Positions 1 to 29,514 of a DNA stretch of 29,514 bases are shown here, one piece after another. The DNA comes from a virus, in IMG/VR virus record IMGVR_UViG_3300044546_000550, positions 1 to 29,514 of that record. The stretch is one strand, 5' to 3'. Under the pieces are notes generated by a model, which was given only the letters and a program-made list of their open reading frames with translations, was not told the DNA's origin and ran no database searches. The translations under genes were made by a program, and so were the position numbers. Position 1 is the first letter of the stretch; the number at the start of each line of letters is the position of its first letter.

Positions 1-218
1 GATAGCGAGGTTTTTAATGACCTTACCGCTCCCGGACATGAAGCCGTTTAATTGCTTCGCTTGCCTTTCACATTGGATCACAATGATTGTTGTATTTTTT
101 CACATCGTTTTTTTCAATGGCCCCATTTACGCAACTATTTATCCATTCGCATCGTTTTTGATTGCGGATTTAATCTTTCAATATGAGCAAAATCTTTAAA
201 AAAATTGCTGGCTTTTTC
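1..218. repeat. Terminal direct repeat, left copy
   Basis: These 218 bases recur at 29297-29514 with only three substitutions (positions 100, 145 and 175 here; 29396, 29441 and 29471 there). This indicates that the molecule is circular, terminally redundant or circularly permuted, with a unique length of about 29,296 bp. All three differences fall on third codon positions of the membrane-protein gene that spans the repeat, which points to two natural variants rather than sequencing noise. Confidence 0.9.
17..199 (+). CDS. Small membrane protein with CxxC motif (left-end copy)
   Basis: This is the second copy of the gene found complete at 29268-29495; here the window starts inside it, and only the inner start at 17 is visible. 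The 60-residue form begins MTLPLPDMKPFNCFAC and has a hydrophobic stretch around residues 20-50 (ITMIVVFFHIVFF then IYATIYPFASFLIADLIF), so one or two membrane segments are likely. The KPFNCxxCLSxW motif near residue 9 recalls small phage and DUF1360-like membrane proteins, but no function is known to me. It overlaps the next gene by 17 bp. It differs from the right-end copy by one residue (F28 here, L there) plus two silent changes. Confidence 0.7.
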   Translation: MTLPLPDMKPFNCFACLSHWITMIVVFFHIVFFNGPIYATIYPFASFLIADLIFQYEQNL

Positions 219-368
219 AGGAGAAAAAATGCCGTTTCAGATCAACAAGAAATTTTCATGCGCACAATCGGAGCTTTGTTCCTTCATGAATATTCAAAGG
301 ATCGAAGTTTACGACGTAAAATAAAAGGAACCGATTTAGAAAAACGAATCAATAATTTAATTAATTAA
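183..368 (+). CDS. Small basic hypothetical protein
   Basis: The product has 61 residues and starts MSKIFKKIAGFFRRK, a basic, amphipathic N-terminus that could lie on the membrane face; the rest is charged and probably helical. I do not recognise a family. The start overlaps the upstream membrane-protein gene by 17 bp and the stop lies 2 bp before the next start, so it is read as part of the same transcript leading into the terminase genes. Its first 36 bases recur at the right end of the window (29479-29514), because the circle was opened nearby. Confidence 0.6.
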   Translation: MSKIFKKIAGFFRRKNAVSDQQEIFMRTIGALFLHEYSKDRSLRRKIKGTDLEKRINNLIN

Positions 369-370
369 AA

Positions 371-679
371 ATGGAATACTCAAAAGAAATGATTGCAAAA
401 GCGGAATTCTTTTCCCGCGCTGGTAGTTGCTCACTTACAGGGCCACAAAAAAAAGAGCTTGGATTGATTTATTTTGAATTAACACAAAATAAATTAAACG
501 AAAATTGCCCGACATGTTGCCGGGATGCAATGCGCGTTTTTGTTGCTCATCTTAACGCACCAAAAACCGAAGTGAAAACTCCGGTGAAAAAAGTTCCTTT
601 CAAAGGGGTAACACAAACCAAACCAAAAACAACAAGAAAACCGCGAGCAAATGCCAGCAAAAAAACAACCGCAAAGTAA
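371..679 (+). CDS. Hypothetical protein upstream of terminase small subunit
   Basis: The product has 102 residues. The N-terminal half (about 1-58) is a compact, probably helical domain with a CPTCC cluster at about residues 47-51, which might bind metal. The C-terminal 45 residues are Lys, Pro and Thr rich (KTPVKK, KPKTTRKPRA), a low-complexity basic tail suited to nucleic acid contact. The gene overlaps the terminase small subunit by 29 bp. Its position just before terS suggests a packaging-associated or DNA-binding role, but that is inference from context; I do not recognise a named family. Confidence 0.6.
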   Translation: MEYSKEMIAKAEFFSRAGSCSLTGPQKKELGLIYFELTQNKLNENCPTCCRDAMRVFVAHLNAPKTEVKTPVKKVPFKGVTQTKPKTTRKPRANASKKTTAK

Positions 680-1163
680 AAAGCCAGCTCCAAAAAAAAG
701 AACCGTTAAAGCGGATCCAAAGGAAATTGATTTCCTTGTCGGAGTGAACGCCAAAAACCCCAAAGGACGCCCGCGAAATTTTAAGGATCCTGAGGAGATT
801 TGGAAACTATTTGAAGAGTACAAAATATATTGTTTGGAAAATCCGCGCTTTACCTTCACCGCTAGTTTAGGTAAAATCGTAAAAGTTCCACATTTCAAAC
901 CGCTTACAATTGAGGGTTTTGAAACATTTTGCTATTCAAAGAGCTTGACTATTAGCCACTATTTTGAGAATCGCGAGGGCAACTACTCAGATTTTTGCGA
1001 CATCGTTACGCGTATAAAAAGAGAAATCCGAGGCGATCAATTGGAGGGCGCGTTTGTTGGGCAATACTCAAGCAACATCGTTGCCAGGATCAACGGCATA
1101 TCTGAAAAAACTGAAAACATAAACAAAAATATCGAGGTTCCATTATTCCCGGATGTTTCTTAG
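651..1163 (+). CDS. terS: Terminase small subunit (DNA-packaging gp3-like)
   Basis: The 170-residue product would recognise phage DNA and load the packaging motor. After a basic N-terminal tail rich in Lys, Pro and Gln (1-25), it shows GRPRNFKDPEEIWKLFEEY (about 38-56) and then a segment with TIEGFETFCYSKSLTISHYF and YSDFCDIVTRIKREIRGDQ. This is the pattern of the DNA-packaging small-terminase family in Bacteroidetes phages, which ends with a helix carrying GxxSSNIVARINGIS. It directly precedes and overlaps the large subunit by 11 bp, which strongly supports the assignment. Membership in the gp3-like family is from memory of these motifs. Confidence 0.85.
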   Translation: MPAKKQPQSKKPAPKKRTVKADPKEIDFLVGVNAKNPKGRPRNFKDPEEIWKLFEEYKIYCLENPRFTFTASLGKIVKVPHFKPLTIEGFETFCYSKSLTISHYFENREGNYSDFCDIVTRIKREIRGDQLEGAFVGQYSSNIVARINGISEKTENINKNIEVPLFPDVS

Positions 1164-2316
1164 AACAACAGCAATAAATAAAATCCTTGCCATGAAGGCC
1201 CGAAAAAAGGTGATTCAGGGCGGAACAAGTGCGGGCAAAACCTACGCGATCATTCCGATCCTTATTGATAAGGCATTGCGGGAACCGCGTTTAAAAATAA
1301 CCGTTGTTGCCGAAACAATCCCCGCGGTCAAGGATGGGGCCGTCGACATTTTCAAACAGGTGATGTTTGACACGGGCCGTTGGATTGATTCCAATTGGAT
1401 CAGCAATCCAATGCAATACAAATTCGGAAACGGTTCCAGGATTCAATTTAAAGCATTCGACACCGAGGGAAAAGCGAAGGCCTCCGGTAAACGTGAGATC
1501 CTTTTTATCAATGAGGCGAATCATGTTCCGTTCATTATTGCCGATGCGCTCATGATCCGATCAAAAGAAACGTACATTGATTTTAATCCGAACAATGAAT
1601 TTTGGGCACATACCGAAGTTTTAAAGGATCCAAACAGCGAGTTCCTGTTATTGACTTATGAAGATAATGAAGGGCTCCCGGCGGAAACTTTGGAGGATTT
1701 GTTGATCAAAAAGGAAAAAGCTAAAACCTCACCTTATTGGGAAAATTGGTGGAAAGTTTACGGAATGGGATTGATTGGAAATTTACTCGGGGCTATCTTT
1801 AATAATTGGGAAACAATCGATGAATTGCCAAAGGATGCGCGTTTGTTAGGCTATGGAATGGACTTCGGTTTTAGTAATGATCCAACGGCAATTTGTGCCG
1901 TTTATGCTTACAATGATTCTTTCATCCTGGATGAGGTTCTCTATAAAACAGGCCTCACAAATTCCGATATTAACCGCGAGGCAAAAGATAAAATTCAAAG
2001 AGGCGTTCGCATTTACGCCGATTCAGCGGATCCGAAATCGATTGAAGAGCTTCGCCGTTTAGGTTGGTCCATTGAAGGCGCCACAAAGGGAAATGATTCA
2101 ATCATGTTTGGGATCCAAAAAATGCAAAGCGAAAAGTTTTTAGTAACGCGTAATTCAATCAATTTAATCAAAGAGCTTCGCTCCTATGTTTGGGCCATTG
2201 ATCGCGAAGGTAACAGTACAAACAAGCCGATTGATTCCTACAATCACATTATTGACGCGGTACGTTATTTCTTTTTATCATGGCGCAAAACTTCAAAAAA
2301 ATATAGAGTAATATGA
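1153..2316 (+). CDS. terL: Terminase large subunit (packaging ATPase and nuclease)
   Basis: The 387-residue motor protein pumps DNA into the prohead and cuts concatemers. The Walker A is GGTSAGKT at residues 23-30 and the Walker B ILFINE at 116-121, with E121 as the catalytic glutamate. The nuclease half carries the expected three acidic residues: D237 in GYGMDFGFSNDPT, D290 in YADSADP and D368 in HIIDAVRYFF. Length and motif order fit a compact phage TerL of the Terminase_6 or Terminase_3 type. It overlaps terS upstream and the next gene by 4 bp (ATGA). Nothing appears broken. Packaging mode (cos or headful) cannot be read from this alone. Confidence 0.96.
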   Translation: MFLRTTAINKILAMKARKKVIQGGTSAGKTYAIIPILIDKALREPRLKITVVAETIPAVKDGAVDIFKQVMFDTGRWIDSNWISNPMQYKFGNGSRIQFKAFDTEGKAKASGKREILFINEANHVPFIIADALMIRSKETYIDFNPNNEFWAHTEVLKDPNSEFLLLTYEDNEGLPAETLEDLLIKKEKAKTSPYWENWWKVYGMGLIGNLLGAIFNNWETIDELPKDARLLGYGMDFGFSNDPTAICAVYAYNDSFILDEVLYKTGLTNSDINREAKDKIQRGVRIYADSADPKSIEELRRLGWSIEGATKGNDSIMFGIQKMQSEKFLVTRNSINLIKELRSYVWAIDREGNSTNKPIDSYNHIIDAVRYFFLSWRKTSKKYRVI

Positions 2317-3029
2317 AAACACATAAAGCCAAAACAAGCCTTTCCGAATTAAAGCCTATTCAGGTTTCAAAATGGATCCGACTTATTGAAAATTTCAATG
2401 AGGATAAATATTCACAATTGGGGGAAAACCTCAACTTTCGAGTTCAGGTTGTTTCAATATTTCTTGAAATAACTGTTTCACACGCAAGGCGAATTGACGT
2501 GAACGATTTGATTGATATTTCGGATCATTACATAACTCTAATGAGTACATTCAAACATGAGGATCCAAAATGCAAAGTAACGATTAACGGACGCAACTAC
2601 ATTTCACAAATGAGTTACGGAGCTTGGAGCACGGGCCAAATGATCGATGTTAAGATTTTAAAGGCGGATGATTTTTATTTACATCCGGAACGCTTTCTCG
2701 CAATCATGTATATTGAGGAGGGTTTACGTTATTGCCAGGAGGACAAATACCAAAACATCATAAATCCAAACGCGGACCGTGAACGGATATTCGCGGAGCA
2801 TTTCCCAGGTGATGAGCTTTGGAGATGGTACGCTTTTTTTTTGCGCAATTATTCAAATTGGAAACTCGCTATCATGGGGATTCAGACGGCGAGGATGAGG
2901 ATTCAGAAAATGAAGATCGAGAGGGAAATCGAGAAGAGCAAACGGGAAATGAAGTTGAGGAGTGGTATTTATGGACAAACAGTATTTACAACATGTCAAA
3001 AAATATGGGGCAAACTACGGAGGAAATAA
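2313..3029 (+). CDS. Tail assembly chaperone, unshifted product
   Basis: The 238-residue product in the zero frame resembles uncharacterised Bacteroidetes-phage proteins. Features are an N-terminal helical region, then KCKVTINGRNYISQMSY, STGQMIDVKIL, LHPERFLAIMYI and a PGDELWRWYAFFLRNY segment near residue 167. The overall pattern and the slippery T-run at 2834-2842 fit the lambda G/GT type of tail chaperone, which coats the tape measure before tube assembly. After the slip site this frame turns strongly basic (many Arg and Lys) until the stop at 3029. The gene is unusual in lying beside terL, about 4 kb before the tape measure. The family assignment is inference. Confidence 0.7.
   Translation: MKTHKAKTSLSELKPIQVSKWIRLIENFNEDKYSQLGENLNFRVQVVSIFLEITVSHARRIDVNDLIDISDHYITLMSTFKHEDPKCKVTINGRNYISQMSYGAWSTGQMIDVKILKADDFYLHPERFLAIMYIEEGLRYCQEDKYQNIINPNADRERIFAEHFPGDELWRWYAFFLRNYSNWKLAIMGIQTARMRIQKMKIEREIEKSKREMKLRSGIYGQTVFTTCQKIWGKLRRK
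2834..2842 (+). other. Slippery T-run for -1 ribosomal frameshift
   Basis: Nine consecutive T residues follow the GC of an Ala codon, giving T TTT TTT in correct zero-frame phase (X XXY YYZ). A shift of one base back opens the frame that ends at 3097. I see no obvious strong stem-loop directly downstream, so efficiency is uncertain. Confidence 0.65.
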
Positions 3030-3097
3030 CGGCAATGCCTTACGTTAAATTCCTTTTTTGGGTTAACTATTTCAAAATAAAAGAGGAAACAACATAA
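2840..3097 (+). CDS. Frameshifted C-terminal extension of tail chaperone (GT-like)
   Basis: A -1 slip on the heptamer T TTT TTT (2834-2840) joins the upstream frame (176 codons from 2313) to 85 codons ending at 3097, giving a fusion of about 261 residues. The extension has a very acidic linker (DSDGEDEDSENED) followed by a folded-looking end (EEWYLWTNSIYNMSKNMG, PYVKFLFWVNYFKIK) that resembles the C-terminus of tail chaperones in related phages. The only in-frame ATG upstream of this segment (2819) is poorly placed, so a separate gene is less likely. An assembly error in the nine-T run could also join the frames; in that case the fusion would be the only product. Confidence 0.7.
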   Translation, partial: FAQLFKLETRYHGDSDGEDEDSENEDREGNREEQTGNEVEEWYLWTNSIYNMSKNMGQTTEEITAMPYVKFLFWVNYFKIKEETT

Positions 3098-3108
3098 CAC
3101 AATAAAAC

Positions 3109-3642
3109 ATGAGCCTCCAGGATTTAGGGATAACCGCAAGCGAACAACCGCAAACAGATTACGAAAAACTAATCCTAGGAATCGCGAACGATGTTACCGG
3201 GCAACTCCGGGAATACACGTTAAAACATGCGCGAAACTCCGGAGCATTGGCCTCCTCAATTGCTTACTTTCCAACGGGCGTAATGTCGTTTGAAGTTCAG
3301 GCGGATGATTATTACAATTTCATTGATCAAGGGGTGAACGCTTTGCCCGCAAAAGAGGGATTCAATTATCGGCGTCCAATGGTATCAAGTTCACCTTATT
3401 CATTCCGCATCGATGGCGTCGGGGGAAAAATGTTCAATGCAATTAAGAAATGGAAAGGGTTCGACGTTGCCAGGACTTACGCAACAGCTTACAGCATAAA
3501 GCGCCACGGTATCGCTCCGCGAAATATTACCGATAACGTGATCACCGAAAAATTACTCAATGAAATAATGCAAGACCTTCTCGATTTAACAGGCTTGCAA
3601 TTTACCGTTAAATTTGAAAAAAATACAAAAGGATGGCAATAA
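3109..3642 (+). CDS. HK97 gp10-like head-tail joining / tail completion protein
   Basis: The 177-residue product has the pattern of HK97-gp10-like neck proteins seen in Bacteroidetes phages: an N-terminal helix (TDYEKLILGIANDVTGQL), KHARNSGALASSIAYFP, a beta segment with the signature DDYYNFIDQGVNAL (about 66-79), and later YSIKRHGIAPRNITDNVI. Proteins of this type sit at the tail-head interface and stop tube growth. The start is 11 bp past the frameshifted chaperone stop and follows the 12-mer TAACACAATAAA. The stop overlaps the next gene by 10 bp. Function rests on motif resemblance. Confidence 0.7.
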   Translation: MSLQDLGITASEQPQTDYEKLILGIANDVTGQLREYTLKHARNSGALASSIAYFPTGVMSFEVQADDYYNFIDQGVNALPAKEGFNYRRPMVSSSPYSFRIDGVGGKMFNAIKKWKGFDVARTYATAYSIKRHGIAPRNITDNVITEKLLNEIMQDLLDLTGLQFTVKFEKNTKGWQ

Positions 3643-4841
3643 CAATAACACAAAGCCCGCAAAGAATAACGCCCGGAACAAATCCCGTTGAATGGGTTTT
3701 TGAAAGTACGGAAACAGCGCAACCGAATTTCTCTTTTATCGTTGAGCTTTATATCAATGGAGTTTATCATTCGACGCATGAAGAATATGTTCAAAGTTTA
3801 AATAGCGGGCGTTTTGACGCTTCGGAAATTTTGCGATCATTCTTGTTTTCAAATTTGGTAACAGATGGAACATTGGCCCAGGTTTATAATGGTGCCTACG
3901 CTTTTGTTAAAATATTTGTTTATGAAAAATACGGAACTCCTCCGGTTGTAATTAACGAACCCTATCCAAGCACAACGGCAATTGTTTACAATGGCGCTTT
4001 AAGGCATCAAGATTGGATCAATTACGATTACCAATTTTACAACGCGAGCCGTGATAATTCTCTCACAACAACCCCAACGCAAGTAAAATTTTTAACAACT
4101 TTCCCACGTGATCAAAAAGCATTTGTTGGAATTGATCAAAGTTGTTTCTTGGGAATCTTTTCAACGGATGAAGAGTTGAGGATTAACATTCGTTTATTTA
4201 CTTCGGCGGGCGTTCAAATCGTAACTCAATCAATACCGCTTACATTTCCGCAATTTGTAATTATTGATTGCTCACCTCAAACAATAATCGCAAATACAGC
4301 GATTACAGGCCTTCAATTTGATTCGGCCTCTTATTATCAAATATTAGTTCAAGGAATGGGAACGGGCCCATATGGCGGGACATCTGAATCATTCAGGTTT
4401 TATATGGATACGGAATGTAAACGGTATCCAACAAGGCGTTTGCATTGGTTAAACAAATTCGGCGTTTGGGATTCAATGAGCTTTGATTTAGATTCGATTG
4501 AAACAACGGATGTTTCATCAATTGACTACGCAAGAAACAAAGGCCTTTGGAGTAATGGCGCTCATTTATATCCTCTTTACCAGGGGCAAATGGTTAACGC
4601 TTCAAAATCCTCCATGGATAAAACGGTTGTTAATTCAGATTGGATGAAGCCAACGGTGCAACAATGGCTAGTTAGGGAATTAGGCGAAAGCCCGCGCGTT
4701 TATTTAGAAGTAACCGGAGGATTTGAGCCGGTGAAAGTAGATAATACTAGCTACCAATTAAAGACGCGCAAACGTAACGGATTGATACAGGAACAATTCA
4801 CCTTAACGCGAACTTATTCATATATTTCACAGCTGAATTAA
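3633..4841 (+). CDS. Putative distal tail protein
   Basis: The 402-residue product is beta-rich, without membrane segments or a signal peptide, as expected of a virion protein. The segment RRLHWLNKFGVWDSMSFDL (near residues 269-287) is a signature I associate with a conserved tail-tip protein of Bacteroidetes siphophages. Downstream, VTGGFEPVKVDNTSYQLKT resembles the closing beta-hairpin region of the same group. It lies between the gp10-like protein and a large tail protein, and its stop (TAATG) overlaps the next start. I infer a Dit-like adaptor at the tail tip; a tail-tube role is possible but less likely given its size. Confidence 0.6.
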   Translation: MAITITQSPQRITPGTNPVEWVFESTETAQPNFSFIVELYINGVYHSTHEEYVQSLNSGRFDASEILRSFLFSNLVTDGTLAQVYNGAYAFVKIFVYEKYGTPPVVINEPYPSTTAIVYNGALRHQDWINYDYQFYNASRDNSLTTTPTQVKFLTTFPRDQKAFVGIDQSCFLGIFSTDEELRINIRLFTSAGVQIVTQSIPLTFPQFVIIDCSPQTIIANTAITGLQFDSASYYQILVQGMGTGPYGGTSESFRFYMDTECKRYPTRRLHWLNKFGVWDSMSFDLDSIETTDVSSIDYARNKGLWSNGAHLYPLYQGQMVNASKSSMDKTVVNSDWMKPTVQQWLVRELGESPRVYLEVTGGFEPVKVDNTSYQLKTRKRNGLIQEQFTLTRTYSYISQLN

Positions 4842-7111
4842 TGGGAACGGAATTATATATAAATGGTTTTTTAGTGGATCTGGATGAAAATCCGGTTTTC
4901 CCTTTAACGTTTTCGGTAATCGAATTAACAGATCTTTCCAAACGAAGCGGGGCGAAATCAAAAACAATCACTTTGCCGGGCACGTCAAGAAATTGCGCCC
5001 TGTTAAATTCAATCTTTATCCTGGATAATGCTCAAAGCATTTCGGCGAATCAAAGTAATTACATTGATTTTGATCCAACAATCAAAGCAACCGGAGTTGT
5101 TTATCAAAATGGGCTTTTGCAATTTAACGGAATCGCTCAATTATTGAGTTGTAAATATTCCAATAATTCATGGAGCTTTGAAGTTGCGTTAATTTCGGAC
5201 ATGCGGGATTACATCGCCGAAATGTCAAAGGTGAAATTAAATGAATTGGATTTCTCGGAATATCAGCACATTTTAAACATTGCAAATGTAGAAGATACCT
5301 GGAATGGATACAACAAAATAAACGGGACAAATGTACTTGTTAAAAGTGCCGGAACCTGGCAGGATGGTGCCGGGTATTATTACGGACTAATTGAATACGG
5401 TTACAATCGAGTTGATCAATTTACATGGGCTTTAAATCAATTGCCTTTACAGATATTTTGTTACCAAATATTAAAAAAGCTTTTCGCGAAAGTTGGTTTA
5501 ACATGGAATTCAAATTTTCTTGAAAGCGATTTATTCAGGCGTTGCGCGCTGGCTTATCAAGGCGGGGACATTCCGACTATTTCACCGGCGCAAGCTGATA
5601 ACGATAGCGCGTATTTAACCGAAATTCCAAATTCAAACGGATTTATAATTAATGGACAAACCCAATTAGGCGTAACGACTTTCAATGATCAAGGCGGTCC
5701 AACATTTGTTTTCAGTTTTGGAACGGCAACTTTTACCGATCTAATTGACGCAACAGTTAATCAAGACAATTTAGGGCAAATTATTTCCGGATCACCTGTT
5801 AAATTTAAATGTTTATCGGAGGGGCTTTACAACATTAATTATAAAGGGAGGCATGTTATTGATTTGAGTTTCAATTTGAATGGAGCCACAATACTAGGTT
5901 TAAACGGATATTTTAAACTATTTGCAAACGTTTATAAGAATGGCGCTTTGTATTCACAGGAATCAGTTTACGAGGGACCAATAACATCGACGGCATTAAC
6001 TCAATCTTTCACCGTTGATTTTGATCACACGCGCGCGATTAATACAAATGTGAATGATGAGTTTACAATTTATATTCGTTTTGTCGTTCACTTGCCCAGC
6101 ATTGATTTAAGCGGATACGTTTCAAACACTCCGGCGTCTTACAATGTTTCTGTTTCCACAATGGACACAAATGTTGATTTCGCCAAACAAATTCAAGAAC
6201 TTACGGCCGGAGCTTCGGTTTATCTTTCCGCTTTATTGCCAGACATGACCGGATCGGACTTTTTCAACGGGCTTTGCAAAATGTTTAATCTTTTAGTATC
6301 GCCTTCAAAAACAGATCCTAAAATTTTGGAAATTGAGCCTTTGATTGAATATTACAAAAGCTCAAATGAAGCTTTACAATGGACGCAAAAAATAGATGAA
6401 TCAAAAGAAATCGAAGTCATTCCTTCAATTAATTTTGCCTCAAAGAATTACTCATTTAGGTTCGCTGATTCGGATGATTATTACAATGTACTTTACTTCA
6501 ATAATTTCGGTGAGCAATACGGTTCTTTTTTATTGGAGGCGCAAAATGAATACGGGAAAGATAATACCGTTTATCAATTGCCATTCGCTCAAAAGGTGAT
6601 CGCAAACATTCCGGAAAATGATACAACATTTACGGATTTAATTACTCCTCAATGTTGGGTAATTGGATCAGATGGAAACGTTTCACCAAAACAAGGAAAG
6701 CCGTTTATTGTTCAAGTTGGAAAAGTTAGGGGGACAAAGTTTAAAATTATTAACGAATCAGGAGCAACAGTTACATTGGACAATTATCCTTATGTTGGGC
6801 ATTTGGACGATTTAGAATTTCCGGATTTTGATTTAAATTTCGGAGTGCCAAAAGTTTTGTATTGGGCCGGAGCTCAGTTCACGCAAAAAAATCTTTATCC
6901 ATATCATGAGCAATTTATCAAGGAAATTATTTCTCGTTTTGGTAAGCTATTAAAATGCTCTATTAACCTAAACTCAACGGATATTTTTACGCTTGACTTT
7001 CAATATTTAATTAACATTGGAGGCGTAGTTTACAGGCTTCAAAAAATCACCGATTACAATACGTCAAACGACGAAAGTACAAAAGTAGAATTATTAAAAT
7101 ACATTAACTAA
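4841..7111 (+). CDS. Large tail-tip (hub-like) structural protein
   Basis: The 756-residue protein starts with a short beta domain containing LSKRSGAKSKTITLPGT (about 33-49), followed by FNGIAQLLSCKY and a LDFSEYQHI stretch. This is the N-terminal arrangement of a tail hub-like family common in Bacteroidetes phages. The middle is Asn, Tyr and Ser rich and beta-prone, suggesting carbohydrate or receptor-facing domains. The C-terminus (about 690-756, from FIKEIISRFGKLL through FDFQYLINIGGVVYRLQKI) looks like a conserved closing domain. Both ends overlap neighbours by a TAATG junction. It is probably the Tal-like hub or receptor-binding baseplate component; the precise role is inference. Confidence 0.65.
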   Translation: MGTELYINGFLVDLDENPVFPLTFSVIELTDLSKRSGAKSKTITLPGTSRNCALLNSIFILDNAQSISANQSNYIDFDPTIKATGVVYQNGLLQFNGIAQLLSCKYSNNSWSFEVALISDMRDYIAEMSKVKLNELDFSEYQHILNIANVEDTWNGYNKINGTNVLVKSAGTWQDGAGYYYGLIEYGYNRVDQFTWALNQLPLQIFCYQILKKLFAKVGLTWNSNFLESDLFRRCALAYQGGDIPTISPAQADNDSAYLTEIPNSNGFIINGQTQLGVTTFNDQGGPTFVFSFGTATFTDLIDATVNQDNLGQIISGSPVKFKCLSEGLYNINYKGRHVIDLSFNLNGATILGLNGYFKLFANVYKNGALYSQESVYEGPITSTALTQSFTVDFDHTRAINTNVNDEFTIYIRFVVHLPSIDLSGYVSNTPASYNVSVSTMDTNVDFAKQIQELTAGASVYLSALLPDMTGSDFFNGLCKMFNLLVSPSKTDPKILEIEPLIEYYKSSNEALQWTQKIDESKEIEVIPSINFASKNYSFRFADSDDYYNVLYFNNFGEQYGSFLLEAQNEYGKDNTVYQLPFAQKVIANIPENDTTFTDLITPQCWVIGSDGNVSPKQGKPFIVQVGKVRGTKFKIINESGATVTLDNYPYVGHLDDLEFPDFDLNFGVPKVLYWAGAQFTQKNLYPYHEQFIKEIISRFGKLLKCSINLNSTDIFTLDFQYLINIGGVVYRLQKITDYNTSNDESTKVELLKYIN

Positions 7112-9711
7112 TGGCGGAAAAATCAGCAATATTCACACTCAAAGTTGACACGGGCAACAGCGTTAACGACATCAATTCCTTTGATAAAAGTTTACAGGGC
7201 CTCAATAAGGACATTGATAAAACTCAAAGCAATCTAAACGACAGCACGGCAACGGATAATTTTGCTCAAAACTTACAGGATTTGAACGCAAAAGTTGAGG
7301 CGGGCGGATTAACGATGAGGCAATTATCAAAAGTTGTGCGCGAATATCAATCAATCGCCATGGCTACCGGATCAACCTCACCGATTGGGATGGAGGCGAT
7401 TAAGCGAGGCGCGGAGTTAACCGATAAAATGGGCGATGTTCGAAAGCAAACAACCGCTTTAAGTTCCGACTTTGTGAAATTGGATACAGCCGTTCAAGCC
7501 ATTGAAACAGGCGCATCCGTTTTCCAGGGCGTTCAAAGTGCAATCGCATTAACCGGCGTTGAGAATGAAAAGCTCATGGAAACAATGGTAAAATTGCAAG
7601 CCGTTCAAGGCGTTGCAAGTTCGATTAATACCATTGCAAACAATTTAAATAGTGAATCAGTTTTAGGCCTTCAATTAAAGACGGCTTGGGAAAAGATTTA
7701 CGCGGTTGCCGTTGGTAATTCAACGGGCGCCATGAAGGGCCTCCGGGTTGCAATGCTATCCACGGGAATTGGTGCGTTGATCATTGGAGTTGGTGCGTTA
7801 ATTGCGAATTGGGATAAATTAAAAAACGCGATCAGCTCGCAAACAGGCGCGCAAAAAATATCCAATCAAGTAATGAAAACCGCGACTTCTCAAATATCAA
7901 ATGAGTTGAGCGCATCGGATAAATTGAGCCGTCAATTGAGGGATGAAACTTTAACCCGTCAACAAAAGATACAAAAGGTTAAGGAATTTCAATTAGCTTA
8001 TCCAGGTCTATTGAAAAACGTAAACCTTGAAACAATGTCAATTGCTCAGATCAACGGGCAATTAGTAAAGAACATTGAATTATTAAAATTGCAAGCTCAG
8101 GCCAAAGCAATCGAAGCGGTTCGCGCTGAAAAGTTACAAGAGAAACTTGAAACGCAATTAGACATCCAGGCGCAAGCCCAGGAGGAGGCCGGCAATTTTA
8201 CAATTGATATAGGGAGCAACGCTAAAAATGGATGGATCGGATACAGTACCGGAGCGGAAAACGCGAAACTCGCAACAATGAATTTTACTAAAATTCAAAC
8301 CAACGGAACAAAGCAAATTGATAAAGAGGTTAAGGCCTTGGATACGGCATCGGATGCGATTGATAAACAAATTGCATTGATGAAAAAACAAGGGGCTTCC
8401 GTAGATGATGGATCAACTAAAATAGTTGACTATTCAAAAAATGTAAAAAAATCAAGCGACGCAACAAAGGACGCAACGCAAGCGATTGAGGACAAAGCTC
8501 GCGCAATTGAACAAATTGCCGAATGGGAAAAAGAGGCCGGAGATATGATGTTGACGGAATACGAGAAACAAAAAAATGATGTCAAATTAAAATATGAGGA
8601 AAGGTTAAAAATTGCGCGCACATATTATACCGAAGGATCAAAAGAGGTACAGGATCTTTTGATCGCTCAAATGAATGAGGAAAATGATATTGAGTTAAAA
8701 CAACAGGAACAAGCCTACGCACAGAAAAAAGCCTCGGATGATTTAGTAACGGCCGAAATAGAGGCAACCGAAAAACGAAAGTTGGAATTGGCGAAAGAAT
8801 ATCAAGCTCTTATTGCGGATGAATATCAAAAGGAAATTTTAGCTTTTGAGAAAACCCAAGAGGATAAAGCTAAAATTTTAGGCGAAAGTTTAGCCTTGGG
8901 AAATATTTCCCAAGAGGATTACATGAAAGAAATGTTAAACCTGGAGGAGGAATATGACAAGAAAATCGTTGAGGTTAACAAAAAGAAAAACAAGGACATT
9001 TCCGACGAGGAAAAAAAGACAAATGAGGAAAGAGTTGCAAGAGCAAAGGATTTAATTGAGCAAGCTCAAAAGGGCCTTGATGATCTTAAAAAAGTAAATG
9101 ACATCGTAAAGATGTTTGAGGAGAATAAACTTGCGGAAAACAAGAAACGCGCGGAACAACAAACGTTAATTTTAGATGAGCAAATGAAAGCTCAGTTAAG
9201 CAATCAAAATTTAACGGATGCTCAAAAAACGGCAATTGAGGAAAGCTTTGCCAAAAAGAAATATGAAATTCAATTAAAGCAATTCAAGGATGATGATAAA
9301 ATAAAACGCGCTCAATTTAACCGTGATAAAGCTTTCAGGATCGCACAAATTGGAATGGATACAGCCTCGGCAATTACAAAAGGAATCGCGGAATTTGGAC
9401 CGCCTCCATCACCGGCCGGGATTGCTTCAATTGCTTTTGCCTCTGGTATTGGTATTGCCCAGGCGATGGCTGTATCAAAACAACAATATCAAGGCGGATC
9501 AATGCCAACAGCTCCAAACCTTTCAGGTGGGGCCGGAATGGGCGCAAGCGCTTTCCAAATTAATCAAGGCAATCAACAAACGACTAGCACAACAACGGCA
9601 ACAGGAACCCCAACAACAACGCCATATGTTCCCGTTGTTCTAGTTGAAAGCGATGTAACAGGAATTCAAAACAAAGTTAAGGCCCAAGAAAATAAAAGCC
9701 TTTTCGGGTAA
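7111..9711 (+). CDS. Tail tape measure protein
   Basis: The 866-residue protein has the hallmarks of a tape measure. The N-terminal region is Ser, Asn and Gln rich and helical, and a hydrophobic Gly-rich segment (AMLSTGIGALIIGVGALIAN, about 214-233) could insert into the host membrane. A very long charged coiled coil runs from about 440 to 740. It closes with a Gly, Ala, Thr and Pro rich tail (residues 770-850) containing GTPTTTPYVP. At about 1.5 angstrom per residue the tail would be near 130 nm (rule of thumb). No sheath or baseplate-wedge genes are visible, so a non-contractile siphovirus tail is likely. It follows the tail-tip genes rather than preceding them, which is the reverse of the usual order. 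Confidence 0.88.
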   Translation: MAEKSAIFTLKVDTGNSVNDINSFDKSLQGLNKDIDKTQSNLNDSTATDNFAQNLQDLNAKVEAGGLTMRQLSKVVREYQSIAMATGSTSPIGMEAIKRGAELTDKMGDVRKQTTALSSDFVKLDTAVQAIETGASVFQGVQSAIALTGVENEKLMETMVKLQAVQGVASSINTIANNLNSESVLGLQLKTAWEKIYAVAVGNSTGAMKGLRVAMLSTGIGALIIGVGALIANWDKLKNAISSQTGAQKISNQVMKTATSQISNELSASDKLSRQLRDETLTRQQKIQKVKEFQLAYPGLLKNVNLETMSIAQINGQLVKNIELLKLQAQAKAIEAVRAEKLQEKLETQLDIQAQAQEEAGNFTIDIGSNAKNGWIGYSTGAENAKLATMNFTKIQTNGTKQIDKEVKALDTASDAIDKQIALMKKQGASVDDGSTKIVDYSKNVKKSSDATKDATQAIEDKARAIEQIAEWEKEAGDMMLTEYEKQKNDVKLKYEERLKIARTYYTEGSKEVQDLLIAQMNEENDIELKQQEQAYAQKKASDDLVTAEIEATEKRKLELAKEYQALIADEYQKEILAFEKTQEDKAKILGESLALGNISQEDYMKEMLNLEEEYDKKIVEVNKKKNKDISDEEKKTNEERVARAKDLIEQAQKGLDDLKKVNDIVKMFEENKLAENKKRAEQQTLILDEQMKAQLSNQNLTDAQKTAIEESFAKKKYEIQLKQFKDDDKIKRAQFNRDKAFRIAQIGMDTASAITKGIAEFGPPPSPAGIASIAFASGIGIAQAMAVSKQQYQGGSMPTAPNLSGGAGMGASAFQINQGNQQTTSTTTATGTPTTTPYVPVVLVESDVTGIQNKVKAQENKSLFG

Positions 9712-9729
9712 CATTAAAACACTTTAAGC

Positions 9730-10347
9730 ATGATGAAAGATTTACCACTTTACGAAATTGGGATTGATTTAAATGATAAGGAAACGAAAATAACTTTCAA
9801 TTCCCTGGTAAAAAATCCCGCTCACTCGAAATCGTTTGAAACGTTTTCGAAAGTTGAGCGCCAATACTTTTTTAACGACGATGAGCAAACGATCACCGGA
9901 GTAATGATTGCCTGCGATGTTCCAATTTACCGATTCAATAAAGATACAAAAGAGCAATACTATGTACAATTCACAAAGCAATCAATCAAAGATATTGTTT
10001 TAGACATGGCCCAACGTCAAACGTTTAATTCCGTAAACATCGAGCACAACAGCAAAGAAATTGTTAGTGATATTTTTATGACAATGATTTATGTTATCGA
10101 TGAGGCAAACGGGTTCACGGCTCCGGATCGATTTAAGGATGAAAGCGATGGCACCGCGATTGCTAGTTACAAATGCTTAAACGCGGATGTTTACGAGCAA
10201 GCAAAAGCGGGCGACTTTAAAGGCTTTTCTATTGAGGGCGTTTTTGCCCTTTATGAAACCGGCGCAACTTACAACGGATTCAATGCGGATTTGGATCTTT
10301 TGGATCAATTAATTTTGGAATTGAATTCACTCAAAGAAACACTTTAA
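9730..10347 (+). CDS. XkdF-like putative prohead serine protease
   Basis: The 205-residue product matches the XkdF-like protease domain pattern. It has TITGVMIACDVPIYRFN (about 54-70), EQYYVQFTKQSIKDIV, then a conserved histidine in SVNIEHNSKEIV (about 103-114) and GDFKGFSIEGVFALYE (about 163-178), whose Ser would be the nucleophile. Such proteases mature the prohead by cutting scaffold and capsid N-termini. The neighbours fit: a scaffold-like gene and the major capsid gene follow directly. The start could be either of two adjacent ATGs (9730 or 9733). Active-site residues are assigned by analogy, not proven. Confidence 0.75.
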   Translation: MMKDLPLYEIGIDLNDKETKITFNSLVKNPAHSKSFETFSKVERQYFFNDDEQTITGVMIACDVPIYRFNKDTKEQYYVQFTKQSIKDIVLDMAQRQTFNSVNIEHNSKEIVSDIFMTMIYVIDEANGFTAPDRFKDESDGTAIASYKCLNADVYEQAKAGDFKGFSIEGVFALYETGATYNGFNADLDLLDQLILELNSLKETL

Positions 10348-10375
10348 CACAATAAACAAGAAATCAAAAAATTTT

Positions 10376-11227
10376 ATGAAAAAGAAACTTGAAACAATTT
10401 TCAGTTTGATGAATCAAATCAAAGCGAAAATAACAACCGGAAAATTTTCCGAGGCAACCTTAGAGGATGGAACTGTTTTAACTTGGGAGGGTGATCTTGC
10501 TCCGGGCGTAGCTGTTTTTGTTGTTGACGGGGAAAACAACGTACCGGCTCCGGAAGGAACTCACATGTTGACGGGCGACTTTGCAGGAAAAAGCATTGTT
10601 TTAGATGCTGAAGGAATCATTGTTGAGGTGATTGAGGAGGACGGATTGTCAAAAGATGGCAAAGGCGATGAAGGAACAGCCGAAGCAAAAACGGAAGTTT
10701 TCTCGAAAAAAGAAATTTTGCATTTCGCGCAAATCATGGAGGTTTCTAAATGGTCCATGACTGTTGACCAGGATACAATCGAAGTTGGAACGGCTTTAAC
10801 TTATTCTTATACATACGGCGAAACAACCGACGTTTACAGCGTAATGGCGGGCGAATATGAAACAGCCGAAGGAAAAAGATTTTTAGTTGACGGTTCCGGA
10901 GTAGTTAGAATGTTTTTGGATGAGGCAACGCCAACAGATACCGCACAAGTTCAAGCATCCAATGAGGAGATGAGTAAGGCGGTTAATGAGGCAAAGGAAA
11001 TCTCAAACGGCGTTTTCAATGTAGTTGAACAAGTAAGCGCGATCGTTGGTGAATTATCCGCACAAATCGAAAAACAGGCTTTGGAATTTGCTGAGATCAA
11101 AGGACGCTTTGAGAAAGTAGCAAACGCGCCAAGCGACAAAACAAAAGAAAATGAGCGTTTTTCTCGTATTGAATCAAGCGAGTTTAACGCTACTCAAAAA
11201 AGATTACTTGATTCATTGAATAAATAA
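10376..11227 (+). CDS. Scaffold-like protein with two repeated small domains
   Basis: The 283-residue product appears to contain two related beta domains. One is at about 23-88 (ATLEDGTVLTWEGDLAPG, VPAPEGTHMLTG, SIVLDAEGIIVEVIEE) and the other at about 125-182 (TIEVGTALTYSYTYGE, YETAEGKRFLVDGSGVVRMF). A coiled coil follows at about 190-250 (EEMSKAVNEAKEISNGVFNVVEQVSA region), then a charged tail. Lying between the protease and the major capsid genes, it is most simply a capsid scaffold cleaved on maturation. The leader contains TAACACAATAAA, shared with the gene at 3109. The repeated-domain reading is from visual alignment only. Confidence 0.6.
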   Translation: MKKKLETIFSLMNQIKAKITTGKFSEATLEDGTVLTWEGDLAPGVAVFVVDGENNVPAPEGTHMLTGDFAGKSIVLDAEGIIVEVIEEDGLSKDGKGDEGTAEAKTEVFSKKEILHFAQIMEVSKWSMTVDQDTIEVGTALTYSYTYGETTDVYSVMAGEYETAEGKRFLVDGSGVVRMFLDEATPTDTAQVQASNEEMSKAVNEAKEISNGVFNVVEQVSAIVGELSAQIEKQALEFAEIKGRFEKVANAPSDKTKENERFSRIESSEFNATQKRLLDSLNK

Positions 11228-11257
11228 ATTTTATTAACCCATTAAAAAAGAAAAAAA

Positions 11258-12220
11258 ATGGCAAGTTTAAAACAAATTATCAAACAAAAATTCGATTACG
11301 ATGTAGCGGATTTAGGCGCTTATGTAGATGAGCAAAGAAACGAACTTTTAGTTCGCCAGGTAACCGAAGCTCGCACGCTTCAATTGATCAAAACGCAAGA
11401 AGGTATCAAAGGATCTGAAAAATTGAAATTGCTTTCAGATACGTTGACTTATCAAACAGCTGATTGTGATATGACAGATTTAGGAGAAACTAAATTTTCC
11501 GATCGCCAAATTACAGTTGAGCCAATCGGTTACAAAAAAGGTTTTTGTAATGATGACTTAGTAGGATTTTGGACTCAATTAGCTTTACCAGCTGGGGCAA
11601 TGGCTCAAAACAAAGAGCTACCTTTTGAGGCTTTGATCACAAATTACATTTTGTCTTTGAACGCATTGGAATTAGATAAATTAATTTGGAAAGGAAACAA
11701 ATCAACCGGAACCGGAAACATGGCATTCATGAACGGATTTGCTTCATTCTTGACAGTTGCAAACGGATGTACAAATTTGAACCCGTCAAATGCAACAGCG
11801 ATCAACGCGAGCAACGCATACGATTTATTTTATGACATGTTCAATTCAATGAATTCAGCTGTTGCGGAAAGCCCAGAAAAAATCGCATTTTGTGGACGTG
11901 AGAACTTCAACTACTTAGTGAAAAACTTAGTTGATTTGAATTTCTTTCATTATTCACCGGCGGACATCGCGTCAATGACTTCGGTTATTATCCCAGGTAC
12001 GGACTTAACAGTTGAAAAAGTTCCAGGATTGAACGGCGATTCTCGCGTATTTGTTGGAAAACGTAGCGCGTTTACTTTCGGAACGGATTTAGCATCTGAT
12101 TCAAGTAACTTTGAATTGTGGTATTCTCAGGATGATGATAAACTTTACATCCGTTCTAAATTCAAAGCGGGAGTTCAAGTACCTTTCTTAAATGAAATCG
12201 GAGTTTTTGTTTTAGATTAA
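11258..12220 (+). CDS. Major capsid protein (HK97-fold type)
   Basis: The 320-residue product has the length and style of a Bacteroidetes-phage major capsid protein. It has an N-terminal helix (MASLKQIIKQKFDYDV), then LGETKFSDRQITVEPIGYKKGF (E-loop-like), a spine-helix-like LPFEALITNYILSLNALELDKLIWKG region (about 127-150), and a P-domain end LYIRSKFKAGVQVPFLNEIGVF. It follows protease and scaffold genes, has a very A-rich leader and is closed by a hairpin terminator. Codons look optimised and regular, as expected for a highly expressed gene. The HK97 fold is inferred from layout, not from a specific motif. Confidence 0.82.
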   Translation: MASLKQIIKQKFDYDVADLGAYVDEQRNELLVRQVTEARTLQLIKTQEGIKGSEKLKLLSDTLTYQTADCDMTDLGETKFSDRQITVEPIGYKKGFCNDDLVGFWTQLALPAGAMAQNKELPFEALITNYILSLNALELDKLIWKGNKSTGTGNMAFMNGFASFLTVANGCTNLNPSNATAINASNAYDLFYDMFNSMNSAVAESPEKIAFCGRENFNYLVKNLVDLNFFHYSPADIASMTSVIIPGTDLTVEKVPGLNGDSRVFVGKRSAFTFGTDLASDSSNFELWYSQDDDKLYIRSKFKAGVQVPFLNEIGVFVLD

Positions 12221-12230
12221 TCAATTTTTC

Positions 12231-12251
12231 AAAGGGGGTTCGCCCCCTTTT
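12231..12251 (+). terminator. Hairpin terminator after major capsid gene
   Basis: An 8-bp GC-rich stem (AAAGGGGG with CCCCCTTT) closes a TTCG loop and ends in TTTT. It lies 11 bases after the capsid stop and before the next gene. It probably causes partial termination or protects the 3' end of capsid messenger, since downstream late genes still need expression. Confidence 0.8.
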
Positions 12252-12271
12252 AACCCTTTAAAATAAAAAAC

Positions 12272-12799
12272 ATGAGTTGTACTTTATCAGCTGGTTGGAA
12301 TGATAGAATTTGTACCGTTGGAAAAGGCGGAATCAAATCGGTTTTATTCTTTACCAAAGATCAATTAACAGGGGCGAGCAACCCTACAATAGTAGCGAAC
12401 CAAATTACCACAATGACGGTAACGGGCGACACTTACCACTACAAATTGAAAAGAGATTTATCAAATGCAACGTACCCGGTGCGTGCAAATGATAACGGAG
12501 CTTTGTATTACGAGCAAACTCTTTCAATGATCCTTAACAATGACACGAAAGAATTGCGCGCTGAAATTCATTTATTAGCGCAAAACGAATTAGTTGCATT
12601 AGTTGAGAAAAGAAATGGCGATATTATCGCGCTTGGATTGGATCAAGGTTTACAGATCCGCGAAGCTTCGGAGGCGGGAACGGGAACAGCTGTTGCCGAT
12701 CGTAACGGGCATACAATCGTAATGACATCCATGGAGGATAACGAGGTTCCGGATGTTGCCTCTTCTGTTTGGAATACTTTGCTAGGCCAAGCGGTTTAA
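12272..12799 (+). CDS. Putative major tail tube protein
   Basis: The 175-residue product is beta-rich and matches a pattern I associate with tail tube proteins of Bacteroidetes siphophages. It has DRICTVGKGGIKSVLFFTK near the start, then TVTGDTYHYKLKRDL, GALYYEQTLSMILNN, RNGDIIALGLDQGLQIR, and the closing signature EAGTGTAVADRNGHTIVMTS. It follows the major capsid gene and is bracketed by hairpin terminators, which suits a product needed in many copies. It could instead be a head decoration protein, but the GTGxAxxDRNG ending favours the tube. Confidence 0.65.
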   Translation: MSCTLSAGWNDRICTVGKGGIKSVLFFTKDQLTGASNPTIVANQITTMTVTGDTYHYKLKRDLSNATYPVRANDNGALYYEQTLSMILNNDTKELRAEIHLLAQNELVALVEKRNGDIIALGLDQGLQIREASEAGTGTAVADRNGHTIVMTSMEDNEVPDVASSVWNTLLGQAV

Positions 12800-12819
12800 T
12801 TAGTGAATTGAAAAATATG

Positions 12820-12849
12820 AAAGGCAAAGTTTTACGCTTTGCCTTTTTT
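12820..12849 (+). terminator. Hairpin terminator after tail tube gene
   Basis: A perfect 10-bp stem (AAAGGCAAAG with CTTTGCCTTT) closes a 7-base loop and is followed by a T-run that includes the stem end (844-849). It lies 20 bases past the stop of the tube gene and 14 bases before the next start. Confidence 0.85.
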
Positions 12850-12862
12850 AATACCTTTGAAA

Positions 12863-13054
12863 ATGGCAAAGATTAGAAAGGAATGTTTGGGAATGAAAAT
12901 CAAACATGAAAATTTTGGTAAGTGGTTTACGATTTCCGAGGGAAATGAAGCGATTTACAAGGCTTTAAAATTCGATGTATTCGAGAAAAAAACAAAAGCA
13001 AATGTTGAAAATAAAAAAGGGCCAAGTCAATCAATTGACGGTAACGGCATCTGA
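12863..13054 (+). CDS. Small hypothetical head-tail region protein
   Basis: The 63-residue product starts MAKIRKECLGMKIKHENFGK, chosen over an upstream in-frame ATG at 12839 because that codon lies inside the terminator hairpin. The sequence FTISEGNEAIYKALKFDVFE looks like a small compact beta-alpha protein that recurs between tube or capsid genes and portal genes in related phages. I know no function. It overlaps the next gene by about 50 bases. Confidence 0.55.
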   Translation: MAKIRKECLGMKIKHENFGKWFTISEGNEAIYKALKFDVFEKKTKANVENKKGPSQSIDGNGI

Positions 13055-13358
13055 ATTAACAACAATTTCAAACCCCATTTTTGAATGGGAATTCACTCAC
13101 TCGCAATCGCGTGCGGTGGTAACGGAAACGCTGAATAATATTTCTCAAAGCGTTCCGCGATACGATTTATTTATCCTGGAGGAGGGCGTTGATATTACGT
13201 TTCCATTTGAAGGACAATACACGTACAAAATAACTGAGGAACAAACAGGCGTAATTTTGGAGATCGGACGCGCCGAAGTATTTGGAGCGGATCCAATCGA
13301 TCACGATCATTCAGAAAACGCAATTGATAAAATATACAATGGAGAACTCGAAAACTAG
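13002..13358 (+). CDS. Small beta-rich structural protein
   Basis: The 118-residue product is taken from the ATG at 13002, giving MLKIKKGQVNQLTVTASEL. It is beta-rich: FEWEFTHSQSRAVVTETL, then RYDLFILEEGVDITFPFEGQYTYKITEEQTG, and a short His/Asp/Glu-rich tail (DPIDHDHSENA). The pattern (a GQVNxLTVT start, an aromatic-rich middle and a GQYTYKI strand) recurs in phage structural modules of Bacteroidetes and suggests a small Ig-like virion or adaptor domain. It overlaps both neighbours, consistent with translational coupling. Function is unknown. Confidence 0.6.
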   Translation: MLKIKKGQVNQLTVTASELTTISNPIFEWEFTHSQSRAVVTETLNNISQSVPRYDLFILEEGVDITFPFEGQYTYKITEEQTGVILEIGRAEVFGADPIDHDHSENAIDKIYNGELEN

Positions 13359-15366
13359 AAAGCCGAAAACAGTTGAAAGAACAAGCTTTGCCAAAGTAGC
13401 GCCAAAACCTACGGAGGAAAAAGATACTAAGGGCTTTATAAAATGGGGTAAAAAAAATGATTATCCTTTTTTCCTTAATGATTTAACCGAGGGATCACCG
13501 GTTCACGGGGGGATCATAAAAAATAAAGTTCGCTATATTGCCGGCGGAGGGATTGAAATTGTTTCCGGAAATTTGGAGGAATTTTTATTGAATCAATATG
13601 CTGATTTCGATATGAACGAAATCGCGGAGGCAATTTGCGAGGATGGCGAAAGATACGGCGGTTACGTTGTTAAGGGTACCTATGACATGGAGGGAACGCG
13701 AGCGGTTAAATGGGAACATTTGCCAATGGATGCTTGCCGTTTTAATTCCGACATGACAACCGTTTATTTGTCCAATGATTGGAACGCACAAAACCAGGAC
13801 GCGGAAAAAACAGGTTATCGAAGTTATCCGGTTTATAATGAAAATGTAACATCCGGATCATTCTTTATTTATTATAAAGATCCAACTAAAAAGAATCGCA
13901 AAGAGTTGGGCGTTTATCCAAAGCCCCCGTATTATTCCGGAATTTCGGCAATTGAAACGGATTGGAATTTAAACAAGTACAATAATGCCTTGATCCAAAA
14001 CTCGTTTTCATCCGGGACAATGATTGTCTTTACAGATGGCGAGCCGGAAACGGAGGAGGAAATCCAAAAAATCAAAAACGATATTAAGGCCCCAAGCCAG
14101 GGCGCCGAAAATGCCGGTGAAATAATTATCACTTTTGCGGAGGGCAAAGATCGCGCGCCGTTAGTAATGCCATTAAACGGGAATGATCTCGATAAACGTT
14201 ACACGGTTACGAATCAAGCTACCCTCCAAAATATTTTAATTGCTCATGGAGTAGTTGGTCCAATATTATTTGGAGTAATGCAACAGGGTTCATTCAATGG
14301 CGCTGAAAGTGAGCAATTGTTTGAAGTATTCAAAAAAACTTACGTGATGCAACGCCAAGCGCGCATTAATTGGATGTTAAATAAAATGATGAAACTTTCA
14401 GGATATGAGGGCGAATGTAAATTAATGGGCGTTAAACCTGTTGAGGATGCAATCAATACAACAACCCCAGAAAGTAGCATAACAATTAACAACGCGCCAA
14501 CGCCAACAACAACGGAAACGGCTCCGGCTGTTGCACCAATCGAGGCGCCTGTTACAGATGTGTCCAAAACAGCTTTAAACGGGGCGCAAATCGCCTCATT
14601 AGTTGACGTTGTGGCCAAGGTTAAACTTGGGGAAATTGATTCAAATAGCGGGGTTGAAATTATCCTGGCTTCATTCCCTTCAATTGATCAGGCGCAAGCT
14701 CAAAAAATGGTAGGAGTTACAACAACGGGATTCAGTACGTGCAAAGGAAATCACTCATTCAGCAAAGACGATTTAACCGTTTTCGCTGAATTTGGTGAAA
14801 GCGCTTCAAACTTTGAGGAGTTCGCAAAAATCCCGATTGAATGGGATTCCATTACGGAAAACGTTTTCAAAAAACATGATGAGGTTTTCGCTACAATTGG
14901 CGAAATAACAATTGGAATTGAAAGCATTGATAAAGATATTTTAGCTTTATTAAATAAGGGTGAGGATAGCAACGGGATAGCGCAAGCAACAGGATTAAAA
15001 ATCAAAGATGTTGCTCTTTCAATTTCTCGCCTTACTGAATGGGGTTTAGTTAAAGGAGGTGAGCTTTCAAGCCTTGGCGATAAATTGATTTCAACAGAGG
15101 TTGCCGATATTCCAACGTTTGAGGTTCGATATAGTTACCAGGTTCGAACAGATGTTCCCGACGCTATTTCCGGGAGCCGTGAATTTTGCGCAAACTTAAT
15201 TGATTTGAATCGACTTTACACACGTGAAGAAATTAACACAATTTCAAGCCGAGTTGATCGCGATGTTTGGGTTTACAAAGGTGGGTTTTATACCAATCCG
15301 GAAACGCAAATAACAACCCCTTGGTGTCGTCATTTGTGGTTTCAATCAATCGTTAAAAAAAGCTAA
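13339..15366 (+). CDS. Portal protein with long C-terminal fusion
   Basis: This 675-residue protein starts at 13339 (MENSKTRKPKTVERTSFAKV); an upstream in-frame ATG at 13282 lies deep in the previous gene. Residues about 25-370 form the portal body (KWGKKNDYPFFLNDL, SPVHGGIIKNKVRYIAGGG, then QNSFSSGTMIVFTDGEPE and GVVGPILFGVMQQGSFNGAESEQ). This is the dodecameric DNA gate and packaging dock. A Thr, Pro and Ala rich linker follows (about 375-410). Then come a helical segment (LVDVVAKVKLGEI), a winged-helix-like stretch (ILALLNKGEDSNGIAQATG, about 533-552) and a Mu-F-like end (SREFCANLIDLNRLYTREEI; TPWCRHLW). The last may be a fused minor head domain. Confidence 0.85.
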   Translation: MENSKTRKPKTVERTSFAKVAPKPTEEKDTKGFIKWGKKNDYPFFLNDLTEGSPVHGGIIKNKVRYIAGGGIEIVSGNLEEFLLNQYADFDMNEIAEAICEDGERYGGYVVKGTYDMEGTRAVKWEHLPMDACRFNSDMTTVYLSNDWNAQNQDAEKTGYRSYPVYNENVTSGSFFIYYKDPTKKNRKELGVYPKPPYYSGISAIETDWNLNKYNNALIQNSFSSGTMIVFTDGEPETEEEIQKIKNDIKAPSQGAENAGEIIITFAEGKDRAPLVMPLNGNDLDKRYTVTNQATLQNILIAHGVVGPILFGVMQQGSFNGAESEQLFEVFKKTYVMQRQARINWMLNKMMKLSGYEGECKLMGVKPVEDAINTTTPESSITINNAPTPTTTETAPAVAPIEAPVTDVSKTALNGAQIASLVDVVAKVKLGEIDSNSGVEIILASFPSIDQAQAQKMVGVTTTGFSTCKGNHSFSKDDLTVFAEFGESASNFEEFAKIPIEWDSITENVFKKHDEVFATIGEITIGIESIDKDILALLNKGEDSNGIAQATGLKIKDVALSISRLTEWGLVKGGELSSLGDKLISTEVADIPTFEVRYSYQVRTDVPDAISGSREFCANLIDLNRLYTREEINTISSRVDRDVWVYKGGFYTNPETQITTPWCRHLWFQSIVKKS

Positions 15367-15367
15367 T

Positions 15368-15871
15368 ATGAATTATTTAATTTCAGTTGAGGAGGTGATC
15401 CGACGCGGTTTAACTCATGGAAACGTTGACGCGAAAACAATAACCGTTGCAATCGCACGCGCTCAGGATATACATATCCAAACGGCGCTCGGAACATGCC
15501 TTTTTAAAGAGCTGTTAACGCGAGTTCAAAACAATAATTGGGATGCTAATTACACGCTTTTAATGGATGAGTACGTTTTACCGGCCTTGATCGCGTTTGT
15601 TGATTACAGAATGATTGATTACACAACCGAAAAGATCACAAACAAGGCAACCGGTTATTTGCAGGATGCAAATTTACAGGCCATGTCAAACGATCAACGT
15701 AATCCAATGCGGGACCGTTTGAGAAAAGATGCTTATTTTTACAAAGAGAGGTTAATCGGATTTTTGAAAGATGATAACGGAAACAATTATCCACTTTATA
15801 CAGATTGCGAATGCAACAAGGAAAACGTATTGAAAGAGAAAAGGGGATTCCGAAAAAATTGGATCGTTTAA
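15368..15871 (+). CDS. Head-tail connector protein (DUF6712-like)
   Basis: The 167-residue product shows the DUF6712 layout: ISVEEVIRRGLTHGNVDAKT then an AQDIHIQTALGTCLFKELL helix near residues 36-54 and a conserved helix LLMDEYVLPALIAFVDYRM. Proteins of this family replace the classic HK97 gp6-type adaptor in many Bacteroidetes phages and presumably bind below the portal. It starts 1 bp after the portal stop. The C-terminus (YTDCECNKENVLKEKRGFRK) has a cysteine pair but no known site. Family call by motif recall. Confidence 0.72.
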   Translation: MNYLISVEEVIRRGLTHGNVDAKTITVAIARAQDIHIQTALGTCLFKELLTRVQNNNWDANYTLLMDEYVLPALIAFVDYRMIDYTTEKITNKATGYLQDANLQAMSNDQRNPMRDRLRKDAYFYKERLIGFLKDDNGNNYPLYTDCECNKENVLKEKRGFRKNWIV

Positions 15872-15978
15872 ATTACAAGCCCAGCGCATTAACGATTGAA
15901 AAATTAAAGAATTATTTAAATGGAGTTAACGATAAATCAGCTAGTCAAAGAGTTTGCAATAATTGCCCAACAGCATAA
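15811..15978 (+). CDS. Possible small overlapping gene
   Basis: A 55-codon frame starting MQQGKRIEREKGIPKKLDRL bridges the 48-bp gap between the connector gene and the next, overlapping both. It ends SQRVCNNCPTA. It is the only frame covering the gap (15872-15919), and the KPSALTIEKLKNYL part reads like a real helical peptide. It could equally be chance. No function is proposed. Confidence 0.35.
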   Translation: MQQGKRIEREKGIPKKLDRLNYKPSALTIEKLKNYLNGVNDKSASQRVCNNCPTA

Positions 15979-16576
15979 GCAAATTAACGGCTTTTTTTTC
16001 GGTGATTTTCTCAGCGCTTTAAACCAGGAAACCCCGGCGAATTATCCTTTACTTAATGTGATGCTCACGCCTGGATCAATGAACGAAAAAACCGTTAATT
16101 TATCCATGGTAATAACTGTATGTGATAAATACATTTTCGATTCAAACCGAAGCATCATTGAAGTTCATTCCGATTGCTTACAAATTTTGCGTGATATTGA
16201 CATCACATTAAGACAGGAAAGATTTGAGGATTTAACCCTCGATTCTCAGCATTCAACGGAGCCATTTGTCGAGCGATCTCAGGACGTTGTCGCGGGTTGG
16301 TCCATGAATTTAACAGCGAGCATTTTTGATCTCCAAAATTGGTGTGATATTCCTTTCGGAACTTACGATTTCGAAAATGACGCGAGCTCAGTTATTGAGC
16401 CATGCGCTCCGGCCCTGGTAACAAATTCAAACGAATCCTTTTCGGAACTAATTGAAAGCGGTTCAAGTTACGTTTTAGAGGATCAAACAATCAACGTTTT
16501 TGTTGAGGATGAATTACAGGAAACAATCGAAGTTCCGGCAATGGAGTACTTTGAGATTAACATAAATTGGACATGA
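15920..16576 (+). CDS. Putative tail completion / minor tail protein
   Basis: The 218-residue product starts MELTINQLVKEFAIIAQQHKQ. It has a helical N-terminal part, a central strand-rich part with LLNVMLTPGSMNEKTVNLSM and a DVVAGWSMNLTASIFDLQNW segment (about 116-135), resembling tail terminator-like proteins of related phages. The C-terminal 70 residues (from PCAPALVTNSNESFSELI) look like a separate small beta motif with VLEDQTINVFVEDEL, as also seen at the ends of phage decoration and fibre-linked proteins. The stop shares ATGA with the tail fibre gene. Confidence 0.55.
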   Translation: MELTINQLVKEFAIIAQQHKQINGFFFGDFLSALNQETPANYPLLNVMLTPGSMNEKTVNLSMVITVCDKYIFDSNRSIIEVHSDCLQILRDIDITLRQERFEDLTLDSQHSTEPFVERSQDVVAGWSMNLTASIFDLQNWCDIPFGTYDFENDASSVIEPCAPALVTNSNESFSELIESGSSYVLEDQTINVFVEDELQETIEVPAMEYFEININWT

Positions 16577-18264
16577 GTAACATAAACATCCCTACGCAAG
16601 TAAGCCCATTCGCAAGCTTTTCACAATTCCCGGCGATTGGAAAAACGCGCGTTATTTACATTGATCAAGCAACAAACATTCCCTATTATTGGAACGTTGG
16701 TTCGAGTAGTTATATTTCATTAGCCGGAGTTAGTTCCGTTGAATGGGGCGATATTACCGGGAGCATCACATCACAAACGGATCTACAAAACGCGTTGAAT
16801 AATAAAGTTGATAAAGTTACCGGAAAGGGGCTTTCAACAAATGATTACACAACAGCGGAAAAGAATAAACTTGCGGGCATTCAGGCCGGAGCTGAGGTTA
16901 ATGTTAATGCGGATTGGAACGCAACAACGGGCGACGCTGTTATTTTAAACAAGCCTACAATTCCAACGGCGGTAACAAAAACAAGCGATTTAACAAACGA
17001 TGGAGCGGATGGAATAAATCCATTCATCACGGCAAATGATATTCCAACTTTTGCAAGCGCTGATAAAATGGTAACTGTTGGACGTAATGCAACCGGGCAA
17101 ACTCTTTACAAAGGAACAATTGTTTATATTTCCGGATCAACGGGAAACCGTCCTAATTTTGTAAAATCTCAAGCAAACGGAGAAAGCACAAGCGCGGGAA
17201 CTTTTGGGGTTATTGAAAATGACATCCCAAATAACAGCGACGGAAATTGCGTTACGATTGGAACAATTGACAATTTAGATACGCGATCAACGGCAACGCA
17301 TCCATTTACAAACGATACACTAGCGGACGGCGATACCATTTATTTATCACCAACAACAGCGGGTTTTGTAACTAAGGTAAAGCCAAGCGCTCCAAATCAT
17401 TTGGTTTACGTTGGGAAAGTTGTTCGAACTTCGCCAACAAATGGAACAATTGTTTACAGGATTCAAAACGGTTATGAGCTGGATGAAATTCATGATGTAA
17501 CAACAACGGATTACACAACCCCTCAGGACGTTGATTCGCTTTTGATTTTAGATGATTCAACAAGCCTTTGGAAACGTTTAACATGGGCAAATGTTAAAGC
17601 CAAATTGAAAACCTATTTTGATACACTTTATCAAGCTATTTTAGTTTCAGGGACCAACATTAAAACAATCAACGGGAGTTCTGTTTTGGGATCTGGGGAT
17701 TTGGTTGTTAGTGGTGGCGGTGGATTACAAGGTATTCAAATTCCTTTTAATAATATACAAGGATCAACTTCATTCGGTTTTAACGCTATGATAAACTCTG
17801 GAAACGTTGCTAATGTTGCCGTTTCATCCAGTAGATTAGAAGTTTATCCATTCACTCCAAATAAAACATTGAATAATTGCTCTTTAACTATTAATGTAAC
17901 TACTTTAGGCGTCGGCGTTTTGGCAAGAATAGTAATTTATTCCGATTTAGATTCTTTTCCAAACACTAAACTTTACGAGTCAACTGATATAAATTGCTCA
18001 ACTACGGGAGATAAAGTTCTATTAGCAAATTTTACATTTAATGCGGGAACAACTTATTGGATAGGTTTTTATACTAATGGCGTTGCTACATTTAGAGCCA
18101 TGCCAATATCAGCATTGATTCCTTTATTTTCGCCGACTAGTGGATCATCGCCAATAGTAGCATGGGCGAGAGTATCAACTCCATTAGGAACGGCGCCGAG
18201 TACATTTAGTTATAATACTTATTCACAAGCATCACAAGTAATTGTTTACATAAGACCTACATAA
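16573..18264 (+). CDS. Tail fibre / receptor-binding protein
   Basis: The 563-residue product starts at 16573 (ATGA junction) rather than at the upstream ATG at 16567. Residues 1-60 form an attachment part. Then come the classic fibre motifs LSTNDYTTAEKNKLAGIQAG (about 87-106) and DWNATTGDAVILNKPTIP, repeated beta domains, KTINGSSVLGSGDLVVSGGG as a chaperone-or-hinge-like end of the shaft (about 364-383), and a C-terminal domain of about 180 residues that looks like a jelly-roll or sugar-binding tip. The tip is more AT-rich and uses ATA and AGA codons far more than the shaft, a sign of recent exchange. Confidence 0.85.
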   Translation: MSNINIPTQVSPFASFSQFPAIGKTRVIYIDQATNIPYYWNVGSSSYISLAGVSSVEWGDITGSITSQTDLQNALNNKVDKVTGKGLSTNDYTTAEKNKLAGIQAGAEVNVNADWNATTGDAVILNKPTIPTAVTKTSDLTNDGADGINPFITANDIPTFASADKMVTVGRNATGQTLYKGTIVYISGSTGNRPNFVKSQANGESTSAGTFGVIENDIPNNSDGNCVTIGTIDNLDTRSTATHPFTNDTLADGDTIYLSPTTAGFVTKVKPSAPNHLVYVGKVVRTSPTNGTIVYRIQNGYELDEIHDVTTTDYTTPQDVDSLLILDDSTSLWKRLTWANVKAKLKTYFDTLYQAILVSGTNIKTINGSSVLGSGDLVVSGGGGLQGIQIPFNNIQGSTSFGFNAMINSGNVANVAVSSSRLEVYPFTPNKTLNNCSLTINVTTLGVGVLARIVIYSDLDSFPNTKLYESTDINCSTTGDKVLLANFTFNAGTTYWIGFYTNGVATFRAMPISALIPLFSPTSGSSPIVAWARVSTPLGTAPSTFSYNTYSQASQVIVYIRPT

Positions 18265-18265
18265 C

Positions 18266-18424
18266 ATGCCACAAATTAGAAATGAAATTTATGATGACAA
18301 CGGACTTGTTCGCGTTGAATTTATCGAGATTGAAGAGCCAACAAATGAGGAATTAATCGCCCAAAAAGAGGCGGAACTTCTCGCGGTATTTGAAGAGATC
18401 AAAAGATTAAAGGGCGAGCAATGA
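18266..18424 (+). CDS. Small protein after the tail fibre gene
   Basis: The 52-codon frame starts MPQIRNEIYDDNGLVRVEFI, continues EIEEPTNEELIAQKEAEL and ends in a charged helix. It starts 1 bp after the fibre stop and its stop shares ATGA with the next gene. Acidic, helix-forming small proteins in this place are common in phages and may aid fibre folding or attachment; that role is inferred from position only. Confidence 0.65.
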   Translation: MPQIRNEIYDDNGLVRVEFIEIEEPTNEELIAQKEAELLAVFEEIKRLKGEQ

Positions 18425-18651
18425 CAGAATTTGTAACAGTAATAAAAAAGTACGGCGTAACGGGATTGCTTGCGGTATGGGTATGGACATTACAGGCCGA
18501 AGTTAAAGAGATGCGCACAATGTTAGTTGATTGTTACCAGGTACAAATGCACGCCTCAAATGATCGCACGAATTACAAAACGCCGATTGAATTTTTCGCA
18601 ATAATCCCAAAGAATGAGATTCGTAAAAAAATTAATAAGCGACACGCTTAA
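18421..18651 (+). CDS. Small membrane protein, possible holin
   Basis: The 76-residue product has one clear membrane segment near the N-terminus (YGVTGLLAVWVWTLQAEV, about 11-28), followed by a charged amphipathic region and a basic C-terminus (KNEIRKKINKRHA). The topology resembles BhlA/UviB-like small phage holins. It lies in the lysis cassette, between the fibre and a second membrane protein, and overlaps both neighbours. Either this protein or the next could form the membrane lesion; sequence alone does not decide. Confidence 0.55.
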   Translation: MTEFVTVIKKYGVTGLLAVWVWTLQAEVKEMRTMLVDCYQVQMHASNDRTNYKTPIEFFAIIPKNEIRKKINKRHA

Positions 18652-18847
18652 ACCAGGGGGCAAATGGTCCATGAAAAGGATCGGAGCTTTCACCTCTTTT
18701 TGGATTGCAATAGTTTACGCCTTTGCGCCCATTTTTGCCGTGATCGAAATAAAAGAGTTTGTTTTTGTAGGCTTGCTCACATATTCGGCAACGGCAATCG
18801 GTTTAACCGTGTGGAACAAAAAAATTAAACAGGATGAAAACGAATAA
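18614..18847 (+). CDS. Small membrane protein, putative holin
   Basis: The 77-residue product has two hydrophobic segments, IGAFTSFWIAIVYAFAPIFAV (about 23-43) and EFVFVGLLTYSATAIGLTVW (about 48-67), with a basic N-terminus and a charged C-terminus (KKIKQDENE). That is a class II holin-like outline, and the GGKWSMKRIGAFTSFW start is familiar from Bacteroidetes phages. An alternative start at 18671 would remove the N-terminal 19 residues. It precedes a spanin and an endolysin, which supports a lysis role. Confidence 0.6.
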   Translation: MRFVKKLISDTLKPGGKWSMKRIGAFTSFWIAIVYAFAPIFAVIEIKEFVFVGLLTYSATAIGLTVWNKKIKQDENE

Positions 18848-19376
18848 CATTAAACCCTTTTTAGGTTATTTAGCCCTTTATTTTTTGTTTATAATGCTTT
18901 TCGCCTGGATGATTTACGGTTGCTCCGCTGAATATCACATGAAAAAAGCAATTAAAAAGGGCTATTCATTTGAAATAATCCGGGACACGGTAACAATTAC
19001 TCACCTTGATTCCTTCAAAGTGATTGCAAAAGATACCGTTTATTGGATTAAATACGAGAAATCAAAGGATTCTATCATTTACCGAACGCAAATTCATTAC
19101 GTCCCGCGTTGGAAAGTTAGATTCGATCACAAGCGTTTTAACGATTCTTTAAAATACATTCGAACTATGTACTCGGATTCGCTACGTTACGCGCTTAAAT
19201 CGCAAAGAAACGACACAAAAAAGGATATTAGGATCAAAGGCCAGGAAACAAAAGTAATCCGAAGCGAAAATAAAAACGGCTTTGCGGATTCGGTTAAATG
19301 GATCGCGGTTGTTTTGGTCCTGTTAATCATTGCCTATTTGCTTTTCAAGTATTCACCAAAAATCCCCGTGAAATGA
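18834..19376 (+). CDS. Probable unimolecular spanin (lipoprotein with C-terminal membrane anchor)
   Basis: The 180-residue product begins with a long hydrophobic stretch (LGYLALYFLFIMLFAWMIYG, about 10-29) ending in IYGC-SA, which can serve as a lipobox with Cys30. The middle is a charged, helix-rich periplasmic-type domain with several short Asp-Ser and Lys stretches. The C-terminus has a second membrane segment (WIAVVLVLLIIAYLLFKY, about 155-172). A lipidated N-terminus plus C-terminal inner-membrane anchor is the u-spanin layout (T1 gp11), which fuses inner and outer membranes at lysis. It directly precedes the endolysin with an ATGA overlap. Tyr at -2 is not ideal for a lipobox. Confidence 0.62.
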   Translation: MKTNNIKPFLGYLALYFLFIMLFAWMIYGCSAEYHMKKAIKKGYSFEIIRDTVTITHLDSFKVIAKDTVYWIKYEKSKDSIIYRTQIHYVPRWKVRFDHKRFNDSLKYIRTMYSDSLRYALKSQRNDTKKDIRIKGQETKVIRSENKNGFADSVKWIAVVLVLLIIAYLLFKYSPKIPVK

Positions 19377-19891
19377 GTTACGATTTTTTAAAGAATGAAA
19401 CAGCGCCTCGCTTATTAGTTGAGGGCGTGAAAATGTTAGGAACAAAAGAAATTGTTGGATCCAAACACAACCCTGTTATTTTGGGATGGGCAAAAGAATT
19501 GAATTTGTCCAAGGTTTATAACTCGGATGAAATTCCATGGTGCGGGCTTGCGATTGCTTACGCTTGCAAAATGGCCGGATTGCCTGTAATTGATAAACCG
19601 CTTTGGGCTTTATCATGGGCCAAATGGGGAACCGAAGTAAAGGAGCCAATGTTAGGGGACATTCTCACATTTAAACGCAACGGAGGCGGGCACGTTGGAA
19701 TTTACGTCGGTGAGGATCATGAATGCTTTCACGTTTTAGGAGGCAATCAAGGAAATTCAATGAGCGTTTCACGCATCGTAAAAACTCGACTTTACAAAGC
19801 GCGTCGAACAACCTGGAAAGTTGCGCAACCGGAATCAGTTAGAAAAATTCAACTCAATGCGAAAGGATCCATTTCCACAAATGAGGCTTGA
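19373..19891 (+). CDS. Endolysin, CHAP-like peptidase (TIGR02594-type)
   Basis: The 172-residue enzyme starts at 19373 (ATGA junction with the spanin gene), giving MSYDFLKNETAPRLLVEGVK. It carries the family pattern: EIVGSKHNPVILGWAKEL, YNSDEIPWCGLAIAYACKMA with catalytic Cys57, LSWAKWGTE, GDILTFKRNGGGHVGIYVGE with His107, and VLGGNQGNSMSVSRI. TIGR02594-like proteins are cysteine amidases or endopeptidases that cut peptidoglycan peptide links. No signal peptide is seen, so release through a holin is expected. It is the last gene of the late block; strong terminators follow. Confidence 0.85.
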   Translation: MSYDFLKNETAPRLLVEGVKMLGTKEIVGSKHNPVILGWAKELNLSKVYNSDEIPWCGLAIAYACKMAGLPVIDKPLWALSWAKWGTEVKEPMLGDILTFKRNGGGHVGIYVGEDHECFHVLGGNQGNSMSVSRIVKTRLYKARRTTWKVAQPESVRKIQLNAKGSISTNEA

Positions 19892-19914
19892 TTAAAATAA
19901 AAGCTTTACATTTG
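19888..19914 (+). promoter_or_regulatory. Possible Bacteroidetes-type promoter downstream of endolysin
   Basis: TACATTTG (19907-19914) matches TAnnTTTG exactly, with TTG at 19888-19890 sixteen bases upstream, slightly short of the usual spacing. No ORF follows before the terminator at 19968, so any transcript would be a short RNA of about 80 bases. Confidence 0.4.
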
Positions 19915-19967
19915 CTTCACTTTGTGATTAGCGTTGCAATAAAAACAGGAGTTGAACGCCTTGTTTT

Positions 19968-19998
19968 AAACCCGGGCCCGTTAAGCTCGGGTTTTTTT
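19968..19998 (+). terminator. Strong terminator closing the late block
   Basis: AAACCCGGGC (19968-19977) pairs with GCTCGGGTTT (19985-19994) with one G-U pair, closing a 7-base loop, and is followed by seven T residues (19992-19998). It ends the late transcript about 80 bases past the endolysin. Confidence 0.9.
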
Positions 19999-20038
19999 AT
20001 GTACTTTTGTTTCAAATAGTTTTTGTATTGGTTTAGGG

Positions 20039-20076
20039 AAAAGGGTTTTCGATCACGTTCGGGGCCCTTTTTTTTT
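20039..20076 (+). terminator. Second terminator before the early promoter
   Basis: AAAAGGG (20039-20045) pairs with CCCTTTT (20065-20071), with an inner CGA/TCG pairing, followed by nine T residues in total (20068-20076). With the terminator at 19968 it insulates the early promoter from late readthrough. TACTTTTG at 20002-20009 lies between the two hairpins but lacks a clear -33 box. Confidence 0.75.
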
Positions 20077-20115
20077 ATGGCTCGAAAAAAAAATAAAAAA
20101 TATTTCATAAAATAG

Positions 20116-20145
20116 TTGCAAGTATAAAACTTTATACTACCTTTG
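20116..20145 (+). promoter_or_regulatory. Main early promoter, Bacteroidetes type, with operator dyad
   Basis: TTG (20116-20118) and TACCTTTG (20138-20145) are separated by 19 bases, a close match to the Bacteroidetes sigma-ABfr consensus. The spacer is filled by AGTATAAAACTTTATACT (20121-20138), an 18-bp dyad with 7-bp conserved arms whose last T is the first base of the -7 box. A protein bound there would block the promoter. Expected start of transcription is near 20152, about 20 bases before the first early gene. Confidence 0.85.
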
Positions 20146-20172
20146 TAGGGTAATCAATTTAAAACAAACGCT

Positions 20173-20373
20173 ATGGACGCAATTACAACGCTAAGAAATG
20201 AATTAAAAAATGTTAATAAACAAATGATGAAAATTTGCAAAATGAATTCTTTATCTGAATGGAAAAGAGCTAATAAAGAAACAAAATTGTTTTATTTAGA
20301 AAAAATCAAAAGTTTAGAATTTCAAAAAATTAATCTTTTAGATCAAATTATTAAATTAAATCCGGGGGTATAA
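20173..20373 (+). CDS. Small early protein, helical
   Basis: The 66-residue product starts MDAITTLRNELKNVNKQMMK and is almost entirely charged helix, with KRANKETKLFYLEKIKSLEF in the middle. It is likely a small coiled-coil protein. It is the first gene after the operator-controlled early promoter, and ACGCTA runs directly into its ATG. First early genes of this kind often act on host factors, but I do not recognise a family and claim no function. Confidence 0.65.
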   Translation: MDAITTLRNELKNVNKQMMKICKMNSLSEWKRANKETKLFYLEKIKSLEFQKINLLDQIIKLNPGV

Positions 20374-20411
20374 TTACCCCTATAATTTTCACAATAACAT
20401 AACAACGCTAA
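20357..20411 (+). repeat. Duplicated intergenic unit, copy 1
   Basis: The unit holds TAAATCCGGGGG (20357-20368), a hairpin GGGGTA-TAAT-TACCCC (20365-20380) and ATAACATAACAACGCTAA (20394-20411). The first 12 and last 18 bases recur exactly at 20560-20571 and 20589-20606. Each copy separates two small early genes. Confidence 0.85.
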
Positions 20412-20422
20412 TAACTCAACAA

Positions 20423-20554
20423 ATGACAGCAACTTTAAAATTAACAGAAACAGAAATCGTAACAATTCCTGCAATCGAATTAAACAATTATTTAGATACA
20501 TTAATTCTTTTAGGTTATGATCTTGAAAAAGTAGAATTAGTTAAATTTAATTAA
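20423..20554 (+). CDS. Very small early protein
   Basis: The 43-codon frame starts MTATLKLTETEIVTIPAIEL and ends DLEKVELVKFN. It lies exactly between the two copies of the duplicated intergenic unit, with ACGCTA 12 bases before the ATG, so it looks like a real cassette gene. The acidic, Leu, Ile and Thr rich sequence would form a small helix or hairpin. Function is unknown. Confidence 0.6.
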   Translation: MTATLKLTETEIVTIPAIELNNYLDTLILLGYDLEKVELVKFN

Positions 20555-20559
20555 ACAAA

Positions 20560-20606
20560 TAAATCCGGGGGATGCGCATCCGTAACGCATAACATAACAA
20601 CGCTAA
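20560..20606 (+). repeat. Duplicated intergenic unit, copy 2
   Basis: TAAATCCGGGGG (20560-20571) overlaps the perfect palindrome GGATGCGCATCC (20570-20581) and is followed by ATAACATAACAACGCTAA (20589-20606), three bases before the next ATG. The hairpin sequences of the two copies differ while the flanks are identical. Confidence 0.85.
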
Positions 20607-20608
20607 AA

Positions 20609-20824
20609 ATGAAAAATTTAAACGAATCACAAAAGGACCTTTTCAACGTATTTATTCCCGTTGCTTTATTTTGGGTTGTAATGAGTTATTTTATCGCAAC
20701 TAGGCCAAACTATTTAAAACAACCAAAAGCCCCGCAAATAGAACGCGAGCACGTTCAAAGCAAAGTATTGGACGCATACGGAAAACAATTCATTAAAAAC
20801 TTTGAGCGATGCCAACAGAAATAA
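20609..20824 (+). CDS. Small early membrane protein
   Basis: The 71-residue product has one membrane segment (LFNVFIPVALFWVVMSYFIA, about 11-30), then a basic linker (RPNYLKQPKAPQIERE) and a charged C-terminal helix ending in FERCQQK. The likely topology is N-out with a cytoplasmic tail. It is the third small gene behind the main early promoter and overlaps the next by 16 bp. Early single-span proteins can affect host envelope or superinfection, but nothing in the sequence proves it. Confidence 0.6.
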   Translation: MKNLNESQKDLFNVFIPVALFWVVMSYFIATRPNYLKQPKAPQIEREHVQSKVLDAYGKQFIKNFERCQQK

Positions 20825-21138
20825 CACAACCGCGAGCGGAAAGATTTAGAATTGTGGACGCTCAATTTATTCACGGCCCGAGCTGGTTTAAAATTAACAA
20901 CTTTGAAATTGCCGGCTATTTGCAAGGCGAGCGAGTGGATATGATTTCCAATTTAACGCTTGATCATTTCGACGAAATTACCTACATTGGAAAGAGCTTC
21001 AATTCAAAGAATGAAAAAACGTTTTATCATGTGATCGGATTCCGAGCGGATACGCAAAAAAACACGGTAATCGTTTTGAGAAAAAAAGAAATTGAGTTCC
21101 AGGATTGGCCAACAAAATTCATTTACAAAAACATTTAA
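20809..21138 (+). CDS. Hypothetical early protein
   Basis: The 109-residue product starts MPTEITQPRAERFRIVDAQF. It is soluble and mixed alpha/beta, with a central FHVIGFR-like strand (residues 84-92: TFYHVIGFR) and hydrophobic strands alternating with acidic turns. There is no recognised catalytic motif, signal peptide or membrane segment. It overlaps the gene before and lies 3 bp before the gene after, so it belongs to the early transcript. I do not recognise the family. Confidence 0.6.
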   Translation: MPTEITQPRAERFRIVDAQFIHGPSWFKINNFEIAGYLQGERVDMISNLTLDHFDEITYIGKSFNSKNEKTFYHVIGFRADTQKNTVIVLRKKEIEFQDWPTKFIYKNI

Positions 21139-21141
21139 ATC

Positions 21142-21384
21142 ATGGGAAAAATGATACGAGTACAAATAACGCTTGAATATACATGCGAGCGCATTCTTGA
21201 TCGACAATTAGCAATTTTAAAACGTGAGCTTTTAGCGGGCCGGGAAAAGATTGATAATACTTTTTCAACAGATACAAACAGCTTCGTTTTGTTATGCGAG
21301 CAAAAGTTTACCAAAAAGCGCCCATTTGAGGAAACGACAAAGCCAAACGGAAAAGTAATTCAAACCGTAAAATCAAGCATATGA
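21142..21384 (+). CDS. Hypothetical early protein
   Basis: The 80-residue product starts MGKMIRVQITLEYTCERIL; a second ATG four codons in is equally possible. The N-terminal half forms a strand and a long charged helix (DRQLAILKRELLAGREKI), and the C-terminal third is Lys, Thr and Pro rich and probably flexible. No known motif is visible. Its stop shares ATGA with the next tiny gene, consistent with coupled translation. Confidence 0.55.
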   Translation: MGKMIRVQITLEYTCERILDRQLAILKRELLAGREKIDNTFSTDTNSFVLLCEQKFTKKRPFEETTKPNGKVIQTVKSSI

Positions 21385-21536
21385 AATTAATTTATTTATT
21401 TCCCGCTTTTATTTTTACGCTTGCGATCATGGGCGGGATCGGAATCGTTTACATGATTTCCGGAATTTTAGGAGTGATTGCCTTTTTTGGAATCATGTTT
21501 TTAATTTACCAATTTTTAAAAAAGGAATTGAAATGA
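21381..21536 (+). CDS. Tiny early membrane protein
   Basis: The 51-codon frame starts MKLIYLFPAFIFTLAIMGGI and is nearly all hydrophobic, with two segments (about 4-23 and 24-44) and a Lys/Glu-rich end (LKKELK). It could form a helical hairpin in the membrane. It is chained by ATGA overlaps to the genes on both sides, which supports its being real. Function is unknown. Confidence 0.62.
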   Translation: MKLIYLFPAFIFTLAIMGGIGIVYMISGILGVIAFFGIMFLIYQFLKKELK

Positions 21537-21652
21537 GTTACAAAAGGAAAGAAAATTACCGGGCTTCAATGCTTGGGATTGCGGTGAGCTTCTGGCTTGC
21601 TGGATTGATTGTTTTAATTCAATTAATGACTTGGGTTTATGAGGCCATTTAA
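21533..21652 (+). CDS. Tiny early membrane protein
   Basis: The 39-codon frame starts MSYKRKENYRASMLGIAVSF, with a basic N-terminus followed by one membrane segment (about 13-34, ending LIQLMTW). It is joined to the gene before by ATGA and overlaps the next by 14 bp. The size and topology fit a small single-span phage membrane protein; no family is recognised. Confidence 0.55.
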   Translation: MSYKRKENYRASMLGIAVSFWLAGLIVLIQLMTWVYEAI

Positions 21653-21794
21653 ACGCGTTCTAGCTTTCCGCTTGATGAAATCAAAAGGATTTATTCACTA
21701 TGTTTCCGGATCAGATAAACGGCTCACGCGCGAAATTGTCCGAGAATTAAACAAAGTATTTATTCAGAAAAAAACAAACAACGAATTCGATTAA
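21639..21794 (+). CDS. Tiny basic early protein
   Basis: The 51-codon frame starts MRPFKRVLAFRLMKSKGFIH and continues YVSGSDKRLTREIVREL, then a Lys, Asn and Gln rich end. It is strongly basic, soluble and probably helical in the second half, so nucleic-acid contact is possible. It ends 4 bp before the TATATTTG box ahead of the replication gene. No known family. Confidence 0.5.
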   Translation: MRPFKRVLAFRLMKSKGFIHYVSGSDKRLTREIVRELNKVFIQKKTNNEFD

Positions 21795-21798
21795 TTTG

Positions 21799-21806
21799 TA
21801 TATTTG
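21799..21806 (+). promoter_or_regulatory. Candidate promoter box before replication gene leader
   Basis: TATATTTG matches TAnnTTTG exactly, but no clear TTG lies at the expected upstream distance, so strength is uncertain. Transcription would start near 21813, about 104 bases before the replication gene. Confidence 0.45.
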
Positions 21807-21812
21807 TGATGT

Positions 21813-21916
21813 GTTCATCCGACATTATAAACACAAAGAAATTATTTAGCCATTTTAAAAAAGGGGAGGTCGGATGCCCTGGATTTAAAATGGCTTTTTT
21901 ATTTAAAATTTATTCC
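21813..21916 (+). ncRNA. Structured leader of the replication gene, possible attenuator
   Basis: The leader contains CATCCGAC (21816-21823) and its exact complement GTCGGATG (21869-21876) in the loop of the terminator hairpin at 21848-21895. An inner AGGG/CCCT pairing (21862-21865 with 21877-21880) would hold the loop. This allows a pseudoknot or a choice between terminated and readthrough forms. It is a candidate only; I cannot match a known riboswitch class. Confidence 0.4.
21848..21900 (+). terminator. Terminator hairpin 17 bases before replication gene start
   Basis: A perfect 12-bp stem (AGCCATTTTAAA with TTTAAAATGGCT) spans a 24-base loop and ends in six T residues (21895-21900). It may end the small-gene transcript or, together with the box at 21799, attenuate the replication gene. 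Confidence 0.75.
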
Positions 21917-22690
21917 ATGGCAACAGGAAAAAAAAAGGTAATTGTTTACGCCGATTGGAAAAGTACGTTCGAACTCCTTTCAGATGAGGAGGCCGGTAAG
22001 TTAATAAAACATTTTTTCCGTTATGTAAACGATGAGGATCCGGAACCTCCAGAAAGATTGATTGAAATTCTTTTCGAGCCAATCAAGGTAACATTAAAAA
22101 GAGATTTAGAAAAATGGGAAATTCGTTCCGGAAATGCAAAGGCAAACGGATTGAAAGGCGGGCGCCCAAAAAGCGAAAATAACCCAAAAGAACCCACTAG
22201 GTTATTTTTAGCACAAAAAAAACCTGTTAGTGTTAGTGTTAGTGATAGTGTTAGTGTTAGTGTTAAAGAAAACAATTCTTTAATTACTAGCGTAATTAAA
22301 GAATGTGTTACAGAAAAAACGGCTTCACGAAAATTCGTGAAACCTACGCGCCAAGAAATTCAGGATTTTATAATTTTAAATTCTTTTGTAATTGATCCGG
22401 ATTACTTTATCAATCATTACGAAAGCAACGGTTGGAAAGTTGGTAAAAATTCCATGAAAGATTGGAAAGCAACTTTGAGAAATTGGAACACGCGCGAAAA
22501 AGAAAATCAAAAAAGTAAACCTCAACAAAAAAATTATGATGACAATTTCAGGAAAGCCGATGGATCAATCGATCATGAGGCAAAACGACAGGCATTTGTT
22601 AGAAAAGTTTTGGGAACCGATCAACAAGAAAATGCAACTCAAAAATTTGACAATATCCAGGACATCGGCTTTATCGATGTTTCAGGATAG
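21917..22690 (+). CDS. Replication initiator / replisome organiser-like protein (DUF6291 N-domain)
   Basis: The 257-residue product is taken from 21917 (MATGKKKVIVYADWKSTFEL). The frame is open back to 21806, but that stretch crosses the terminator hairpin. Residues 7-95 match DUF6291: LLSDEEAGKLIKHFFRYVND and DPEPPERLIEILFEPIKVTL, then EKWEIRSGNAKANGLKGGRP. A linker at about 104-117 is PVSVSVSDSVSVSV, encoded by hexamer repeats. The C-terminal part (about 140-195) has TRQEIQDFIILNSFVIDPDY and SMKDWKATLRNWNTREK, as in many phage initiators. It should melt or mark the origin and recruit host helicase; no phage helicase or polymerase is present. Confidence 0.72.
   Translation: MATGKKKVIVYADWKSTFELLSDEEAGKLIKHFFRYVNDEDPEPPERLIEILFEPIKVTLKRDLEKWEIRSGNAKANGLKGGRPKSENNPKEPTRLFLAQKKPVSVSVSDSVSVSVKENNSLITSVIKECVTEKTASRKFVKPTRQEIQDFIILNSFVIDPDYFINHYESNGWKVGKNSMKDWKATLRNWNTREKENQKSKPQQKNYDDNFRKADGSIDHEAKRQAFVRKVLGTDQQENATQKFDNIQDIGFIDVSG
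22226..22261 (+). repeat. Six tandem hexamers (GTTAGT iterons)
   Basis: Five GTTAGT units and one GATAGT unit run without gaps within the replication gene and encode alternating Val-Ser. Such repeats within initiator genes often serve as binding sites for the initiator itself. They directly precede two inverted repeats, forming a candidate origin. Confidence 0.85.
22275..22304. repeat. Perfect 13-bp inverted repeat in replication gene
   Basis: Left arm 22275-22287 (ATTCTTTAATTAC) and right arm 22292-22304 (GTAATTAAAGAAT) are exact complements around a TAGC loop. It lies 13 bp after the hexamer repeats. No T-run follows and it sits mid-gene, so it is unlikely to be a terminator. Confidence 0.85.
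22324..22341. repeat. Perfect 8-bp inverted repeat in replication gene
   Basis: TTCACGAA and TTCGTGAA flank two A residues. It is the second dyad in 67 bp and may be part of the same origin structure. Confidence 0.8.
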
Positions 22691-23306
22691 CGAAAACGCA
22701 ACGGAACATCCAGGAAAGGCAATTGAAATCTTTTACCTGGTATCAACTTCAATTTTTGGAATCAGACCGGAAAACGTAAATACCGAACTTTTCCAATTGG
22801 TTTTAATGGTATTGCCAAACAGATTCCCGGGGATAACAATCCAGGACATTCGAAACGCTTACTTTGAAAATGTGATCACAAAAAAGGAATTTGTTTCTTT
22901 AACACGTGATGAGCTACTCGATCCGATTGCAATTTATTGGATCAAGAAACAAAACCTTTTGCAACAAATTAAATTGATTGAAATGGAAAACGAAAAAGAG
23001 CAAAACGAAAAACAAAAAGAAATTGATTTTTACAATCAAGCTCGCGAGCTTTACAAAGAAAGTTTGAAAGGCGGTGAATGGCTCGGCGATATGTTCCAGG
23101 CTCGCGTAATTGCGCGCGGTTTTTGGGATGCGCTTTACCTGGATGAACGCGAAGGATTGAAAATGATTGCAACGGATGAGGTTAACGAATTGAAAATAAA
23201 ATCCTCATTGGATCCGATGATCCTGGTTTATGATCCAAAGTTTTATTTGGCCCATGAGGTGATAAAATACTCAGTAAGGCAACAAAAAAAATTCATTGAG
23301 CTTTGA
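22632..23306 (+). CDS. Hypothetical protein linked to phage replication modules
   Basis: The 224-residue product is taken from the ATG at 22632 (MQLKNLTISRTSALSMFQDS). The in-frame ATG at 22536 would overlap the replication gene by about 150 bp, and the one at 22677 would drop the ISRTSAL start. It contains LFQLVLMVLPNRFPGITIQD, LTRDELLDPIAIYWIKKQ, then a long charged coiled coil (about 115-150) and SLKGGEWLGDMFQARVIARG. Similar proteins accompany replication genes in Bacteroidetes phages, possibly as loaders or accessory factors; function is unknown to me. Confidence 0.62.
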   Translation: MQLKNLTISRTSALSMFQDSENATEHPGKAIEIFYLVSTSIFGIRPENVNTELFQLVLMVLPNRFPGITIQDIRNAYFENVITKKEFVSLTRDELLDPIAIYWIKKQNLLQQIKLIEMENEKEQNEKQKEIDFYNQARELYKESLKGGEWLGDMFQARVIARGFWDALYLDEREGLKMIATDEVNELKIKSSLDPMILVYDPKFYLAHEVIKYSVRQQKKFIEL

Positions 23307-23485
23307 GTAAAAATATTTTATTCGGATCAATTGAGGTCCGGAGCGGTAATAAAATTCACACGGTTACGCGGGCCGTTTGGATCGAAGGCGCGGAAATATA
23401 CAAGCCGTACAAATCACCGTTTAAAGAAAAAGCTTTCATTGTGAAAGTGATAAAATCGCAAATAATTGGAAAAACAAATTATTAA
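23303..23485 (+). CDS. Small hypothetical protein with TTG start
   Basis: The 60-residue product starts at a TTG that overlaps the previous stop (TTGA), giving SKNILFGSIEVRSGNKIHTV, then TRAVWIEGAEIYKPYKSP and a basic C-terminal half. It reads as a compact beta protein. No other in-frame ATG is available before the body of the protein, which is why TTG is chosen. It ends 5 bases before the second operator-type promoter. Function is unknown. Confidence 0.5.
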   Translation: MSKNILFGSIEVRSGNKIHTVTRAVWIEGAEIYKPYKSPFKEKAFIVKVIKSQIIGKTNY

Positions 23486-23490
23486 AAACG

Positions 23491-23520
23491 TTTTAAGTAT
23501 AAATAATTATACTATCTTTG
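23491..23520 (+). promoter_or_regulatory. Second early promoter with same operator dyad
   Basis: TATCTTTG (23513-23520) matches the Bacteroidetes -7 box, with TTT at the -33 position (23491-23493) 19 bases away. The spacer holds AGTATAAATAATTATACT (23496-23513), whose arms AGTATAA and TTATACT are identical to those at 20121-20138 and in the same register to the -7 box. The start of transcription is near 23527; ACGCTA adjoins the ATG at 23543. Confidence 0.82.
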
Positions 23521-23542
23521 CTTAAATTTAAATGTCAACGCT

Positions 23543-25438
23543 ATGAAAAAAGTATCTTTAACGAGGCTAGAGCTTCGCAATTTCAAAAAAATTGAATTCA
23601 AATTAATTGACTTCACAGATCAAACCGATATTGTCGGAACAAATGGAGTAGGAAAAAGCACAATCTTTGACGCTTATACCTGGCTACTTTACGGGAAAAA
23701 CTCGCATGATCAAAACGACTTCGCAATTAAAACATTGGACCAGAACAACAAACCTATTCACAAACTCGAGCACGAAGTAACCGGAGTTTTCGCCGTTGAC
23801 GGGGCAAACATCACATTTAAACGCGTTTACCGTGAAAAGTGGGTAACTAAACGAGGGAGCGAAATTGAAGAGCTTACAGGCCATGAAACAACATTCTTTG
23901 TTAATGGCGTTCCGAAATCGAAAGGGGAATATCAAACAGCTGTTTCCGAAATGATTGATGAGAACATTTCAAAGATTATTTCGAACCCGCTTTATTTCAA
24001 TGAAAAAATGAAATGGAACGAGCGCCGTGAAATTTTGCAAGCAATGGCCGGAGATCTTTCAAATGATGAGATCATTTCCGAAATGATGTCAAATCCGGAG
24101 GAGCTCAAAGAAATCCTAAACGCCGGAAAATCTTTGGACGAACAAAAGAAAATAATACAAGCGCAAAAGAAAAAACTCAAAGAGGAAAAGGCAACAATAC
24201 AACCGCGGATCAATGAGGCGAATTATAACAAGCCGGAGCCTGTTGATGTATGCGCGATTCAAAATGAAATCATTTCCCTGGATGGCGAATTGAATTCAAT
24301 TGATGAGCAAATTAACAACCGTTTCAAATCAGTTGAGAAAGCCCAGGAACAAACAAAAGAAATTCAGGCGCAAAAATTTGAGCTTGAAAATAAATTGCGC
24401 GAGCTTCAAAATGAATTTGAAAAATCAGAACAACAATATCGTTTTTCGATTGATCAAAAGCGAAATAAATTGATCAATGAAATTAAAGAATATCAAAGCA
24501 TAAAAATTGATACACAACCAGAAAGAGAAATCAAAGAGCTGGAGGCTAAAAATGAAAAGTTGAGATCTGATTTTGAATCAATGCAATCAATGTTGTTTGT
24601 TGGTAATTGCCCAACATGTAAACAACCCTTTCAGGATAATGAGGAAAAAGAATCAGATTTCAATTTGTTTAAAATAAAAAACCTTGAATCAATCCGAGAA
24701 GAGGGCCAGGCTAATAATGAGCGCATAAAAGAATTAAAGGCAAGACACGAAGGCAACGTTCAAGTTTTTGAAAGTACAAAGTTTGTGATTGATCAAAAGG
24801 AAACATATTTGAAAGAGTGGGAAAAATCAATTCTTTCAGAACGCCCGGAATCAACTCCGGAAATTGACGCGCTTAAATTACAAATTGAATCAATCGTAAT
24901 TCCTACAATTGAAACTCCAGACGTTGCCGAATTGAAAGCGCAAAAGGATGTGATAAATTCGGAGCTTGATGCGCTTAAATTAAAGATTTACGGCCATGAG
25001 CTAGCGAAAGGAATTGAGAAACGTATCCAGGAACTCGAATCAGAAAACAAAAACCTTGCGCAAGAAATCGCAAACTTGGAAAAGTTGGAAATGCAAATTG
25101 ATAATTTCACCCGTGCAAAAATTGGAATCATTGAAAATCGAATCAATTCTAAATTTGCCCTGTTAAAATGGAAAATGTTTAACGATCAATTGAATGGAGG
25201 CATTGAACCAACATGCGAGGCAATCGTAAACGGAACTCCGTTTAATGACCTAAATACCGCGATGAAATGTAACGCCGGAATCGATGTGATCAACGCGCTG
25301 AATTATCACTTTGGAATCTTTGCTCCGGTCTTTATCGATCAACGCGAAAGCATCGTTTCATTAATTAAAACCGAGTGCCAAATAATTAACTTGAAAGTTG
25401 ATGAAAGCAAAAAAGAATTAACAGTTTTGAATAATTAA
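23543..25438 (+). CDS. SMC/Rad50/SbcC-like ATPase with zinc hook
   Basis: The 631-residue ATPase shows a Walker A near residues 32-40 (GTNGVGKST) after an LRNFKKIEFKL start typical of AAA_23/SbcC proteins. Long coiled-coil arms (about 180-345 and 375-540) flank a CPTC zinc hook near residue 356 (GNCPTCKQPF). The C-terminal Walker B region is FAPVFIDQRESIVSL, with D and E retained. Proteins of this type tether and process DNA ends. A dedicated promoter with operator precedes it, and recT follows. It is about half the length of bacterial SbcC, as phage versions often are. An SbcD-type nuclease is not adjacent, although a metallophosphoesterase is encoded at 27954. Confidence 0.85.
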   Translation: MKKVSLTRLELRNFKKIEFKLIDFTDQTDIVGTNGVGKSTIFDAYTWLLYGKNSHDQNDFAIKTLDQNNKPIHKLEHEVTGVFAVDGANITFKRVYREKWVTKRGSEIEELTGHETTFFVNGVPKSKGEYQTAVSEMIDENISKIISNPLYFNEKMKWNERREILQAMAGDLSNDEIISEMMSNPEELKEILNAGKSLDEQKKIIQAQKKKLKEEKATIQPRINEANYNKPEPVDVCAIQNEIISLDGELNSIDEQINNRFKSVEKAQEQTKEIQAQKFELENKLRELQNEFEKSEQQYRFSIDQKRNKLINEIKEYQSIKIDTQPEREIKELEAKNEKLRSDFESMQSMLFVGNCPTCKQPFQDNEEKESDFNLFKIKNLESIREEGQANNERIKELKARHEGNVQVFESTKFVIDQKETYLKEWEKSILSERPESTPEIDALKLQIESIVIPTIETPDVAELKAQKDVINSELDALKLKIYGHELAKGIEKRIQELESENKNLAQEIANLEKLEMQIDNFTRAKIGIIENRINSKFALLKWKMFNDQLNGGIEPTCEAIVNGTPFNDLNTAMKCNAGIDVINALNYHFGIFAPVFIDQRESIVSLIKTECQIINLKVDESKKELTVLNN

Positions 25439-25457
25439 GTATAAAATATTATCTTTA
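25427..25457 (+). promoter_or_regulatory. Weak promoter with degraded operator before recT
   Basis: TTG (25427-25429) and TATCTTTA (25450-25457, one mismatch to TAnnTTTG) are 20 bases apart. AGTATAA (25438-25444) keeps the left operator arm; the right arm is reduced to TTATCTT (25449-25455). The element overlaps the stop of the upstream gene. Confidence 0.55.
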
Positions 25458-25482
25458 CATAAACCAATAAAAACAAAAAAAA

Positions 25483-26337
25483 ATGTCAAAAACAGAAAAC
25501 TTGCAACCCTTAGCGGTGCAAAAAGAAATCACAACGCAAGTTCTTGCAAAAATCAAAGCATTTGAAACAACCGGAGAGCTTCGCATTCCGGAGGACTATT
25601 CACCGGAGAACGCTTTGAAAGGCGCAATGTTAATCCTGGAGGAGTTAAAGGATCGCAACAAACAACCCGTTTTGCAAGTTTGCACAAAAACAAGCATTGC
25701 GCAAGCGCTGTTAAAAATGGTAGTTGAGGGCCTTTCACCTTTGAAACGCCAGGGCTATTTTATCCCTTACGGTGATGAGCTTCAATGGTCCCGAAGTTAT
25801 CAAGGTTCGATTGCCCTGGCTAAACGAGTTGCAAACGTTAAGGACGTTCCGGCAAACGTAATCTTTGAAGGGGATGAGTTCGATTACGGGATCAATCCGG
25901 CAACCGGTTACATGCACGTAACAAAGCACATTCAAAGTTTGAAAAATATCGACATCACTAAAATTGTTGGAGCCTATGCGATTGTAAATTATAACGATGG
26001 GCGTTCCGATCTTACGGTTATGACAATGGACCAGATCCGCAAAGCTTGGAATCAAGGCGCAACTAAAGGCGCCTCACCGGCTCACCAAAATTTTACCGAT
26101 GAAATGGCGAAAAAGACGGTGATCAATCGCGCATGTAAAACGCCGATCAACAGCTCAACAGATGCGTTTTTAATGGAGGATGAATACGAGGCAAAGGAAA
26201 CAAAAACAGAGGACGTATCGCATGAAATTATTGAGGACACGGCAAAAGAAACGATTGTTTTTTTCGCGGATAGTCCTGCTGAATTAATGGAAATGCAAGC
26301 GGAAAAAATTGAGGCTCAAACAAAGGCTCCGTTCTAA
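25483..26337 (+). CDS. recT: RecT-family single-strand annealing recombinase
   Basis: The 284-residue product shows RecT motifs: ALKGAMLILEELKDRNKQPV, then KTSIAQALLKMVVEGLSPLK (about 70-89), the conserved GYFIPYGDELQWSRSYQGSIALAKR stretch (split here as GYFIPYGDELQ and RSYQGSIALAKR), and GATKGASPAHQNFTDEMAKK with KTVINRACK near residue 218. RecT binds single strands and anneals homologous DNA for phage recombination and repair. The last 50 residues are acidic and Glu/Thr-rich, probably a flexible partner-binding tail. The stop shares TAATG with the MBL-fold gene, implying joint function. Confidence 0.93.
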   Translation: MSKTENLQPLAVQKEITTQVLAKIKAFETTGELRIPEDYSPENALKGAMLILEELKDRNKQPVLQVCTKTSIAQALLKMVVEGLSPLKRQGYFIPYGDELQWSRSYQGSIALAKRVANVKDVPANVIFEGDEFDYGINPATGYMHVTKHIQSLKNIDITKIVGAYAIVNYNDGRSDLTVMTMDQIRKAWNQGATKGASPAHQNFTDEMAKKTVINRACKTPINSSTDAFLMEDEYEAKETKTEDVSHEIIEDTAKETIVFFADSPAELMEMQAEKIEAQTKAPF

Positions 26338-27056
26338 TGCAACTCAAAATCATTTCATCCGGTTCCGTTGGGAATGCCTATATTTTAGAAAACGAAAACT
26401 CCGCGCTTTTGATTGAGTGCGGAGTTAAGTTACAGGAAATTCAAGAGGCAATTGATTTCAATGTTTTTAAGATCAAAGGCGCCATTGTTTCACATGCTCA
26501 CCTTGATCATTCAAAATCAATGAGCCAGGTTGCACAATTAGGGATCCCGTTGATGGCCCTGGATAAAACATTTTCAAAAATGAAAATTCCTTGCGAGCTT
26601 CGTTATGCTGTTTTAAAAAATGGACGCACAAAGGAAATAAGCGATTTCAAAATAAATTCCTTTGATGCTTCGCATGACATCGACACGCTAGGTTTTATTA
26701 TTGAATCCGGATCCGAAAAAGTTTTTTTCTTAACTGATAGTTACAAGCTCATTTGGAATTTGAGATCCTGGCAATTCACTTGCGTAATGATCGAGGCTAA
26801 TTATTGTGAGGAGCTGATTAAATCTAAATCGGAAACCTTTATCAATCGCCGTCGTTTAAAATCGCACATGAGTATTCAAACGGCAATTTTAACGCTCGGA
26901 AACATGGACCTTTCAAAATGCAAAAATATCGTTTTGCTTCATTTATCCGATGGGCTTTCAAATGAAAAGGAATTCAAAGAAAAAGTTGAAATGCTTTTCG
27001 GGATCCCGGTAACAATCGCCACAAAAAACCAAATATTAAATTTAAATCCATTTTGA
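26337..27056 (+). CDS. MBL-fold metallohydrolase, possible exonuclease partner of RecT
   Basis: The 239-residue enzyme begins MQLKIISSGSVGNAYILENE, the YycJ/WalJ-like start, with the zinc motif HAHLDH at residues 53-58. Further metal ligands are likely His113 in FDASHDIDTLGF, Asp in VFFLTDSYK, and His in LLHLSDG near the C-terminus. MBL-fold proteins in phage RecT clusters are thought to act as nucleases in place of RecE or lambda exonuclease. No other exonuclease is recognisable here, which favours that role, although it remains inference. It overlaps recT by one base. Confidence 0.82.
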   Translation: MQLKIISSGSVGNAYILENENSALLIECGVKLQEIQEAIDFNVFKIKGAIVSHAHLDHSKSMSQVAQLGIPLMALDKTFSKMKIPCELRYAVLKNGRTKEISDFKINSFDASHDIDTLGFIIESGSEKVFFLTDSYKLIWNLRSWQFTCVMIEANYCEELIKSKSETFINRRRLKSHMSIQTAILTLGNMDLSKCKNIVLLHLSDGLSNEKEFKEKVEMLFGIPVTIATKNQILNLNPF

Positions 27057-27058
27057 TC

Positions 27059-27289
27059 ATGAGTGAACATACCAAATTCGAAAAACAATTCATTAAACAG
27101 GTAATTGATTATTGCATTAAATTCGGATCAACTCCGCATTTGATTTGTAAATCATTCGGTTACAATAACAGTACAAAGATAAATGATTTTATCAACGGAA
27201 ACGGCGCCATTTCAAGCCGAACAATGGGGCAAATGATTGAGTTCATGGATCAAAATAAACCTAAAAAAAGAACCTTTAAAACTAAATAA
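27059..27289 (+). CDS. Small HTH-like DNA-binding protein
   Basis: The 76-residue product is taken from ATG 27059 (MSEHTKFEKQFIKQVIDYCI); a TTG two codons upstream is possible. The sequence STPHLICKSFGYNNSTKIND followed by FINGNGAISSRTMGQMIEFM has the rhythm of a Cro/XRE-like helix-turn-helix with a recognition helix near residues 43-57. The tail is basic (KPKKRTFKTK). It is the best candidate in the window for a regulator that binds the AGTATAA-N4-TTATACT operators, but that link is only inference. Confidence 0.55.
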   Translation: MSEHTKFEKQFIKQVIDYCIKFGSTPHLICKSFGYNNSTKINDFINGNGAISSRTMGQMIEFMDQNKPKKRTFKTK

Positions 27290-27291
27290 AC

Positions 27292-27489
27292 ATGTCAAGT
27301 AACAAAATTCAAACCGAGTTTATTAATAATCAAACCGGGCAAACTTATTTCGAACAGTATTTCCAAACTGAAACAAGAAACAAAATAAGTATTGAGGATT
27401 ACCAGGAAACTAGGGAAACTTTAATTTATTTCATGGATCTGTTGAGCGATGGTGAAAAAGTAGTTTTATCAATTAAACAAAAAAAATAA
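27292..27489 (+). CDS. Small hypothetical protein
   Basis: The 65-residue product starts MSSNKIQTEFINNQTGQTYF. It is acidic in the middle, and the last 35 residues form a helix (EDYQETRETLIYFMDLL then DGEKVVLSIKQKK). It lies 2 bp after the HTH-like gene, in the same transcript. No known family or motif. Confidence 0.55.
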   Translation: MSSNKIQTEFINNQTGQTYFEQYFQTETRNKISIEDYQETRETLIYFMDLLSDGEKVVLSIKQKK

Positions 27490-27491
27490 TC

Positions 27492-27518
27492 GAACTATCC
27501 GGAATTTCCGTAAAGTTC
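27492..27518 (+). other. Small hairpin in intergenic spacer
   Basis: GAACT (27492-27496) pairs with AGTTC (27514-27518) around a 3-by-3 internal loop and an inner CGGA/TCCG stem. No T-run follows, so it is not a terminator; it could protect or process the messenger upstream of the next gene. Confidence 0.4.
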
Positions 27519-27533
27519 AAAACAAAAATAAAA

Positions 27534-27782
27534 ATGAAATATCCAATTATTTTTTTGAGTGCCTTGATTATTGAAATTTGTTCAACGTTTTACGTTCATT
27601 ACATTTCAGAAACAAACGCAATCGGAATGATGGTTTTCGCTTTTGTTGGTCCATTTCTTGGATTGCCTTTTGCCGGTTATATGGTAGAATCAAAACTTTG
27701 GAGCGAAAGAATTAAAATGGCTTTTGCTCTGGCGTTCGGTTATGTTGCCGGCGCTTTAATTGTTGTAAACTTAATTTTATGA
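27534..27782 (+). CDS. Small multi-span membrane protein
   Basis: The 82-residue product has three hydrophobic segments: PIIFLSALIIEICSTFYVHY, IGMMVFAFVGPFLGLPFAGY and ALAFGYVAGALIVVNLIL. A charged loop (VESKLWSERIKMAF) lies before the last. I recognise the pattern (MKYPIIFLSALIIE start and a PFLGLPFAGYMVESK core) as a recurring Bacteroidetes-phage protein of unknown function. It ends with an ATGA overlap to the next tiny gene. Confidence 0.65.
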   Translation: MKYPIIFLSALIIEICSTFYVHYISETNAIGMMVFAFVGPFLGLPFAGYMVESKLWSERIKMAFALAFGYVAGALIVVNLIL

Positions 27783-27886
27783 AAGAGGAAAAATTGATTG
27801 CGATTATTTTTTATTTAACAGCGCTCGGATGCCTGTTATATTTGGGCGTTAAGGCTTGCGGGTATCTTTTCCGCGGAGTTTTCTAA
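27779..27886 (+). CDS. Tiny single-span membrane protein
   Basis: The 35-codon frame starts MKEEKLIAIIFYLTALGCLL and continues YLGVKACGYLFRGVF, with one membrane segment (about 6-23). The ATGA junction with the gene before and the strong terminator 7 bp later support its reality as the last gene of the early block. Confidence 0.6.
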   Translation: MKEEKLIAIIFYLTALGCLLYLGVKACGYLFRGVF

Positions 27887-27892
27887 TAAGAA

Positions 27893-27926
27893 AAAAAATC
27901 CAATCTCGCAAGGGGTTGGATTTTTT
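27893..27926 (+). terminator. Strong terminator ending the early block
   Basis: A stem of 11 Watson-Crick pairs (AAAAAATCCAA with TTGGATTTTTT) is extended by four pairs (two of them G-U) to a GCAA tetraloop at 27908-27911 and ends in a T-run. The A-run on the other side means it could also work on the opposite strand. Confidence 0.9.
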
Positions 27927-27953
27927 GTTTTAGATTTACTGAAAAAAAAGCAA

Positions 27954-28835
27954 ATGGAATTAATTAGACACGGGAAAAATGTTCATCAATTAAAAATTAA
28001 TGCTCAGGAGTTCCGTATCGCAATGTTAAGCGATTTGCATTGGGATAATCCTAAATGCGATCGCGACATTTTGAAAAGGCATTTAGATTATTGCCTAGAA
28101 AATTCCATTCCAATCATGCTAAATGGAGATACTTTTTGTATCATGCAAGGTCGAGGTGATCGCCGATCAAGTAAAGACGACATAAGACCAGAACACAACA
28201 ACGCCCGTTATTTAGATTCCGTTGTTGAAACAGCTGTTGAATGGTTTTCACCTTATGCCCATTTAATAACCGTGATCGGTTACGGCAACCATGAAACGGC
28301 CATAATCAAATGGCAAGAAACAGATTTATTATCTCGCTTTGTTCATTTGCTTAATTACAAAAACGGTTCAAATGTTCAGCTCGGAGGATATGGAGGCTGG
28401 CTCATTCTTAATTTGCTTTGGAAAAAAAGCGGAATGAACATGAGTTGCAAAATAAAATACTTTCACGGATCCGGTGGCGGTGGCGTTGTTACAAAAGGGG
28501 CTATCAACTTAACAAGGGCGCTTGAAATTTGTGAAGATTTCGACGTTTATACAATGGGCCACATTCACGAAAATTCAGCGCGTAACGACGTAAGGGAATC
28601 AATAGTTCACAATGGCCAAAGCGGATATAGTAGCGTTCAAAAAGACTTGCATTTGATGTTAACCGGAACTTATAAAGAGGAATACGGAACAGGATCCGGA
28701 GGATGGCACGTTGAAAGGGGCGCGCCTCCAAAACCTTTGGGCGGTCGAATCCTTACATTCAAAGGAGTTCGAAAATTTCACGACGGGCAAAACAGATATT
28801 TCAAATTCATTGATTCACATAAATTCAATTTATGA
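27954..28835 (+). CDS. Calcineurin-like metallophosphoesterase
   Basis: The 293-residue enzyme has all the metal-site motifs: D27-L-H29 in AMLSDLHWD, GD at 58-59 in MLNGDTF, GNHE at 111-114, His171 in KYFHGSGGG, and GHIH at 202-205. It would cleave phosphodiester or phosphomonoester bonds with two metal ions. The substrate is not indicated; SbcD-like nuclease action together with the SMC-like ATPase is possible but the genes are separate. It follows the early terminator with no clear promoter (a weak TAGATTTA at 27931) and overlaps the sigma-like gene (ATGA), so both may be read together into the late block. Confidence 0.85.
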   Translation: MELIRHGKNVHQLKINAQEFRIAMLSDLHWDNPKCDRDILKRHLDYCLENSIPIMLNGDTFCIMQGRGDRRSSKDDIRPEHNNARYLDSVVETAVEWFSPYAHLITVIGYGNHETAIIKWQETDLLSRFVHLLNYKNGSNVQLGGYGGWLILNLLWKKSGMNMSCKIKYFHGSGGGGVVTKGAINLTRALEICEDFDVYTMGHIHENSARNDVRESIVHNGQSGYSSVQKDLHLMLTGTYKEEYGTGSGGWHVERGAPPKPLGGRILTFKGVRKFHDGQNRYFKFIDSHKFNL

Positions 28836-29347
28836 CTTTTTGGGATCATGAGGCTTACAAAATTGCTAAACGCATCACAAACGATCGCGAAATTCACCGC
28901 GATTTAGTGGCGTTTATTTATATCCTGTTGCATGATCGCCAAATTAACGCAATATCTTTGCCGGCTACCTTCGCGCGTTACGCATATCAACAATACAATT
29001 GGCGCAATTCTCAATTTAATAAATTATATTTGTCTTATTCTGTTGACATTTCAAGCATTGACGTTCAAGCCGTTGTTAGTGAATACGAGGAAAGCCATTA
29101 CGGAAATTTATTGGATGAGTATTTCGAGCAAAAAAGCGAAACGGATTCCGAGTTTTTCTGTAAAGAAATTGCAAAACTTGTTTTTCAATCAATGAGTTAC
29201 CGAGAAATTGAGGCATTGACAGGAATACGAATCAAAGATATTTTTAACGCAATCAAACAGTTCAAACATGATTTTAAACATTATTGCCAGCATAGGGATA
29301 GCGAGGTTTTTAATGACCTTACCGCTCCCGGACATGAAGCCGTTTAA
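28832..29347 (+). CDS. Small sigma-factor-like protein
   Basis: The 171-residue product resembles the short sigma-like proteins found near terminase genes in Bacteroidetes phages. The first part (about 20-68) carries DLVAFIYILLHD and FARYAYQQYNWRNSQFNKLY, reminiscent of region 2. The C-terminal HTH (about 112-150) has MSYREIEALTGIRIKDIFNAI (as MSYREIEALTGI then RIKDIFNAI), typical of region 4. It would direct host RNA polymerase to late promoters. It overlaps the membrane-protein gene at 29268. No anti-sigma or late-promoter consensus can be fixed from this window. Confidence 0.68.
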   Translation: MTFWDHEAYKIAKRITNDREIHRDLVAFIYILLHDRQINAISLPATFARYAYQQYNWRNSQFNKLYLSYSVDISSIDVQAVVSEYEESHYGNLLDEYFEQKSETDSEFFCKEIAKLVFQSMSYREIEALTGIRIKDIFNAIKQFKHDFKHYCQHRDSEVFNDLTAPGHEAV

Positions 29348-29495
29348 TTGCTTCGCTTGCCTTTCACATTGGATCACAATGATTGTTGTATTTTTGCACA
29401 TCGTTTTTTTCAATGGCCCCATTTACGCAACTATTTATCCTTTCGCATCGTTTTTGATTGCGGATTTAATATTTCAATATGAGCAAAATCTTTAA
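29268..29495 (+). CDS. Small membrane protein with CxxC motif (complete copy)
   Basis: The long form has 75 residues (MILNIIASIGIARFLMTLPL, then KPFNCFACLSHWITMIVVFL and on to LIADLIFQYEQNL); the short form starts at 29313. The long start adds a hydrophobic segment but overlaps the sigma-like gene by 80 bp. There are two or three membrane segments. The CxxC could bind metal or form a disulphide. This copy is intact, whereas the copy at 17-199 has its long N-terminus cut by the window edge. Function is unknown. Confidence 0.68.
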   Translation: MILNIIASIGIARFLMTLPLPDMKPFNCFACLSHWITMIVVFLHIVFFNGPIYATIYPFASFLIADLIFQYEQNL

Positions 29496-29514
29496 AAAAA
29501 TTGCTGGCTTTTTC
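29297..29514. repeat. Terminal direct repeat, right copy
   Basis: This matches bases 1-218 with three substitutions at 29396, 29441 and 29471. One changes a residue (F to L) and two are silent in the membrane-protein gene. Confidence 0.9.
29479..29514 (+). CDS. 5' part of the small basic protein gene, cut by window end
   Basis: This repeats the first 12 codons (MSKIFKKIAGFF) of the gene at 183-368; the rest is found at the left end of the window. Confidence 0.6.
   Translation, partial: MSKIFKKIAGFF

Follow-up and report, generated by a model that had tools for sequence, protein, structure and literature searches.

The window, that is, the whole stretch of DNA analysed in this study, is a 29.5-kb virus record from a phage of Bacteroidota bacteria. 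Nearly all of its genes lie on the plus strand, and its two ends nearly duplicate each other, with almost identical ORFs at 17-199 and 29268-29495. A gene encoding a replisome organiser-like initiator of 257 amino acids was located on the plus strand at 21917-22690 on the basis of its ORF, a Pfam match to DUF6291 and the links of its C-terminal domain; a longer ORF from 21806 is an in-frame upstream extension of this gene, whose ATG lies at 21917. The ORF at 22536-23306 overlaps the 3' part of the initiator gene and extends downstream of it. This ORF had no Pfam or PHROG match and, judged by its position, could encode a helicase loader. The DUF6291 gene is annotated as a replication protein in the isolated phages elemoA and Olleya phage Harreka_1, and the gene that follows it encodes a primase/helicase in elemoA, a primase in snork and tooticki, a COG1484 replication protein in phi13:2 and a DnaB-like helicase in Vibrio 1.074.

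The DUF6291 domain of the initiator (21938-22171, plus strand, residues 8-85) matched Pfam PF19808 with an E-value of 1e-21 and a profile score of 77.3 bits, above the gathering cut-off of 27.2. The C-terminal domain (22307-22552, plus strand, approximately residues 131-205), with the pattern KFVKPT...YESNGWKVGKNSMKDWKAT.R.W, is common to replisome organisers and helicase loaders and was found in many phage proteins with other N-terminal parts, namely Phage_rep_org_N, HTH_36 or DUF1376. The PHROG families matched by these relatives were replisome organizer, DnaD-like helicase loader and replication initiation protein, and sequence similarity indicates that the domain is homologous to that of annotated replisome organisers and DnaD-like loaders. 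Phage_rep_org_N and DnaD-like loader proteins share the same C-terminal domain (YESNGWKVGKNSMKDWKA) with the window initiator, and several of them also carry period-6 dipeptide linkers (DKDKDI, EIELEK). Unlike these proteins, the window initiator has DUF6291 as its N-terminal domain, and most of their genes lack the TRRM-loop hairpin described below. In the predicted model both domains were confident, whereas residues 94-135 were disordered and coincided with the DNA repeats, in keeping with the first-pass annotation, which had placed the repeats in a probable protein linker. An AF2 model of the C-terminal domain, for which a DnaD/DnaT fold was considered, had a core pLDDT of about 90. When the folds of the whole model and of this domain alone were compared with the PDB, no usable match emerged, and neither domain was matched structurally; a search of the initiator sequence against solved structures gave no match, an NCBIfam search returned sub-threshold noise only, and no literature on DUF6291 was found.

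All three kinds of repeat reported in the first-pass annotation, namely hexamers from 22226 on, a 13-bp inverted repeat at 22275-22304 and an 8-bp inverted repeat at 22324-22341, were present at these positions. The hexamers form the top-scoring tandem repeat in the window. Positions 22226-22261 consist of three copies of GTTAGT, one GATAGT and two further GTTAGT, and a partial copy continues to 22265. On the plus strand this array (22226-22265) encodes VSVSVSDSVSVSV, and the repeat search, its codon bias and its recurrence in relatives mark it as a candidate unwinding element. DNA folding predicted no secondary structure for the array as a single strand. Its exact codons have a probability of 5e-7 under the codon use of the window genome, in which AGT makes up 13% of serine codons.

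The gene was compared with 116 non-redundant relatives, among which the 77 non-redundant loci found by protein search served as an unbiased subset. Codons were tested in 21 non-redundant relatives collected by protein similarity alone, 18 of them with the tract; relatives fetched with the GTNAGT pattern were left out of the codon counts and of the array counts in the 77 loci. Relatives that keep the protein without the repeats were sought and mostly not found: 71 of the 77 carry a run of C-free hexamers (GWWART), and 68 have at least three. The common unit, G-W-W-A-R-T, has nearly no C on the coding strand. Serine is encoded by AGT at 63 of 66 sites in the array tract, whereas elsewhere in the same genes the figure is 44 of 223 (p = 1.5e-30). 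In the codon test set, tract valines use GTT or GTA only, aspartates GAT only, and asparagines AAT in 30 of 31 cases. Within the array linkers, V and D frequently replace each other, as do S and N. The check for conservation of DNA over protein proposed in the first-pass annotation thus came out in its favour, with repeats kept across related phages while the amino acids change, and comparison with the relatives shows selection acting on the linker at the level of its DNA.

The first-pass annotation had likened the site to origins with iterons. The hexamers are real, but they look less like iterons bound by the initiator than like a C-free region without structure that unwinds, and better candidates for iterons are located some 40-125 nt before the end of the array, on its upstream side. 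In the window, a 9-bp inverted repeat (AAAATAACC/GGTTATTTT), which was absent from the first-pass annotation, lies 5' of the array at 22176-22208 and, together with AACCCA direct repeats, constitutes a candidate initiator-binding element. This inverted repeat is 11 bp long in the closest relative, L001, whose protein is 87% identical to the window initiator, and is present as a tandem duplicate in L002 and L114. By hexamer count the upstream repeat of the window is not significant alone (p = 0.55). Repeated hexamers (TCAACA, GAAGCA, AACTAA, ATCGCA and others) occurred upstream at p<=0.05 in 47 of the 109 array-bearing loci used for the upstream-hexamer and hairpin-position tests, and the repeats are clear in many relatives, for example L097, L218 and L025. 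Family-wide, hairpins are concentrated a second time at 40-100 nt ahead of the end of the array. Across the family, the array is preceded by inverted and direct repeats that differ from lineage to lineage.

A stem-loop, H1, is located at 22271-22309. Its perfect 13-bp core (22275-22304) is formed by arms at 22275-22287 and 22292-22304 around the loop TAGC (22288-22291), and the stem extends to 17 bp with a bulged G22305. The window contains two 13-bp inverted repeats with a spacer of up to 30, of which H1 alone is short-looped; the other perfect repeat, at 8834-8878 (AAATTTTAGCTTT) within ORF 7111-9711, has a 19-nt spacer. Only 0.05 13-bp inverted repeats with a loop of 3-10 were expected per simulated genome, and a hairpin as long as H1 arose in 96 of 20,000 synonymous recodings, which, with the improbable codons of the array, agrees with the earlier claim that the repeats go beyond coding need. 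Folded as DNA, the 80-nt stretch with H1 and a second inverted repeat, H2, reached -18.1 kcal/mol (z = -6.8); for the corresponding stretch in L001, z was -8.9. All 13 pairs of H1 are kept in L001, three of them changed on both sides, while the residues encoded in this region differ (LITSVI versus LSINID). The H1 site of L002 and L114 holds a 12-bp stem with one mismatch, and in L205 a 10-bp stem that differs in sequence and has the loop TAAC lies at almost the same place. One more compensated stem pair was seen in L170 and L195.

Across the 109 array-bearing loci, perfect hairpins with 4-nt loops cluster 0-40 nt after the array. The loop has the form TRRM in 23 of 28 near-array hairpins versus 3 of 50 elsewhere. 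Perfect TRRM-loop hairpins after the array numbered 24, compared with 0.27 (maximum 4) in 300 shuffles, a test that counts loci as independent after thinning for similarity. The loop falls in one reading frame in 17 cases and in another in 7, which argues against protein constraint, and the motif is specific to the coding strand, as no hairpin carried its complement. In eight genes with the motif RK(L/Q/K/A)(K/E/A)F the codons vary and the stretch is still palindromic; in six of these, Arg CGC pairs with Ala GCT, or CGA/CGG with Ser TCx, so that the coupled codon choice keeps the outer stem pairs. TRRM hairpins of at least 6 bp occurred in 18 of the 71 array-bearing unbiased loci and are therefore a frequent, not a universal, part; they were absent from most non-DUF6291 organisers examined. 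By these comparisons, the array and the stem-loop are conserved at the DNA level and in fixed order, in a gene family tied to replisome organisers. A wobble test of RNA versus DNA function was not discriminating (3 of 24 stem-end mismatches were wobble pairs, 14% being expected). A DnaG start trinucleotide (YTR) at the loop was also considered and demoted to a mere idea, because the closing base is a pyrimidine in 18 of 23 loops only.

The role of H2 (22321-22344, with the perfect 8-bp repeat at 22324-22341) is uncertain. The repeat noted in the first-pass annotation is real but weaker than H1. It is at most a possible part of the system, since the case for it comprises two sequences and one compensated pair (with L001) and since the right arm codes for a protein motif that is conserved; H2 was not seen in L002 or L205.

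The initiator gene is preceded by what looks like a structured 5' leader RNA, a candidate new one, at 21799-21916. From its sequence, the leader comprises a promoter (TATATTTG), which we take to be of the Bacteroidota type (TAnnTTTG), a small hairpin (P1, 21816-21823/21869-21876), an intrinsic terminator hairpin (21848-21859/21884-21895) and a T-run, followed by the ATG. The loop of the small hairpin pairs with that of the terminator hairpin as a pseudoknot. The same layout, with other sequences and covarying stems, was found in many relatives, among them L001, L002, L004, L114, L205, L211, L102 and L170. Of the 53 leaders with a T-run that were tested, 23 outperformed every one of 60 shuffles. 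No Rfam family matched the leader at its gathering score.

Taken on sequence evidence, the linker region of the DUF6291 initiator gene (about 22176-22309) is probably the replication origin of the phage, best read as a coding-embedded theta origin that combines repeats for binding, an array for unwinding and a stem-loop; we put the probability of this reading at roughly 0.75. The origin candidate inside the initiator gene proposed in the first-pass annotation is thus supported at the level of inference, by an array that is kept and by DNA conserved over protein. The linker DNA appears to double as an origin because relatives keep the repeats and the hairpin despite change in the protein, and the order of binding repeats, easily melted segment and stem-loop within an organiser-type gene fits an origin embedded in coding sequence. 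The cultured relatives Flavobacterium phage 11b, elemoA and snork/tooticki share this anatomy. GC skew, a check proposed in the first-pass annotation, was uninformative both overall and at fourfold sites, with no switch anywhere in the window, where nearly all genes share one strand, and none at 22.2 kb.

From this arrangement we infer the following series of binding, melting and loading steps. The initiator would bind the candidate inverted and direct repeats at 22176-22208, whereupon the adjoining C-free and structure-free hexamer array (22226-22265) would melt. The coding strand, once exposed, could fold into the stem-loop at 22271-22309, whose 4-nt TRRM loop would act as a strand-specific signal for the DnaD-like C-terminal domain to load a helicase or primase. 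It is a tentative idea, to which we give somewhat less than even odds, that in DUF6291 phages the stem-loop with the conserved TRRM loop beside the C-free array is a dedicated strand-specific signal for single-strand loading or priming and that the protein linker is a by-product dictated by the DNA.

The main rival to the origin reading, which we consider unlikely, is that the array and the stem-loop act in the mRNA and control translation or decay of the initiator, for example through autoregulation, with the protein binding its own message. RNA-level control of this gene is plausible given the structured leader in the same gene, and the loop motif is confined to the coding strand, with no hairpin carrying the complementary loop. 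Such strand specificity, however, is equally expected of single-stranded DNA at a melted origin, and the upstream inverted and direct repeats together with the C-free hexamer run match the anatomy of an origin; moreover, two experimentally studied replisome organisers have similarly placed origins (PMC8965321).

It is less probable still that the region is a mere flexible linker devoid of DNA function, in which the hexamers arose by replication slippage and the hairpin was perfected by template switching. Template switching can homogenise palindromes, the linker is disordered in the predicted model, and the copy number or unit order of the array differs between close relatives (L301/L302; L202/L204). 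Nevertheless, the arrays are rich in substitutions and yet almost free of synonymous C-ending or TCN codons, palindromes are rebuilt from different codons, and hairpins that are unrelated in sequence are found again and again equally far from the array and with a common loop, a sharing that neither slippage nor template switching predicts. The least probable alternative, and a very improbable one, is a cis site that the initiator binds in a different process, for instance recombination, packaging or partition. Repeats resembling binding sites are in themselves no proof of initiation, and the phage has genes for RecT and SbcC-like proteins as well; the links of the protein family and the neighbouring genes are nevertheless replicative.

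Origins inside initiator genes have precedents in lambda O, as the first-pass annotation had pointed out, and in TP901-1 and Tuc2009. The initiators of TP901-1 (ORF13) and Tuc2009 (Rep2009) bind direct-repeat-rich origins in their own genes, and these origins were experimentally identified in the repeat-rich parts of rep (PMC8965321). The window resembles these lactococcal P335 phages in having an initiator gene with an internal repeat-rich candidate origin, and the rep gene of Tuc2009, in which the record of that phage also places the origin, likewise contains tandem repeats, in a part of the linker with little C. The repeat units differ, the N-terminal parts have no evident sequence likeness, and a TRRM-loop hairpin sought in the rep genes of TP901-1 and Tuc2009 was found in neither. 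The lambda ori inside gene O comprises four 18-bp iterons and a 38-bp AT-rich sequence (PMC3349717). The candidate elements of the window similarly place initiator-binding repeats before a melting segment within an initiator gene; in contrast to lambda, the candidate binding repeats are short and lineage-specific, and the candidate melting segment consists of C-free hexamers in frame and is followed by a stem-loop with a conserved loop. Its in-frame array of C-free hexamers and its conserved TRRM loop set the window apart from these precedents, and no paper on in-frame hexamer arrays in phage initiators was found.

If the reading of the TRRM stem-loop is true, it would represent a kind of origin module so far undescribed in replisome-organiser phages. 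The common TRRM loop offers a handle on helicase or primase loading at such origins. The origin reading also provides a function and a testable origin for DUF6291, a family of unknown function common in Bacteroidota phages, in which, to our knowledge, few phage origins have been mapped. The linker is an example of coding DNA whose nucleotides outlast its amino acids in conservation, and it suggests a possible explanation for the odd VSVSVS and DKDKDK linkers in phage replication proteins.

Coding-embedded origins may generally be marked by hexamer arrays in frame. Period-6 dipeptide linkers (ENDNEN, EIELEK, DKDKDKDI) were observed among loci L031-L080 (for example L031, L048, L062, L068 and L075), mostly in replisome organisers with unrelated N-terminal domains. 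The initiator of L205 (3300011338_000766) is chimeric: its N-terminal domain, upstream repeats, array and the start of the hairpin region are window-like, and its C-terminal half is unrelated to that of the window, as though modules had been joined by recombination at the origin.
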